This document shows, in pieces, positions 1-64,000 of a stretch of DNA of 64,000 nucleotides. Origin of the DNA: an uncultured Arenicella sp. (lineage in GTDB: Bacteria > Pseudomonadota > Gammaproteobacteria > Arenicellales > Arenicellaceae); the NCBI GenBank assembly GCA_938048185.1, contig CALIVT010000004.1:1-64000 (forward strand). Reading direction: 5' to 3'. Under the pieces are notes generated by a model, which saw only the letters and a list, made by a program, of their open reading frames with translations, searched no databases and was not told where the DNA came from. Position 1 is the stretch's first letter. Every line of letters starts with the position of its first letter. The translations under genes and the position numbers were made by a program.

Positions 1-180
1 GCATCCTGCGCCCGCTGCTTTAGTGCATCCATGCACGTCAGCTCGGTAATTCCGTGTGATAAATCCGCATGGAGCGGATTTAAACGGCCAAAGGCCGCCC
101 CGTAGGGGTGAGTCGCAGGGATGCGACGAATAAAGTAGGACCCCGATGCCCCACTGAATTATTAAGAACGATACTGGCTT
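1..180. repeat. Degenerate intergenic repeat, copy A
   Basis: This block opens with a GCATCCTG box, a GTGCATCCATG(C/T)ACGTCAGC box near 24-41, and closes with a CCCCACTGAATTATTAAGAAC box at about 150-170. The same boxes recur in the same order from 225 to 460. The middle carries short complementary stretches (for example CGGCCAAAGGCCG) that can fold. No reading frame looks like a protein. I infer a repeat family present elsewhere in the genome; the copy may begin outside the window. Confidence 0.6.
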
Positions 181-224
181 TTTATACATTTGAATATTGC
201 GGGGTCTTATTCGATAGCGCTTAG

Positions 225-470
225 GCATCCTGCTCTCGCTGCATTAGTGCATCCATGTACGTCAGCGGGGCAACCGTGTGTACCCCAAGGGTATCTAAAC
301 AAAGACCCCAGGAGCATCTTTCGATCCTTCGGTCTGTAAACGGCACATCCATGTACCACTCCTGGACGGCCAACGGCGGGTCGCGTAGCGATAAACCATA
401 GGAATGTAGTTTACAATGCAGGACTCTAATACCCCACAGAACTATTAAGAACCTTGCTAGCCTTCGCTAA
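225..470. repeat. Degenerate intergenic repeat, copy B
   Basis: Second copy of the repeat at 1-180. It shares the GCATCCTG start, the GTGCATCCATGTACGTCAGC box, and the CCCCACAGAACTATTAAGAAC box near 434-455. The middle is longer by about 65 bases and contains another CATCCATGTACCA motif near 346-358. The two copies are diverged, so this is an old duplication or two members of a dispersed family. No transposase or clear terminal inverted repeats are visible. Confidence 0.6.
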
Positions 471-947
471 TAGCATAATAAGGCTAAATTTGTCCAAGGG
501 TGGTCTCTTGGTAAGAAATCACTAAATTGAAATCACAAGCCTTCAGTGCGGCACACCGAGAGTCTTTTGTTTTAAAACGTTGATGTTTCTTATTTGTAAA
601 CACTCAGGCGGCCATCACGCAGGCTAAACTAGTACCTCTTTCGGTTCGCAAAATTCAGCTTGCAGCTTGATGCTCTAGGGTTTGACGCATCCATATACCA
701 CACCTTAGAGGTCTTGTTTCGCGGATTCGAGTAAGCAACAGTTAACGTCAAGGCGAGAACCCGGGAGCTCTTCTCGGGCAATTCTAAGATTTGAGCACTG
801 CTGTGAACGCGTGCGCCCAACCAGCTTTGTAAAATATGTAATAAATCTTTGGCAGTAATGATTTATATGCTTAAGCGTTCTTATATAATCTGTGCACTGA
901 TAAACGGCCGAGTTCGGCTCATCTGGCTATAGCCGCTGCCATTGTAA
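471..947. other. Gene-poor stretch with a further repeat fragment
   Basis: I see no credible gene here. A fragment GCATCCATATACCACACC at 687-704 resembles the CATCCATGTACCAC box of the repeats at 1-470, so the repeat-derived area probably extends to about 710. The last 100 bases should hold the promoter of the exported protein gene starting at 948. I could not pick out a convincing -35/-10 pair. Confidence 0.4.
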
Positions 948-1724
948 ATGACATCATTAACTGCAAAGCTGACACTTTTTATCTTCCTCTTCTGTCTGTC
1001 GCCTGCTGTGTTCGCCGCGCTCGCGGAGTCGACTTGGATAGAATCGTTTGAAGGCGAGAAAAGTATTAGATTTGCCCGATATGACGGCGAAACTTGGACC
1101 GTCGATGACGAGGCGATATATCGCAGTGATAACCCTTTAACCTCGCTTGCATTGGGCACCGATTTGAGTGGTGTCAAGACCCTCATTTGGACAGAGCAAA
1201 TCCGCAGCAAAATGGTTTTGATGCAGATGCGGGCCATTCTGAATGCAGATGGTCTTCTTTCTTGGTCGCCAGCTGGTCTCTTTAGCGATTTTGGTCGAGA
1301 AAATTTTTCCGCTTCAATTGTTTACGATCTTGGCGGGCAAGGTTGGGTTTTCTGGTCGGCCAGCACTCATTCTTATAGTGACGTTGTCGTGAGCCGTAAT
1401 ATTGGCGGTACCTGGAGTGAACCGGAGCTCGTCCACGAGCCAAACGAAACGCCAGACAGCTTGCCTGTTTCGTCGATGAGCGAGACTGGCGACGTAATTG
1501 TGGAGTGGCAGGCGTTCGATCAAAGTTCAAATAGCTATCACACTAAGATTAAAAAATTCTCTATCAATGCTGATTTAGAGCTACGCCAGCAATCTGAGTT
1601 GGTTGACTCACTCGGTCTAAATGATGTTTCTTTACCGAGTGATGCGTCGACTGAAATCCAAGCTGTGTTGCACTTCCCAAAGAATCAAATGCTTCAATCG
1701 GTCGTGATTCGCGACAATTATTAG
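948..1724 (+). CDS. Exported protein of unknown function, propeller-like
   Basis: A 258-residue protein with a clear signal peptide (hydrophobic segment at about residues 8-22, cleavage near AVFA-ALA). The mature part is rich in short strands ending in aromatic motifs (WTVDD, IWTEQ, GWVFWSAS, GGTWSEPE), a pattern seen in sialidase/BNR-type beta-propeller proteins, though no exact Asp-box is present. It resembles the exported protein at 7924-8691: both share W-x-AS, D(V/I)x(V/L)SR, TW, PDxLP and WxAFD in the same order. The SGNH esterase gene follows after 27 bases, suggesting co-transcription. Function is unknown; a carbohydrate- or surface-related role is only a guess. Confidence 0.75.
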   Translation: MTSLTAKLTLFIFLFCLSPAVFAALAESTWIESFEGEKSIRFARYDGETWTVDDEAIYRSDNPLTSLALGTDLSGVKTLIWTEQIRSKMVLMQMRAILNADGLLSWSPAGLFSDFGRENFSASIVYDLGGQGWVFWSASTHSYSDVVVSRNIGGTWSEPELVHEPNETPDSLPVSSMSETGDVIVEWQAFDQSSNSYHTKIKKFSINADLELRQQSELVDSLGLNDVSLPSDASTEIQAVLHFPKNQMLQSVVIRDNY

Positions 1725-1751
1725 AGCTCTGAGAGCAACTGAAATTTATCA

Positions 1752-2555
1752 ATGTTTAACGTATTTAAAATTACTGTATCGCTGGTTTCCCTATTTGTTG
1801 GACTCATGGTCGATCAAGCTGCGCTCGCTCGCGAGGTTAACCTTATCGCTTTATTTGGTGACAGTATCACTATCGGCGAGAACTCCTCGTTTCCACTGGC
1901 TTTAAGGCCTGGACGTGGTTCTGGCAGGTTGGGGAATGACGGCGAATTTCCAGCTTTACCTGCGAGTGATAAGTTAGATAGCTTAATGAGACAGGAGCGT
2001 CGGAACTCTATTGTCTCGAATTGGGGCCGCGGAGGTTCAAATACTGGCAATCGTCCCGGAAATGGGGCCGAGCGAATTTTTCGTGAGTTACAGATTACTC
2101 TTAATACTCACCCTGCCGATAACTATTACGTACTGATTATGTACGGAACCAATGATTTTGGTTCTGGCTTGTCACCATCCGATACCGAGTTCAACACAAA
2201 ACTGATGATTGACCGAGCCCGTTCAGCTGGGTTTGTTCCTGTCATTGGAACAATAACACCGCGCATAGACCGTAATGTCACTCCATACAATAGCCGAATC
2301 GTTGCGGCGGCCCAATCGAGACAAGCTCCGATAGTCGATCATTATGCTCGCTTTGTTCAAGACGGGAACGGTGGCTTGAGCTTACTTGATGTAGAGGTAT
2401 TTAACGGGCGGACGCTGCGTTTACATCCTACGTCTGAAGGGTATGACGTTATTGCTAGAACGTGGTTCGATCAATTTTTGAAAGATGCAATTGAACCAGA
2501 ACGTTCGGGGGCGTCGTCTCTCGTTCCCGTGATAACACTTTTGCTAGATGAGTGA
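1752..2555 (+). CDS. Exported SGNH/GDSL-type hydrolase
   Basis: A 267-residue protein with an N-terminal signal peptide (about residues 1-26, ending AALA). SGNH family blocks are visible: GDSITIG with nucleophile Ser38, the block II glycine in NWGRGGSN (about Gly93), block III GTND with Asn134, and block V LHPTSEGY with His225. These are the residues of a secreted lipase/esterase or carbohydrate deacetylase. The Asp normally three residues before the catalytic His is a Leu here (Leu222), so the triad may use another acidic residue such as Asp213. It probably shares a transcript with the upstream exported protein. The substrate cannot be told from sequence. Confidence 0.85.
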   Translation: MFNVFKITVSLVSLFVGLMVDQAALAREVNLIALFGDSITIGENSSFPLALRPGRGSGRLGNDGEFPALPASDKLDSLMRQERRNSIVSNWGRGGSNTGNRPGNGAERIFRELQITLNTHPADNYYVLIMYGTNDFGSGLSPSDTEFNTKLMIDRARSAGFVPVIGTITPRIDRNVTPYNSRIVAAAQSRQAPIVDHYARFVQDGNGGLSLLDVEVFNGRTLRLHPTSEGYDVIARTWFDQFLKDAIEPERSGASSLVPVITLLLDE

Positions 2556-2624
2556 ACATCGCCAGTCCTTGAATCGATGTGCGCAATCAATAAAGAGTGA
2601 TGGTAAATTGACTCTATTCTGTTC

Positions 2625-3116
2625 TTAACAGGTAATTTCGACTTTTTCCGTCACTAGCTTTTTGTTGTTAACTCTGATTTCAACTTGCCAGGGGCCAATG
2701 AACTCTTCCAAACCCGCCGCTGGGTTTATCCACTGAATCATACCTGCTCCTCTTGCTCGCGAGAGACTTAGCCAACTCCACAACTTGGTCGTACTCTCAG
2801 TCACTGTGAAGGGGTACTCAGTCCTCTCTCGCTCTTCACCGTTAGGATCGACCCACGTAAATGACACCGTGTATCTTTTTTTCTCGAAGTTGGCGAGACT
2901 TAGCGCGGCGTAGATTTTGTCGGTGCAATTAAAATTAGTTTTACGATCGGCGCTCGGAAACCCGTGTTTATCGCCAAGCGCGAAATACAAATCGATTGCT
3001 TGTTTGCCTGTTTCTTCTGTGGAAGGCTCGGCAGATAGTTGCCCGTTGAAAAAAAACAAAAAGGCCATCGTTTTAATGATGGCCTTTTCTAATTTTAATG
3101 TACTACTTTTCAACAT
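2625..3116 (-). CDS. Exported hypothetical protein
   Basis: A 163-residue protein that I do not recognise. The N-terminus reads as a long basic region followed by a short hydrophobic stretch (AFLFFF, about residues 18-23) and a cleavage-like NGQLSA, so it is probably secreted. The mature part has two cysteines (in FNCTD and at the C-terminal EITC) and strand-rich segments such as GPWQVEIRVNNKKL that suggest a beta-sandwich. It lies 33 bases downstream of the lipoprotein gene on the same strand. A strong intrinsic terminator lies over its first 25 codons (3049-3088), which makes the start and the mode of expression uncertain. Met17 (3068) is an alternative start. Confidence 0.6.
   Translation of the reverse strand: MLKSSTLKLEKAIIKTMAFLFFFNGQLSAEPSTEETGKQAIDLYFALGDKHGFPSADRKTNFNCTDKIYAALSLANFEKKRYTVSFTWVDPNGEERERTEYPFTVTESTTKLWSWLSLSRARGAGMIQWINPAAGLEEFIGPWQVEIRVNNKKLVTEKVEITC
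3049..3088 (-). terminator. Intrinsic terminator overlapping a signal-peptide coding region
   Basis: Read on the minus strand, an 11-bp perfect stem (3088-3078 pairing with 3069-3059; arm AAAAGGCCATC) with an 8-base loop is followed by TG and eight T residues. This is a textbook Rho-independent terminator. It lies about 60 bases downstream of the stop of the lipoprotein gene (3150) but inside the 5' end of the next gene on the same strand. Confidence 0.85.
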
Positions 3117-3149
3117 GTTGCCTTAGCACACGCTCTTACCGTATTAGGT

Positions 3150-3746
3150 TTACGAGCGATTCAGCGTTGCTTCACCCGTGCCAGTGCTGTTACTGCAAAG
3201 GTCGTCGCTGGTGGTATAAGTTCCGGATAAAGTATTGCCATTATTACTAATCGCAAATTGAAAGTTAATCGTGCCCGTCACGTCTTCTTCTGCGACGGTG
3301 ACGTCAGTAGAGTTACCACGACCATCGCTGCTGCTGCTGGGAGATACTCTCGTATCCGAAAATCTGACACTTTCAGATGTCGCTGTGATTGGATTGCCCA
3401 TATCATCCATGCCAGTAACGCGTGTGCGTGTAGTAGTCACCACAAAGCGCCGTCGGGCCTGCTCTGACATCAAATTTAGGTTGAAGCCGTTGTTGACTCC
3501 GGTAACCGTTCCGTTCGCAATGCAGCGACCAAATCCAGTACTCTCGATTATTACGTTGCCAGTCACTGCACCAGCGTCCGTTTCAGCGATATCTAACCGT
3601 ATTGTGCCTGCTTGGCTATTATTCTGATTTACGAATGAGCCGGTAAATTGGCTGTTAACTGTAGAAGGTAGCGGTGCTACCGTTGACCCACTGCTACACG
3701 CAGCCAGCAAAACAGTCATTGCTAAAGAAATGGCTATATTTTTCAT
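3150..3746 (-). CDS. Putative lipoprotein
   Basis: A 198-residue protein with a bacterial lipoprotein signal: basic start, hydrophobic core and lipobox LAAC at about residues 14-17, then a Ser/Gly-rich linker. The mature part is strand-rich and Thr/Ser/Asn-rich (for example SGTYTTSDDLCSNSTGTGEA) with a second Cys pair, which suggests a small outer-membrane-anchored beta-barrel-like or sandwich domain. I do not recognise a family. Its transcript should end at the terminator at 3049-3088. Confidence 0.75.
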   Translation of the reverse strand: MKNIAISLAMTVLLAACSSGSTVAPLPSTVNSQFTGSFVNQNNSQAGTIRLDIAETDAGAVTGNVIIESTGFGRCIANGTVTGVNNGFNLNLMSEQARRRFVVTTTRTRVTGMDDMGNPITATSESVRFSDTRVSPSSSSDGRGNSTDVTVAEEDVTGTINFQFAISNNGNTLSGTYTTSDDLCSNSTGTGEATLNRS

Positions 3747-3893
3747 AAGATGGATTCAGTATCGTTTATATGTATTTGTTATTTCTACAAATATATCTTA
3801 ACAGGATGGGGCTGGGCAAGCACCAAATGCGTATTTCACTCGTTTTGTGATTATTCTTGATTCTTGCCGTCTTGTCTATCGTGATGACAGACT

Positions 3894-5150
3894 TTAGACG
3901 TTAAGCTTCTTTAATCGTGCAACGTGCACCGATGTGTCACGAGTTTGTACAATTTCTACGGTGTAATCGTCTACCTTAAAACAGGTTGCCGCTTCCGGGA
4001 TATCTTCTAACTGGTTAATTATTAAACCATTCACTGTTTTTGCGTTTTCGGTCGGCAGGTCCCATTGTAGTTGACGATTTATATCTCTGAGGTAGGCATT
4101 ACCGCGTACTAGATAGGACCCATCTTCTTCTTTTGTGATTTCATCATCCATCCCAGGCACTATCGTTGTAAAATCGCCGACTACCTCCTCAAGAATCAGC
4201 TCGAGCGTAACAAGGCCTTTGATGTCACCATACTCATCAACCACGATGCCAAAGCGGCGGCGCTGTTCTTGAAGGTTTGTTAGCGCATGAGTAACCGATG
4301 TGTTTTCCGGAATGAAATACGGTTCGCGAATCATGGTGATCATAGTTTCTTTATTAAAGTCGGCGAGTTGCGAGAGGTAAAACATTTTGCGGATATGCGC
4401 TATGCCGACAAAATTATCCATGCTGCCCTTGAAAACGGGTACGCGCGTATGGTGAGAGGTGGCGAGTTGTTCGACAATTTCGTCCCATTCATCATCTAAA
4501 TCAATGGCTTGCATGTCTGCACGTGGCACCATTACGTCTTCAACCGTGACTTTTTCCATCTCTAGTACACGCAACAACATGTTTTGATGAGAGTTGTTGA
4601 GTAACGCACTGGATTCGTTCACGGCCGCCCGCAATTCTTCATTGCTAAGCGCGTCGGTTTGCACTTCTACAGTCACGCCAAGCAGGCGTAGTAAGCCGTT
4701 CGAGAAAATTTTGACCAACCAAACAAAGGGCGTGAGTACTACCTGTAAGAAAGCGAGGACCCAGGCAGCGGGGAAGGCGATACGCTCGGGATTGACCGCG
4801 GCTAGAGTCTTGGGTGCGACCTCAGCGAAGATCAGTACTAGAAATACTAATAACATCGGTGCATACGCTAAGCCAACGTCACCAAACATTCGTAAACCAA
4901 TCACGGTTGCGAGGGTCGACGCAGCGATATTGGCAACATTATTGCCGAATAGAATAGTCCCCAGCAACTTGTCTGGGGTCGCTAGCAAGCTTAATACCAA
5001 GCGCGCACTGCGATTGCCTGATTCTGCTTGAGTTCTGATACGGTATCTATTGACCGCCATCATCGCGGTTTCCGACGATGAGAAAAATGCCGACAGCATA
5101 ATCAATAGGAATAATGCGAGAGATAAGACTCCCAGGGGAACTTCGTTCAA
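3894..5150 (-). CDS. corB: CorB/YfjD-type CNNM membrane protein (CBS domains)
   Basis: A 418-residue inner-membrane protein of the CNNM/CorB (HlyC/CorC) family, linked to magnesium transport or homeostasis. An N-terminal DUF21 region (about residues 1-180) has four membrane segments, begins with the typical small-residue SSSETAMMAVNRYRIR motif and includes the conserved FAEVAPKT. A CBS pair follows (about 190-320, from DVMVPRADM to VVDEYGDIKGLVTLEDI-like LELILEEVVGD), then a C-terminal CorC/HlyC domain (about 335-418). Length matches E. coli YfjD (about 428). It is transcribed away from acnB; the two share the 5151-5324 promoter region. Confidence 0.9.
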   Translation of the reverse strand: MNEVPLGVLSLALFLLIMLSAFFSSSETAMMAVNRYRIRTQAESGNRSARLVLSLLATPDKLLGTILFGNNVANIAASTLATVIGLRMFGDVGLAYAPMLLVFLVLIFAEVAPKTLAAVNPERIAFPAAWVLAFLQVVLTPFVWLVKIFSNGLLRLLGVTVEVQTDALSNEELRAAVNESSALLNNSHQNMLLRVLEMEKVTVEDVMVPRADMQAIDLDDEWDEIVEQLATSHHTRVPVFKGSMDNFVGIAHIRKMFYLSQLADFNKETMITMIREPYFIPENTSVTHALTNLQEQRRRFGIVVDEYGDIKGLVTLELILEEVVGDFTTIVPGMDDEITKEEDGSYLVRGNAYLRDINRQLQWDLPTENAKTVNGLIINQLEDIPEAATCFKVDDYTVEIVQTRDTSVHVARLKKLNV

Positions 5151-5324
5151 TGTGTATTCACACTCATGATAGTCAAAATACGCCGAATCTTGTCGGCTAA
5201 GCTAATAGTATCACTTCAAACTTGGGTGCGTGTATAGTAAAATTTGCGCCCTAAATCGGGAGGCTCTGGTTTCTTCGAATCCACGAATTCACCCCTTCAT
5301 TCGCTAAATAGCCGAGGAATTATT

Positions 5325-7913
5325 GTGTTAGAAGCATATCGCGCGCACGTCGCTGAACGAGCTGAAATGGGCATTGTGCCTGAGCCTCTAAATGCCAACC
5401 AGGTTGCTGACCTAGTTGAATTGTTAAAAAGTCCTCCCGCAGGTGAAGAAGATTTTTTGATGGATTTATTCACCAACCGCGTCCCGGCTGGCGTAGACCA
5501 AGCCGCTTACGTCAAGGCTAGTTTCCTCGCCGCAGTAGCTAATGGCGAAGCCAGCTCGCCACTAATTAGTGATGAACGAGCCACTGAAATATTAGGCACA
5601 ATGCTAGGTGGTTATAATATTGAACCGCTGATCAAAGCATTAGATAACCCCAAGTTGGCTGATGAAGCTGCAGGGTCGTTGTCACACACCTTATTAATGT
5701 TTGATGCCTTTTACGATGTCAAAGAGAAGGCTGATGCCGGCAACGAACATGCCAAGCGCGTGATTCAATCATGGGCGGATGCCGAATGGTTTACCTCAAA
5801 GGAGCCTGTTGCTGAAAAAATAACTGTTACGGTCTACATGGTGCCTGGCGAAACGAATACCGATGACTTGTCGCCCGCGCCAGACGCATGGTCGCGCCCT
5901 GACATCCCCCTGCACGCGTTGGCTATGTTGAAAATGCCTCGCGATGGTTTTGATGTTAACGGTGACCCGCTTGGCAAAATTGAAGAACTTAAAGAGAAGG
6001 GTTTTCCAGTCGCGTATGTTGGTGACGTAGTCGGTACTGGCTCGTCACGTAAGTCAGCAACTAATTCGGTGTTGTGGACGATGGGCGACGACATTCCACA
6101 CATTCCCAATAAGCGCGATGGCGGCTATTGCTTTGGCAACAAGATTGCGCCCATTTTTTACAACACCATGGAAGACTCTGGCGCACTACCAATCGAAATG
6201 GATGTGTCCAAAATGGAGATGGGCGATGTGATCGAAGTCTACCCGTATGAGGGTGTCGTCAAACGCCATGGCACTGATGAAGTGATTTCTGAATTCGAGC
6301 TGAAGACCCAAGTGTTATTAGACGAAGTTAGAGCGGGTGGTCGTATCCCGTTGATTATCGGCCGAGGTTTAACCGCGCGCGCTCGTGAATCACTAGGCCT
6401 TGAAGCGTCAGACTTGTTCCGTCAGCCAGAACCTGTCAGTCAAAGCGACAAAGGCTATACCCTTGCTCAAAAAATGGTTGGTAAAGCCTGCGGTTTAGAC
6501 GGTGTACGCCCAGGGCAATACTGCGAGCCAAAAATGACCACGGTAGGCTCTCAAGATACCACGGGCCCGATGACTCGAGATGAGCTTAAAGACTTAGCAT
6601 GCCTTGGATTCTCTGCAGATTTGGTTATGCAATCGTTTTGTCATACTGCGGCGTATCCAAAGCCAGTTGACGTGCAAACACACGCTAATTTACCGGACTT
6701 TATTCGCAACCGTGGTGGCGTTTCTTTAAAGCCGGCTGATGGCATCATCCACTCTTGGCTAAACCGCATGCTAATGCCCGATACAGTTGGCACTGGCGGT
6801 GACTCACATACACGTTTTCCAATTGGCATTTCGTTTCCTGCCGGGTCTGGCTTGGTGGCGTTTGCCGCAGCAACGGGCGTGATGCCTTTGGATATGCCTG
6901 AGTCGGTATTAGTGCGCTTTAAAGGAGATATGCAACCTGGCATTACCTTACGTGATTTAGTGCACGCAATTCCGTACTACGCTATTCAGAAGGGTTTACT
7001 GACGGTTGAGAAAGAAGGCAAGAAAAATATTTTCTCTGGTCGTATCTTAGAGATTGAAGGCTTGCCGGACTTGAAAGTAGAGCAAGCGTTCGAGCTCGCG
7101 GATGCGTCAGCTGAGCGCTCAGCAGGTGGTTGTACCATCAAGCTAAATAAAGAGCCAATAATCGAATATATTACATCGAATATCACCATGTTGAAATGGA
7201 TGATCTCCGAAGGTTATGGGGACGTGCGCACGATTTCGCGCCGAATTATGGAAATGGAAAAATGGCTGGCAACGCCCGATCTATTAGAAGCCGACGCTGA
7301 CGCTGAATACACTGAAGTTATTGAAATTGATTTGAATGAGATTAAAGAGCCAATCCTGTGTTGTCCTAATGACCCCGATGATGCGAAGACGTTATCTGAG
7401 GTTTTAGGCAGTGGTGAGGTGAAAATCGACGAAGTTTTTATCGGCTCATGCATGACAAATATCGGTCATTTTCGCGCAGCCGCTAAATTATTCGATGAAA
7501 TGGGCACGCTAGTCCCGACTCGAACCTGGATAGTGCCGCCGACTAAAATGGACGAGGCACAGCTAACGGCTGAAGGTCACTATGCAACATTTGCTAAAGC
7601 AGGTGCGCGTACCGAAATGCCAGGTTGTTCGCTCTGCATGGGCAACCAAGCGCGTGTAGCTCCGGGTTGTACGGTGGTTTCGACGTCGACGCGTAATTTT
7701 CCAAACCGTTTAGGCGATGGCGCGAATGTTTACCTCGCGTCGGCTGAGCTGGCCGCAGTTGCTGCAGTCAAAGGTCATTTGCCCAGCGTTAAAGAGTATT
7801 TAAAAATCGCCGAAAACCTAGATATGGTTGCAGGTGATATCTATAAATATTTGAACTTTAATGAGTTGCCGAGTTATCAAAAAGCGGCCGATGAAGTTCA
7901 GTTAAGTACGTAG
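5325..7913 (+). CDS. acnB: Aconitate hydratase B
   Basis: Bifunctional aconitase and 2-methylisocitrate dehydratase of the TCA cycle (citrate to isocitrate via cis-aconitate), cytoplasmic, with a 4Fe-4S cluster. The GTG start at 5325 is chosen because the protein then begins [17 protein letters not shown], matching the N-terminus of known AcnB, and a GAGGA ribosome-binding site lies at 5314-5318. An in-frame ATG at 5244 would add 27 unrelated residues. The product is 862 residues (E. coli 865). The swivel domain comes early ([12 protein letters not shown]) and the cluster cysteines late (IGSCMTN and [10 protein letters not shown]), the order diagnostic of the B type. Confidence 0.97.
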
Positions 7914-7923
7914 CTGAGTTTTT

Positions 7924-8691
7924 ATGAATGGTGCGAACAGAAATAATTTTGCTGGCTTACTTGTCGCAATTATTCTGTTCGTAAATCCTGTGCTTGCTCA
8001 AAATGATTGTAGCGCGGTCATTGTTTCCTCTACCTACCAACCAGAGTCGAGTAAGGTCGAGCTATGGGATTATACGGCGGGCCGATTAGGGTTAGCACAA
8101 CTTGTATACCAGAGTAGCAATGAAAACTCGGGTGCGGTTGCTGCGCAGCGTGAGGAAGGTAAAGTCGTAGTAGCATGGATTGAAAACAGTAATTCCAGCA
8201 GTAGTTTGAATTTGCGAATACGTGATAAGTTTGGTGAGTGGGGTGACGTTGTGTCTCTGGTTGAGACAAGCAGTGAAATATCTTCTCTAACCGCTCTATA
8301 TGATGGATCGGAAACAGTGTATCTAGCCTGGGCTTCTGCTCAAGATGGCGATGATGATATATATCTATCGCGGCTAACGTCTAACACGTGGACTTCTTCA
8401 GAATCGATTAATAATTCTAATGCTGTGCCTGATATTTTACCGCGTTTACGATTCCAACATGACGGTCGCCCAGTGATGACTTGGAGAGCTTTTGATATGG
8501 GCTCTTTACGGTATCAATTGATGCAGAAAATAGTAGGTGAGGCGCTTGATCGGGATACTTTGAGTGCAGCTCGAGAAAATAATTGCAAGGAGAAGCTATC
8601 GGGCATGACATTGCCCAACACAGTTAGCCCTTTTTTTATAAACTATCCACAAGACATCTTAAATAGCTATCAAACGCCACTTGATCAATAA
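7924..8691 (+). CDS. Exported protein of unknown function, propeller-like paralogue
   Basis: A 255-residue protein with a signal peptide (hydrophobic residues 10-24, cleavage near VLAQ). The body repeats short strand motifs (VVVAWIENS, VYLAWASAQ, SNTWTSSE, VMTWRAFD) like those of the protein at 948-1724, over an alignable stretch of about 85 residues. The two look like distant paralogues. It begins 10 bases after acnB on the same strand, so it may be read from the acnB transcript, but a link to the TCA cycle is unlikely. Function unknown. Confidence 0.75.
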   Translation: MNGANRNNFAGLLVAIILFVNPVLAQNDCSAVIVSSTYQPESSKVELWDYTAGRLGLAQLVYQSSNENSGAVAAQREEGKVVVAWIENSNSSSSLNLRIRDKFGEWGDVVSLVETSSEISSLTALYDGSETVYLAWASAQDGDDDIYLSRLTSNTWTSSESINNSNAVPDILPRLRFQHDGRPVMTWRAFDMGSLRYQLMQKIVGEALDRDTLSAARENNCKEKLSGMTLPNTVSPFFINYPQDILNSYQTPLDQ

Positions 8692-8700
8692 ATAGTTGTT

Positions 8701-10461
8701 TTATCTACTTTCACCGCTTCGTTCTGCGCGGTAACCGAAGAACGGTCGCTCTATAAGGCTGTAACTCAATATAGCCATGCAGTAAGTAATTGAAAATGAG
8801 CCGATTACGAATACCCAGCTGCGTTCAGCACCGCTGGACACTCCAAAGTATTGAATCTGTATTTGCTCAAATAGCTGCATCCCCAGTCCGTGAAGAATGT
8901 AGAAGCTAAACCCGATAACGCCCACCGATCTAAATAGCCAATTGCTAACAATTTTACGGTAAAACGAATTGGGCGTATTCAACGCCATAAGGATAATTAA
9001 ACCGCATGAGAGACATTTTACCCAGAACTGGCTTAGCCAGTTAAATATGGCTGTCGGTGCGACCAAGGGGGCTGACCAAGCTATTGCAAAAAAGGTAAAT
9101 AGTAAGGCTACTAAGCCAAATGTTTCTTGTCGCCAGCGAGCGCCAGTATTAACAATATTTGGCTTAGTCAAAAGATCGTATTGCAGGTAGGAAGCAAGCA
9201 CACCGATCAGAAATGAGAACAGGAAAAACTGTTGATATCCGCTGCCATTATAATACGGGGTCCAACCACGCATTGATGTAAACGCAAAATATATTGCTGT
9301 AACTAGCACGGTTATTGGTAAAAAACGATGTAAGCGGTGACACAATGATGTCGCTAATAGCACTAGCGGCAGTAGCATGTAGAAAGTAAAGATTTGTGGC
9401 ATAGGCCACAAATGGCCTTCGCCTTGCACGAAAAAGAAGTGTCGCAGAGCTGTATCAAACTTGAGTGCAACCACGTAAATCAGAAAGACGTAGAAATAGT
9501 ACATGGGTAAAATGCGTTTTAGTCTTTTCGTCAAATAGTGTTCAATATTTGCCCAGCTAAAAATTTTCGTATTGTCGAGAACGAAGGGCTTAGAAAGCAA
9601 AAAACCACTGATTACGAAGAGCAGGGCAAGCCCCATTTGTAATGCCTCAAACCCTGGCGCTGTATGACTTAAGAGAACCAATAGCGCAGCCATGCCTCTT
9701 AAGCCGTTGATAGTATCGAACTCTCGGCTAGTGGAGATTTTATTGCCCAGCGCTATATCGCTAAAAGCGGGTAATGAAAGAAGCCTTGAGCTACGGGCAA
9801 GCAACAATACGCCAAAGAAAAACAGTAATGGAATCCCTGCGACTACCTGCCAGCCAGTTCTGCCTATTTCGGAGATCGAATTTACTGTGACGCTTTTCCC
9901 TTGTGATTCGAATATCAGTTCTCCGTTATTTCGTAATTCGCCTTCATTTGCAACAAAAAATTTGGCTACGTTTTCGCCGTTAAAAAAGAAGTGGGTCTGA
10001 AACGGTTTGATTAGTTGTATTGATGTGAGTACGGAGTTCAACTTCTGATCAGCAATGGTGCGCGGACCCGTCTTCGTGAACCTGATTTCGAGTTCTCGTA
10101 GTGGCATATTTATATTGTCGCTACCTTGTCTCTGCTCGTAACGTCTATTCTGACCAGGGATTGTGAAACTGTCGAATAATTGGCGTTTTTCACTCTCTGA
10201 GACACGATAAATTTCTACCAAGGTGTCCTGATAAAAGTAGCCTTTTATAATTACTCGAGCGGTAGTCTCCTGAACATTAAACGAGACCAGTAGCCATGTA
10301 AGCAGGCTGACCACAATGGCAATTGCTAGAGAAGGATATCGTTTTTGTATGCTCACTGACTTCAGTCTTGGATTTTTTAATAGCTGGCGCGAGTATACTG
10401 GATTGTTAGTATCGGTTATAGGTGAGTTGGCAAAGCAGCATGCCGTGTGTATATTGCGCAC
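8701..10461 (-). CDS. Membrane acyltransferase (acyltransferase-3 family)
   Basis: A 586-residue integral membrane protein. The C-terminal two thirds (about residues 245-580) form an acyltransferase-3/OafA-type domain: it opens with INGLRGMAALLVLLSHTAPG, including the conserved Arg and His, continues through about ten membrane segments and ends LIERPFFGYR. Such enzymes O-acylate surface or periplasmic sugars. Unusually, a membrane anchor (about 45-62) and a soluble, strand-rich region of about 150 residues come before it, bounded by another membrane segment (about 205-222). The first 34 residues look atypical; a GTG at 10356 (residue 36) is an alternative start. The target sugar is unknown. 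Confidence 0.85.
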   Translation of the reverse strand: MRNIHTACCFANSPITDTNNPVYSRQLLKNPRLKSVSIQKRYPSLAIAIVVSLLTWLLVSFNVQETTARVIIKGYFYQDTLVEIYRVSESEKRQLFDSFTIPGQNRRYEQRQGSDNINMPLRELEIRFTKTGPRTIADQKLNSVLTSIQLIKPFQTHFFFNGENVAKFFVANEGELRNNGELIFESQGKSVTVNSISEIGRTGWQVVAGIPLLFFFGVLLLARSSRLLSLPAFSDIALGNKISTSREFDTINGLRGMAALLVLLSHTAPGFEALQMGLALLFVISGFLLSKPFVLDNTKIFSWANIEHYLTKRLKRILPMYYFYVFLIYVVALKFDTALRHFFFVQGEGHLWPMPQIFTFYMLLPLVLLATSLCHRLHRFLPITVLVTAIYFAFTSMRGWTPYYNGSGYQQFFLFSFLIGVLASYLQYDLLTKPNIVNTGARWRQETFGLVALLFTFFAIAWSAPLVAPTAIFNWLSQFWVKCLSCGLIILMALNTPNSFYRKIVSNWLFRSVGVIGFSFYILHGLGMQLFEQIQIQYFGVSSGAERSWVFVIGSFSITYCMAILSYSLIERPFFGYRAERSGESR

Positions 10462-10565
10462 ATTATTTCACCTTGAATCTCAAGTGATTGTATTTTTTGC
10501 ATTGAACGCCTGCTATTGGATCTCGCGTTTAGCTAAATCTTGCCCCATAGAACACGAGTATAATA

Positions 10566-12968
10566 ATGAGTAAAACAACGGTTGGAGTTTTCTTCATAGC
10601 ATTGGCAGCGCTTTTGCTAGAGCTTAATTTAATCCGTATTTTTGACGTGCTCTGGTACCCTAACATGGCGTACATGGTAATTACGCTTGCAGTTTTCTCA
10701 TTCGGCCTTGCTGGAGTGTATTTGTCCATTAAGCCTCTTCAGAACGTCCAAAGCCTGAGTCGAACATTGACAGTTCTCTCTATAGTGATGGCCGTTTGGG
10801 TGCTCCTCATGCAGTGGGCGATAGACCGACTGCCCTTTGACTACACGCGACTCGCTGGCGAACAGTTTGGCGAGATGTTAATAAATTTTTTGCTTATTTA
10901 TACGGTTATTTGTGTGCCTTTCTTGTTGGCCGGGTTAGTTTTATCACTGGTTTTTTCCCACTACGTGAAGCAAATTCGCGCGTTATATTTCTGGGATCTT
11001 ATTGGCGCGGCGATCGGTAGCGTAATGTTAGTCCCACTATTGCCTCTAGTCGGGACAGCCGGCGCTCTATTCGTTGTCGCCGGATTAAGTCTTGCTGCGG
11101 GCGCCTGTTTTGTCGCGGAGTATACAAGGCGCTTCAGCGCTCTGCTTGCTGCTGTTGCTGTCATCATAGCGTTGCTGCCATTTACGCGTGATTCGATTGA
11201 CACGTTTACACCTCATATGGAAAAACGTGGTTTTAAGTCATCGCTGAACGTAGGTGCGGAGGGGACATGGTGGGACCCAATATCGAAAATCGATGTGTTT
11301 GATTTACAAGAGATTAACCAACAGAAGAAAAAGTGGATAGCATACGATGGTGGCACACAATCGAGCTACTTCTACCCTTTCGATGGAGATTTCCAACGCA
11401 TTCGTGAACAGATGCCTTGGCAGGCAAGAAATCACTTTTGGCATGTATATGTATTGGTATCGCACTATCTGAAGCGAGATACAGATGCGCGTGTACTCGT
11501 CATTGGTAGTGCTGGCGGTCAGGAATTGAAAGCGGCTCTAACGTACGGCGCTAGCGAAGTCGACGCGATTGAGTTAGTTGGCAAGGTTGTTGACCTGGGT
11601 AAAACAGATTACGCAGATTACATCGGCAATATCATGACGGATTCGCGCGCAAATGTAATACGTGGCGAAGGGCGGAGCTTTTTACGTCAATCAAAAAAAA
11701 CTTATGACATTATTCAAATGTTCAGCAACCACACAAGTTCAAGCATCGCCGCGGGCAGTGGCTCCATGCAATCATCATACTTGCAAACGGTTGAAGCTTA
11801 TAAAGAGTACTTCACGCATCTATCGGGTAATGGGGTCTTGCATATCAATCATCACGTATATCCGAAGATGGTTGCTACTGCCTCTCGTGCTTGGGCTGAG
11901 CTTGGACGGGGCGACTTCCGAAAGCATGTGCTGGTCGCAGAGGTAGACGGTGTAAGGGATGATTTGCCAACGATGCTGATTAAGATGAGCCCTTGGTCGA
12001 AGTTTGAAGTAGATACTGTAAAGAGTTTTATGAGTCGCGTGCAAGCGTTCAGCTTTCCGGTTGATCCATTGCGTTCCAGTGGCTCTTTTCTTAGCGATGA
12101 TTTTTTTTCAGGGCGTTTGCCCGCACGATTGCTAGCCAGCGTTCCGTATCGGATTGAAGAACCCACCGACAACAAACCTTTTTTCAATTCGCTACGTTTA
12201 TCGCTAGACACATTGCCGATTCAAGATAAGAGTCGTTTCGTTAATTTTGGTGTGTCTGAGTTATTAAACTCGCAGAAATCTTCAGGCTACCCAATTGATG
12301 TCATTCATTTATTTGTCAGTGCATTCGCCGCTTTTGGGTTCGCTTTTGTTTTTACTCTTGGACCGTTACTTTTAGCGAAAACTGGCCGTGAAAAATGGGT
12401 GGGAAAATCGAGTTTTGTTACCTATTTTTGTTGCTTAGGTCTTGGTTTTATTATTCTTGAATTGGTTTTTATACAAATTTTCATGAAGGTGATCGGTTTT
12501 CCGCTTTATACCTATACAACTGTTCTTTTTACTTTCTTGTTTGGGGCTGGAGTCGGTTCATTAATGTCAGAAAAAATGAGATTAATCGAGCGAGCGAAAT
12601 TTTGGGTGCCGTTTCTAGGGATTCTTTGCGGTACGGTATTAGTGTTTTTATGCAAAACATTTTTGTTCGATAGCTTATTAGAACTTTCGACAGTGACGCG
12701 TATTTTAAGTTCTATCGCGATCATCTTTCCTCTTGCGTTTTTTTTAGGGATGCCATTTCCTATGGGTGTTTTAGTGATAGAAAATAAGCCGAACGGCACC
12801 GTAGCTTGGGCATGGGCGTTAAATGGTTTGTTTACCGTGGCTGGCGGCATTTTCTGTGCAATTTTCTCAGTGTATTTCGGCTTTGTCGCAACGATGACCG
12901 TTGCCATTGCGGCCTATGGGCTTGCATACCTTGCGTTTAGGAACCTTTATTCAGGTTACGCGACTTAG
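10566..12968 (+). CDS. Membrane protein with spermidine-synthase-like domain
   Basis: An 800-residue protein with three parts: about six N-terminal membrane segments (residues 1-215), a central Rossmann methyltransferase/aminopropyltransferase-like domain with the nucleotide-binding GSAGGQELKAAL motif and an acidic strand end DAIELVGK (about 310-350), and about six C-terminal membrane segments (575-795). This architecture is known from membrane-fused polyamine synthase homologues. The family's real reaction is not established, and aminopropyl transfer should not be assumed. It is divergent from the acyltransferase gene with 104 bases between them. The tail is followed by a tandem repeat and a terminator. 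Confidence 0.8.
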   Translation: MSKTTVGVFFIALAALLLELNLIRIFDVLWYPNMAYMVITLAVFSFGLAGVYLSIKPLQNVQSLSRTLTVLSIVMAVWVLLMQWAIDRLPFDYTRLAGEQFGEMLINFLLIYTVICVPFLLAGLVLSLVFSHYVKQIRALYFWDLIGAAIGSVMLVPLLPLVGTAGALFVVAGLSLAAGACFVAEYTRRFSALLAAVAVIIALLPFTRDSIDTFTPHMEKRGFKSSLNVGAEGTWWDPISKIDVFDLQEINQQKKKWIAYDGGTQSSYFYPFDGDFQRIREQMPWQARNHFWHVYVLVSHYLKRDTDARVLVIGSAGGQELKAALTYGASEVDAIELVGKVVDLGKTDYADYIGNIMTDSRANVIRGEGRSFLRQSKKTYDIIQMFSNHTSSSIAAGSGSMQSSYLQTVEAYKEYFTHLSGNGVLHINHHVYPKMVATASRAWAELGRGDFRKHVLVAEVDGVRDDLPTMLIKMSPWSKFEVDTVKSFMSRVQAFSFPVDPLRSSGSFLSDDFFSGRLPARLLASVPYRIEEPTDNKPFFNSLRLSLDTLPIQDKSRFVNFGVSELLNSQKSSGYPIDVIHLFVSAFAAFGFAFVFTLGPLLLAKTGREKWVGKSSFVTYFCCLGLGFIILELVFIQIFMKVIGFPLYTYTTVLFTFLFGAGVGSLMSEKMRLIERAKFWVPFLGILCGTVLVFLCKTFLFDSLLELSTVTRILSSIAIIFPLAFFLGMPFPMGVLVIENKPNGTVAWAWALNGLFTVAGGIFCAIFSVYFGFVATMTVAIAAYGLAYLAFRNLYSGYAT

Positions 12969-12971
12969 TCT

Positions 12972-13045
12972 CCCAGCTACGGCATTAACGTCCAGCTACG
13001 GCATTAACGTCCAGCTACGGCATTAACGTCCAGCTACGGCATTAA
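12972..13045. repeat. 19-bp tandem repeat, four copies
   Basis: The unit TCCAGCTACGGCATTAACG occurs at 12972 (first base C), 12991, 13010 and 13029 (last copy 17 of 19 bases). The copies are otherwise identical. The array starts just after the stop codon of the 10566 gene and ends 11 bases before a terminator. Confidence 0.95.
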
Positions 13046-13055
13046 ACTGTTGATC

Positions 13056-13088
13056 AAAAAAAGCCGTTCGCTCCGAACGGCTTTTTTT
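13056..13088. terminator. Bidirectional intrinsic terminator
   Basis: A 9-bp stem AGCCGTTCG (13062-13070), a CTC loop and CGAACGGCT (13074-13082), flanked by an A run on the left and a T run on the right. It ends the transcript of the 10566 gene. The A run would also let it stop minus-strand transcription. Confidence 0.9.
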
Positions 13089-13187
13089 GTGACATAACGC
13101 AGCCCTATTGGGGCTATAAGTGTAGATCATCCGCTTGGGTGCGGCATTGCGCTATACTCCTGTCAGTAGAACTGAAGAGGTAAGGCA

Positions 13188-14567
13188 ATGGAGTTTGACC
13201 CAATTGTACTGTCGCGTGTTCAATTTGCGTTGAATATTAGCTTCCATATTTTGTTCCCGACTATCACCATCGGGCTAGCCTACTTTTTACTATTCTTCCG
13301 TATACGTTACACCCAAACGAATGATCCGCATTGGGAGTTCATTTATGCATTTTGGGTAAAAGTATTCGCACTGACCTTTGCCTTAGGCGTTGTAACAGGG
13401 ATTGTGATGAGCTTTCAATTTGGCACCAATTGGCCCGGCTTTATGGAAAAAGTTGGCAACATAGCTGGCCCGTTATTGGGTTACGAAGTGCTCACCGCAT
13501 TCTTTCTGGAAGCTTCTTTCCTCGGCATAATGCTGTTTGGTCGACGTCGTGTGTCTAACCGCTTGCACCTGATCTCTACTGCGATTGTTGCGGTTGGCAC
13601 TACGCTGTCGGCGTTTTGGATTCTGAGTTTGAATTCGTGGATGCAAACTCCAGCTGGTTTTACTTACGAGAACGGCGTAATGATCGCAGACAGTTGGTTG
13701 GCCGTTATCTTTAACCCGTCTTTTCCGTATCGCTTCGCGCACATGATGGTGGCTAGCTTACTAACGGCATCTTTCTTTGTCGCGGGCGTCAGTGCTTGGC
13801 GGGTATTAAAAGGTGTCGACGGTCCCGCTACAAAAAAGGTGCTAAAAGTCGCAATAATTGCCGCAACGTTTCTGACGCCCGTTCAGATTCTTATCGGCGA
13901 TCTGCACGGTTTGAATACCCTTGAGCACCAACCAGCTAAAGTAGCTGCTATGGAAGGCGTCTGGGACACTCAGAACGGCGCGGCGTTGACCTTGTTTGGC
14001 TTTCCTGACGAAGAGGCGCGCACCACACATGCAGCAATCAAAATACCCAAGCTTGCTAGCTTTGTGCTAACCCATGATTGGAATGGCGAAGTAAAGGGTT
14101 TGAACGACTTCAAAGGCAAACACCCACCAGTCGCACCAGTATTCTGGTCTTTCAGGGTGATGGTCGGGGTAGGTATGTTAATGCTTCTAGTCGCATGGGC
14201 GAGTTCTTGGCAACTTTGGCGCAAGGGTGAGCTGAACCGTTTTACTCTGAAAGTGGTGTTCTGTATGACATTCTCGGGTTGGGTTGCAGTATTAGCGGGT
14301 TGGTATGTGACCGAAATTGGCCGACAGCCATGGATGGTTACCGGCCTAGTTACAACGGCCGAGGTGGTGGCCGATCATACTGCGGGGACGGTGCTCACCA
14401 CCCTAATCGCTTACGTTTTAATGTACGCTTTTTTGCTAGTGAGCTACATCGGAACAATTTTTTACCTGTCCAGCAAGCCTGCGCAGTCTTTGCTGCGCAT
14501 GCACAATTACAATTTGCCTGGAAGGCACCCCGAAGACCGGGCCTTCAATAACCTTATTTCGGATTAA
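13188..14567 (+). CDS. cydA: Cytochrome bd-type quinol oxidase subunit I (CIO-like)
   Basis: Subunit I of the inner-membrane bd-type terminal oxidase, which oxidises quinol and reduces oxygen to water. The protein has 459 residues, shorter than E. coli CydA (522), consistent with the short Q-loop of the cyanide-insensitive oxidase (CioA) branch. Visible are the N-terminal heme ligand His20 in NISFHILFPTITIG, the membrane motif RFAHM and the highly conserved GRQPW. A good ribosome-binding site AAGAGG precedes the ATG. cydB follows after 9 bases. High oxygen affinity or cyanide tolerance is family knowledge, not shown here. Confidence 0.96.
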   Translation: MEFDPIVLSRVQFALNISFHILFPTITIGLAYFLLFFRIRYTQTNDPHWEFIYAFWVKVFALTFALGVVTGIVMSFQFGTNWPGFMEKVGNIAGPLLGYEVLTAFFLEASFLGIMLFGRRRVSNRLHLISTAIVAVGTTLSAFWILSLNSWMQTPAGFTYENGVMIADSWLAVIFNPSFPYRFAHMMVASLLTASFFVAGVSAWRVLKGVDGPATKKVLKVAIIAATFLTPVQILIGDLHGLNTLEHQPAKVAAMEGVWDTQNGAALTLFGFPDEEARTTHAAIKIPKLASFVLTHDWNGEVKGLNDFKGKHPPVAPVFWSFRVMVGVGMLMLLVAWASSWQLWRKGELNRFTLKVVFCMTFSGWVAVLAGWYVTEIGRQPWMVTGLVTTAEVVADHTAGTVLTTLIAYVLMYAFLLVSYIGTIFYLSSKPAQSLLRMHNYNLPGRHPEDRAFNNLISD

Positions 14568-14576
14568 GAGATCGCT

Positions 14577-15575
14577 ATGGAAACTGCACTACCATTGATT
14601 TTTGTCGCCGTAATGGGCTTGTCTCTATTATTGTATGTGATTCTTGATGGTTATGATTTGGGCGTTGGCTTGTTACTGCCCTTCGGTAATGATCAAGAGA
14701 AGGACATAATGATTGCTTCGATTGGCCCTTTTTGGGACGCAAACGAGACTTGGATTGTCATGGGTATCGGTATTTTGTTGATCGCTTTCCCCAGCGCGCA
14801 CGGAATTATTCTTACAAGCTTGTATCTGCCAGCGACTATTATGTTGCTTGGTCTTATTTTGCGTGGGGTTGCCTTTGATTTTAGGGTGAAAGCCGGCGCC
14901 GAGAAAAAAGCGATGTGGAATCGATTTTTCTTTATTGGTTCCTTAGTCGCGTCAATGGCCCAAGGCTGGATGCTAGGCTCGTACATTACCGGACTAAATG
15001 GCTCGTTTACCAACACCGTATTTTCGATCTTGATTGCCTTTTGTCTACCCGCGCTTTATTGCGTCTTAGGCTCCACTTGGTTGCTGATAAAGACTGAAGG
15101 CGAGTTATTCGCGAAAGCCGTCGGGTGGGCGCGAAAATCGGTTTTGCCCATGGCGTTAGGTTTGTTTTTTGTATCCATTGCCACGCCGATGGTCAGTGAG
15201 GTGATTGCTGAACGGTGGTTTCAATTGCCGAATTTTATTGGGCTTATGCCCATTCCTATTTCCAGTGCGATCGCGTTAATACTATTAACCGTGTTGTTGC
15301 GCCGCGATGTTGAAGCGTTGCGCGCTATAAACCCTTGGTTGCTCTTTATCTGTCCGGTAATTGTTTGCCTAATGGCCGCGTTGGGGCTGGCGTATAGTAT
15401 TTTTCCTGACATCATTATTGGTCAAATGACGATTTGGGAGGCAGCATCGCATACGAGCTCACTGATGTTTACGTTTTACGGCGTTGTGATCGCGCTACCG
15501 CTAATTACGCTTTACACTATTTTTATCTATCGAGTCTTTTCTGGTAAAGCGACAGAGCTCAGCTACGACGCCTAA
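14577..15575 (+). CDS. cydB: Cytochrome bd-type quinol oxidase subunit II
   Basis: Subunit II, paired with subunit I in the bd oxidase. It has 332 residues with about eight membrane segments and the characteristic opening ILDGYDLGVGLLLPF and FWDANETWIVMGIGILLIAFP. It lies 9 bases after cydA and is surely co-transcribed. I found no small cydX-like frame in the 72 bases that follow. A GACGCC/GGCGTC hairpin overlaps the stop codon (15567-15586) but lacks a T run. Confidence 0.96.
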   Translation: METALPLIFVAVMGLSLLLYVILDGYDLGVGLLLPFGNDQEKDIMIASIGPFWDANETWIVMGIGILLIAFPSAHGIILTSLYLPATIMLLGLILRGVAFDFRVKAGAEKKAMWNRFFFIGSLVASMAQGWMLGSYITGLNGSFTNTVFSILIAFCLPALYCVLGSTWLLIKTEGELFAKAVGWARKSVLPMALGLFFVSIATPMVSEVIAERWFQLPNFIGLMPIPISSAIALILLTVLLRRDVEALRAINPWLLFICPVIVCLMAALGLAYSIFPDIIIGQMTIWEAASHTSSLMFTFYGVVIALPLITLYTIFIYRVFSGKATELSYDA

Positions 15576-15647
15576 TGTTTGGCGTCAGACTGATTGGTTT
15601 ATGCGCCGCAGTATAGCGGTTGTGCGCTAGACCTGGAGCGCTTGAGT

Positions 15648-16520
15648 CTATTTGACACGCTTTTTGAAAAAGGCGTCTATGTCCTTCGCGATGTTTGCGT
15701 GCTTAGTGAACCAAGGGTGTAAGTGTAAAACCATGTCGATGTGATTCACACCTTGGTAAAGTGCGGTCTCAACCGTTACGTTTACCTCTTTTAGCTTCGC
15801 CGCTAGCGTTTCTAAATTATATTGGCCGACCTGCGCGTCGTCAGAACTGTGCAGTAAAAGGGTATCTGGCTCACTGCCGTCTACGTAATTCAATGCGTCC
15901 ATTAGTGGGTAATTTTCTGGCGGCCCGAATACGGCCTTAGTGACTTCCCAGTCGGGGGTAAAGCTATACGGCCCAGCAATGCCTGCAATGCCTGCAAGAT
16001 CGCTCTCACTTAAACCCTCAGCCGCTAAGAATCGGCCATCGGTTGCGATCATTGCAACCGTATGCGCGCCCGCCGAGTGGCCCGCCAAAAAGAGATTGTC
16101 CGCATCGCCACTATAATCGGCGATATTGGCCTTTACCCAAGCAATGGCTTTAGCGGCATCGATCGCGAACGATGGGTAACGTGCCTTCGGGCTTGGGTAC
16201 TTTAGGTAGTCGGGTAATACTACTGTGTAGCCGAGGCGATGGAATGCGTCAGCGGCAAAGCGGTATTGGTCTTTACGACCATGACGCCAACTACCGCCAT
16301 GAATAAAAACCAGTACTGGCGCGGCGGTTTCTTGTGGATAGATGTCCAACTTTTGCCAGTCCTCTTGGCCGTATTGAATGTCTTCTACAACATCAATTGG
16401 GTTTGTCACTTTAAGCGCGCTGCTAAGAAACCATAGGCCTCGATCGCGGTCACTCACAAACCAAGCTAAACCGGCTGCGAAACAGCCGAGCACCCCAATG
16501 CTAATTAATAGTTTTTTCAT
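15648..16520 (-). CDS. Alpha/beta hydrolase (BD-FAE-like esterase)
   Basis: A 290-residue protein with an N-terminal hydrophobic anchor or signal (about residues 3-22), so it acts in the periplasm or on the membrane. It has the oxyanion motif HGGSW, the nucleophile elbow GHSAG, an acidic residue region LLHSSDDAQ and a C-terminal His in GVNHIDMV, together the triad of the carboxylesterase/feruloyl-esterase-like (BD-FAE) group. The substrate is unknown. It is convergent with cydB, with 72 bases between them. Confidence 0.85.
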   Translation of the reverse strand: MKKLLISIGVLGCFAAGLAWFVSDRDRGLWFLSSALKVTNPIDVVEDIQYGQEDWQKLDIYPQETAAPVLVFIHGGSWRHGRKDQYRFAADAFHRLGYTVVLPDYLKYPSPKARYPSFAIDAAKAIAWVKANIADYSGDADNLFLAGHSAGAHTVAMIATDGRFLAAEGLSESDLAGIAGIAGPYSFTPDWEVTKAVFGPPENYPLMDALNYVDGSEPDTLLLHSSDDAQVGQYNLETLAAKLKEVNVTVETALYQGVNHIDMVLHLHPWFTKHANIAKDIDAFFKKRVK

Positions 16521-16593
16521 ATTTTTTACAAATGCGCCTTATAAAGTATCTTGACTAGCTATTAGATAGACCGTTTTGATATCAAGCTTATCA

Positions 16594-17901
16594 CTAAACA
16601 TTTTCAGGCTTGCTCGACAACGCGACCTGTCCTTGTTTTTTGTTAAATTGACTGCCCAGCCAGAACGCCGTCGCACACCAAGATAGGCCTAACAGTAGGC
16701 TGATTCCGGCTATCGATGTTGCGGAAGCGCCTGCAGCCTTAATTCCGGAATATGCCCAGGCACTGGACGCATTGCCTCCACGTAAAATAGCCGTATCGAT
16801 AAAGTTTTTTGCTTTGTACTTTTCTTCACGCGTGAGCACCGAGAATAACATCTCGCGTGCAGGCTTCATGATCGCGTAATCGCCGGAGCGACGGAACACG
16901 TCGACAGCGATCATTATTGCGAGTAGGGGGGTGGTTGCTATCAAACCAAAGCCAATCGTAATTCCAACTGGCACCAACATGAGCGTGGCGCGATATCCGA
17001 ACCATTTGATTATGTGACTGGTCACGAATAATTGAAAAATCAGCGCTAATACATTTACCGAAAAATCGATAGTCGAGAATAATTTAGTTCGCTGGGTTGG
17101 ACTGTCAAAAGTTCGCTCAACGATCTCAGCCTGTTGGATTTCGACAAACGTAATACTGATCGCATAAAGGGAAATAAATAAGCAAATTCCGATCAAATAG
17201 GGTGACTTGGTGATGAGCCTGAATGCGTCTAGGACACCACCTTCGAGTGCTTCGTTGCGCAAAGATTGTTGTGTGGGGCTAGCGTCCAAATCACGGTTGT
17301 CCCAGCGAGTAAGCCAGATAATGCAAAGCACTGAGACACTTAGTACACATGCGGAGATTAATAGTAGGTAGCCTAAACCAATACTTTCGACTAACGCTGC
17401 GGTAATTATTGGCCCGCTAATCGCGCCAGCGGTTCCGCCAGCCGCGATAAAGGCAAACAGCCGTTTTGATTGAGCGCGGCTGTATACATCGTTCATAAAA
17501 CTCCAGAATAGCGACACTATGAACATATTGAATACGTTTACCCAAATGAAAAACACGCGGGTGACGATTGGTGAGCGTTGCTCTACGTTAAATAGAAAGA
17601 AAAAAATTAGCAGGTGGCTGGCAAAAAACAAGGTGCAATAGGATAAGAACTGACGCGTTTTGAAGCGTGTGGTCACCCATCCAAAAATCGGTGTGATCAC
17701 GACCAGCACCAATAGGGTCATTAGCATTAGCCACTGTACATTTGCCACGCCGTTAGCGATTACCATTTCGGTGCGGATTGGGCGAAAAATATAATAGGCG
17801 CATAGAATCAAAAAGAAATAGAGGCACGATACTAAAAGAGCTTTAACTTCACCGTGTTCTACTGCCACAAGGCGCCTAAGGGTGGCTTGGATGTTAATCA
17901 T
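16594..17901 (-). CDS. NTP/NDP-exchange-like MFS permease
   Basis: A 435-residue inner-membrane protein with about twelve hydrophobic segments. Sequence features such as LCAYYIFRPIR near the N-terminus and FWSFMNDVYSRAQSKRLFAFIAAGGTAGA in the first half match the major-facilitator-like group related to ATP/ADP translocases, which is common in free-living bacteria without known substrate. It is not evidence of an intracellular lifestyle. It is divergent from the TetR gene at 18016, and a short inverted repeat at 17980-17991 lies between them, so the regulator may control it. Confidence 0.75.
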   Translation of the reverse strand: MINIQATLRRLVAVEHGEVKALLVSCLYFFLILCAYYIFRPIRTEMVIANGVANVQWLMLMTLLVLVVITPIFGWVTTRFKTRQFLSYCTLFFASHLLIFFFLFNVEQRSPIVTRVFFIWVNVFNMFIVSLFWSFMNDVYSRAQSKRLFAFIAAGGTAGAISGPIITAALVESIGLGYLLLISACVLSVSVLCIIWLTRWDNRDLDASPTQQSLRNEALEGGVLDAFRLITKSPYLIGICLFISLYAISITFVEIQQAEIVERTFDSPTQRTKLFSTIDFSVNVLALIFQLFVTSHIIKWFGYRATLMLVPVGITIGFGLIATTPLLAIMIAVDVFRRSGDYAIMKPAREMLFSVLTREEKYKAKNFIDTAILRGGNASSAWAYSGIKAAGASATSIAGISLLLGLSWCATAFWLGSQFNKKQGQVALSSKPENV

Positions 17902-17979
17902 TGCGGTTCAGCATAGGTTTTTCTCCACAGTTTAGCACTCTATTACCAGTGTGAATTATCGTTATTATTTCAATAAAAC

Positions 17980-17991
17980 GAACGCTCGTTC
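17980..17991. promoter_or_regulatory. Candidate TetR operator
   Basis: The inverted repeat GAACG-CT-CGTTC lies in the 114-bp gap between the permease (minus) and the TetR-type regulator (plus), 25 bases before the regulator's start codon. TetR proteins usually bind such dyads near their own gene. This is an inference from symmetry and position only. Confidence 0.5.
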
Positions 17992-18015
17992 TATTTATTG
18001 TGTTAAGCTTCTTTT

Positions 18016-18789
18016 ATGACATCAGCTCTAGACAATATCGTGCCTATATCTCAGTTTGGTCAACAGCCAGTTGAGTTGGCGTCATTGGCGTCGTTTATTA
18101 AGAGCTTCCCGTTGCAAGGCGAGCAGTTGTACGCCACGGTGTTTCATCGTAACAGCGAGATTGTGCAAACACAGAAGGCGCGCTTGGCGATTGCGAATTT
18201 AGAGAAAATCCTTACCGCGACCTTTGAAGTTTCGGCCACCTCGGGCTTTGATCGGATGTCGTTGCGCGATTTATCGCGGCAAACAGGCATGAGCATGGGG
18301 GCGATTTACTCGTGTATCAGCAAGAAAGAGGATATCGCGATAATGATCGCCGATGTGGTGCGCCTGTCGAGTGAGCTTACGCGTCAACATGCAATGCAAA
18401 GTGATTCTTTGTGGGCAAGTATAGAGCAGAGTATTCGTTTCCACTTATACGCGAGCTCTCTATTGCAACCTTGGTACTTCTTTCTATATTTTGAAACTCG
18501 TAGCCTGCCCGAAGAGCAACAGCGTGATTCTAAGCAAATAGAATTAGATGGTATTCAAAGTTTTGAGAAGCATATTCGCGATGGCATCGACATGGGCGAA
18601 TTTGCCACCAATGATCCGCGTATGGTAGCCAATACGATAGTGGTACTACTTGAAGATTGGTATTTGAAGCCTTGGAAGACGCTTGGTCCGTGGAAGCGAA
18701 ACCTCGCTATCGATAAACAAGAACAACAAATTAATAACTATCATCAGTCCATTGTGGAACAGGTGAGAAAACTACTGGCGCCATCCTAA
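18016..18789 (+). CDS. TetR/AcrR-family transcriptional regulator
   Basis: A 257-residue regulator. The TetR helix-turn-helix lies at about residues 60-105 (TATFEVSATSGFDRMSLRDLSRQTGMSMGAIYSCISKKEDIA), preceded by an unusually long 50-residue N-terminus. The remainder is the helical ligand-binding and dimer region. It is divergent from the permease at 16594 and lies 71 bases upstream of an acyl-CoA dehydrogenase on the same strand. Control of fatty-acyl or amphipathic compound metabolism is plausible but unproven. Confidence 0.88.
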   Translation: MTSALDNIVPISQFGQQPVELASLASFIKSFPLQGEQLYATVFHRNSEIVQTQKARLAIANLEKILTATFEVSATSGFDRMSLRDLSRQTGMSMGAIYSCISKKEDIAIMIADVVRLSSELTRQHAMQSDSLWASIEQSIRFHLYASSLLQPWYFFLYFETRSLPEEQQRDSKQIELDGIQSFEKHIRDGIDMGEFATNDPRMVANTIVVLLEDWYLKPWKTLGPWKRNLAIDKQEQQINNYHQSIVEQVRKLLAPS

Positions 18790-18860
18790 CGATCGCCGTC
18801 TACTCTTAATGACTGCCGCTTAACTGAGGCACCTTAACTCAATTAAAACGAGTACTAATT

Positions 18861-20660
18861 ATGAATTATAAAGTTCCATTAAAAGATATCGCATTCGTAT
18901 CAAACGAAGTGTTGGATATGCCTACTCATTATACGAAATTCACCAAGGGCAAGGCGGCTGAACCTGAACTGCTAAAGGCGATCTATGACGAAGCCGCAAA
19001 ATTCTGTGAAAATGAGCTAGAGCCAATCAATAAAGTTGGTGATGAAGAAGGTTGTCATTTCGATAATGGCGTAGTGACAACGCCCAAAGGCTTCAAAGAA
19101 GCGTATGACAAGTTTGTGGAAAATGGTTGGCCGTCACTTTGTGGTGCGACTGAATATGGTGGCCAAGGCATGCCAGAGTCGGTCGGGCTAGTAATGATGG
19201 AAATGATGATCGCGACCAACCACAGCTGGAGCATGTACCCCGGTTTAAGTTCAGGTGCTATAAAAACTATTTACACGCACGCTTCAAAAGAACTGAAAGA
19301 TCGTTTTATGCCACCTATGGTGGCTGGTAACTGGACCGGCACTATGTGCTTAACCGAGCCGCATTGTGGGTCTGATCTTGGCTTGCTTAAGACATATGCC
19401 GTCCCTGACGCAGAGTCTGGCGAAGACGGCGCCTATAAACTCTCAGGTAGCAAAATTTTTATCTCCTCAGGGGAGCACGATTTCGCTGACAATATTGTCC
19501 ATATTGTACTTGCACGTCTGCCCGATGCGCCAATTGGTATTAAAGGTATTTCCCTTTTCGTCGTGCCTAAGTTTTTGGTTAACGAGGATGGCTCGGTGGG
19601 TGAACGCAATACTGTTGCGTGTGGCTCAATCGAAGAGAAAATGGGCATTCATGGCAACTCGACTTGCGTAATGAATTTCGACGAGGCCAAAGGCTACTTA
19701 ATCAGTGAGCCGCATAAAGGTATGCGTGCCATGTTTACCTTTATTAACGAGTCTCGTTTAGGCGTTGCTATGCACGGCCAAGCTCATTCTGAAGTATCTT
19801 TTCAAAAAGCCTTGGCCTACGCTAAAGATCGCCACCAATTTCGCGTTAAGCCTCGCGTAACGCCTGACAAGCCAGCCGACCCGATTATTGTGCACCCAGA
19901 CGTTCGTCGCATGTTATTGACGCAAAAAGCAATTGCTGAGGGCGGCCGTATGTTAAACATGTTTTGTGGGCAAATGGTCGATATAGAGCAGTCACCTGAC
20001 TTTTCTGAGGAAGAACACGCCGAGGCCGAAGCGATGCTTGCTGTTTTAACGCCGATTGCGAAAGGCTTCTTATCTGAGACGTCTATGGAAACCACCAACT
20101 ACGGTATTCAAGTTCTGGGCGGGCACGGCTTTATCAAAGAGTGGGGCATGGAACAAGAAGTGCGTGATGCGCGTATATCTCAGTTGTACGAGGGAACGAC
20201 CGGCATTCAGGGCTTAGACTTGTTGGGCCGTAAAATTTTGGGCACGCGCGGTAAAGTACTTAAGCCGATGATTTCTAAGGTTGAGCGGTTTATTAAAGAG
20301 AACAAGCGAAATAAATTTGCGAAGCAGTTAAAGGGCTACATTAGCACGTGGGAGTCTCTGACTCGCTCTGTTGGCTTCTCGGCAATGCGCAATACTGATG
20401 AAGTGAATGCGGCTGCAGTAGATTATCTAATGTTTGCAGGCTACGTTACGCTTGCATATTTCTGGGCTGAAGCAGCAGTAGCGTCGGAAAAAGCGTTGAG
20501 TAATGGTGCTTCTGAACCTGAGTTCTATAAAACAAAAATTTCGACTGCAGACTTTTATTTTCAACGTATTATGCCTAGAACGCTAGCGCATGAAGCGGCG
20601 ATCAAGAACGGCATGGAAAGCATGATGGAGATCAAACCGGAAAATTTCGTGTTTCTTTAA
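18861..20660 (+). CDS. Acyl-CoA dehydrogenase, long (DmdC-like) type
   Basis: A 599-residue FAD-dependent acyl-CoA dehydrogenase that introduces the first double bond in acyl-CoA and passes electrons to ETF, whose genes are at 33583-35275. It carries the flavin/substrate motif MCLTEPHCGSDLGLLKT, the C-terminal GYGIQVLGGHGF-type motif (NYGIQVLGGHGFIKEWGMEQ) and the catalytic-Glu motif QLYEGTTGIQ. The extra C-terminal helical domain and the length match the large group that includes 3-methylthiopropionyl-CoA dehydrogenase DmdC and medium/long-chain enzymes, so the exact substrate is open. Confidence 0.92.
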   Translation: MNYKVPLKDIAFVSNEVLDMPTHYTKFTKGKAAEPELLKAIYDEAAKFCENELEPINKVGDEEGCHFDNGVVTTPKGFKEAYDKFVENGWPSLCGATEYGGQGMPESVGLVMMEMMIATNHSWSMYPGLSSGAIKTIYTHASKELKDRFMPPMVAGNWTGTMCLTEPHCGSDLGLLKTYAVPDAESGEDGAYKLSGSKIFISSGEHDFADNIVHIVLARLPDAPIGIKGISLFVVPKFLVNEDGSVGERNTVACGSIEEKMGIHGNSTCVMNFDEAKGYLISEPHKGMRAMFTFINESRLGVAMHGQAHSEVSFQKALAYAKDRHQFRVKPRVTPDKPADPIIVHPDVRRMLLTQKAIAEGGRMLNMFCGQMVDIEQSPDFSEEEHAEAEAMLAVLTPIAKGFLSETSMETTNYGIQVLGGHGFIKEWGMEQEVRDARISQLYEGTTGIQGLDLLGRKILGTRGKVLKPMISKVERFIKENKRNKFAKQLKGYISTWESLTRSVGFSAMRNTDEVNAAAVDYLMFAGYVTLAYFWAEAAVASEKALSNGASEPEFYKTKISTADFYFQRIMPRTLAHEAAIKNGMESMMEIKPENFVFL

Positions 20661-20753
20661 GCCCTGGTAGCTTTGCCGACGAGGTTAGCGTGAAAGGATA
20701 ATACCTGTCACGCAGTGGAATCATACCTCTCAGATAAAAGCCCGCCAATTTTG

Positions 20754-20788
20754 CGCAATGCTGCTCAGTTAAGCGGAGCAGCATTGCG
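20754..20788. other. 13-bp perfect inverted repeat
   Basis: The arms CGCAATGCTGCTC (20754-20766) and GAGCAGCATTGCG (20776-20788) are perfectly complementary with a 9-base loop. It lies about 95 bases after the stop of the acyl-CoA dehydrogenase. It lacks a T run on either side, so it may act as an mRNA 3'-end stabiliser rather than an intrinsic terminator. Confidence 0.75.
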
Positions 20789-20821
20789 ACCCACTGGCTA
20801 GCGGGTCTTTGATATCGTTAC

Positions 20822-20848
20822 CGTTCGAGGCGTCGTTGGCCTCGAACG
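20822..20848. other. 10-bp perfect inverted repeat
   Basis: The arms CGTTCGAGGC (20822-20831) and GCCTCGAACG (20839-20848) are perfectly complementary, with a 7-base loop. It sits 34 bases after the previous hairpin, so the two could form a tandem stem structure in one RNA. Confidence 0.7.
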
Positions 20849-21110
20849 CCTCTGCAAGAACAAACAATCGATACCAGTCCTGAGCGCCGACCAGCGCCTT
20901 CCCGTGCCCGGCGCGACAGTGAATTCTGCGCCGCCACCGTAATTGCTTGCGTTGTGATGCAGTCACAGACTGGTTTGCAGGCTTTTTTTTAAGCGCTGCC
21001 GTGGTTTTTAGTAGACACCATATTCTTTTAATTAAGTTGAAGATGCTTACTTTTTCAACCGTTTTTGCTAGAATAACCACCGCCGTATAGTCACCAGTAT
21101 CGCTATTTTC

Positions 21111-21653
21111 ATGAGCTCGTTTTCCGCAAAGCCCAGCTATTTTTGTCTTTTTCTTCTTCTGATATGCGTATCTACACCGGCGTCTGCAGGTGTGCAATCG
21201 GTCTCGCTCGAGCGTACGTTTGTGGGTGAAGACATGCGAATCCTTCAGGTGGCTGTAAAGTGCACTTTTTACAGGAGAAAGCCGCGCTTGCTTAGAAAAG
21301 TAGTGTCTCAAAATAAGCCGTGGTGTTCCGCTGATATACCCAACATGTGCGCCGAGAATAAAATGTCATTAGCTCGTAAGGTTTGCGATTACAGTCCCGA
21401 TGAATTCGAAGCTTTAATCGTTAAGCAAAATGGTGGTGGCGATGTGCCCGCTAAAGCGGCACCTGTAGTAGCCGACAAAGTTAGCGCTGTCGCTGCGCAA
21501 AACGATGCGAAAGAAGCGTCGCCGTCTGAGCTTTTAGAAGAACAAATTTTAATCGAAGAACGACGTATTCAGATCGAGCAGAAAAGGTTGGAGTTGCGTA
21601 GAAGGGAAGTCTCACTTCAGAAAGAGTTATCCGAGGTCACTGGCTCAAACTAG
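21111..21653 (+). CDS. Secreted coiled-coil protein of unknown function
   Basis: A 180-residue protein with a signal peptide (hydrophobic residues 10-24, cleavage near ASAG). The N-terminal mature half has four cysteines (KCTF, WCSAD, MCAEN, VCDYS), which could form two disulfides in the periplasm. A low-complexity Ala/Val linker follows, then a C-terminal charged helix (about residues 138-175, with heptad-like ILIEERRIQIEQKRLELRRR) that is very likely a coiled coil. I do not recognise the family. It is convergent with fpr. Confidence 0.7.
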   Translation: MSSFSAKPSYFCLFLLLICVSTPASAGVQSVSLERTFVGEDMRILQVAVKCTFYRRKPRLLRKVVSQNKPWCSADIPNMCAENKMSLARKVCDYSPDEFEALIVKQNGGGDVPAKAAPVVADKVSAVAAQNDAKEASPSELLEEQILIEERRIQIEQKRLELRRREVSLQKELSEVTGSN

Positions 21654-21774
21654 TGACCGGGTGAGTGGCTCCAGCGGTCGCTGACTAACCTTGCTGGCTT
21701 GAAAACGGACTGAAAAGTACCGATTATGCTACGAACTAGCCAGTTTTTTTCGCATTAAATTGTAGTGTGTCTGT

Positions 21775-22548
21775 TTAACTTTCTACAAATGCCCGTTCGA
21801 TGACGTACTCTGCAATTTCGCCGCGGATGGTTTCTTTAAAACCCATGCCGTCTAAGATCTCGCAGAAATCTTTTAACATTGAAGGGCTACCGCACAGCAT
21901 AAAGCGATCGTCTTCGACATTGATCGCTGGCAAGCCGAGCGACTCGGCGAGCTCACCGGAGGTCAACGCGTCAGTTAAGCGACCTTGAGTATGGAACTCT
22001 TCGCGCGTCACGGTTGGGTAGTAAAGAAGATTTCCTTTAACCATCTCACCGAAAAACTCGTTTTCTGGGAGTTCCTTGATAACATTTTGATACGCAAGTT
22101 CTGATACTTCGCGCACCCCGTGAGTCAAAATAACCTTGTCAAAGCGCTCGTATACCTCGGGGTCTTTGATAACACTCATAAACGGTGCTAAGCCCGTTCC
22201 TGTTGCCAACAAATACAAGTGCTTTGCTGGCTTAAGGGCTTCAACTAAAAGGGTACCCGTCGGTTTCTTGCTCACCAAGAGTTTGTCGCCAGGCTGAATT
22301 TTTTGTAAATGCTGAGTTAATGGGCCGTCTTGCACTTTGATGCTAAAGAACTCCATATGTTCTTCATAGTTAGCGCTAGCGATGCTGTAAGCCCGCATCA
22401 GCGGCTTACCGTTGATTTCCATACCAATCATAATGAATTGGCCGTTTTCAAAGCGAAAACCCGGGTCACGCGTGGTGGTGAAACTGAATAGGGTATCGTT
22501 CCAATGGTGAACGGATAAAACTTCTTCTTCGCGGATATTAGCGGCCAT
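21775..22548 (-). CDS. fpr: Ferredoxin/flavodoxin-NADP+ reductase
   Basis: A 257-residue FAD enzyme exchanging electrons between NADPH and ferredoxin or flavodoxin. It shows the FAD motif RAYSIAS, the pyrophosphate/NADP motif ATGTGLAPFMSVIKD and the NADP-binding LCGSPSMLKDF, and ends EYVIERAFVES as in bacterial subclass-I FprA-type enzymes. The ATG at 22548 (MAANIREEEVLSVHHW) is chosen because homologues start there and a GAGAG lies just upstream; an upstream ATG at 22593 would add 15 residues. It is convergent with the coiled-coil gene. Confidence 0.95.
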   Translation of the reverse strand: MAANIREEEVLSVHHWNDTLFSFTTTRDPGFRFENGQFIMIGMEINGKPLMRAYSIASANYEEHMEFFSIKVQDGPLTQHLQKIQPGDKLLVSKKPTGTLLVEALKPAKHLYLLATGTGLAPFMSVIKDPEVYERFDKVILTHGVREVSELAYQNVIKELPENEFFGEMVKGNLLYYPTVTREEFHTQGRLTDALTSGELAESLGLPAINVEDDRFMLCGSPSMLKDFCEILDGMGFKETIRGEIAEYVIERAFVES

Positions 22549-22640
22549 GTGACTCTCTATTTCTCTGGGTAAGGCTGGCTGCGCAGGCGTCAATTTGAGT
22601 TCGTGCCACGCAACTTAAAACAGGCGCAAAGGGTAGCTAC

Positions 22641-22679
22641 GCTGGCCAGCTTTGTAAACCTGGCCAGCTGATTTTTTTT
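22641..22679 (+). terminator. Intrinsic terminator-like hairpin
   Basis: The arms GCTGGCCAG (22641-22649) and CTGGCCAGC (22660-22668) with a 10-base loop are followed by a run of eight T at 22672-22679. It is shaped to stop plus-strand transcription although the nearest upstream gene (fpr) is on the minus strand. It may insulate the moa operon from antisense read-through or end an unseen transcript. Confidence 0.7.
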
Positions 22680-22776
22680 AGAAGAACTATCTATATGTCA
22701 CTGCTTATTTATTATAAGGAAAAAACCTAAATAAACTGTTTTTAATAACATTCAGCTGTTAGCACTCACACAGATA

Positions 22777-22792
22777 TCGACTGTTCAGTCGA
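22777..22792. promoter_or_regulatory. 16-bp dyad upstream of moaC
   Basis: The inverted repeat TCGACTG-TT-CAGTCGA lies 91 bases before the moaC start codon, in a 335-bp gap shared with the divergent fpr gene. It could be an operator or the base of a 5'-UTR hairpin. I saw no match to the molybdenum-cofactor riboswitch pattern in this gap. Confidence 0.4.
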
Positions 22793-22883
22793 GTAGAATC
22801 CGAGCCGTGTTCAAATCCGTAATAAACTATTGCGTTTGGGTATTTTTGTTGTACCTCAGCGGCGTTTTAAGTAGCATCTGCCT

Positions 22884-23363
22884 ATGACTACGTTCACCCA
22901 TTTAAATACTGCTGGCGAAGCCAATATGGTGGATATTTCCGCCAAGACTGATAGTGCCCGTCGTGCGGTAGCGCAAGCACATGTGATATTGAGTCCACAA
23001 GTTTTACGTGCGATCGGCGAGCAAAGTATCGCTAAGGGTGACCTGCTTGCGACAGCGCGTATCGCTGGTATTCAAGCAGCAAAGAAATGCTCCGACTTAA
23101 TTCCGTTATGTCACCCTTTACCATTGAGCAAAGTGAATATTGATATTGAAGAGTTCAGCGGTGGCGAATGTGTGGGTTTGAAGATTGTCGCGACGTGTAT
23201 GACTACGGGTAAAACGGGTGTTGAGATGGAGGCGCTTACCGCCGCCTCGGTAGCGGCACTAACCATTTACGACATGTGTAAAGCGATGGATAAAAGTATC
23301 GTCATCGAATCGATTCTCTTGTTAGAGAAACAAGGCGGCAAGTCAGGGGACTGGCAGCGATGA
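22884..23363 (+). CDS. moaC: Cyclic pyranopterin monophosphate synthase
   Basis: MoaC converts the 3',8-cyclo-GTP made by MoaA into cyclic pyranopterin monophosphate, the first stable intermediate of molybdopterin synthesis. It has 159 residues, typical length, with the conserved [23 protein letters not shown] and CKAMDK motifs that form the active site. It is the first gene of a tight six-gene Moco operon; its stop overlaps the moaD start by four bases (ATGA). Confidence 0.97.
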
Positions 23364-23611
23364 TCAAGGTTCTATTTTTTGCCCATCTGCGCGATCTAGC
23401 GAATACTGAGCAAATCGAAATTCCCGCCGGAGACATCACCTATGTGCGAGATCTGCTCGATGCTATGCAACCGTTCGTACCGCTTGAGTTAATAGATGCT
23501 TTGCGTGAAGAAAGTGCACTAGTGTCGGTTAACCATAAATATGCAGCTTGGGATGCCGAGTTACATGATGGCGCTGAAGTTGGCATATTACCGCCAGTGT
23601 CAGGTGGGTAG
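23360..23611 (+). CDS. moaD: Molybdopterin synthase small subunit
   Basis: MoaD is the ubiquitin-fold sulfur carrier of molybdopterin synthase. It has 83 residues ending in the essential Gly-Gly (PPVSGG), which is adenylated and thiocarboxylated by MoeB. moeB itself is not in this window. It overlaps moaC by four bases and abuts moaE. Confidence 0.95.
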
Positions 23612-24102
23612 TGACAATGAAGTCAGTTTTTATTTGCGAGGAAAATTTCGACGTCGGCGAAGAATACGCACGTGTCTGCAAAGCCGCACCTCAGGCTGGT
23701 GCTGTGGTTTTCTTTGTTGGTTTAGTTAGAGATTTATATGATCTAGAAGAGGTTGATGCTGACACAGCACGGCCGACTATTGACTATCTTGAGTTAGAGC
23801 ACTACCCAGGCATGACTGAAACTTTATGCCAGGAAATTGTCGATGATGCGCGACAACGTTATCCATTTGATGTAGCACGCGTGGTCCACCGAGTTGGCAG
23901 AATTTATGCACACGAGCAAATTGTAATGGTCTCGGTTGCTAGCCGCCACCGTGATAACGCCTTTCATGCGGCGCAATTTATTATGGATTACCTGAAAATA
24001 CGCGCTACTTTTTGGAAAAAAGAAGTCGGCACTAAAGGTCAACACTGGTTAGGCCGTAAAGGCAAAGACGTACGCGCGATAGAGCGCTGGGAAGCAAAGT
24101 AG
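23611..24102 (+). CDS. moaE: Molybdopterin synthase catalytic subunit
   Basis: MoaE pairs with MoaD and inserts two sulfurs into cyclic pyranopterin monophosphate to give molybdopterin. It has 163 residues with the family motifs GAVVFFVGLVRD, LELEHYPGMTE, RVGRIYAHEQIVMV and the catalytic-Lys region FWKKEVG. The start is either the GTG at 23611 (overlapping the moaD stop by one base) or the ATG at 23617, which removes two residues. The next gene begins immediately after its stop. Confidence 0.96.
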   Translation: MTMKSVFICEENFDVGEEYARVCKAAPQAGAVVFFVGLVRDLYDLEEVDADTARPTIDYLELEHYPGMTETLCQEIVDDARQRYPFDVARVVHRVGRIYAHEQIVMVSVASRHRDNAFHAAQFIMDYLKIRATFWKKEVGTKGQHWLGRKGKDVRAIERWEAK

Positions 24103-24618
24103 ATGGATGTTGAAAAAGAATTTATTGTGATGAATATAGCGGTCTTGACCGTATCGGATACGCGCACACCGGAAACTGACACATCAGGCCAATATTTGGT
24201 TGAACGTGTGACCGAGTCGGGTCATACGCTCTGTGCGCGTGAAATAGTGATAGACGATATCTATTTACTGCGAGCAAAGGTCTCAGACTGGATTGCCGAC
24301 CCAGAAGTGCATGCGGTTATCAGTACTGGTGGTACAGGCTTTACAGGCCGTGACAGTACACCCGAAGCATTAAGCCCGTTGTTTGACAAAGAGATTGACG
24401 GGTTTGGTGAGCTATTTCGCCACTTGTCGCTGTCTGATATTGGCACGTCTACCGTGCAATCGCGGGCACTGGGTGGCATGGCTAATAAAACGGTTATTTT
24501 TTGTCTGCCCGGGTCTACTGGCGCCTGTAAAACGGCCTGGGAAGGCATTCTCAAAGACCAGCTTGATAGCCGGCACCGGCCGTGCAATTTTGTGCCGCAT
24601 ACCAACGCGAAAAAATGA
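24103..24618 (+). CDS. moaB: Molybdenum cofactor biosynthesis protein B
   Basis: A 171-residue MoaB/Mog-family protein, adenylating molybdopterin or acting in molybdate insertion. It has the family signature STGGTGFTGRDSTPEAL and a SDTRTPETDTSG nucleotide-binding segment. Length and sequence fit MoaB (E. coli 170) better than MogA (195). It starts directly after the moaE stop and overlaps moeA by four bases. Confidence 0.92.
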   Translation: MDVEKEFIVMNIAVLTVSDTRTPETDTSGQYLVERVTESGHTLCAREIVIDDIYLLRAKVSDWIADPEVHAVISTGGTGFTGRDSTPEALSPLFDKEIDGFGELFRHLSLSDIGTSTVQSRALGGMANKTVIFCLPGSTGACKTAWEGILKDQLDSRHRPCNFVPHTNAKK

Positions 24619-25814
24619 TCAGTCTGACTCAAGCGCGCGCGACGCTTACACAGTTAAGTTGCACACAGGAGAGCCTCAGCTTGCCAATTGCTGATGCTCT
24701 CGGCATGGTGGCTAGCGTTGACGTTGTTTCTAAACTAGCCATTCCGCCGGCCGATAATAGCGCAATGGACGGTTTTGCGATCAATTCAGCAAGTTTATCT
24801 GAAGACGTGACAACGCTGACAATATCGCAGCGTATTCCGGCAGGTGCTCAGCCGAAACCCTTAGTGGACAATACAGCAGCAAGGATTTTTACCGGTGGCA
24901 CGATGCCTGACGGTGCAGATGCGGTGGTTATTCAAGAGAATTGTAATTTTGATGAGTCGCACGTAACAATTTTGCAGCCAGTTGTCGCCGCCGCCAATGT
25001 GCGCCCGCGGGGACAAGATATTCGTTGTGGCGCGACGGTGGTAAAAAAAGGGCAGAAATTAAACGCAATTGATATCAGTTTGTTGGCGTCGATTGGACAC
25101 GCCGAGGTCGACGTATATCGCCCGCTAAATGTTGCTTTGTTTTCAACCGGTGATGAGTTGGTAGAGCCTGGACACACGCTTAAGCCGGGCCAGATTTATA
25201 ACTCGAATCGGCCATTATTAGCTGCCTTGTGCCAACAGCTTGGCTTTGATGTCATCGATTGTGGAATTGTTGAGGACACGCTCGATGCCACTAAACGAGC
25301 CCTGTTGCACGCGGCCGACAATGCCGACGTTATCATTTCCAGTGGTGGCGTGTCGGTCGGCGAAGAAGATCATGTCAAGCCGGCGATCGAAGCCTTGGGC
25401 GAATTATCAATGTGGAAAGTACAAATGAAACCGGGTAAACCGGTTGCGTATGGTCGCATAGGGCACGTGCCATTCTTAGGGCTACCCGGTAATCCTGTGT
25501 CCTCGTTTACCGTGTTTCAGCTGCTGGGTGTGCCTTTGTTGCAAAGCTTGCAAGGGCAAAGTGCTTCTGAGCCAACGGCCTTTGCGGTGAAATCGAAATT
25601 TGCGATGCGTACGACATCGCGCGAGGAGTACATTCGTGTGAAATTAGTGCGTGGAGAACACGGTGAGCTTTATGCTGACCGTTTTCCAAATTTAAGCAGT
25701 GGTGTCATGTCGTCTCTGTCGTGGGCTGATGGTTTGGTGCGCCAAGATATCGGCAGCGCAATTGAGGTCGGTCAGCGAGTTAACTTTTTACCGTTGCATG
25801 AGGCGATGTTATGA
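24615..25814 (+). CDS. moeA: Molybdopterin molybdenumtransferase
   Basis: MoeA inserts molybdenum into adenylylated molybdopterin. It has 399 residues with PADNSAMDGFAI, FTGGTMPDGADAVV, FSTGDELVEPG, SSGGVSVGEEDHVK and GLPGNPVS, all conserved. The ATG at 24615 is chosen because it overlaps the moaB stop (ATGA), the operon's usual junction, and gives the normal N-terminus MISLTQARATL; an upstream ATG at 24582 would lie well inside moaB. Confidence 0.96.
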   Translation: MISLTQARATLTQLSCTQESLSLPIADALGMVASVDVVSKLAIPPADNSAMDGFAINSASLSEDVTTLTISQRIPAGAQPKPLVDNTAARIFTGGTMPDGADAVVIQENCNFDESHVTILQPVVAAANVRPRGQDIRCGATVVKKGQKLNAIDISLLASIGHAEVDVYRPLNVALFSTGDELVEPGHTLKPGQIYNSNRPLLAALCQQLGFDVIDCGIVEDTLDATKRALLHAADNADVIISSGGVSVGEEDHVKPAIEALGELSMWKVQMKPGKPVAYGRIGHVPFLGLPGNPVSSFTVFQLLGVPLLQSLQGQSASEPTAFAVKSKFAMRTTSREEYIRVKLVRGEHGELYADRFPNLSSGVMSSLSWADGLVRQDIGSAIEVGQRVNFLPLHEAML

Positions 25815-26794
25815 GTCAGCTCATTGATTCGTTTGACCGCCATATTCGCTATCTGCGTTTATCGGTGACTGACCGTTGCAATCTTCGTTGTACTTATTGT
25901 ATGGCCGAAGATATGACCTTCTTGCCAAAGTCTCGAGTCTTAAGTTTAGAGGAAATGGCCTTGGTGAGTCAGGCCTTTGTTGACTTAGGTGTTGAGAAAA
26001 TTAGGTTAACCGGTGGCGAGCCACTGGTGCGTAACGGCATAGTTGAGTTAGCGCAAAAATTAGGCGACCTTGACGGCTTGCATGAATTGGTAATGACAAC
26101 CAACGGAGTATTGTTGGATAAATTTGCTTTGCCGCTGCGCGATGCGGGCATGTCGCGCGTTAACATCAGTATCGATAGCTTACGCGCTGATCGTTTTAAA
26201 GCCCTTACTCGATTTGGACAGCTAGATGACGTGTTGCGTGGCATTGACGCCGCGCGTGATGCAGGGTTTGAAAGAATAAAATTGAATGCGGTGCTCTTAA
26301 AAGGTACCAACGATGATGAAGTAATCGAGTTGACGCAATTCGCGGTCGATAAGGGTTTGGATATTTCGTTTATAGAAGAAATGCCGTTAGGCGAAATTGA
26401 CGGACATTCGCGAACCGATACCGCCGTTGAAAGCCGCTCATTGCGAGCGCAATTAGATGATCACTTTTCTTTAGTAGCGTCTGACTTTAAAGATCTGGCG
26501 AGCGGACCTTCGCGCTACTTGAAAATCGCGAACAGTGATTCCAAAGTTGGCTTTATATCGCCCATGAGCGATAATTTTTGTGGTAGCTGTAATCGAGTCA
26601 GAGTCACTGCAGAGGGTCTGCTGCTGCTGTGCCTAGGCAATGAGCACTCGCTTGATTTGCGCGCTATTATTCGCGATGACCCAACTACGTTAAAGGACGC
26701 GATAGTGGCGTCTATGCAACGCAAGCCAGAGCGGCATTACTTTGACCCAAATGATATTACTATTACCCGTCATATGAGTGCGACCGGGGGTTAA
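25811..26794 (+). CDS. moaA: GTP 3',8-cyclase (radical SAM)
   Basis: MoaA starts molybdopterin synthesis by converting GTP to 3',8-cyclo-GTP. It has 327 residues with the radical-SAM cluster motif CNLRCTYC (Cys23, Cys27, Cys30), the SAM motif GGEPL and the second C-terminal 4Fe-4S cluster (CGSCNRVRVTAEG followed by a third Cys in LLLLCLG). It ends in the conserved Gly-Gly. It overlaps moeA by four bases. The order with moaA last is unusual compared with E. coli moaABCDE. Confidence 0.97.
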   Translation: MSQLIDSFDRHIRYLRLSVTDRCNLRCTYCMAEDMTFLPKSRVLSLEEMALVSQAFVDLGVEKIRLTGGEPLVRNGIVELAQKLGDLDGLHELVMTTNGVLLDKFALPLRDAGMSRVNISIDSLRADRFKALTRFGQLDDVLRGIDAARDAGFERIKLNAVLLKGTNDDEVIELTQFAVDKGLDISFIEEMPLGEIDGHSRTDTAVESRSLRAQLDDHFSLVASDFKDLASGPSRYLKIANSDSKVGFISPMSDNFCGSCNRVRVTAEGLLLLCLGNEHSLDLRAIIRDDPTTLKDAIVASMQRKPERHYFDPNDITITRHMSATGG

Positions 26795-26795
26795 T

Positions 26796-27905
26796 ATGGT
26801 TCCTATCGTTAACCATAAGTACAAATATATTTTGTTGTATTCTGCGAAAGCAGGGTGCACGTCGTTAAGGTCTTTGTATCTCGATGTTCATCGAGACGAG
26901 CTTGACGAGAGTCAGCTTAGCGCTTTGAAAAAGTACCATAACGTTAATGAGGTTCAGCCTTACGTTGTTGGCGACGACTATTCGGATTATTTTACGTACT
27001 TAATCACGCGCAACCCTTATTCTCGGGTGGTTAGTGCATTCTTAGATCAGTACGTATTTTTACGTAATTCTGGTGTTGAGCGGATGCTAAACGAGTTTGC
27101 CCCCGGTGGCAGTGAGCGCGAGCCACAAAACTTTTTGGAGTTTCTCGAATATCTAAAAACGATTCCAGACGAAAAGCGCGATTCGCATTTTCAAACACAA
27201 ACCTTCACTGAGTTTGCTGATTGTATTGTTACCCCCGCAAGTGTTCGCTATAGATTTGCTGGCTTAAAGCATACACACGCTTTTGGTATTAAATACGTCG
27301 GCGATATTTCCAAATTTGATAAACATACTAAAAAGGTCTTTAAACGTATCTTTAAAAGAGATAAAGCGAAACTTGAATTTTCATTATCGAAATTAGCGAA
27401 AATTCAAAAGCGTAACTCATCATTCTACGGCCGGGAAAATTACGATAATGCCGCGATGCTCAGCTTGGACGAACTAGACGCAATGACGTTCGCGCCAAAG
27501 CCGCAGGATTTTTATACAGATCAAAGAGTCGTCGAGCTTGTAAATGAAATTTATCAAGATGACTTTAAATGGTTTAACTACGCATTCGGAGATATCCCGA
27601 CGAAGTCGGCCTCGAAAGAGATTGAACTTATTCCTGATGATTTTGATTGGGAGATGTACATTCGCTTAAGCCCAGACCTCCCCACCGCGGAGGTTCGCAA
27701 TGAACGCTCAACCGTACGTCATTATTTGGAGTTCGGGCGTTTCGAATCAATTCCGCGTGCCTACAAAATAGAGGCTCCAGACGGCTTCGATTGGCAAAAC
27801 TATCTAAATCTTTATGCTGACCTTCCAGCAGCGGGCATTGTTTCTGAAGAAGCCGCTATCGAACACTATATTAGTTACGGTATCCGCGAAGGCCGTGTCC
27901 TGTAA
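26796..27905 (+). CDS. Sulfotransferase-like protein with C-terminal repeats
   Basis: A 369-residue protein starting one base after the moaA stop. Its N-terminal 265 residues look like a carbohydrate sulfotransferase (Sulfotransfer_2 type): a 5'-phosphosulfate loop YSAKAGCTSLRS (about residues 15-26) and the 3'-phosphate motif RNPYSRVVSAF (72-82), both PAPS-binding. The C-terminus holds two copies of a roughly 45-residue repeat (about 280-327 and 328-369) of the form PD-FDW-x-Y-L/I, DLP, HY, G-R/I-x-E. Similar units occur at the ends of some bacterial glycosyltransferases. The target is unknown; co-transcription with Moco genes is positional only. Confidence 0.8.
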   Translation: MVPIVNHKYKYILLYSAKAGCTSLRSLYLDVHRDELDESQLSALKKYHNVNEVQPYVVGDDYSDYFTYLITRNPYSRVVSAFLDQYVFLRNSGVERMLNEFAPGGSEREPQNFLEFLEYLKTIPDEKRDSHFQTQTFTEFADCIVTPASVRYRFAGLKHTHAFGIKYVGDISKFDKHTKKVFKRIFKRDKAKLEFSLSKLAKIQKRNSSFYGRENYDNAAMLSLDELDAMTFAPKPQDFYTDQRVVELVNEIYQDDFKWFNYAFGDIPTKSASKEIELIPDDFDWEMYIRLSPDLPTAEVRNERSTVRHYLEFGRFESIPRAYKIEAPDGFDWQNYLNLYADLPAAGIVSEEAAIEHYISYGIREGRVL

Positions 27906-27943
27906 TAGGTATTCCGTGCTCACGATTTAATTAGGAGAAAGTC

Positions 27944-28420
27944 ATGTCTATTTACCAATTCAGTGCGACTAATATTAAGGGGCAAGACATCCGTTTGTCT
28001 GAATACGACGGCAAGGTGATGTTGATTGTGAATACTGCCAGTAAGTGCGGTTTCACGCCTCAGTTTGAAGGGCTAGAAGGTCTATATAAAGAGCTAGCGC
28101 CTAAAGGCTTGGCTATTTTAGGATTTCCTTGCAACCAATTTGGCAGCCAAGATCCTGGCGCAAACGGTCAAATTGAAGAATTTTGCCAACTAAACTATGG
28201 AGTGTCTTTTCCAATGTTTTCTAAGGTTGACGTGAATGGCAGTAACGCACACCCACTGTACGCTTACTTGAAAAACGAAGCGCGAGGGTTACTAGGTTCG
28301 AAAACTATTAAATGGAATTTCACTAAATTTTTGGTCGGTCGCGATGGTGAGGTCGTTAAGCGCTATGCTTCAACCGATAAGCCCGAAGCCATAAAAGCCG
28401 ATATTGAACAGTTGCTTTAG
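27944..28420 (+). CDS. Glutathione peroxidase (Cys type)
   Basis: A 158-residue thiol peroxidase that reduces hydrogen or lipid peroxides, in practice often using thioredoxin in bacteria. The catalytic segment NTASKCGFTPQ has Cys35 rather than selenocysteine, and the Gln (FPCNQFG) and Trp (KWNFTKF) of the catalytic tetrad are present. No signal peptide. An AGGAGA ribosome-binding site lies 8 bases upstream. The antiporter gene follows after 3 bases. Confidence 0.94.
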   Translation: MSIYQFSATNIKGQDIRLSEYDGKVMLIVNTASKCGFTPQFEGLEGLYKELAPKGLAILGFPCNQFGSQDPGANGQIEEFCQLNYGVSFPMFSKVDVNGSNAHPLYAYLKNEARGLLGSKTIKWNFTKFLVGRDGEVVKRYASTDKPEAIKADIEQLL

Positions 28421-28423
28421 ACG

Positions 28424-29662
28424 ATGAACAGCATAATCGATGTCGCAGCTATCTTAATCAGTGCCTCCGCGCTGTTTGCCTATGTAAACCATCGTTTCGT
28501 CGGTTTACCGACCACCATCGGTGTGATGGTCATCGCGATGCTTGTCTCCGTACTCGCCTATCTATTAAGCTTGCTCGGGTTTGGCGATTTTCATGCACAC
28601 GCGACGCGTTTACTTGGTGGCATCGATTTTAATAAAACCTTACTGCACGGCATGTTGAGCTTTCTATTGTTCGCCGGCGCCTTGCATGTGAATCTAAACG
28701 ATCTCCGTAAACAGAAGTGGATCATCTTTAGCTTGGCAACGTTTGGTGTTTGTCTTTCAACTTTTTTGGTCGGCACCATTACGTATTATTTGTTGGACTT
28801 ACTGAATTGCCACTTACCCTATATTTACTGTCTTTTATTTGGCGCGTTGATCTCGCCAACTGACCCCATTGCGGTGATGGCGACGGTCAAACGTTTGGGC
28901 GTTAGTAAAGAGCTAGAGACGACCATCGCCGGCGAATCCTTATTTAACGATGGTGTTGGGGTTGTGGTGTTTATGGTGCTGCTAATGGTTTTGCAAAGCA
29001 CCCAGCAGGTTGACGCCGCCTACGTTGCGCTGATCTTCGCTGAAGAGGCGATTGGCGGCATAGTCTTTGGCTTGGTACTCGGCGGCCTTGGTTACTATTT
29101 ACTCAAAACCATTGATAACTACAAAGTCGAAGTGTTAATCACGCTAGCACTAGTGATGGGCGGGTACGCGCTTGCAATGTATTTGCACACATCCGGGCCA
29201 ATCGCGGTGGTGGTGGCAGGGCTATTGACTGGCAGCGTGTTGCGACAGCACGCTATGTCAGACCGAACTCGTCAAAGTGTGGATGATTTTTGGGAATTAA
29301 TAGACGAAATTTTAAACGTTATTCTGTTTGCCTTAATCGGGTTGGAAATTTTAATCATTCCATTTGATTCCCAATGGTTTGTTGCAGGCATATTGCTCAT
29401 TATCGTGGTTATTTCGGTGCGCGTCGTGAGCGTGGGAGTGCCAATACGTGTAATCGGGTTAAAGAGAAAGGTCGCTCCGCATCTGGTGAAAATTCTTACT
29501 TGGGGCGGTTTACGCGGCGGCATTTCGGTTGCGCTCGCGTTAAGTCTGCCGCCTGGGGACGCGCGTGACTTGGTGTTGTTCTTAACCTACATCATTGTCG
29601 TGTTTTCGATTGTGGTGCAGGGTATGACCCTTGGGCTGTTTATCAAAAAATTGACCGCGTGA
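28424..29662 (+). CDS. Na+/H+ antiporter, CPA1 (NhaP) type
   Basis: A 412-residue inner-membrane cation:proton antiporter with about twelve membrane segments. The CPA1 ion-binding motifs SPTDPIAVMA and GESLFNDGVGVVVF are intact, followed by the GGLRGGISVALAL motif. It exports Na+ (or K+) in exchange for protons. There is no long cytoplasmic tail. It is co-transcribed with the peroxidase and convergent with the cupin gene. Confidence 0.9.
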   Translation: MNSIIDVAAILISASALFAYVNHRFVGLPTTIGVMVIAMLVSVLAYLLSLLGFGDFHAHATRLLGGIDFNKTLLHGMLSFLLFAGALHVNLNDLRKQKWIIFSLATFGVCLSTFLVGTITYYLLDLLNCHLPYIYCLLFGALISPTDPIAVMATVKRLGVSKELETTIAGESLFNDGVGVVVFMVLLMVLQSTQQVDAAYVALIFAEEAIGGIVFGLVLGGLGYYLLKTIDNYKVEVLITLALVMGGYALAMYLHTSGPIAVVVAGLLTGSVLRQHAMSDRTRQSVDDFWELIDEILNVILFALIGLEILIIPFDSQWFVAGILLIIVVISVRVVSVGVPIRVIGLKRKVAPHLVKILTWGGLRGGISVALALSLPPGDARDLVLFLTYIIVVFSIVVQGMTLGLFIKKLTA

Positions 29663-29689
29663 CGGGATGTCAAGTGTAGACGCGAATGT

Positions 29690-30751
29690 CTAAGCGGCTC
29701 TGATTGCGAATGACAACGCTTGGCCCACCTCATCGCCAATGCAAAAAACTGAATGCCAGCAACATGCCTCCTCTGTAGCCTGTGGCAGTAACAATACGTC
29801 TCCCGCCGTTAGGGTTTGGCTGTGGCCTCTTGCGATTAGAAATTGCACAAAGTCTTTGGTTTCATTAATTAAGTGTATTAATGTGCCGTTGCTAAAAGAA
29901 CCGAGTTGTTCAGCTAAGTAAACACGGTCACAGAGTAGGTCGCTCATTTCCGATCGCATCTCCAATGTCATTGAGTCGGGCCAAGGGTGGGTTTTCGAAA
30001 ATGCGATAATTTCGTCAACCAGCTCCCGCTTAGGTAACGCTAACCAAAAGGTCTTGCCGCTTAATTGCGCGAATACTACGCCCGCGTGTCCACGCTCTAA
30101 GTCGTGATGCAGATACGCACCGCCATTCGGTGCGTTAAAGTAGATAATGCGTTCTACGAACTTCGCGCCTCGATCACCTAGAAGGTGGCGCAGCGTCTTT
30201 TGTAAGTCTGTGTTTTGAGTAATGACACTCGACTCGGGGAATACCGCGTCGGTAAGTTCTGCAGCCAGTTGTTGTCGATGCGGGTCGGCGGCAACGTCTT
30301 GTTGCTGGTCGATGCCGAATGAGAATCGAAAACGAAGCGACGCATCATCATCATGAAATGAAAGCCACGAGGCTTTCATCCAAAGATCCTCGGCGACAAT
30401 GTTGTCACCTTCCACAACATCAAATACCACCATTTCGATTTCTTGATCATCACCTTCGTTAAACGTGCTTCCGAGCGACTGAAACTTTGGTTCCAAGCGT
30501 TCGAGGTACGGGCTTTGCGCGAGCACGCCATCGCAGTCGCGCTCTTCGTAAAGGGCGGACACCAGTCTTTCTGAGACGTTAAGCTGCGATTTAATGCTGG
30601 CCAAGCTGTCGGCAAATTGAGCACCGAGCAATATTGATTTACCGCAGCCCCAACGCGCATCGATGTGCTCAATTGAAAGCTCGTTCGTGGAGGGCTTTGG
30701 GGCGTCTCGAGTGTCACCCAAATCGAAACCGCGTCGTCGAAGGTTGTTCAT
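29690..30751 (-). CDS. JmjC/cupin-like putative Fe(II) oxygenase
   Basis: A 353-residue cytoplasmic protein with a possible facial triad: His215 and Asp217 in AYLHHDLERGHAG, and His333 in CCWHSVF after a turn LTAGDVLLLPQ. The spacing and the GKTFWLALP strand resemble cupin_8/JmjC-type 2-oxoglutarate oxygenases, which hydroxylate proteins or small molecules. The first 190 residues do not resemble anything I know. It stands alone, convergent with the antiporter. The enzymatic assignment is inference from motif spacing. Confidence 0.6.
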   Translation of the reverse strand: MNNLRRRGFDLGDTRDAPKPSTNELSIEHIDARWGCGKSILLGAQFADSLASIKSQLNVSERLVSALYEERDCDGVLAQSPYLERLEPKFQSLGSTFNEGDDQEIEMVVFDVVEGDNIVAEDLWMKASWLSFHDDDASLRFRFSFGIDQQQDVAADPHRQQLAAELTDAVFPESSVITQNTDLQKTLRHLLGDRGAKFVERIIYFNAPNGGAYLHHDLERGHAGVVFAQLSGKTFWLALPKRELVDEIIAFSKTHPWPDSMTLEMRSEMSDLLCDRVYLAEQLGSFSNGTLIHLINETKDFVQFLIARGHSQTLTAGDVLLLPQATEEACCWHSVFCIGDEVGQALSFAIRAA

Positions 30752-30922
30752 GAGCTTATTTGTAAGGGGTTACCAGATTTAACAATAGTTTGCATTGTGA
30801 GCTCTAAGATAGGTTACTCTAGTACATGTCCATGTGGCGATGTCATATCTTGCAATCGTATTTTTCACTGATTTCAAGAGTATCCAGCAACGTAGTGAAC
30901 GTTGATCTCCGGGGGGAGAGTA

Positions 30923-30948
30923 ACTGGGGCGTCTTTTTGCGCCCCAGT
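30923..30948. other. Hairpin downstream of the ETF-QO gene
   Basis: The 9-bp stem ACTGGGGCG/CGCCCCAGT (30923-30931, 30940-30948) lies 26 bases after the stop codon of the ETF-QO gene on the minus strand. It has no T run after it, but its position suggests a 3'-end structure or weak terminator. Confidence 0.5.
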
Positions 30949-30973
30949 GGTAATGAATGTGTTTGCTAGCACA

Positions 30974-32629
30974 CTACATGTTTGAGTAGCTCGGTCCCCC
31001 ACCTCCTTCCGGTGAAATCCAAACAATATTTTGGGTCGGGTCTTTGATGTCACAGGTTTTGCAATGGATGCAGTTCTGCCCATTGATTTGTAACGCCGGT
31101 TTACCCTCATCCTCACCAACGATTTCGTAGACACCTGCTGGACAATATCGCGTTTCAGGTGAGTCGAAGTCCTTGTAATTAACATCAATTGCGACACTTT
31201 TATCTTTGAGTGTTAAGTGACAAAAAATATCTTCCTCGTGGTAGGTATTCGATAAGAACACCGAAGATGGCTTATCAAAACTTAATACGCCATCAGGTTT
31301 AGGGTAGACAGGTTTTTCGCATTCGGCCGCTTTTTTTAGTTGCGCGTGATCAGCGTGATTATCGCGAATGGTTGGCAATATACCGCCCAATATTTGGTCG
31401 ATGTAGCTATATATACCACCAGCCCACGCGCCAAATTTATGCAGAGCAGGGGCAAATGACCGCGTTTTCTTAAGCTCTTTACCGGCCCAAGACTCACGAA
31501 ACGCTTGATCAAATTGATCGAGGGTCTGCCCACCTTCTTTGCCCGCTGAAAGGTGTTCGAACAGCACCTCGGCGGCAACCATGCCGGACTTCATCGCGGT
31601 GTGCGTCCCTTTGATTTTAGCCGAGTTCATGGTGCCGACATCACAGCCAACTAATAGACCACCAGGAAAGCTCATTTTTCCTAGCGAATTCCAACCGCCT
31701 TTGGTTAGCGCACGCGCGCCGTAGCCCAAGCGTTTGCCACCTTCTAAGGTCTTAGCAAAGGCCGGATGATGTTTCATGCGTTGAAATTCATCGAAAGGGC
31801 TAATGTTCGGATTACGGTAGTTAAGGTCAATAATCAGCCCCATCGTGACCATGTTATCGCCCAAGTGATATAAGAAACTGCCGCCGGTCATTCCTTCAGA
31901 CAGCGGCCAGCCTGAACCATGTACCACAAGACCCGGTTCATGGTTTTCAGGTTTTATTTCCCATAGTTCTTTGAAACCAATGCCATAATGTTGGGCGTCA
32001 GCATCGGCATTTAGGTCGAACTTCGCCATCAATTCTTTACCCAATTGGCCGCGACAACCTTCCGCAAAAACGGTGTATTTAGCATGCAGTTCCATGCCCG
32101 GTTCGAAACTCGGTTTGTGCGTACCTTCCGGGTCAACGCCATTGTTGGGTGTGGCGACTCCTTTGACGCTGCCGTCCTCGTTGTAGACGATTTCAGCACC
32201 AGCGAAGCCAGGGTATATCTCTATGCCCAGCGCCTCGGCTTGCTCGCCCAACCAGCGAATAACGTTAGAGAGGCTCACAATATAGTTGCCTTTATTGTGC
32301 ATGGCCGGTGGAATCATAAAGCCAGGAAACTTAATCGAACCTTTTTCGTTGAACATATGCATTTCGTCACGTTTGACTGCTTGCTTGAGCGGTGCGCCTA
32401 ATTCTTCCCAATTTGGAAACAGCTCGTTCATTGCCGTTGGTTCAATCACTGCGCCGGATAATATGTGCGCACCGACTTCGGCGCTTTTTTCTAGCAAGCA
32501 AATGCTAATTTCTTGACCTTTTTCATCGGCAAGCTGTTTTAGTTTAATGGCGGTTGACATGCCAGCGGGGCCACCGCCAACAATGACAACGTCATACTCC
32601 ATGCTCTCACGTTGAATCGCTTCGCTCAT
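30974..32629 (-). CDS. Electron transfer flavoprotein-ubiquinone oxidoreductase
   Basis: A 551-residue inner-membrane-associated enzyme that takes electrons from ETF to ubiquinone, linking acyl-CoA dehydrogenases to the respiratory chain. It has the FAD motif VVIVGGGPAGMSTAIKL at about residues 14-30, the GWPLSEGMTGGSFLYHL quinone/FAD region and a C-terminal 4Fe-4S motif (YCPAGVYE, then NCIHCKTCDIKDPTQNI). Length matches the family (about 550). It is near, but not in one operon with, etfB-etfA; a GntR gene lies just upstream on the same strand. Confidence 0.96.
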   Translation of the reverse strand: MSEAIQRESMEYDVVIVGGGPAGMSTAIKLKQLADEKGQEISICLLEKSAEVGAHILSGAVIEPTAMNELFPNWEELGAPLKQAVKRDEMHMFNEKGSIKFPGFMIPPAMHNKGNYIVSLSNVIRWLGEQAEALGIEIYPGFAGAEIVYNEDGSVKGVATPNNGVDPEGTHKPSFEPGMELHAKYTVFAEGCRGQLGKELMAKFDLNADADAQHYGIGFKELWEIKPENHEPGLVVHGSGWPLSEGMTGGSFLYHLGDNMVTMGLIIDLNYRNPNISPFDEFQRMKHHPAFAKTLEGGKRLGYGARALTKGGWNSLGKMSFPGGLLVGCDVGTMNSAKIKGTHTAMKSGMVAAEVLFEHLSAGKEGGQTLDQFDQAFRESWAGKELKKTRSFAPALHKFGAWAGGIYSYIDQILGGILPTIRDNHADHAQLKKAAECEKPVYPKPDGVLSFDKPSSVFLSNTYHEEDIFCHLTLKDKSVAIDVNYKDFDSPETRYCPAGVYEIVGEDEGKPALQINGQNCIHCKTCDIKDPTQNIVWISPEGGGGPSYSNM

Positions 32630-32670
32630 AATAGTCTCCAGTGCTGGAATTTAAATTAGGGATGTTAGTT

Positions 32671-33348
32671 TCAAGACATGCGCCGCTCAATTCGAGCCCG
32701 AGCATGCACAATATGTCGTCGCATTGTCACCTCGGCCAAGACCGGGTCACGTTGCTCGATCGCATAAACGATCTGTCGGTGTTCGACCAACGAATTAGTC
32801 GAGCTGGTATTCGCAAATTCATTTTGGTAGCGAAACATTTTTATTAAATTGTAAAGCTCGTGCAGTAAGGCGCGCTCTATGACTTTGTTCTTACTGCCCC
32901 GCACCACCATTTCATGAAACGCGTAATCGCTCTCAGCGGGTACAAAGGCGCCGGAGTTTTCCCGCATTTGCTTACTTTGTGCGTCGATCAATCGATGCAG
33001 CTCATCAATTTCAGGCGAGGTCATCTGTTCGGCAGCTAGCGCAACGGCTTTGCTTTCAAGGGCTTCACGAGCGTCGTAAATTTGCAAAATCAGCGCTTTA
33101 CTCAACATGACTACGCGCGCGCCTTGTTGCGGTACGTGTTGAATTAGATTCATGCCTTCTAAGCGCCGAATGGCCTCTCGTAATGGGCCGCGACTTACGT
33201 CCAACTTCTTAGCTAACTTGGTCTCACTTAACTTAGAGCCTTGGGCTATTTCACCGGTAATAATGGCATCTCGTAGTGTATCAGTCAGCTCGCCCCCTAA
33301 GGTGCTGCTGCTGTGGGTGACGCCGGATAACACTGCAAACTCGCTCAT
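32671..33348 (-). CDS. GntR-family regulator, FCD (FadR-like) subgroup
   Basis: A 225-residue regulator with a winged helix at about residues 20-80 (GSKLSETKLAKKLDVSRGPLREAIRRLE) and an all-helical FCD domain. The FCD metal/ligand residues are visible: Asp141 and His145 (ESDYAFHEM), a His in LVEHRQIV and another in MRRHIVHA. It lies between ETF-QO (41 bases downstream, same strand) and etfB (divergent), so it likely controls both in response to a carboxylate or acyl-CoA-like signal. Two near-identical palindromes lie in the divergent gap. Confidence 0.92.
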   Translation of the reverse strand: MSEFAVLSGVTHSSSTLGGELTDTLRDAIITGEIAQGSKLSETKLAKKLDVSRGPLREAIRRLEGMNLIQHVPQQGARVVMLSKALILQIYDAREALESKAVALAAEQMTSPEIDELHRLIDAQSKQMRENSGAFVPAESDYAFHEMVVRGSKNKVIERALLHELYNLIKMFRYQNEFANTSSTNSLVEHRQIVYAIEQRDPVLAEVTMRRHIVHARARIERRMS

Positions 33349-33378
33349 AGTGAAGAAAAATAGAGATTTTCGACAATA

Positions 33379-33450
33379 ATGTCAACATTTAAACTTGTAA
33401 TTCGCATTTGGTAAATAAATACGGCCCATGTTTGTTGAAAATGTCGACAT
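33379..33450. promoter_or_regulatory. Two matching palindromes in the GntR/etfB gap
   Basis: ATGTCAACAT (33379-33388) and ATGTCGACAT (33441-33450) differ at one base. The second is a perfect 10-bp palindrome. They are 62 bases apart in the 234-bp gap between the GntR gene and etfB. FCD-type GntR proteins bind short TGT-n-ACA dyads, so these are candidate operators for autoregulation and control of etfBA. Experimental support is lacking. Confidence 0.55.
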
Positions 33451-33582
33451 ATTGTTGATATTAGGGTTTTTTTGACCTACACTCGTTTCCACTTGGTGTA
33501 GTCGGTGTTACCGCTGCCCTTGAACTTCAGCCGCTAATTCGATTTGCGGCTTTTTATCGAATCACTCTAGTTGGAGTATGTA

Positions 33583-34332
33583 ATGAAAGTTCTAGTTCCC
33601 GTAAAACGCGTGATTGATGCTTACGTTAGCATCCGCGTTAAGAGCGACGGCTCAGGTGTCGACACCGACAACGTAAAAATGAGTTTAAATCCATTTTGCG
33701 AGATTGCCCTTGAAGAAGCAATTCGCTTGAAAGAAGCCGGTACCGCGACGGAAGTGGTGTTGGTGAGCATCGGCTCGGCTGACATTGAAACGGTTATGCG
33801 TTCAGGTTTGGCGATGGGTGCTGACCGTGCTATTCGCGTTGATGCCGATAATGATATCGAGCCGCTGGCGATCGCCAAAATTTTGAAGCACATTGTTGAG
33901 AAAGAAGAGGCTGGTATGGTTATTACCGGTAAGCAGTCTATCGATGGTGATAACAATCAAACAGGCCAAATGTTGTCAGCCTTATTAGGTTGGCCGCAAG
34001 CGACGTTCGCGTCTGAAGTGGCGATTGACGGCGACAGTGCGAAAGTTACTCGCGAGGTTGACGGGGGTCTTGAAACCATTGCTATACCAATGCCAGCAGT
34101 GGTTACCACCGACTTGCGTTTAAATGAGCCACGCTACCCGACTTTGCCTAACATCATGAAGGCTAAGAAGAAGCCGTTAGACGTTATTGCGCTGGCTGAT
34201 ACTGGCGTAGATGCGGCTAAGCGCCAAACCGTCACCAACGTTAGCCCGCCTGAAGCGCGTTCGGCCGGGGTAATGGTTGGGTCTGTCACCGAATTGGTTG
34301 ACAAGCTTAAAAATGAAGCCAAAGTAATTTAG
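33583..34332 (+). CDS. etfB: Electron transfer flavoprotein beta subunit
   Basis: A 249-residue ETF beta subunit, which binds AMP and with EtfA shuttles electrons from acyl-CoA dehydrogenases to ETF-QO. It shows [15 protein letters not shown] at the start, GADRAIRV, the family signature around [26 protein letters not shown], and the recognition-loop region [21 protein letters not shown]. The ATG at 33583 fits the family N-terminus and follows a TTGGAG ribosome-binding site; an in-frame ATG at 33571 would add four residues and destroy that spacing. Confidence 0.96.
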
Positions 34333-34348
34333 TGGAGCGATTTAAATC

Positions 34349-35275
34349 ATGAGTACATTAGTAATTGCACAACACGACAATGCAGAGCTTCATGCCTCTA
34401 CATTAAATACCGTCACTGCCGCTAGCCAAGTGGGTGGTGACGTTCACGTTCTAGTTGCCGGTAGTGGCGCTGGCGCAGTGGCGCAAGAAGCCGCTAACGT
34501 ATCTGGCGTTGCAAAAGTATTGCACGCTGACGCGGATCACTACAAAGACGGTGTCTCAGTAGAGATAGCGAATCTAGTTGTCAGCTTAGCCGCTGACTAC
34601 TCGCACATCATGGCGGGTTCGACTACCTCGGGTAAAGATATGTTGCCCCGGGTCGCGGCGTTGATTGATTCATCGCAAATTTCCGACATTATGGCGGTTG
34701 ATTCTGCTGACACGTTCAAGCGTCCAATTTACGCGGGCAATGCGATTGCCACGGTTCAAAGCTCAGATGCAACCAAAGTTCTCACGGTTCGTCCAACTGG
34801 TTTTGATGCGGCTGAGTTGAGCGGGTCGGCTGACGTGGCTGTGATCGAAGGGCCAGCGGCGAACGGAACTACGTCGGTAGTGGGTCGCGAACTGACGGTT
34901 TCTGAGCGTCCAGATCTCGGGGCGGCAGACATTGTTGTATCGGGTGGTCGAGGCGTTGGCAGTGCTGAGAACTTCAAAATCATTGAAAGTTTAGCCGACA
35001 AGCTGGGTGCCGCTGTCGGTGCATCACGCGCGGCGGTAGACGCGGGCTATATGCCAAATGATTATCAAGTAGGCCAGACGGGCAAGGTAGTTGCGCCAAA
35101 CTTGTATATCGCGGTTGGTATTTCCGGTGCGATTCAGCATTTAGCCGGTATGAAAGACTCGAAAGTGATCGTTGCGATCAATAAAGATGACGAAGCGCCC
35201 ATCTTCCAAGTCGCTGACTATGGTTTGGTTGCTGACCTGTTTGAAGCGGTACCTGAATTGGTTGATGCTTTATAG
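34349..35275 (+). CDS. etfA: Electron transfer flavoprotein alpha subunit
   Basis: A 308-residue ETF alpha subunit carrying the FAD. The C-terminal FAD domain has the classical motifs [61 protein letters not shown] and [28 protein letters not shown]. It begins 16 bases after etfB. A strong terminator at 35302-35337 ends the etfBA transcript. Confidence 0.97.
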
Positions 35276-35301
35276 TCAGTCACTGGTTTTAGACGTCTTA
35301 A

Positions 35302-35337
35302 AGAGCCTCATAGCGCCAGTTATGAGGCTCTTTTTTT
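35302..35337 (+). terminator. Intrinsic terminator of etfBA
   Basis: An 11-bp stem AGAGCCTCATA (35302-35312) with TATGAGGCTCT (35321-35331) and an 8-base loop, followed by a run of T residues to 35337. It lies 26 bases after the etfA stop. Confidence 0.93.
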
Positions 35338-35374
35338 ACCTAGTACCAGGCATTTTCTCTATTTCCGAAGTTTA

Positions 35375-35403
35375 TTAAGTAACTGTGAGAAATTGGCTAT
35401 AAT
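35375..35403 (+). promoter_or_regulatory. Candidate promoter of the GAPDH gene
   Basis: A perfect -10 hexamer TATAAT lies at 35398-35403, 105 bases before the GAPDH start. A weak -35 (TTAAGT, 35375-35380) is 17 bases upstream. The transcript leader would contain a direct repeat GCGACTTTGCGACT and the palindrome TTTTGCAAAA at 35446-35455. Confidence 0.5.
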
Positions 35404-35507
35404 CAGCGTCCACGAAAAAACCGCCTTGCGACTTTGCGACTGGTCTTTTGCAAAACCGCCAAGGCAAATTATCAACACGTCTTATTTAGTCTAGAGAGAG
35501 GCAATTT

Positions 35508-36965
35508 ATGACTCGAGAAATCAGTCAGCAGCATCTTAGTAATTGGAACAGCCGGCAAGCCCTTGCTGAAGAAATGATTCCCCTGTTAGGTTCGTTGTAT
35601 CGCGGCCCCAGTGTTATTTTGCGAGTGTTTGGTCAAAAGATCATGAACGCATCGACAATTGAAATAATCAAAGCCCATCTGCACGGTCAATTGATCGTTG
35701 GGCAAACGCTGGATATGGATCAAAGCTATGCCATGCTCAAGCTAATTGAGAAAATGGATTTACGCCCTTGTCGCTTAGATCTGGGTAAGTTGTGCCATGA
35801 GTTTTTGACGCAAGACGCCGCGAAAGATGAAAACATGCAGGCGTTCTTGAATCGCCGTTTGTCAGCGTTACTGGGTGATGCCCAAGCGGGTGATGACGAG
35901 TCGCATGATGTGGTCTTATATGGGTTTGGCCGGATTGGTCGAATCCTGGCTCGCTTACTAATCGAACGCACTGGTACCGGTGCTAAGTTGCGTCTGCGTG
36001 GCGTTGTAATTCGCGCGAAAGGCAGCGTACAGCAAGACCTTGAAAAACGCGCTGAGTTATTACGCCGCGATTCAGTGCATGGCGAATTCTACGGCTCGGT
36101 AAAAGTAGACGTAGAGAACCAAGCGTTGATTGCCAACGGTAACTTTATTCAGTTTATCTACGCCAATTCGCCCGCCGAAGTTGACTACACCAAATACGGC
36201 ATCAAAGATGCCTTGGTGGTCGATAATACAGGTATTTGGAAAGATGAAACGGGCTTGGGCCAGCACACATCTTGTCCAGGTGCCTCTAAAGCGTTGTTGA
36301 CTGCACCGGCTAAAGGCAATATTAAGAATATCGTCTATGGTATCAACGATGATTTAATTGAGGCGACTGACACCATTATTTGCGCGGCCTCATGTACCAC
36401 TAATGCCATTGTGCCGCCGTTGCAGGTGATCAATGACAAGTTTGGTATCGCGAGCGGTCATGTGGAAACCATTCACTCGTACACCAACGACCAAAACTTA
36501 ATTGATAACTATCACAGTGCCGAGCGCCGTGGACGCAGCGCACCGTTAAATATGGTGATAACGTCAACCGGCGCAGCAAAAGCTGTGGCTAAGGTTTTAC
36601 CTGAGTTGGCTGGTATCTTAACGGGCAACGCGATTCGGGTGCCCACGCCAAACGTTTCAATGGCGGTAATGAACCTTAATTTGAAAAAAGACGTTTCTGT
36701 AGAAGAGTTGAACGAAACTTTTCGTCAAATTTCTTACCACTCGCCTCTGCAAGAGCAAATTGGCTTTACCTATTCAACCGAGGTGGTGTCGTCCGATTTG
36801 GTCGGCTCTACCCACGCCGGTGTCGTCGACGGAGGTGCAACCATTGCCGATGGATCGCGCGTAGTGCTCTATGTTTGGTACGACAATGAGGCGGGCTATA
36901 GCAATCAAGTAATCCGCGTGATGCAAAAACTCGTTGGCTTGTCGTTAGACAGCTTGGCGGCTTAA
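35508..36965 (+). CDS. gap: Glyceraldehyde-3-phosphate dehydrogenase, long form
   Basis: A 485-residue GAPDH oxidising glyceraldehyde 3-phosphate to 1,3-bisphosphoglycerate. The Rossmann motif YGFGRIGR begins only at about residue 138; the catalytic Cys296 sits in ASCTTNA and His323 in ETIHSYTND. The core of about 350 residues is thus preceded by a helical domain of about 130 residues not found in the common 330-residue enzyme. This long form is known in Pseudomonas-like and marine gammaproteobacteria. Whether it runs in glycolysis or gluconeogenesis is not visible. GAGAGG precedes the ATG. Confidence 0.94.
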   Translation: MTREISQQHLSNWNSRQALAEEMIPLLGSLYRGPSVILRVFGQKIMNASTIEIIKAHLHGQLIVGQTLDMDQSYAMLKLIEKMDLRPCRLDLGKLCHEFLTQDAAKDENMQAFLNRRLSALLGDAQAGDDESHDVVLYGFGRIGRILARLLIERTGTGAKLRLRGVVIRAKGSVQQDLEKRAELLRRDSVHGEFYGSVKVDVENQALIANGNFIQFIYANSPAEVDYTKYGIKDALVVDNTGIWKDETGLGQHTSCPGASKALLTAPAKGNIKNIVYGINDDLIEATDTIICAASCTTNAIVPPLQVINDKFGIASGHVETIHSYTNDQNLIDNYHSAERRGRSAPLNMVITSTGAAKAVAKVLPELAGILTGNAIRVPTPNVSMAVMNLNLKKDVSVEELNETFRQISYHSPLQEQIGFTYSTEVVSSDLVGSTHAGVVDGGATIADGSRVVLYVWYDNEAGYSNQVIRVMQKLVGLSLDSLAA

Positions 36966-37012
36966 AACCAGTAGGCTCTCTTTGGAGAGCCTACTAGTAA
37001 GACGGATAAGAA

Positions 37013-37870
37013 ATGGAAACTACAACGCTGAATATTCGCGGACTCAACTATCACATCCAAGAGTGGGGTGATTCTAAAAAACCGTTATTGGTCTTGCTGC
37101 ACGGTTGGATGGATTGCGGCGCGACGTTTAAGTTTATGGCCGACTACCTGACTGAGCACTACTGTCTGGTCGCCCCAGACTGGCGAGGCTTTGGCAATAC
37201 CGATCACGCAGCAGGTTATTGGTTTCCGGACTATTATGCTGATCTAGAAAAAATTTTGGATCATTACTCCCCGACTAAACCGGCTAAGCTCGTCGGCCAT
37301 AGTATGGGCGGTAATATCGCCCTTATGTACGCAGGCATACATCCGCACAGAGTGAGCAAGGTCCTCAGCCTTGAAGCCTTAGGCATGCAACCAACGCAGA
37401 GTAACGAAACGCCGGAAAAGTATCGGCGCTGGATGCGTGAGATCACCAGTGGCGAGCCATCTAAGGTTTACCCTAACTTTGACGCTTTGTGTTACTCAGT
37501 GCACAAAGGTAATCCGAGTTTAGAGCCCGATATAATTGTTGAGTTGGCCAACTTGTGGGGCGAGCCGCATGGTGAAGAGGGCGCTTATCGCTTGCGCCAC
37601 GATCATGCGCATCGTTACGCGAACCCGGTACGCTATAACTTTGACGACGTGATAGAAGTATGGAAAGAAATCACCGCTGACGTCGGCCTGGTGATGGCAA
37701 CCGAGTCGAGTTTTTACAAGCGTTTCAATCAATTCGGGCGTATGCACGAAGCCATGACATTGTTGAATATTGCCAAGACCGCTTATTTTGAAATACCTGA
37801 CTGCGGCCATATGCTGCATATAGAACAACCCGAGGCGACTGCAAACAGTATCCTCGAGTTTTTCGCTTAA
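37013..37870 (+). CDS. Alpha/beta hydrolase
   Basis: A 285-residue cytoplasmic alpha/beta-fold hydrolase. It shows the oxyanion motif LLHGWMDCG (about residues 28-36), the nucleophile Ser97 in GHSMGGN and the catalytic His in the C-terminal DCGHMLHIEQP. The fold resembles epoxide hydrolase or haloalkane dehalogenase relatives, and the substrate cannot be told. It follows gap after 47 bases and may be co-transcribed. Its last four bases overlap the convergent bepA gene. Confidence 0.85.
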   Translation: METTTLNIRGLNYHIQEWGDSKKPLLVLLHGWMDCGATFKFMADYLTEHYCLVAPDWRGFGNTDHAAGYWFPDYYADLEKILDHYSPTKPAKLVGHSMGGNIALMYAGIHPHRVSKVLSLEALGMQPTQSNETPEKYRRWMREITSGEPSKVYPNFDALCYSVHKGNPSLEPDIIVELANLWGEPHGEEGAYRLRHDHAHRYANPVRYNFDDVIEVWKEITADVGLVMATESSFYKRFNQFGRMHEAMTLLNIAKTAYFEIPDCGHMLHIEQPEATANSILEFFA

Positions 37871-39348
37871 AGACGTTTTATTATTTCCAACTCGTTTTCT
37901 ACCTCTTCGATTCTGGCGGCCAATCGCGCTCGCTGGTATTCAGAAGACGTAAGCGGGAACGCGCGTTTGTATTGTTCTATCGCGAATTGGTAATTGCCCT
38001 GATGATAATGATATTCGCCGCGATGTTGATACGCGCCTAGGTTGTCACCGGTCTCGCCGTAGGCCCGAGCCAACAAGATATGGAAATAAGGCTCGTCTTT
38101 ATTGTTGGCGATGGCTTCGCGTAAAATCGGAATCGCTACGTCGTGGCGTTTGGTAAGCACCAGCGCATTCGCGTAGTAAATATCAACCATGTTATTGCCG
38201 AGCGCACGCTGTTTCTCATACAACTTTTTAAGCTGCGCTAAACCCTTGTCAATATTGCCAGCGTCTAGTTCGTTATCAGCTTGTACTAAGCGCACACTAA
38301 CGTGGTCAGGGTAATCGTCCGACAGCTGGTCGAGCACCTCGCGCGCTTTATCAAATTCACCGTTTTCTGATAATGCCAATCCGTAGCCGTACCGGGTTGG
38401 CAGGCTGTTGTCATCATTTTTAATTTTTTCTAAAAACAGGTCTCGCGCTTGCGCTTTGTTTTTTGCATAGCCCGCGGTTGCTTTAGCGCGCATTAGCAAG
38501 AATTCGCGCTCGTCTTGCTTTGGCGCGGCCGGGTATGCTCGAACACGCTCGGCCGACTCGGCAATTCGATTGATCGTTAACGGGTGAGAGCGCAAAAACT
38601 CTGGCGCGTGAGATTCGTTTACACGGCTTTCGTCGAGTAAGCGTTTAAAAAATACGGGCATGGCTTTGGGGTCAAAGCCTGCGCGGCTCATTAAACGGAT
38701 GCCCAAAGAATCAGCTTCTGTTTCATACGAACGGCTGTAGGTTAGTTGCCGGTCTATTATGCTTGCCTGAGTCACGCCGAAGGCTGCCTGCGCGGCTTCT
38801 GCGCCACCGGCCGCGGCGGCCGCTAACAAGGCGCCTAGTGCGAGCCAGCTATCAAACCGCGAATTCTCCAGTTTACGTGATATGTGTGCTTGAGTGACGT
38901 GCGAGATTTCGTGACCGATAACGGATGCCAGCTCGCTCTCGCTCTCCGACTTAGTCAAAATCGCGGTATGCATCGCAATATGGCCGCCTGGCACCGCAAA
39001 CGCGTTAATAACGTGATTGTCGATGAGGTAAAATTCATAATCTTCACCAGCGTCGTCACTTACCTCAAGTAGGCGATTGCCTAAGCGGTTTATATAGTCG
39101 ACGAGCTCTGGGTCATAGACATAGGGCAAGCGATAGCGTGATTGACGGATAAACGACTTACCAAGCTGTTCAGCTTCAAACTCAGAGAGGTAGTTGGCGG
39201 CTTTGGAACCAAGATCAGGCAGTTGATCAAAATGATCACTTTGAACGCGCTGTGCACTAAGCGGGCCAGCGGTCAGGCATAAAACGGCGCAACACAGTGA
39301 TAAGCTGTATCGAAGACCTCGTTTCTTTGCTGTATATTTTGGCTGCAT
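37867..39348 (-). CDS. bepA: Periplasmic M48 metalloprotease/chaperone BepA
   Basis: A 493-residue BepA (YfgC) type protein that helps assemble or degrade outer-membrane proteins such as LptD. A signal peptide covers about residues 1-32. The zinc protease domain has HEISH (146-150) and the third ligand in ETEADSLGIRLM. The C-terminal half is a series of TPR helices (about 300-480). Length matches E. coli BepA (487). The gene is divergent from the TusA-like gene, a neighbourhood seen in other gammaproteobacteria. Confidence 0.93.
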   Translation of the reverse strand: MQPKYTAKKRGLRYSLSLCCAVLCLTAGPLSAQRVQSDHFDQLPDLGSKAANYLSEFEAEQLGKSFIRQSRYRLPYVYDPELVDYINRLGNRLLEVSDDAGEDYEFYLIDNHVINAFAVPGGHIAMHTAILTKSESESELASVIGHEISHVTQAHISRKLENSRFDSWLALGALLAAAAAGGAEAAQAAFGVTQASIIDRQLTYSRSYETEADSLGIRLMSRAGFDPKAMPVFFKRLLDESRVNESHAPEFLRSHPLTINRIAESAERVRAYPAAPKQDEREFLLMRAKATAGYAKNKAQARDLFLEKIKNDDNSLPTRYGYGLALSENGEFDKAREVLDQLSDDYPDHVSVRLVQADNELDAGNIDKGLAQLKKLYEKQRALGNNMVDIYYANALVLTKRHDVAIPILREAIANNKDEPYFHILLARAYGETGDNLGAYQHRGEYHYHQGNYQFAIEQYKRAFPLTSSEYQRARLAARIEEVENELEIIKRL

Positions 39349-39492
39349 TTTTGCTCGTTTTTGGTGAGAAGTGTCTTTAAATCGCCTGTGTCTGCCACGT
39401 CGGTATTTGCTACTATTACAGACCAGTATAGCAACTACCTTCTTACCTTTAGTTTACACCAAGCGAGTTCCGCACAACGTTAACGTCGTGAA

Positions 39493-39558
39493 ACAGTCTG
39501 AACGTCATGAAAAAACAGTCTGAACGCCATGATAAAACAGTCTGAACGCCATGAAAAA
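39493..39558. repeat. 22-bp tandem repeat, three copies over the tusA start
   Basis: The unit ACAGTCTGAACGYCATGAWA recurs with a 22-base period starting at 39493, 39515 and 39537. Each copy contains an ATG (39507, 39529, 39551). The third ATG is the start codon of the TusA-like gene. The first two open frames of 12 codons each, MKKQSERHDKTV and MIKQSERHEKKH, ending at 39545 and 39567. No clear ribosome-binding site precedes any of them. Confidence 0.9.
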
Positions 39559-39790
39559 AAACATTGATCCCAAGCAAAGCATCGACACACGCGGCACTCG
39601 TTGTCCAATACCACTATTGCGTGCTAAGCAAGCTTTGAAAGGGTTGCGTGTGGGTGAGTGCTTAGAAATATTGGCATCTGACCCCAGTGCTAAGCCTGAT
39701 TTTGACGCAATGTTGAAACACTTGCCGCACCAATTGCTCAGCTACGAAAAAGAAGATCAGTTTGATCGTTTTATCATTGAAAAAGGGTGA
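39551..39790 (+). CDS. TusA/SirA-family sulfur carrier
   Basis: A 79-residue TusA-like protein with the diagnostic CPIPLLRAKQALK motif around the sulfur-carrying Cys and the family's two-strand, two-helix size. TusA takes sulfur from IscS and passes it to TusD. Its position just upstream of tusDCBE supports a role in the same relay, though the group also contains YedF-like relatives. The start codon is inside the third copy of a tandem repeat. Confidence 0.88.
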   Translation: MKKNIDPKQSIDTRGTRCPIPLLRAKQALKGLRVGECLEILASDPSAKPDFDAMLKHLPHQLLSYEKEDQFDRFIIEKG

Positions 39791-39835
39791 ATCAGTAATT
39801 CGGTTGCTGAATCGTAATTTTTAGAGAGTTCATTT

Positions 39836-40111
39836 ATGCAGTGTTATGTTTACAAAGGTGATAAGAAAGACGATCACTACCTTTATTTGGCTCAAGAGTT
39901 TGACGCTGACCAGCTTCCTGAAGGCTTTCCTAGCGCGATTTTGAAATTGATGGGTGAGCTCTCGCTCGTGATCGATTTCGACCTTGAACCGAACCGCAAG
40001 CTACAACAAGCGGACACCGAACAAGTAATCTCCGATATCAATTCACAAGGTTTTTATTTGCAAATGCCGAAGCAAGATATGGCAGCACTTGAGGATCAAT
40101 ACTTTAATTAG
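39836..40111 (+). CDS. ycgL: YcgL-family protein
   Basis: A 91-residue protein with the YcgL family pattern: MQCYVYKGDKKDDHYLYL at the start, ELSLVIDFDLEPNRKL in the middle and GFYLQMPKQD near the end. The biochemical role of YcgL is not established. A GAGAG lies upstream of the ATG. It sits between the TusA-like gene and tusD, one base before tusD, so it is probably co-expressed with the tRNA-thiolation genes. Confidence 0.93.
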   Translation: MQCYVYKGDKKDDHYLYLAQEFDADQLPEGFPSAILKLMGELSLVIDFDLEPNRKLQQADTEQVISDINSQGFYLQMPKQDMAALEDQYFN

Positions 40112-40112
40112 C

Positions 40113-40502
40113 ATGCGTTTTAATTTGCTCATCACAGGTGGTTTATACAATAGTCAGGCGGGCTATAGCGCGTTAGCGTTTGCTAAAGCAACGATCGCTG
40201 CTGGACACCAAATCAGTCAAGTTTTTTTCTATCAAGATGGGGTGACGTTAGGCTCTCGCTTATCCATGCCATTAGACGATGAGTTTGAACCCGTCGCTGC
40301 GTGGGCGGAATTCGCCGCGCAAAATACCTTAGCGCTGGTGATCTGTGTATCGGCAGGAGAACGACGAGGCATTATGAGCGACGCACAAGCAGCCGAGTTT
40401 GCCAAAGGCTTAGGAAGTCTGCATGCGAACTTCAGCGTTGCGGGCTTGGGCGCGTTGCACAACGCAAGTCTTGAAAGCGACCGCACGGTAACGTTTAAAT
40501 GA
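40113..40502 (+). CDS. tusD: Sulfur relay protein TusD (DsrE-like)
   Basis: A 129-residue subunit of the TusBCD complex, which relays sulfur from TusA to TusE for 2-thiouridine at the wobble position of tRNA. The active-site Cys78 lies in LVICVSAGERRG, the same position as in E. coli TusD. The ATG at 40113, one base after the ycgL stop, gives the family N-terminus MRFNLLITGG; an ATG at 40089 lies inside ycgL and is rejected. It overlaps tusC by four bases. Confidence 0.95.
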   Translation: MRFNLLITGGLYNSQAGYSALAFAKATIAAGHQISQVFFYQDGVTLGSRLSMPLDDEFEPVAAWAEFAAQNTLALVICVSAGERRGIMSDAQAAEFAKGLGSLHANFSVAGLGALHNASLESDRTVTFK

Positions 40503-40861
40503 GTGCTCGAAAGCTTCTTTATATAGTCAGCCGGGCACCGTACTCCAATGCAGTAGGTCAAGAAGCACTCGATGCCGCGTTGATTGGCGCGAGTTTCGAG
40601 CAAGATGTATCACTTTTATTTTTACACGATGGAGTGTTCCAATTAGTCATCAATCAAGGCAGTGATGGCTCTGGTTTAAAAGAGTTCACTAAAGCGTACC
40701 GAGCGCTCGAAGATTTCGGTATCGATAAGGTCTTCTGTCACGACTTGAGCTTGGCCGCGAGAGGCTTGACCAATAATGATTTAATGCGAGACGTTACGAC
40801 ATTAACCGGCGAACAGCTCAAATCATTGGTCGCTAGCTCAGCAAGGGTGTTTACGTTTTGA
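40499..40861 (+). CDS. tusC: Sulfur relay protein TusC
   Basis: A 120-residue TusC/DsrF-like subunit of TusBCD. It has the family start KLLYIVSRAPYSNAVGQEALDAAL and the DVSLLFLHDGVFQL strand. It is coupled to tusD by ATGA and to tusB by an overlap of the stop with a TTG start. Confidence 0.93.
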   Translation: MSARKLLYIVSRAPYSNAVGQEALDAALIGASFEQDVSLLFLHDGVFQLVINQGSDGSGLKEFTKAYRALEDFGIDKVFCHDLSLAARGLTNNDLMRDVTTLTGEQLKSLVASSARVFTF

Positions 40862-41160
40862 GCACACTGTTTACCATTCATTCGTCATGGTACGACACCA
40901 CTTGGTTGTTTGAACAACTTGGCTTTGCCAGCGAGGGAGACTCCATTGTGTTATTGCAAGACGGGGTGCTAGCGCTTCGCTCGCCAATCACACTCGGTTC
41001 GTTCTTGGCGAAATGCTCAGCGCACAATATCGATGTATTTGCGCTTGCTGATGACTTAAACCTGCGCGGAATCACCTCTCAATATGAAGAGGTTGGGTTG
41101 CTTAGTATCGCGGGTTTTGTCGATCTGGTTGTCAGACATGACAAACAGGTGGCGTGGTGA
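40858..41160 (+). CDS. tusB: Sulfur relay protein TusB
   Basis: A 100-residue TusB/DsrH-like subunit with STLFTIHSS, GDSIVLLQDGVLAL and the C-terminal VDLVVRHDKQVAW typical of the family. The only start consistent with homologues is a TTG at 40858 overlapping the tusC stop, which implies translational coupling. The stop overlaps the tusE start by one base. Confidence 0.92.
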   Translation: MSTLFTIHSSWYDTTWLFEQLGFASEGDSIVLLQDGVLALRSPITLGSFLAKCSAHNIDVFALADDLNLRGITSQYEEVGLLSIAGFVDLVVRHDKQVAW

Positions 41161-41501
41161 TGAGCGACTATTTTATCGAATTCGCCGGCCAGAAATATCC
41201 AACTGATGTACAGGGCTTTTTAAAGAACCGATTGAGCTGGAGCGCGGACCTTGGTCGTCATATGGCCTCGCTCGATCACGTGGTGTTGACCGACGAGCAT
41301 TGGGAAATCATTCACTATTTCCGAGAATACTACGAAGATTACAATATTCCGCCGCCGATGCGTATGGTGATGCGTGTGTTCAAGAAAGCCTTTGGCGAGG
41401 AGAACGCTAATAGTCGTTACCTTTTGCAGCTGTTTCCCGAGGGTGCCACCAAGGCTGCGAGTAAGTTTGGCGGGCTACCAAAGCCGAAAAACTGCAAATA
41501 G
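41160..41501 (+). CDS. tusE: Sulfur relay protein TusE
   Basis: A 113-residue DsrC/TusE-family protein that receives sulfur from TusBCD and hands it to MnmA at the tRNA. The penultimate Cys (KNCK) is present. The second Cys ten residues upstream, needed in dissimilatory DsrC, is absent (the segment reads SKFGGLPKPKNC), so this is the tRNA-modifying TusE type. The ATG at 41160 overlaps the tusB stop; GTG codons at 41154 and 41157 are less likely. Confidence 0.94.
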   Translation: MSDYFIEFAGQKYPTDVQGFLKNRLSWSADLGRHMASLDHVVLTDEHWEIIHYFREYYEDYNIPPPMRMVMRVFKKAFGEENANSRYLLQLFPEGATKAASKFGGLPKPKNCK

Positions 41502-41591
41502 GGTACGGTACTAACTTACCGATGAGCTGAATAGCCAGCACGGTTTCTATTAACGCTAAATAAAGCCCCCAAGACTCAGTAAAACCGTTAA

Positions 41592-43801
<2,210 letters not shown>

Positions 43802-43865
43802 ATGACGGCTTTGGACGCCGATGTTGGCAATAGTTGACTAAGCGTTAGCCACAAGCACCGCCAAT

Positions 43866-43893
43866 AAAAAAGGACTCGATTGAGTCCTTTTTT
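43866..43893. terminator. Bidirectional terminator between proB and rpsT
   Basis: A 12-bp stem AAAAAAGGACTC (43866-43877) with GAGTCCTTTTTT (43882-43893) and a GATT loop. The A and T runs on the two sides allow it to stop both the proB (plus) and rpsT (minus) transcripts. Confidence 0.92.
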
Positions 43894-43920
43894 GGTAATA
43901 CAAACAAGCAGCTAGAATAA

Positions 43921-44187
43921 CTAGGCAGCCATTTCTTTTACACGTTTGTTCAGACGACTTTTTAAACGAGCGGCGCGGTTCTTGTGGTGCAAACCTTTGA
44001 CCGTCGCTTTGTCGATCATCGATACCGAAGATTGATAGGCTTCTTTCGCTTGTTCTAGATCACCGGCTTCAATTGCTGCATCAAGTTTTTTGATGGCAGT
44101 ACGCACGGTAGAACGTTGCGAATGGTTACGCAATCGACGAACTGTATTTTGCTTGGCGCGTTTGCGCGCTTGCGGAGAATTTGCCAC
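43921..44187 (-). CDS. rpsT: 30S ribosomal protein S20
   Basis: An 88-residue basic protein binding 16S rRNA, with the family features ANSPQARKRAKQNTVRRLRNHSQRS, KGLHHKNRAARLKSRL. It begins with a GTG at 44187; E. coli rpsT also uses a non-ATG start (TTG), which takes part in autoregulation, so the rare start may be functional here too. A GAGG precedes it. A near-consensus promoter lies at 44217-44245. Confidence 0.97.
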   Translation of the reverse strand: MANSPQARKRAKQNTVRRLRNHSQRSTVRTAIKKLDAAIEAGDLEQAKEAYQSSVSMIDKATVKGLHHKNRAARLKSRLNKRVKEMAA

Positions 44188-44216
44188 TTTTAATTACCTC
44201 GTAAAATCGAAGGGCG

Positions 44217-44245
44217 AATATGCGGATTTCACTAAGAATTGTCAA
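44217..44245 (-). promoter_or_regulatory. rpsT: Sigma-70 promoter of rpsT
   Basis: On the minus strand a perfect -35 TTGACA (44245-44240), a 17-base spacer and a -10 CATATT (44222-44217) lie about 30 bases upstream of the GTG start. The spacing and hexamers are close to consensus, as expected of a ribosomal protein gene. Confidence 0.8.
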
Positions 44246-44343
44246 GCCAAAAACTCATTTTTTAGTCTAATCTAGCGCGCCTTTCCCCACTTTTCGGTTT
44301 CGCTTACGGGTATACTCGCCAAAACCGCTTTAATCAGTCAATT

Positions 44344-45888
44344 ATGTCAAAGAAACTGCTGAAATCTACTGCCATTGTCAGTTTTATGACGCTTATCTCG
44401 CGCGTCAGCGGCTTGGTGCGTGATGTCGTAATGGCAAGTATTTTAGGCTCGAGCGGCGTCGCCGACGCCTTTTTCGTGGCGTTTCGAATCCCGAATTTCT
44501 TGCGTCGTATTTTTGGCGAAGGTGCATTTTCGCAAGCTTTCGTACCGGTGTTTTCTGAATTAACCGAATCGAACACCCTTGAAGCGCAAAAGTTCGTAAA
44601 TGCGAGCGCAGGCATTCTAGCGCTCATTACCTTAGTCTTGACGGTCTTAGGCGTGGTGTTTGCGCCGTTTTTAGTTGGCTTGTACGCGCCGGGGTATAAA
44701 GCCGACCCCGTGCAAATGGCGACCACAGTCGACGCGCTGCGGTTTATGTTTCCATACCTCTTTTGTATCTCTTTAGTGGCAATGTCCGCCGGAGTTCTAA
44801 ATACCTTGAATCGCTTTGCGGTGCCTGCGGTTACCCCAGTCTTATTGAATATCTGTTTGATTCTAGCGATGTGGGTTCTCGTACCGCTTATGGACAGTGC
44901 CGCGCGGGCGCTTGCCGTAGGCGTTTTGGTGGCAGGGGTATTGCAGTTGGCGTTTCAAATACCCAGTCTGCGCAAAGAGGGGTATTTGCCGAGCTTTTCG
45001 TTGGACACCTCGAACCCGTCGGTTAAGAAGGTATTTAGTTTGATGTTGCCTGCGGTTTTTAGCGTATCTGTCGCGCAAATCAACATGTTTGTAAACACGG
45101 TATTGGCCTCGTTCCTGGTGACTGGCAGTGTTTCGTGGTTGTACTATTCTGACCGGCTGATGGAGTTCCCGGTAGGCGTGTTCGGTATTGCTTTAGCGTC
45201 GGTAGTGTTGCCGAGTTTGTCGAAAGAGCACGTAACCGGAAGTCCCGAGAGTTTTTCTTCGATGATGGATTGGGCGTTGCGTTGGGTGATTTTAATTGCG
45301 GTGCCTGCCACCTTTGCCTTGTATTTATTGGCAACCCCGTTGCTCACGACTATTTTTATGCGCAACGCGTTTAGCGCCAACGATGTGGTGATGTCGGCGT
45401 TGGCGTTGAAGGCTTTTTCGATTGGTATTTGCGGCTTTATTTTTGTCAAAGTTTTGGCGCCAGGTTTCTTCGCGCGACAAGACACCAAAACCCCGATGAA
45501 GATTGCGGTCGTATCGGTTGCGGTCAACGTTGTTATGAGTCTTATTTTGGTTAAAAGCCTGCAACACACCGGCCTTGCATTAGCGATATCGATCGCAGCG
45601 TGGGTGAACGCGACGCTTTTACTTGTGGTGCTGCTTATTCGCGGGGTCTACACCCCTGAGCAAGGTTGGTTGTGGTTTTTATGTCGTATTGCGCTTGCGG
45701 TCGCCATTATGTGTGCGGCGTTAAATTTTTTCAGCCATCCTGCCGAGTCATGGTATCAGTGGGGCTTGCTTGATCGTATTTTACGTTTGAGCATATTGGT
45801 TGCGGCCGGAGGCTTGAGCTATTGCCTATGTTTATTAGCCCTGGGTTTACGACCAAAGCAGTTGTTACTTGGCCGCAGTCGCCAATAA
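44344..45888 (+). CDS. murJ: Lipid II flippase MurJ
   Basis: A 514-residue inner-membrane MOP-superfamily protein with about fourteen membrane segments that flips lipid II for peptidoglycan synthesis. It shows the N-terminal SRVSGLVRDVVMASILG, RIPNFLRRIFGEGAFSQAFVPVF and LYYSDRLMEFPVGVFGIALASVVLPSLS motifs, typical of MurJ. The rpsT-murJ-ribF-ileS-lspA-ispH order is conserved in gammaproteobacteria. Confidence 0.97.
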   Translation: MSKKLLKSTAIVSFMTLISRVSGLVRDVVMASILGSSGVADAFFVAFRIPNFLRRIFGEGAFSQAFVPVFSELTESNTLEAQKFVNASAGILALITLVLTVLGVVFAPFLVGLYAPGYKADPVQMATTVDALRFMFPYLFCISLVAMSAGVLNTLNRFAVPAVTPVLLNICLILAMWVLVPLMDSAARALAVGVLVAGVLQLAFQIPSLRKEGYLPSFSLDTSNPSVKKVFSLMLPAVFSVSVAQINMFVNTVLASFLVTGSVSWLYYSDRLMEFPVGVFGIALASVVLPSLSKEHVTGSPESFSSMMDWALRWVILIAVPATFALYLLATPLLTTIFMRNAFSANDVVMSALALKAFSIGICGFIFVKVLAPGFFARQDTKTPMKIAVVSVAVNVVMSLILVKSLQHTGLALAISIAAWVNATLLLVVLLIRGVYTPEQGWLWFLCRIALAVAIMCAALNFFSHPAESWYQWGLLDRILRLSILVAAGGLSYCLCLLALGLRPKQLLLGRSRQ

Positions 45889-45901
45889 CTAAGGATTGGC
45901 A

Positions 45902-46294
45902 ATGCACGTCGAAATCGGACTTAAAGATAAATTGTTCAATCTCACGGAGGCGCGAGAATTACTGTTGTTGGTACAAAACGTCACCAAGACTCAGGAAAGT
46001 TTGCTTTCACCTATCCAAGATCGCCTCAAACGAATGTTGGCGAACGACCCTCGCCGCAGCGCCTTTGAGAGGCAATACGAACTTATTGTTGAACAGTGGC
46101 GCAATAAAGTAGAGTTGCTCGGTGCGCGCGTCTCAGGCCTGTGGATCGTCGAATTCGATGTGGGCGAAGGCAGTTTATCTTGGCGTTATCCCGAACTTTC
46201 GCTTAACCATTTTCGTGGTCGTGGCGCTGCCTTCTCAGAACGAGTAAAATTGTGCGACTACATCGAAGAGCATGACCCAGACTGGGCGCGCTAA
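45902..46294 (+). CDS. Small hypothetical protein, DUF2203-like
   Basis: A 130-residue cytoplasmic protein between murJ and ribF. The N-terminal two thirds are helical and rich in Leu, Arg and Glu (LTEARELLLLVQNVTKTQE), and the C-terminal part GLWIVEFDVGEGSLSWRYPE plus HFRGRGAAFSERVKL resembles the end of DUF2203 proteins. That resemblance is by eye only. The ATG at 45902 with AAGGA at 45891-45895 is preferred over an in-frame TTG at 45896. The usual gene order has ribF directly after murJ, so this is an insertion. Confidence 0.7.
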   Translation: MHVEIGLKDKLFNLTEARELLLLVQNVTKTQESLLSPIQDRLKRMLANDPRRSAFERQYELIVEQWRNKVELLGARVSGLWIVEFDVGEGSLSWRYPELSLNHFRGRGAAFSERVKLCDYIEEHDPDWAR

Positions 46295-46367
46295 GACGTT
46301 TATCGTTTCTAATTTAAGTCATAATTTTTCATTACTCACAATTTCTATAAGGTTTGAAGACAAACGA

Positions 46368-47291
46368 ATGTTGATTCGCGGAATCGAGAAGCTAACAGCA
46401 AAACACACTCCTTGTGTTGCCACTATTGGTAACTTTGATGGCGTGCACCTTGGGCACCAACATGTCATCAATACCTTGCTTGAACGCAGTCAGTGTATGG
46501 GACTTAAATCCACCGTGATCACTTTTGAGCCGTTGGCTAAGGAGTTTTTTAAACCGAACTCGATTGACCGACTAACGACCGTCGAGCAGCGCGCGGAGCT
46601 GCTCGCTCAGCTCGGTGTAGACCAAGTGTTGTGCATCGATTTCGATGCCGATTTTGCGGCGTATTCGCCTAAGGGCTTTGTCCACGATGTGCTAATTGAT
46701 GGCTTGGGAGTTAAACACCTAAGTGTCGGCGATGATTTTAAGTTTGGCAAAGGCCGTGCAGGCGACTTTGCGATGTTACAAAGCATAGGTGCTGAACACG
46801 ATTTTACGGTTACGGCGCACGACACCTTCGAGATTGATGGGCAACGTGTGAGTAGCGGTCGTATTCGTGTTGCTTTAAATCAGAGTAATTTTGATTTGGC
46901 TGAGGCTTTACTAGGCCGGCCATATTCGGTTTCGGGTAATATTTCTAAAGGCCAACAGCGCGGACGCACTATTAATTATCCGACGGCGAATATTATTTTA
47001 CCGCTAACGAAGTCGCCGCTTAGTGGCGTTTTTGCAGTGCTGGCAACGCTGAGTCATGGTCAAGTGTTGAGCGGTGTCGCCAACCTCGGAACACGGCCGA
47101 CGGTAGGCGGCAAAGAGAACCGATTAGAGGTACACTTATTTGACTTTAATCAAGATATTTACGGTCAAGAATTACAAGTTCGCTTCGTTGACAAGATTCG
47201 TGACGAGCTTAAATTTGACTCATTTGAGGCTTTAACCGAGCAGATTCATAAGGATGCAGAGCGCGCACGTGAAATTTTGTCGATTATTTAG
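46368..47291 (+). CDS. ribF: Bifunctional riboflavin kinase/FAD synthetase
   Basis: A 307-residue enzyme making FMN and FAD from riboflavin. The N-terminal FAD-synthetase (nucleotidyltransferase) domain has ATIGNFDGVHLGHQHVI, and the C-terminal flavokinase domain has GRTINYPTANI, GVFAVLA and the GVANLGTRPTVGG motif. The ATG at 46368 gives the family N-terminus MLIRGIEKL; an in-frame ATG at 46272 lies inside the previous gene and adds 32 residues unlike the family. Confidence 0.96.
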   Translation: MLIRGIEKLTAKHTPCVATIGNFDGVHLGHQHVINTLLERSQCMGLKSTVITFEPLAKEFFKPNSIDRLTTVEQRAELLAQLGVDQVLCIDFDADFAAYSPKGFVHDVLIDGLGVKHLSVGDDFKFGKGRAGDFAMLQSIGAEHDFTVTAHDTFEIDGQRVSSGRIRVALNQSNFDLAEALLGRPYSVSGNISKGQQRGRTINYPTANIILPLTKSPLSGVFAVLATLSHGQVLSGVANLGTRPTVGGKENRLEVHLFDFNQDIYGQELQVRFVDKIRDELKFDSFEALTEQIHKDAERAREILSII

Positions 47292-47412
47292 CTTTATTGC
47301 TTAAAAACCGAGCTTTTCTATGCACTTATGCCGGTAACTAACATAAAATAATCGGCTACCAAAAGCACGGGCATATCCGTGCCTCGTTGATTATAGATTT
47401 AGTTAAAAAAGA

Positions 47413-50253
47413 ATGAGCAAAGACAAGCCCGGCAGTCAGTATAAAGACACCATTAATTTGCCGCAGACGGCGTTCCCAATGAAAGCGGGTTTGCCTAACC
47501 GTGAGCCGCAAATTCTAAAAAAATGGGCCAGCCTAGACACCTACCACGCATTGCAAGCGCAACGAGCTGATGCCAAGCCATTTATTCTGCACGACGGGCC
47601 TCCGTACGCCAATGGCAATATTCATACCGGTCATGCGATGCAGAAAATTCTCAAAGACATCATCGTTAAGTCAAAGAACTTAGCCGGTTTTCGCGCGCCT
47701 TATATCCCCGGTTGGGATTGCCACGGATTACCAATCGAGATTCAAGTCGAGAAAAAACACGGCAAGGCTGGGCAGAAAATTGACAAGAAAACCTTTCGTC
47801 AAAAGTGTCGCGAATACGCAGCGCGTCAGGTTGATGGTCAAAAGAAAGACTTCATTCGTTTAGGCGTGCAAGGTGACTGGGAGACTCCATACCTCACTAT
47901 GGATTATAAAACTGAGGCTGATACGGTTCGCAGTTTGTCTAAGATTGTTGAGTCCGGGCATTTATACCATGGTCTGATGCCGGTTTATTGGTGTCCGGCT
48001 TGCGCCTCCGCATTGGCCGAAGCGGAAGTAGAGTATCAAGACAAAGTGTCGCCCGCGATCGACGTTAAATTTACTGTGGTTGATACGGCTGATTTTGCTC
48101 AACGTGTCGATCTTGATGCGTCTAAACTTGCGAAACCTAGTGTGGTGATTTGGACGACAACGCCTTGGACGTTACCGGCCAATGAAGCGGTATCATTGCA
48201 CCCGGAATTAAGCTATGTGTTAGTGCAGGCAGGCGACCAGCAACTGATACTGGCGGAAGAGCTTGTCGAGTCGGCGCTAGCGCGTTACGAACTCGCTGAT
48301 AGCCATGAAGTGTTGGCGAGGTTTGATGGCCAAGCGCTCGAACTCTTAGCCTTACAGCATCCGTTCTACCAAAAGCAGGTGCCGGTAATTTTGGGCGATC
48401 ATGTGACCATCGATGCCGGTACCGGTGCAGTGCATACGGCACCCGCGCACGGCGCTGAAGATTTCGCGGTGGGTAAACGTTACAACATTCCGGTGAATAA
48501 CCCAGTTGGCTCTAACGGTACGTATTTAGAATCCACTGAATTGTTCGCCGGTGAATTTGTGTTTAAAGCCAACCCACATGTGGTTGACGTATTGAAGCAG
48601 CACGGCGCACTATTAAAGCACGTCGAATACGAACACAGTTACCCACATTGTTGGCGCCATAAAACACCGATGATTTATCGTGCGACCGCGCAATGGTTTA
48701 TCGGCATGGAGCATCTAAAAGGCGATCAAGGTCTGCGCTATCAAGCGTTAAAAGCAATTGATGACGTAAGTTGGGAGCCTAGTTGGGGTAAAGCACGCAT
48801 TCAAACCATGGTTGAGAATCGCCCAGACTGGTGCGTGTCTCGACAACGTAACTGGGGCGTGCCAATTACTATTTACTTGCACAAAGAAACGGGCGACTTA
48901 CACCCGCAAACGCCTGCGCTTATGGAGCAAGTGGCGCAGCGCATTGAGCAAGAAGGCTTGCAAGCATGGTATGACCTAGACGACACCGAGCTGCTTGGCG
49001 ACGAGGTTGGCGATTACGATAAGGTGTTAGATACCTTAGACGTCTGGTTTGATTCGGGTGTCACCCATAGCAGTGTGGTCAGCGCCCGTGAAGAGCTCGA
49101 GTTCCCAGCGGATTTGTACTTAGAAGGCTCGGATCAGCATCGCGGGTGGTTTCAATCGAGCTTGCTTTCAAGTGTTGCCATGAACGATGGCAAACCGCCG
49201 TATAAGTCAGTATTAACTCATGGTTTTGTGGTTGATAAAGACGGCCGTAAGATGTCGAAGTCGCTCGGCAATGTTATCGCCCCGCAAGAGGTATTTAACT
49301 CCTTAGGTGCAGATGTTTTGCGTTTGTGGGTTGCGGCTACGGACTATAAGTCAGAAATGAGTCTCTCAGACGAGATTTTGCAGCGCACCAGTGAGTCGTA
49401 TCGCCGTATTCGCAATACCACGCGTTACTTGCTTGGTAATTTGCATGGCTTTGAGCCAAGTCAAGCACTAGCGTATGACGATATGCTTAGCCTTGACCAA
49501 TGGGCGGTGCGTTTAGCGGCCAAGATGCAGAAACAAATTGAAACGTCGTATGAGACCTATCAGTTCCATCAAATCTACCAAAGGTTGCACCATTTTTGTG
49601 TGGTAGAAATGGGCGGGTTTTATTTAGACATTATCAAAGACCGTCTCTACACGCTTGCACCAACCTCAAGCGCACGTTTGTCAGCGCAAACCGCAATGCA
49701 GCATATTCTTGAGAGTTTGGTACGCAGTGTTACGCCGATTTTAAGTTTTACCGCCGAAGAAGTTTGGGGGCACATGAGCGGCGAGCGCGAAGAGAGCGTT
49801 TTATTCGCAACTCGCTATACTGGCCTTGATGATATTTCGGTTGACACCGCCGCTGATGATGAGTGGGATGCCATTATTGCGATTCGCAACGAGATTTCGA
49901 AGCAAATCGAAGCATTGCGAGTAGCTGGCGATATCGGTTCTGCGCTTGACGCGAACGTGAGTCTGTTTGCTGACGGTGACACATTTTCAACCTTAGAGAA
50001 ATTAAGCGACGAGTTACGTTTTGTGCTGATTACGTCTGACGCCAGCTTAGAGCCTTTAAACGCCGCTAGCGAATCTGCGGTTCAAAGTGATATTAGCTCA
50101 CTCAAGATCGCAGTAAGCGTCTCAAGTGATGAGAAATGTGTGCGTTGTTGGCACCGACGCGCCGACGTTGGCGATGTCGCCGAACATCCTGAGCTTTGTG
50201 TTCGTTGTGTGTCGAATGTGAGCGGTGACGGTGAGATCAGGAATCACGCATAA
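47413..50253 (+). CDS. ileS: Isoleucyl-tRNA synthetase
   Basis: A 946-residue class I aminoacyl-tRNA synthetase. HIGH-like PPYANGNIHTGHAM and KMSKS (GRKMSKSLGN) ATP sites, an editing domain (TTTPWTLPANEAV, THPGHGAEDF-like HTAPAHGAEDF), and a C-terminal zinc finger with two CxxC pairs (CVRCWH and CVRCV). Length fits the bacterial type 1 enzyme. lspA follows after 3 bases. Confidence 0.98.
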   Translation: MSKDKPGSQYKDTINLPQTAFPMKAGLPNREPQILKKWASLDTYHALQAQRADAKPFILHDGPPYANGNIHTGHAMQKILKDIIVKSKNLAGFRAPYIPGWDCHGLPIEIQVEKKHGKAGQKIDKKTFRQKCREYAARQVDGQKKDFIRLGVQGDWETPYLTMDYKTEADTVRSLSKIVESGHLYHGLMPVYWCPACASALAEAEVEYQDKVSPAIDVKFTVVDTADFAQRVDLDASKLAKPSVVIWTTTPWTLPANEAVSLHPELSYVLVQAGDQQLILAEELVESALARYELADSHEVLARFDGQALELLALQHPFYQKQVPVILGDHVTIDAGTGAVHTAPAHGAEDFAVGKRYNIPVNNPVGSNGTYLESTELFAGEFVFKANPHVVDVLKQHGALLKHVEYEHSYPHCWRHKTPMIYRATAQWFIGMEHLKGDQGLRYQALKAIDDVSWEPSWGKARIQTMVENRPDWCVSRQRNWGVPITIYLHKETGDLHPQTPALMEQVAQRIEQEGLQAWYDLDDTELLGDEVGDYDKVLDTLDVWFDSGVTHSSVVSAREELEFPADLYLEGSDQHRGWFQSSLLSSVAMNDGKPPYKSVLTHGFVVDKDGRKMSKSLGNVIAPQEVFNSLGADVLRLWVAATDYKSEMSLSDEILQRTSESYRRIRNTTRYLLGNLHGFEPSQALAYDDMLSLDQWAVRLAAKMQKQIETSYETYQFHQIYQRLHHFCVVEMGGFYLDIIKDRLYTLAPTSSARLSAQTAMQHILESLVRSVTPILSFTAEEVWGHMSGEREESVLFATRYTGLDDISVDTAADDEWDAIIAIRNEISKQIEALRVAGDIGSALDANVSLFADGDTFSTLEKLSDELRFVLITSDASLEPLNAASESAVQSDISSLKIAVSVSSDEKCVRCWHRRADVGDVAEHPELCVRCVSNVSGDGEIRNHA

Positions 50254-50256
50254 ATT

Positions 50257-50739
50257 ATGAAACATCTAAAGTGGCTTTGGTTGAGCTTGGTCGTGATCGT
50301 TCTCGACCAAGTGACTAAATATTGGGCTGAACATATTCTAGGCTGGGACGGGTACGTGCCTATTTTGCCTATTTTTGATTTTACATTGGTGCATAACACG
50401 GGCTCAGCGTTTGGTTTTCTTGGTGGTTTAGGCGGCTGGCAGCATGTGTTTTTCGTTAGTTTAGCGGTGATTATTTCAATTGCGCTTATCATAGCGATCG
50501 GCCGCTTGAAGCATTTTGAACGCCACTTAGCCGTGGCGTATTCACTGGTGGTCGGCGGCGCAATCGGCAATGCGATAGATCGCGTGGTTTATCAGTATGT
50601 AGTAGATTTTATCCACTTTTTCTATAAAGATTGGCACTATCCGCATTTCAACATTGCCGACATTGCAATTTTCATTGGCGCCTTTCTATTAATTGCAGAG
50701 GCATTCGGTAGACCTTTTTTGAATGAGCAACAGACATGA
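50257..50739 (+). CDS. lspA: Lipoprotein signal peptidase II
   Basis: A 160-residue inner-membrane aspartic protease that cleaves prolipoprotein signal peptides. Four membrane segments; the catalytic Asp residues lie in [11 protein letters not shown] and [10 protein letters not shown], and the conserved [11 protein letters not shown] motif is present. It couples to ileS (3 bases) and overlaps ispH by four bases. Confidence 0.97.
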
Positions 50740-51662
50740 AAATTTTACTCGCTAACCCGCGCGGCTTTTGTGCTGGCGTAGACCGAGCTATCGATATTGT
50801 TGAACGCGCCTTAGAGCTATTCGACGCGCCCATTTATGTGCGTCACGAAGTTGTGCATAACCGTTTCGTGGTTGATGACCTAAAAGACAAGGGCGCGGTA
50901 TTCGTCGACGAACTTAACGAGGTTCCCGATGGTGCCACGGTCATATTCAGCGCCCACGGCGTATCGCAAGCAGTTCAAGATGAAGCAGCGGGGCGCGACC
51001 TAAAAGTATTCGACGCTACCTGCCCGTTGGTTACTAAAGTTCACATGGAAGTAATTCGCTATCGAGACCGAGGCACCGAAGTCGTGCTGATCGGACACAA
51101 CGGCCACCCAGAAGTGGAGGGCACCTTAGGGCAGGCCGATTCTGGCATGCATTTGATTGAAGAGCCAAAAGACGTGGCGAACTTAGTGGTTAAAAACCCA
51201 GACAATCTCGCATACGTGACGCAAACAACGCTATCGGTCGATGACACCAAAATTGTTATTGAGGCTTTGAAAGAACGCTTCCCAAAAATTCAAGGTCCCA
51301 GAAAAGACGATATCTGTTACGCCACGCAAAATCGCCAAGATGCGGTTAGAGCATTATCTCGAGACGCCGACGTGGTTATTGTTGTTGGCTCGACTAATAG
51401 CTCTAATTCAAATCGTTTGCGCGAGCTATCAGAGAATATGGGTGTGCCGAGTTATCTCGTAGACAAGCCTGAGCAAATCAAGCGCGATTGGTTTGACGGG
51501 GTCGATATTGTCGGCGTCACCGCGGGCGCGTCAGCACCAGAGATATTAGTCAAACAAGTGATTGATCAGATTAAACACTGGGGCGGTACGGTGGTAAACG
51601 AAGCAAACGGACCGGTAGAGAATATCTCCTTTTCTCTACCGATTGAATTGCGAACTTCTTAG
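50736..51662 (+). CDS. ispH: 4-hydroxy-3-methylbut-2-enyl diphosphate reductase
   Basis: A 308-residue 4Fe-4S enzyme, last step of the MEP pathway, giving IPP and DMAPP. The three cluster cysteines lie in [13 protein letters not shown] (Cys12), DATCPLV and [11 protein letters not shown], and the active-site motifs [20 protein letters not shown] and [12 protein letters not shown] are intact. Last gene of the ileS-lspA-ispH run. Confidence 0.98.
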
Positions 51663-51749
51663 TTGCAACAAGGCCCCAGTTACAGAAGCGGCTAATTATA
51701 TTAACCTTATAAGGTATATTACTAAGTCTTCCAAATTAGGAAGAGGGGC

Positions 51750-52238
51750 TTAACTCCTCCAGCACTGCTCAGTTGAGTCGTCTCCATCAGAGTTTATTGC
51801 TTCTTTGCGCCCTCGGTAATCAAGTCTCCAGCGCGTGCATATGTTGTCATTGGCCTGAGACCTGCCTGCGACCGGTGTCGCAGTGATCCTAAAACACCAA
51901 AATGAATCGTCACCACCGCCAGGCGGGGTTGTTGCACAGTTGGTGTTTTGAATGGTCAAATTATAATAACCGTCTTTAGAAACTAGGCTATTGCAAACCC
52001 CAGCATCAAGTACACCCGCTTGATCGAAATACGTTGGTGGCGATGCCGTTGAGTAGTTTCGTGCTTGCGCCGACGCACAATCGGTCAGCGCGTCCATTAC
52101 GTCGGTGCGTCTGGCCTTGCGTATCGAGTCTTGATAGCTTGGTATGGCAATGCTCGCAAGTATGCCGACAATGCCTACCGTAATCATAAGCTCGATAAGT
52201 GAAAAGCCTTTGGCGCGGTTGATGTTTTTGTAATTCAT
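51750..52238 (-). CDS. pilE: Type IV pilin PilE-like
   Basis: A 162-residue pilin-like protein. The prepilin peptidase site is KG-FSLIELM after Gly11, with Phe at +1 and Glu at +5, followed by the hydrophobic helix. The globular domain contains Cys residues (DCASA, VCNSL, NTNCATT, FWCFR, ICTRW, EQCWRS) that can form the D-region disulfide. It is the last gene of the minor-pilin operon, 29 bases after pilY1, so it is more likely a minor PilE-type subunit than the major pilin. Confidence 0.9.
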   Translation of the reverse strand: MNYKNINRAKGFSLIELMITVGIVGILASIAIPSYQDSIRKARRTDVMDALTDCASAQARNYSTASPPTYFDQAGVLDAGVCNSLVSKDGYYNLTIQNTNCATTPPGGGDDSFWCFRITATPVAGRSQANDNICTRWRLDYRGRKEAINSDGDDSTEQCWRS

Positions 52239-52267
52239 ATTGTTAGCCTATCTGCTAGTTAGCCGTT

Positions 52268-55200
52268 TTATCGATCTTCAGCTTGTTGGTAAAGTTCACG
52301 CCAACTTGAACGTGTTACTTTTATGTCCGCGATATTGGTTCCTCTATTGGTTCCATCATCACACGGGCTATTGATTGCTTCGTCAGGATCAAAGGTGACG
52401 GTTCCATCACAACGCGTTCGGCCTTGTATGACGCTGCCGTCGGGGCGTTGTACTATTATTTTGCCGGAATTACTGCCGAGCGCCTCACTGGTGAAAACAG
52501 TTGGCGCGCTTACTAGGCCGTCACCTAAACTAACTTGGGTTTCTAAGATGTCGCCATTAGGCGTAGTGGTGCCTAATGTTCCAAACGGCGAAGCGGTCCC
52601 CGTGGTTTGGTTTACGACAAATAAATCTGAACTACCCTCACCGCCAATACATATATCAAGACGATCTTCTGACGCGGGGGTAAATCCGGTAAAGAGTAAT
52701 TGGTCTTGAACAACTGCTGTTCGATCTATTACACGAAGGCTAGGTTCTCCGGGCGCAATACCCAATGGTAAATCACGGAACCAGCCTTGTGTCGAGCGCA
52801 CAACTAACTCACTAAGCTCAGCAAAGGTTTCCGCTGTACCACCTAATGGCGAACTCACAGGGTTAACCAGGTTACCGTCTGGTCTAACTTGAACATCCGT
52901 AACATCAATAAGGCTTGAGCTGCGAACGGTCGTGTAAAGCAGTAAATCGGAATTTTCACGGTCTTGATCAGGGCCTGAACCACTTACAGTATTTAGCGCA
53001 TCAATATCGGTTTGGTTCACTGGCTCTATGAGGCCATAGAAGCGTTCTTGATCGCTAATGGTTTCATCGGCTCGCTTTAAATACTGGCCCGTTCCAAAAT
53101 ACACCCAGCTGCCAAGGACGTCGTTACCTAACGACTCACGGCTAAGCGTCACCGGGCGTTGGACAACTGGCCGGTTAGCGTCGAACAATAGGTTGGTTGC
53201 GCGCGAGCGTGGGAAAAAACGATACACCGCACCGGTTTCCCGGTCCAAGTTACCGGGCGCTGAGCCAGGTAATACGCTTTGTTCTCTGCCAACCGTGCCA
53301 AAGTACGCAACGTCATCATTTCGAAAGCCCAGTAATCGATTATCCCAGTCTCTGCTCGCAATATCACCAACATGGCTATTGGGGATCGGGTTAGCATTGC
53401 CAGTAGTAATCAAATCTACTTCTATGTCTCTTGTTTCTAAATCATAGGTAAATATTTTCGCGTCTTCGTTAGTTGTAAGGGTTTTAACCTCGGTAGGGCC
53501 CGATCCAAAGACCAGCTTCCAATCACCATCGAAACGTTGCTCGCCTTCGCAGTTTGCTCCGCAGTCATAAAACAAATCGGGTTTCGACGTCGTCAAATTT
53601 AGGTCTGGATGTGTGATTTCAGCTAACACTGTCGGCTCTTGCTCAGGATCTGTAATGTCGATTACGATGTAAGCTGACCTCGCGGTGCTGCGAGTGCCGT
53701 CGGCTTCAACTAAGAAATCACCCCCGCCTTGGCGCATGGCAACAACTAAAATTGTTCCCCAGCCACCGGGGTGGGTGTCACTCTCGGGGAATATTTTAAC
53801 GTCGAATGACTGCGGGTCACCGTCGACGTAGAATACGTGGCTGTAAAAATTGCTTGTTAGCCATTGCAAATGCGGCAATAAATTATACGGCGCATAAGCC
53901 CATAACTCGGCGCCTAAAGGGTGCGCGGTTTCGTTATTGGAGCCAGTCTGGTTGTATGAGACAACGCTTTCAAATTCAGGGTTTCCAGATGCGTCAACGC
54001 CAACCTGGATGTTTTCTCTTTCGCGAAAGCCGACGTTAAAGGCATGCAGTAAACCGTCATTGGCCCCCACATAGGCAACTTGTCTCCGGTCTGCGTACCG
54101 GTTAAGGAAAGTTTCGTAGCTTTCATCGTTAAAGCTGACATCATAACCTTCGTTCGGGCCTGCGACCACGAGAGGTGTTGAGTTAACCAAGTCGCCAAGG
54201 CGGTACGTCACTTCTTGACCGTCAATATTAAGGGTTCTGTTGCGCAAGCCTGTGCTGGTAACATCATCGAAACCTCGAACGTAGTTGACAATATTCCGTG
54301 CTACAGCGGTATCGCCGACGCCGAAAAAACCAAAATTATCATCGTCTATATTTGCCGCAAGGAAATCCATTTGTTCCCCCGTATCCACGCGACCGTTTCT
54401 GTTTAAATCCAAATGAGTAAAGATATACCGCGATGCCCCGGGTGCATTCGGGTTGCTGGGTACAACCGAGTTATATGGTCGTTGCAGCACTGTATCTTGG
54501 TTATTGATATTTCTAAGGCTGTCGCCGCCACTCCATAACGTATTTAACTCAGAGATAGCAACCGGCTCACCACTGTTTGATAGGGTGGGTAGGCCGTTGG
54601 TTAGGTCTGTTGATATGGTTAGGTACTGAATTCGCGGTATGTCACCTTCAAGGTCGAACCGAAAAGCACGGTCTAAATCGGTTAGTACCCCATCTTGATT
54701 AGAGTCTTCTCTAAACGTACCAAAATCATCTATAAAGTAGGAAAATACTTCGCCTGACCATTGAACTTCTCGTATTTGCCCATCTGGCCCGATTTCCTCT
54801 TCGCGCGTTAACTCTTGATACGTACCCTGAATAATAATGTTTTCAAACCCGTTTGAACCAGCGAAATTCGCTACCGAAGAGTTTGCCGCACGTTCTTCAA
54901 GTAAAATTTTATTCAGTGACGCCTCTAATGAATTAAAGAGGTTTTCTGGGTTGATTACAAAGAAGAAGTTATCTGGCAGTCCGTCAGCGCCATCAAGCCC
55001 GGTCGTATTGTTGGTATTGTCCCATTCATCTAACTCGTCGGGCATGTCATCAACGGTAACGGTCTCGCCCTCCGCTAGGTTTTCTTCAAAGCCGCCGTAT
55101 TTTGCGGCGTAATACAAAGGTGACTCTAGAACGCCTGCAGTTGAAGGGCTTATGCTGAACGTGTGAGACTGCGGGCCTTGCTGGCCGCCTGCATTAACCG

Positions 55201-57541
55201 GATTATTATTGCTGTACAAGGAATTACAGTTCTCACACCCCGGCACACCTTCGGCAGCGAATGGGCTTACAAAGTCTGCATTTTCGATACCTGAGTACGC
55301 GTGAAAGCCATCGGTGGTGGTGCCGTTGGTAACAAAACCAAATAATTGAGGGTTGACTGTAGACTCGCCAAAAACGGTCGTGGTTATTGTAATTGTATTC
55401 GCGCTTTCGTCTAGGACATAGTCAATGAGGCCCCAGACGTCTTGATCATAGTCACCGCCTTGCTCACTGTCCTCCCAGTTTACATAATAGCTTGCGCTAA
55501 AGTTGTCGCCGGAATCACCGACACGCGCATGAGGTTTTACGATTTTGAAATCCACCAACGCACCACCACCTTCGCCGCCGCCTCTAAATAGTCGGTACGC
55601 GGGCAGTATTTGCACTGGTGTCGCGCCTTCAATACTCCTCGGGACATTAATAATAGGCACATTTGTCGCGAGTGCAATCGCGAATGTATTGACCGTTTGA
55701 TTGCCATCAAGATCGGCGCGAATATCATTGTTGTGCGCGTAGTAAGCAATACCTGCCATGTCGAAGGAGCCTTCTACTGTCGGTGCTTCAGGGCACAGGC
55801 CAGCGGCTTCTGCCAATTGATCGACTCTTTTTGAGGAACAAAATTCGTCTGCATCTGCTCCCGTGCGGCCAATAAAGAAATTTCCGCCGTGGATTCCTTC
55901 TTGCACGCCAATCATGTTGGTCCAATCGGTGGTGGTCGCGGCCGAGCCTGCTATGTTGGTTCCGTTAATACCGCCGCGCACATCAGCAATATCAGTATTA
56001 TCACTGTCGTACGAGCTAACACTGGCGTTAATTACAATGGTGTTTAAATCAGCGCATTGGTTGTTCGCGTCTAATGGGTCCTGCCAGTCGGCGTCAGTAA
56101 GGCCGCGGATGAACGTGGTATCGTTTGACGCAAAGTCGTTGGTTGGATTGAGCCCAGAAAGATAACGAATGGTCTCTTTATAGACCTCTGAAATTGGGTT
56201 GCCCCAACTATTACAACGGCCGTTAGGAACGTCAGTTAATTGAAATGGGCAGTCGTCGCCGGCATTCCCGTTCGCGAGATAGGTCCCGTTATTGTAAGAG
56301 TAGCCCCAGGGTCTAATCCGATCGAGGAACTTAATGATGCTGTCGGAGGTGTCGGTAAAGGTAAAGCGCCCCGAGCCGGTCACATCCACTTCGTCACTGA
56401 GTGGCCCGGTATTTTTCCTAAGCACACCGCCCTCAATATTATTTTCATATGAGCCGGTCATTAGTCCGAAGTTAATTAAACCTTCATCACCGTAAATCTG
56501 CAGTAGGCCTATCGGTTTGACTTGTCCATTGGGGTAAACCTTACAACGTTCTCGACCAATTAAATTCTCTACGCACGCTTCAACATCAACTTCGAATTCT
56601 CGATTATCCGCTCTTACCGGGTCGCGATCACTCGCATCGATTCCCGAATTTAGGCCTTCAAATGCGGGCGATGCAGGAAAATCTGCTGCTGTCACTGGGT
56701 TTGATGGCCCTCTGTTGGAGTTGTCTCGGTTACCGTTTTCGTCTGACCAAGTGCACTGCCAGCGCTCATTCGCGCCCCACAATTGAAAGTTACCCAGCGC
56801 TACTCTAAGCAGCGGTGGCGACGTTGAGTCTTGTGATGAGCCGCCATTCTCGTGGGTGGTGTTACAAAGTGTGATGCCCTCATCAAGATTGTCTAGTTCG
56901 TCGTCTGGGTCACCAGCACGACCATTAACTCTAACGTTATTAAATGGTGTTAGCCGGTCAATATCATCGCCATTATAATACTTGGCGAATGAGTGGGCGT
57001 CGTGCGGTAGGAAAGCTCGACGCAGCACGGTACGGTTATTATCGTCTATAACGCGCTTACCGCCGTAGAAAATTTTGCGCACAACGTCCATCCGGGTCAT
57101 GGTCGCCCAATTAAGAAAGTTTCCACTCCATTCTGAACCTGAACAATATTTGTCTGAGTTTATTCTGAGAGGTATAAAGCGGTTGTTAGTACGGCCATAA
57201 CATTTATACGCGTCAAAGTAACCAAAATAATCGAATGAATGCTTATAGGTGGTTTCAATATTCGGATTGCCGAACTCATCGACATCAAATGTGACGTCAC
57301 CCGTGTCTGGGTCGACAATCTCCTCTGGGTCAAGGTCCGTATAGTCATTGTACGCTTTAAAAAAGTATTGGTGGTCTCGCGAGAGAGACAGCATTACCTC
57401 GGGCGGATCGGTACGCTCAGATTCTGGCGGTACCGCACTGAATTCCGCGTTTGTCTCTCCGCCGACTTGCGCATTAACGGGTGTTGATAAGATCGCTCCA
57501 GCCAAGAAGGTAATTAGAGCCGAATTTAGCAGCGTTTTCAT
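52268..57541 (-). CDS. pilY1: Type IV pilus tip adhesin/assembly protein PilY1
   Basis: A 1757-residue exported protein that caps the pilus and acts in assembly, adhesion and surface sensing. A signal peptide ends near PVNA (residue 24). The C-terminal third has the PilC/PilY1 beta-propeller signature segments (VYVGANDGLLHAFNVGF-like, GHIYVIDIT-like YIVIDITDPEQEPTVLAEI, WVYFGTGQYLKRAD). Asp-rich loops such as DSNQDGVLTDLD and DLNRNGRVDTGE look like calcium sites. The ATG at 57541 is chosen for its signal peptide and AGGAAG upstream. It is about 600 residues longer than Pseudomonas PilY1, mostly in the N-terminal part. Confidence 0.93.
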   Translation of the reverse strand: MKTLLNSALITFLAGAILSTPVNAQVGGETNAEFSAVPPESERTDPPEVMLSLSRDHQYFFKAYNDYTDLDPEEIVDPDTGDVTFDVDEFGNPNIETTYKHSFDYFGYFDAYKCYGRTNNRFIPLRINSDKYCSGSEWSGNFLNWATMTRMDVVRKIFYGGKRVIDDNNRTVLRRAFLPHDAHSFAKYYNGDDIDRLTPFNNVRVNGRAGDPDDELDNLDEGITLCNTTHENGGSSQDSTSPPLLRVALGNFQLWGANERWQCTWSDENGNRDNSNRGPSNPVTAADFPASPAFEGLNSGIDASDRDPVRADNREFEVDVEACVENLIGRERCKVYPNGQVKPIGLLQIYGDEGLINFGLMTGSYENNIEGGVLRKNTGPLSDEVDVTGSGRFTFTDTSDSIIKFLDRIRPWGYSYNNGTYLANGNAGDDCPFQLTDVPNGRCNSWGNPISEVYKETIRYLSGLNPTNDFASNDTTFIRGLTDADWQDPLDANNQCADLNTIVINASVSSYDSDNTDIADVRGGINGTNIAGSAATTTDWTNMIGVQEGIHGGNFFIGRTGADADEFCSSKRVDQLAEAAGLCPEAPTVEGSFDMAGIAYYAHNNDIRADLDGNQTVNTFAIALATNVPIINVPRSIEGATPVQILPAYRLFRGGGEGGGALVDFKIVKPHARVGDSGDNFSASYYVNWEDSEQGGDYDQDVWGLIDYVLDESANTITITTTVFGESTVNPQLFGFVTNGTTTDGFHAYSGIENADFVSPFAAEGVPGCENCNSLYSNNNPVNAGGQQGPQSHTFSISPSTAGVLESPLYYAAKYGGFEENLAEGETVTVDDMPDELDEWDNTNNTTGLDGADGLPDNFFFVINPENLFNSLEASLNKILLEERAANSSVANFAGSNGFENIIIQGTYQELTREEEIGPDGQIREVQWSGEVFSYFIDDFGTFREDSNQDGVLTDLDRAFRFDLEGDIPRIQYLTISTDLTNGLPTLSNSGEPVAISELNTLWSGGDSLRNINNQDTVLQRPYNSVVPSNPNAPGASRYIFTHLDLNRNGRVDTGEQMDFLAANIDDDNFGFFGVGDTAVARNIVNYVRGFDDVTSTGLRNRTLNIDGQEVTYRLGDLVNSTPLVVAGPNEGYDVSFNDESYETFLNRYADRRQVAYVGANDGLLHAFNVGFRERENIQVGVDASGNPEFESVVSYNQTGSNNETAHPLGAELWAYAPYNLLPHLQWLTSNFYSHVFYVDGDPQSFDVKIFPESDTHPGGWGTILVVAMRQGGGDFLVEADGTRSTARSAYIVIDITDPEQEPTVLAEITHPDLNLTTSKPDLFYDCGANCEGEQRFDGDWKLVFGSGPTEVKTLTTNEDAKIFTYDLETRDIEVDLITTGNANPIPNSHVGDIASRDWDNRLLGFRNDDVAYFGTVGREQSVLPGSAPGNLDRETGAVYRFFPRSRATNLLFDANRPVVQRPVTLSRESLGNDVLGSWVYFGTGQYLKRADETISDQERFYGLIEPVNQTDIDALNTVSGSGPDQDRENSDLLLYTTVRSSSLIDVTDVQVRPDGNLVNPVSSPLGGTAETFAELSELVVRSTQGWFRDLPLGIAPGEPSLRVIDRTAVVQDQLLFTGFTPASEDRLDICIGGEGSSDLFVVNQTTGTASPFGTLGTTTPNGDILETQVSLGDGLVSAPTVFTSEALGSNSGKIIVQRPDGSVIQGRTRCDGTVTFDPDEAINSPCDDGTNRGTNIADIKVTRSSWRELYQQAEDR

Positions 57542-57556
57542 GGTGTTTCTTCCTAT

Positions 57557-57588
57557 AGGTACTGCAATAAAGTGAGGTACTGCAATAA
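57557..57588. repeat. Short direct repeat before pilY1
   Basis: AGGTACTGCAATAA occurs at 57557-57570 and 57575-57588, in the 85-bp gap between pilX and the pilY1 start. It lies in the leader of pilY1 and just upstream of its ribosome-binding site. Confidence 0.85.
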
Positions 57589-57626
57589 CGTGTTTGATGT
57601 TTTCACTATTAAGCTCAGACATTTAG

Positions 57627-58397
57627 TTAACCCCCGGTATTAAACGGAAGGCGAATCGTTGACTGTATTAGAACCACGGCCTGCCTTGCAGGCGGGCCAG
57701 CAGTGGCCCTAACAGTAATTCTGAAGGCGCCAGGGTCAGAAGCACAGTACGGCCAAACGTCATTCGGTGGGTCGAGTGCTTGGGTCTCGGCGTTTCGGCA
57801 ATTACCTCGAAACGCACCCTCAAATTCAGGGCGGACCGAGGGGTTGGAAGCTAACGCCGTATTGGGTTCTTTTAGATCGTAGTTGCCAAGAAATTCAACA
57901 ATATATCTCGGCGCTTCTTGCACGCCTTCTTCGTCAAGGTCGGTCGCAATATAGTTCTCGTACTTAATGTGCTTAGTGTCATCTACCCATACGTTGAGAT
58001 CAGGGTCCTCCCAGCGTTCTTTTCCGCTTGATGTCGGCGGGCCAAATTTTGCTGGAGTACAGTAACCCTCTTCGCACGTATGACCCGGGCTAGTAGACAC
58101 CGGAACTATATTTCCCGTACCAAAAAAGCGAAAACGTCGGCTATCCCCTCGAAGGTCGTTAATTAATTTCAATTGGGCCACGCTAAGCGTGGTTTCGGCC
58201 GCGTTAAACGCAACCTGTCTTAAGCGGCTATTGGCCGCCATGCTTTCTTCAAAGGTACTGGTTCTGAGAGTAGCGATACCGATTAACGTAAGAACGAACA
58301 GCAAAATCAAAGTGACCGGTAGTGCGATGCCTTGTTGATGGCTAAGAACGCCGGCCTTAGAGCTTTTTGCACTCATAGTGTTGTTAAGATTATTCAA
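57627..58397 (-). CDS. pilX: Minor pilin PilX
   Basis: A 256-residue PilX-like minor pilin. The conserved N-terminal hydrophobic helix GIALPVTLILLFVLTLIGIATLRTSTFEESMA (no classical Glu5) and N-AAETTL motif match the PilX N-terminal domain, which takes part in the priming complex at the pilus tip with PilY1. The globular part has Cys residues in HTCEEGYCT and CRNAE. It starts 2 bases after the pilW stop. Confidence 0.9.
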   Translation of the reverse strand: MNNLNNTMSAKSSKAGVLSHQQGIALPVTLILLFVLTLIGIATLRTSTFEESMAANSRLRQVAFNAAETTLSVAQLKLINDLRGDSRRFRFFGTGNIVPVSTSPGHTCEEGYCTPAKFGPPTSSGKERWEDPDLNVWVDDTKHIKYENYIATDLDEEGVQEAPRYIVEFLGNYDLKEPNTALASNPSVRPEFEGAFRGNCRNAETQALDPPNDVWPYCASDPGAFRITVRATAGPPARQAVVLIQSTIRLPFNTGG

Positions 58398-58399
58398 AA

Positions 58400-59623
58400 T
58401 TAAAGCCCTCTATTGCGCAATCGAACCGTTGTATTATTTACAAAGCGTTGATTGGCGTCGTCTGGCGGATCTATAGTTACCTGATCAAGCAAGGTAAATT
58501 CGGGAAATGCAGTGTCTTCGTTGACATCAAGCCCGGGGTCCGGCGACCTTACGATTAATCCTATTTTTACCGAGACTACTCGTCTGAAATCCTCTACCTC
58601 GTTGGCTGAGCGGTATATGTTTGCTACGCCGTTTCGAAATGCTTCAGTGTTAGTGTCCTCACCGTAGAGTATTTGCATATTTTCAACGCCATCTACTAGC
58701 TCCGTTGCCACCGCACCACAACTATCAGAAAGACCGCACGTACTTGAAAATGAGAACAGCGCGGGCGTGCCACCAGAGCCGGTGCCAATGAAATAGACTA
58801 CGGTTCTGGTTTCAAATACCGTTGCACTCTCATCCCACTTCTTTTGCCATTGGAAGGCCCCGGTAATGCGGTTACCCGGTCCAATTGCCGAGCCGCTCTC
58901 AATTGACAGGCTCGCCTCAGTCGGCTGGGCAGCATTTTGAAAAATATCGATAGAAGAGCAATCTCCAACTTGAAGCATGGTGCCGGTATCGATATCGGAC
59001 GCAGCAGCAACGCCAGAGGTATCAACAACGGCAAGCCGCGGTGCTCTCTGGTTTGGCGTGGACGTGAGTCTGGTTAAGAGCGGTGTACTTATTGACGTTA
59101 CAATAATGTCGCTACCACGCAATGGCTCGAGTGCGGCGATAGCCGCCGGTAGGTCAAGTGCTACTTCAGTTCCAGGTATACCTTGAATGCTATTGCCGGT
59201 CCAGTTGGTTGCGGGCGCTGTATTGTCGGTTCGGGCCGCGCTTAGCTCGGCCTCGGTAAAGTCATTGCCGAGTTCTTCATAGTCCAGTTCGTAATCATCC
59301 CCAACATCAGTGCCTGTAAATTCCCAACCAAAAATGCCTTCAGCGATTGACGGCGAGTATTCAGGACGAGTGAAGTCAAGCCAGTTGCGCTTGGAAACTT
59401 CTTTAGAACAGCCAAAATACCCGGCCATTCTTACGTCGCGGTCGATAAAAAATGAGGCGAACCGAGTAGATTCTTGCGATCGGGCTATTCCGGTTGTTGC
59501 TTTGGACGTCGCGCGCGCGCCCAAGAAAACAGTAACCACTATGCTCAATAGGAAGGCACCAATAGCGATAGCGACTAAAACCTCAACCAGCGTAAAACCC
59601 TTGTTGTTCTCTCGTGTAATCAT
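58400..59623 (-). CDS. pilW: Minor pilin PilW
   Basis: A 407-residue PilW-type minor pilin. The prepilin site is KG-FTLVEVLV after Gly9 with Glu at +5; the large globular region is typical of PilW and contains the conserved GYFGCS and VDGVENMQILYG. It is translationally coupled to pilV by a one-base overlap at 59623. Confidence 0.92.
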   Translation of the reverse strand: MITRENNKGFTLVEVLVAIAIGAFLLSIVVTVFLGARATSKATTGIARSQESTRFASFFIDRDVRMAGYFGCSKEVSKRNWLDFTRPEYSPSIAEGIFGWEFTGTDVGDDYELDYEELGNDFTEAELSAARTDNTAPATNWTGNSIQGIPGTEVALDLPAAIAALEPLRGSDIIVTSISTPLLTRLTSTPNQRAPRLAVVDTSGVAAASDIDTGTMLQVGDCSSIDIFQNAAQPTEASLSIESGSAIGPGNRITGAFQWQKKWDESATVFETRTVVYFIGTGSGGTPALFSFSSTCGLSDSCGAVATELVDGVENMQILYGEDTNTEAFRNGVANIYRSANEVEDFRRVVSVKIGLIVRSPDPGLDVNEDTAFPEFTLLDQVTIDPPDDANQRFVNNTTVRLRNRGL

Positions 59624-60186
59624 TAAATAGTAACCCTGTAAGTAACGGATTTAAGCTCGGAATCTTGAGTCGCATCTTGATCGCTGCTGTTCGCAACCTC
59701 GCGCCACTGCAGGCTTATATTAAACTGTCGCTCGGTGATGCCGGCGTTCGGTTGATTTATTAAGGTGATTCGGCCGCGACCCGCGGGAAGCACACGGGCG
59801 ACTTCGTCCAACCAAGTAGACAGGTCGTAGTCCGCTAATTCTTGGGTGTCGCATTCATCTTGAGTGCAGTCTTTAGTACTCGTTATGATCGAGCCAAAAG
59901 TCGGTATGGTATACGGCTCGTTGTTGCCAAACGTGCCGTCGTTGTTCAGATCTAAAGCAAATGTGCGGTTAGACTGTATTTTATTGATCATGTCGTTGGC
60001 TAAAATAACCGACTGAGTTCGCGCGTACGCACCGTTTGTATATTTAAGGCCCGCCAATTGCATAGACGCAATGCCTAGGCCGCCAATCGCGAGAATTAAT
60101 ACCGTGACTAAGACCTCAATCAGAGTAATGCCGAGTTGCTTGCTTTGAACGCCTGGCTTCAGCTTCATTTTGCGTTGTATATTCAT
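59623..60186 (-). CDS. pilV: Minor pilin PilV
   Basis: A 187-residue PilV-type minor pilin with prepilin site LG-ITLIEVLVTVLILAIGGLG (Gly19, Glu at +5), followed by the family motif QLAGLKYTNGAYARTQSVILANDMINKI. Residue Met7 is an alternative start. It is 29 bases after fimT. Confidence 0.92.
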   Translation of the reverse strand: MNIQRKMKLKPGVQSKQLGITLIEVLVTVLILAIGGLGIASMQLAGLKYTNGAYARTQSVILANDMINKIQSNRTFALDLNNDGTFGNNEPYTIPTFGSIITSTKDCTQDECDTQELADYDLSTWLDEVARVLPAGRGRITLINQPNAGITERQFNISLQWREVANSSDQDATQDSELKSVTYRVTI

Positions 60187-60215
60187 ATAAAACTCTTCAA
60201 GATAATCAGTTTATT

Positions 60216-60872
60216 TTAGACTTGTGGAGTGCAGTCTCTATTAGTATCAACCATGGACACTCGAGTTAAGCGAAGCTGCCCAGACTGGTTTATTTCAATC
60301 AGCTGGCCGTATCGATCCGGGGCGTCGCTGTCATCACAAACAGCAATTCTAAACGGCGTAACGTTAGATACCGTACCGTCAGCGTTAAAGCGCAACACCC
60401 TGTCGTTGCGCGCAGACCTAATCACGAGGCCGTCGTTTGGCGCTTTAACAGATTTTTGCAACATTTCTTGCCTGCGATCAACGTTGAGCTCGATGACATT
60501 GAGCCTTTGATTTGCGTAACTGTTATTGGGTACGGGCACAACGGTGGTGCTCAATGCCGTGTACATCTTCAATTCAACGCCCCAGTCGTTAACTTCGAGC
60601 CCTCTAGTGCGACACCCCAATTCACCACCGCCCTCCACAGCTCGGCAAATAAAGCTCGGTGAATTTGTCATCATTGCGCTGCTTCTGGCTTGCTTAATAA
60701 GCCCATAAATTCTTTGAGCTTCGCCATCAATTCTATTGCGGCGAACCGTTTCTTCAAACGACGGTACAGCCATAACGACTAATATTGCGCCAATTGCGAC
60801 TGCTATCATTAGCTCTAAAATAGTAAAACCACTTTGGCTTCGCGGCGTACAAATTGTATTGTCTTTTTTCAT
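60216..60872 (-). CDS. fimT: Minor pilin FimT/GspH-like
   Basis: A 218-residue minor pilin with prepilin site SG-FTILELMIAV (Gly15, Glu at +5) and the GspH/FimT motif NRIDGEAQRIYGLIKQARSSAMMTNSP. First gene of the operon fimT-pilV-pilW-pilX-pilY1-pilE. It is divergent from the AlgZ/AlgR-like regulators, which in Pseudomonas activate this operon. Confidence 0.92.
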   Translation of the reverse strand: MKKDNTICTPRSQSGFTILELMIAVAIGAILVVMAVPSFEETVRRNRIDGEAQRIYGLIKQARSSAMMTNSPSFICRAVEGGGELGCRTRGLEVNDWGVELKMYTALSTTVVPVPNNSYANQRLNVIELNVDRRQEMLQKSVKAPNDGLVIRSARNDRVLRFNADGTVSNVTPFRIAVCDDSDAPDRYGQLIEINQSGQLRLTRVSMVDTNRDCTPQV

Positions 60873-60880
60873 CGCATAGT

Positions 60881-61006
60881 TCAGCTATATTGAGTGCAGA
60901 CGCTATGGTAGTTTAAATTTTGGTCACCCAAGCGAAAAATACGATAGTCGGTTAGTATTCCTAGACAAGCGGTTAAAATAAGCAGACAGGCGACTATTAT
61001 TGTCAT
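60881..61006 (-). CDS. Possible 41-residue lipoprotein-like small protein
   Basis: A short frame starting with ATG at 61006 and ending 8 bases before fimT. The product has a hydrophobic start and a lipobox-like LTAC at about residues 10-13, then a short polar tail with a Cys. It would leave only 9 bases to the algZ start on the other strand, so it may instead be the shared promoter region. Low confidence. Confidence 0.25.
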   Translation of the reverse strand: MTIIVACLLILTACLGILTDYRIFRLGDQNLNYHSVCTQYS

Positions 61007-61015
61007 TTTTTTACA

Positions 61016-62050
61016 TTGCTCGCGGATTTCGTTGATTTGAAAATTCCTAATATTTGCAAAAACAGTGTTTTGCTCTCGGTTATTTTGTACACCCAATTGC
61101 TGGTGTTTACGATTTACGTGTTGGCTGAAACTAGCTGGTCGTTTCAGTCATTGGGCACCTACACTATGTATATGCAATGGGTTGCGCTGGGCTCGTTATT
61201 TGTATTGTGCACTTTACGTACGCGATTGAATAAATTGTCGGCGGTCAAGACCCGGGTTTATGGTCTTTGTTTGTGTTTCACCGTTGCGCTAATGGTTGAG
61301 TGCATCGCGGCGTTTATCAGCAACAAATTTATTTTCGATTCGTCCGTATTTTCCTTGATGTCTATGTCGCGACTTATCGCCTTATTTATTTGTTTTTTGG
61401 TGCTGTTTCGCCTGTTTGATTTGCTCGCGATTTTAGAAAAACGCCATCAGGCTGAATCTATTTCGCGCCTAGACGCCTTGCAGTCGCGCATCAGGCCGCA
61501 TTTCTTGTTTAACAGCCTGAATACGATCTCTGAACTAACAGCTACCCAACCCGAGCAAGCTGAAGCGGCTATTGACGCGTTAGCCATGCTTTTTAGGGCG
61601 AACCTAGAGACCGATAATGTGCAGCACTCGCTACAACGTGAGATCGATTTGTGTGAGCGCTATCTTGATCTTGAACGTTGGCGACTCGCCGAGCGCTTGC
61701 GCAGCACCGTGTCGGTTTCAGTGAAGTCGCCCCAAGAGCACTTAATTCCTAAGTTGTTACTGCAACCGTTGATTGAGAATGCGATTGTTCATGGAATGTC
61801 TGAGGCAGGAGACGTGCAGATCGAGCTTGATATCCGCGAGACAAATACCGATATTTCTATTAAGGTTGATAACCTCAAGGGCAGCGGCAAAGTGATGTCG
61901 CACGGTAATGGTATTGCTATAAACAATATTCAAGAGAGGTTAATTGTGCTGTATGACGACCAACACACCTTCCGGGTAAAAGAGAGTGATGAGCGATACA
62001 GTGTGATCGTCCGGTTGCCCAAGCGCAAGTTTGACGGGCTGAGAGGCTAG
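61016..62050 (+). CDS. algZ: Sensor histidine kinase AlgZ/FimS-like
   Basis: A 344-residue LytS-type membrane kinase. Four membrane segments at about residues 16-140, then the His_kinase domain with phospho-acceptor His162 in RPHFLFNSLN, an N box PLIENAIVHG and a G box HGNGIAINNIQERL. In Pseudomonas AlgZ (FimS) with AlgR controls the fimU-pilVWXY1E operon, which fits the divergent pilus genes here. The only start that keeps the family N-terminus is a TTG at 61016; no good ribosome-binding site is visible. Confidence 0.9.
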   Translation: MLADFVDLKIPNICKNSVLLSVILYTQLLVFTIYVLAETSWSFQSLGTYTMYMQWVALGSLFVLCTLRTRLNKLSAVKTRVYGLCLCFTVALMVECIAAFISNKFIFDSSVFSLMSMSRLIALFICFLVLFRLFDLLAILEKRHQAESISRLDALQSRIRPHFLFNSLNTISELTATQPEQAEAAIDALAMLFRANLETDNVQHSLQREIDLCERYLDLERWRLAERLRSTVSVSVKSPQEHLIPKLLLQPLIENAIVHGMSEAGDVQIELDIRETNTDISIKVDNLKGSGKVMSHGNGIAINNIQERLIVLYDDQHTFRVKESDERYSVIVRLPKRKFDGLRG

Positions 62051-62052
62051 CG

Positions 62053-62778
62053 ATGGGCGGTTTAAAAGCCCTAGTCGTGGATGATGAAGCCTTGGCAAGG
62101 AGCCGGCTTTGCCGCTTGTTGGCGAAACTGGACGTTGAAGTGATCGGCGAATGTGTAAACGGTGATGAGGCGGTCGTTGCTGCGCAGAAAGGTTTTGCGG
62201 ATGTTATTTTTCTGGATATTGATATGCCGATCAAAAATGGGCTTGCAGCCGCCACTGAGATTGGGACCATGTCGAAACCGCCAGCGATCATCTTTTGTAC
62301 CGCCTATGACCAATACGCCTTAAGTGCGTTTGAGACCAGCGCTAGCGCTTATATTTTAAAACCGGTGAGTGAGGCTTCGATTTCAGCGGCGATGGAGAAA
62401 GTGCGCAGTGTCAACAGCGTGCAGCTCGCTACCTTGCTCGACTCGTACTCGGATGCTACGTCGTTAACTGTGCGTTATCGGGGAGAAGCTCGCCGTATAC
62501 CCTTGACCTCATTTATAAGCTTTCAGTCGATCGATAAGCACACTTACGCGGTACTGGATACCGGCGAGAAAATCATAATTGACTACACTCTTAAGCAGCT
62601 CGAGGAGCTTATCCCTGAATCAACTTTACGGATACATCGTGCGGTTTTAGTTAGTCGTGGCAAGCTAACGCGGCTTTTTCGCGCCGAAGACGGTACAACA
62701 ATGTTGCAGTTAAGTGATGAGAGTTGTTTCTCGATTAGCCGACGACATTTAGCTGAGGTGAAAAAGTGTTTCGACTAA
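62053..62778 (+). CDS. algR: LytTR response regulator AlgR-like
   Basis: A 241-residue response regulator. The receiver domain has acidic pocket residues ALVVDDE, phospho-acceptor Asp55 in FLDIDMP and the conserved Lys in YILKPVS. The C-terminal LytTR DNA-binding domain (about 137-240) begins LTVRYRGEARRIPLTSFISFQSIDKHTYAVL. It is two bases after algZ and probably activates the divergent fimT operon. Confidence 0.93.
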   Translation: MGGLKALVVDDEALARSRLCRLLAKLDVEVIGECVNGDEAVVAAQKGFADVIFLDIDMPIKNGLAAATEIGTMSKPPAIIFCTAYDQYALSAFETSASAYILKPVSEASISAAMEKVRSVNSVQLATLLDSYSDATSLTVRYRGEARRIPLTSFISFQSIDKHTYAVLDTGEKIIIDYTLKQLEELIPESTLRIHRAVLVSRGKLTRLFRAEDGTTMLQLSDESCFSISRRHLAEVKKCFD

Positions 62779-63371
62779 TTATTCTACTCGCAAGCTTGAG
62801 TGTACTGTCTGCATGCGGCACCAAACCCCAGCCTCGGACCATTGCCAGTGTTTGTGAAATTTTCAAGGAAAACCCGTCTTGGTATCGCGCGGCTAAGCGC
62901 AGTGTTGCCAGTCGTGGGGGTAACGTGCATGTACCCATGGCGATTATCTATCAAGAGTCGAGCTTTAAGGCAAAGGCGCGGCCGCCGATGAACTATATCT
63001 TAGGTATTATCCCTCGCGGCCGGGCGAGCAATGCCTACGGTTATGCGCAGGCGTTGAAAAGTACCTGGGCTGAGTATGAGCGCGATGTGGGTTCTCGATG
63101 GCGTAACCGAGATGACTTTGCGGATGCCTTTGATTTTGTGCTCTGGTATATGGACAAAAGCCATCAGCGCAACGGAGTATCAAAGTGGGATGGTTATGCT
63201 CACTATCTAAATTATCACGAGGGGCAGGGTGGTTATGCTCGTGGTTCGTATAAGTCGAAGGCGTGGCTGGTTAATACTGCTAAGGTGGTAGACGCGCGGG
63301 CTAAACGTTACGCCAGTCAGCTTAGCCAATGTGGCGCGGAGTTAGACAGCATGAAGCGTGGTTGGTTTTGA
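62766..63371 (+). CDS. Lytic-transglycosylase-like lipoprotein
   Basis: A 201-residue lipoprotein (lipobox LSAC, Cys17). The mature domain resembles a soluble lytic transglycosylase (SLT) fold: catalytic-Glu motif IIYQESSFKAKA, GYAQALKSTWAEY and the C-terminal NYHEGQGGYARG. It would cleave peptidoglycan glycan strands at the outer membrane. The GTG start at 62766 overlaps the algR gene by 13 bases, so it is translated with the regulator; a wall-remodelling function connected to pilus assembly is possible but speculative. Confidence 0.85.
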   Translation: MFRLIILLASLSVLSACGTKPQPRTIASVCEIFKENPSWYRAAKRSVASRGGNVHVPMAIIYQESSFKAKARPPMNYILGIIPRGRASNAYGYAQALKSTWAEYERDVGSRWRNRDDFADAFDFVLWYMDKSHQRNGVSKWDGYAHYLNYHEGQGGYARGSYKSKAWLVNTAKVVDARAKRYASQLSQCGAELDSMKRGWF

Positions 63372-63383
63372 CTAAGCTTTGCG

Positions 63384-63411
63384 GGCGCCACAATTAATAG
63401 TGCGTGGCGCC
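63384..63411. other. Hairpin between the SLT lipoprotein gene and gcvP
   Basis: An 8-bp stem GGCGCCAC/GTGGCGCC (63384-63391, 63404-63411) with a 12-base loop lies between two convergent genes. No T run follows on either strand within a few bases, so a terminator role is uncertain. Confidence 0.45.
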
Positions 63412-63427
63412 TCTTAGATATTGGTTT

Positions 63428-64000
63428 TTACTCGTATTCGCTAATACTCGGACAACTGCAAACTAGGTTCTTATCACCATACACATTATCGATGCGCCCA
63501 ACTGGCGGCCAATATTTGATGTTTGGTTCGTTGTGACTGTCTGGTTGATAGGCTTGTTGGCGACTATATGGAATGTCCAGGTCGTCGTTGAGTATAAAAT
63601 TCATGGTATGTGGCGCGTTACTCAGCATTGAGTTGTCAAGCGGTAATTCTTTATTCTTGACCTGAAGATACTCTTGAAAGATTCCTTGCATTGCTCGACA
63701 GAAACGATCTAACTCGGCCAGCGATTCGCTCTCAGTTGGTTCTATCATTAGGGTGCCGGCTACCGGAAAGCTCATAGTTGGCGCGTGAAAGCCATAGTCG
63801 ATCAAGCGCTTAGCGATATCGTCAACCGACACGCCGTGATCTTTCATAGGGCGGGTATCGATAATGCATTCATGCGCCACTAAATTCTTATTACCGGTGA
63901 ATAAAATAGGGTAGGCGTCTTTGAGTTTATATGCGACGTAGTTGGCACTTAAAATAGCGCACTGAGTTGCCTTGCGTAAACCTTGCGCGCCCATCATGCG
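63428..64000 (-). CDS. gcvP: Glycine dehydrogenase (decarboxylating), C-terminal part
   Basis: The last 191 codons of GcvP, the pyridoxal-phosphate P-protein of the glycine cleavage system. The C-terminal features are clear: [66 protein letters not shown] and the terminal segment [22 protein letters not shown]. The Lys that binds PLP lies upstream, beyond the window. The gene is cut by the window end, not truncated by mutation. Confidence 0.96.

Follow-up and report, generated by a model that had tools for sequence, protein, structure and literature searches.

Intrinsic terminators that lie inside translated sequence, or that set expression ratios within operons, are known from several organisms. 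In Bacillus subtilis an intrinsic terminator within the translated bmrB leader open reading frame sets the expression of the sequence that follows (PMC4191407). The Arenicella locus described here is alike in this respect. However bmrB has a separate leader open reading frame, an antiterminator and a response to antibiotic, whereas in Arenicella the open reading frame is that of a structural gene and there is no consistent antiterminator. A geometry nearly the same as that of the Arenicella locus is found in the tR2 construct of E. coli, which is engineered, whereas the present arrangement is natural and occurs across a genus. Translation is reported to have cost the tR2 terminator, placed 30 bp after the AUG, only about 10% of its efficiency, and a terminator more than 27 nt from a stop codon was not repressed by the ribosome (PMC4824070). 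In ABC-importer operons of cellulolytic Clostridia a stem-loop terminator just behind the exported binding-protein gene reduces expression of the downstream gene (PMC9045158). The Arenicella hairpin would act in a similar way. These internal terminators are described as intergenic and of lower U content, and thus differ from the Arenicella hairpin, which is in the codons of the next gene with both pairing and reading frame kept. Internal operon terminators of Methanococcus maripaludis similarly set ratios within operons, but they are archaeal and intergenic and their dependence on aCPSF1 was measured (PMC10450193). A literature search, which does not prove absence from print, found no report of a terminator that overlaps the codons of a signal peptide; nor is such an overlap shown in the consulted portions of PMC7566282, PMC10319736 and PMC12218461.

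The window analyzed is a 64,000 nt stretch of DNA from an uncultured Arenicella sp. The genes of concern are on the minus strand. A CNNM/CorC-type gene with CBS domains (positions 3894–5150) is followed by a lipoprotein gene (positions 3150–3746), which begins MKNIAISLAMTVLLAAC and has what we take to be a lipobox; it is the presumed owner of the terminator. A spacer of 33 nt (positions 3117–3149) separates its stop codon from the start of a gene for an exported protein of 163 amino acids, which consists of a signal peptide and a predicted Ig-like beta-sandwich (positions 2625–3116). The convergent neighbours further downstream (positions 948–2555, plus strand) encode a 258 aa protein and a GDSL hydrolase, and in 13 of the 15 complete genus loci another conserved gene family occupies their place. 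The exported proteins encoded at positions 948–1724 and 7924–8691 of the plus strand look by eye like distant paralogs, with W-QAFD and W-RAFD stretches.

The exported protein shows no Pfam or NCBIfam family above the cut-off. Its AlphaFold2 model has a mean pLDDT of 84.5 and displays an N-terminal helix and then beta strands. Matches of the model to solved structures are weak, with TM-scores of 0.57 or less among the 50 matches listed, and include carbohydrate-binding domains of Wzt O-antigen transporters and the Ig-like Pseudomonas protein 3n6y. An alignment of 24 sequences shows two invariant cysteines. Relatives of the protein are present in 41 of the 61 genomes searched, its own genome included; within the genus they are found in 16 of 18 genomes, one of them as a 52-residue fragment.

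A terminator-like hairpin is found within the signal-peptide codons of the exported-protein gene (positions 3058–3089, minus strand). The stem is 12 bp, with 11 Watson-Crick pairs and one G-U pair, the loop is 8 nt, and the hairpin spans codons 10–20, which read E-K-A-I-I-K-T-M-A-F-L. On the minus strand the order is GAAAAGGCCATC-(8 nt)-GATGGCCTTTTT (positions 3089–3058), followed by G and then T8 (positions 3056–3049). The outer 3′ arm of the stem itself contains T5 ahead of the G and T8. The tail of G, T8 and C-A-A (positions 3046–3057) completes Leu20 and encodes Phe21–23, i.e. the hydrophobic core. Counted from the ATG at position 3116, hairpin and T-tract together are codons 10–23 of the 163 aa open reading frame. 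The first-pass annotation had placed a hairpin with T8 at these codons on the gene strand, and this is confirmed. The hairpin starts 60 nt past the lipoprotein stop codon, where the annotation gave 62 bases. Its statement that downstream expression needs passage through the hairpin is borne out, as any transcript with the annotated start must cross it.

A G+C-containing stem thus directly precedes a U-tract on the sense strand. A 55 nt piece with the hairpin folds at −18.6 kcal/mol (z −5.2) and none of 200 shuffles is equally good. In a loose terminator scan of window positions 1–9000 the hairpin is at the top of the list for both strands, although this class of site, with 11 found and 9.3 expected, is no rarer than chance. 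A stricter score picks out 34 hairpins on the two strands of 464 kb from the same genome, the target among them. The target alone lies clearly within 5′ coding sequence; this is a rough figure, as the crude gene caller kept 312 genes, missed both the exported-protein and lipoprotein genes and filed the hairpin as intergenic. A candidate for a second overlap elsewhere in this genome (G000 C18:41765) was rejected, because the hairpin fits a short spacer and the more likely start follows it. At L087 1765–1782, plus strand, a terminator-like hairpin occupies a short spacer that separates two co-directional genes; it is near the next start but probably does not reach into the coding sequence. When the first 45 codons of the window gene are recoded with synonyms, 20 of 1000 draws have a score as high as that of the real hairpin. 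The window sequence alone is therefore moderately unusual, and the case rests on conservation in the genus. Rfam 15 shows nothing at gathering score in positions 2500–3900, where two sub-threshold matches have 23.4 and 22.9 bits versus the 55 and 49 needed, and a promoter scan of positions 1–9000 gives 13 sites with 13.5 expected and is thus uninformative.

The lipoprotein gene is followed by the exported-protein gene on the same strand in all 15 complete genus loci, so that the site lies between co-directional neighbours that are kept together. In 12 of these 15 orthologs a hairpin and T-tract are found in the same signal-peptide codons, and the other 11 hairpin-bearing proteins are only 42%–54% identical to that of the window. 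The reading of the hairpin as a dual-coded element in the first-pass annotation is thereby extended to the genus, and the outcome that would have spoken against it, absence of a hairpin from orthologous loci, is not what 12 of the 15 show. These are not 12 independent cases, since close pairs are among them (G015 with G006 and G010 with G007). In the 12 loci the spacer between the two genes is 7–86 nt, and the hairpin starts 33–108 nt past the lipoprotein stop and 20–53 nt into the longest open reading frame. Thus in all 12 the upstream stop codon is more than 27 nt away, and the hairpin falls in roughly the first 100 nt of the open reading frame. The peptide over the hairpin in these 12 is roughly Lys-Ala-Ile/Thr-x-x-x-Met/Val/Leu-Ala-Phe-Leu.

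The exceptions are three. In G002 (L043) the hairpin has a weak T-tail and is found in the 84 nt spacer outside the gene, as though a terminator were free to lie before or after the start. In G004 the hairpin is farther in, at +107, and outside the signal peptide. G012 has a weak hairpin, which 79 of 1000 recodings equal.

Beyond the genus 25 genomes have a match to the exported protein; 15 loci, from 15 of these genomes, were analyzed, and 13 of them have no qualifying hairpin. One of the remaining two, in G026, is a G+C-rich hairpin followed by 5 T in 8 bases. The other is in G018, of another genus in the same family, where the exported-protein gene again carries a terminator-like hairpin over its signal-peptide codons (L046 4899–4922, plus strand), one that is equalled by none of 1000 recodings. 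Its stem sequence is unrelated and the lipoprotein upstream is from a different sequence family, and the G018 hairpin is perhaps of independent origin. A tree of the exported protein with 23 rows, built to date gain and loss, has a long G018 branch, five label changes and good support at 4 of 20 inner branches. A search of genome contigs gave one locus, apparently on the same 4808 bp contig as that of G006.

Eleven of the hairpins align without gaps, with identical arm-to-arm core length; that of G005 has a core 3 nt (one codon) longer and was left out. A change in core length by a whole codon only is expected if the whole hairpin is translated. In the 11 aligned hairpins 94.4% of paired cells are complementary, versus 85.2 ± 1.6 in shuffles, and 6 of the 13 stem pairs show changes on both sides. 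Covariation is 0.422 versus 0.222 ± 0.030 and is reached by none of 500 shuffles; as the shuffles ignore relatedness this count is not a probability. When the pairing partner is shifted by 1–3 columns, pairing falls to 28%–65% and covariation to 0.06–0.21. The stem core is conserved as GGC/GCC. At one stem pair 3 of the 11 rows differ from the others by a G-C to A-U exchange, and both changes are synonymous (AAG/AAA for Lys and GCC/GCT for Ala). Another links Ile, Thr, Ser or Gly codons to Met, Val or Leu codons as U-A, C-G and G-C. The amino acids encoded by the two arms of the stem seem to covary, since their codons have to pair.

The synonymous recoding of 45 codons described above, applied to each of the 12 orthologs, yields the observed score or better in 1 to 58 of 1000 draws, and each single-ortholog test is thus modest. 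Some qualifying hairpin is present in 66–483 of 1000 recodings, i.e. the amino acids themselves favour a hairpin. The score used for recoding, for the non-genus loci and for the control starts admits pairing that runs through the T-tract, which concerns three hairpins. None of 73 control starts from six neighbouring gene families, 14 lipoprotein signal peptides included, reaches the threshold reached by 12 of the 15 target starts. The CorC starts show weaker qualifying hairpins in 9 of 12 (score 14–18).

The T-tract is likewise conserved: of the 8 bases that follow the core (alignment columns 31–38), 6–7 are T in all 11 aligned orthologs. The three codons after the stem carry 78 T in these 11 orthologs versus a synonymous null of 66.7 ± 2.7, and one of 5000 draws is as high; the A content of the two codons before the stem, 43 versus 44.0 expected, is not raised (the codon tables were of 407 to 12,804 codons per genome). 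Selection thus points to the sense strand. A bidirectional terminator is disfavoured, because the A-tract codons are not enriched in A. A repeat or mobile element is also disfavoured: the sequence AAAGGCC...GGCCTTTT is found at nine places in the genome (16 matches, both strands), and the stems differ.

A covariance model built from the 11 hairpins recovers the left-out G005 hairpin at 33.7 bits. However an unrelated palindrome in L046 has 30.3 bits and other G000 sites have up to 30.0, so that the model lacks specificity and is of little weight as evidence. Its match within the signal-peptide codons of the lipoprotein itself (positions 3705–3743, minus strand) has 19.1 bits (E-value = 0.22), which is at chance level. 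Taken across the genus, a conserved element dual-coded in signal-peptide codons is well supported. Evolution seems to have kept both of its readings, as an export signal and as a transcription stop.

What this element would do in the cell is approached here from sequence. We consider it probable, though well short of certain, that the hairpin is the intrinsic terminator of the lipoprotein mRNA, written into the signal peptide of the next gene, and that read-through sets a fixed, lower expression of the downstream gene. The sense-strand terminator would end most transcripts that begin at or upstream of the lipoprotein gene, and a minority would read through to give the exported-protein mRNA. 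The terminator would in this way fix the ratio of the two products, with the lipoprotein high and the exported protein low. In the right frame the same sequence would serve as a signal peptide, in which Lys precedes the stem, the stem encodes Ala and small or hydrophobic residues, and the U-tract encodes Phe and Leu. A short spacer is the likely reason for the location, since a terminator far enough behind the stop codon then falls into the next gene. G008 fits this lack of room less well, as it has an 86 nt spacer and the hairpin is still in the gene. Termination, the share of read-through, co-transcription and a translation start upstream of the hairpin are the parts of this model that we infer. 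One point against a fixed terminator is that termination inside an open reading frame would leave non-stop mRNAs, which is a cost.

The first-pass annotation had suggested an attenuation switch instead, in which ribosome occupancy of the hairpin couples translation to transcription. In such a switch a ribosome rapidly loaded on the exported-protein open reading frame would cover the hairpin and let the polymerase pass, while slow initiation would lead to termination; the gene would then monitor how it is itself translated, or else coupling that comes from the stop codon of the lipoprotein gene. We regard such a switch as possible but unlikely. The hairpins, at the distances given above from the first start codon and the upstream stop, would in all 12 loci be near enough for a fast re-initiating ribosome, and ribosome-controlled terminators within coding sequence do exist for leader peptides, as in bmrB (PMC4191407). 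Start codon, spacer length and start-to-hairpin distance nevertheless all vary among loci, and the hairpin has a mean pair probability in context of 0.84–1.00 in all 12. A mutually exclusive upstream antiterminator, as in trp- and bmrB-type systems, is not consistently present: complementarity to the 5′ arm is better than in shuffles in G011 (9/200), G013 (2/200) and G014 (11/200), and in none of the other nine. A separate translated leader, the other trait of such systems, is not found either, as all 12 loci have the hairpin in the open reading frame of the structural gene itself. By these two features the element is not a trp- or bmrB-type attenuator. The behaviour measured in E. coli, where translation at a comparable position relieved termination by only about 10% (PMC4824070), fits a fixed terminator and also argues against a strong ribosome-occupancy switch, though another organism may differ. 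The switch as first proposed is therefore not upheld, and a fixed partial terminator requires fewer assumptions. Shine-Dalgarno strength was discarded as evidence for weak or coupled initiation, since lipoprotein genes in the genus are practically without any such sequence as well.

A plainer arrangement would follow if the true start is an ATG or GTG in the 3′ arm or beyond it, the hairpin being an ordinary spacer terminator of which only the 3′ arm and T-tract touch the first codons. An in-frame ATG or GTG does occur within the hairpin region in 11 of the 12 loci (G011 is the exception), Shine-Dalgarno strength gives no clear preference for the upstream start, and the only upstream start is TTG in G014 and GTG in G007. 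The peptides that would result are less convincing, as none of the 12 has Lys or Arg in its first five residues and in some loci only 12 residues precede the first charge, which is short for a signal peptide. (The motif search placed the internal start of G010 and G007 four residues early, but there is no Lys or Arg either way.) Peptides from the upstream start have an n-region net charge of 0 to +4 and an uncharged run of 14–24 residues; all 12 frames continue without a stop across the 5′ arm up to an ATG, GTG or TTG, and core length differs by one whole codon only. These features favour the predicted upstream start without proving it, and a separate start after the hairpin, while available in most loci, is improbable. 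Still less likely, in our estimation, is a post-transcriptional role in which termination is unimportant and the hairpin shields the lipoprotein mRNA at its 3′ end or gives rise to a small RNA. Hairpins at the 3′ ends of mRNAs can stabilize RNA. Stabilization alone, however, needs no excess of T such as that found in the T-tract codons beyond synonymous expectation, and the hairpin region shows no Rfam family at cut-off. RNAs from premature ends are described as regulators in E. coli (PMC7815308). That the hairpin is a protein-binding palindrome at the DNA level, or a chance by-product of signal-peptide sequence, we hold to be very improbable indeed. The core is palindromic and the amino acids do favour a hairpin, but both arms change with pairing kept and none of the neighbouring starts, lipoprotein signal peptides among them, reaches the score.

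A fixed partial terminator, if true, would make this locus an example of natural, conserved DNA under two constraints: its RNA must keep a paired stem with a U-tract, and it must still encode a signal peptide that works. A broader and quite speculative idea, which we think unlikely to hold, is that terminators and signal peptides share a grammar in which A-tract, stem and U-tract correspond to Lys, Ala and Phe-Leu and so to n-region and hydrophobic core, and that evolution made use of it to build into the gene an obligatory terminator that measures early translation and holds the ratio of exported protein to lipoprotein. On this idea a dual code of this kind could also be present in other lineages. 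If such overlaps are common, annotation of terminators and of start codons would both miss them. For the exported-protein gene of Arenicella, a full-length product would be made only by passing a terminator in the gene's own first codons, and the locus would provide a simple natural test of how early ribosomes can shield RNA polymerase from termination.
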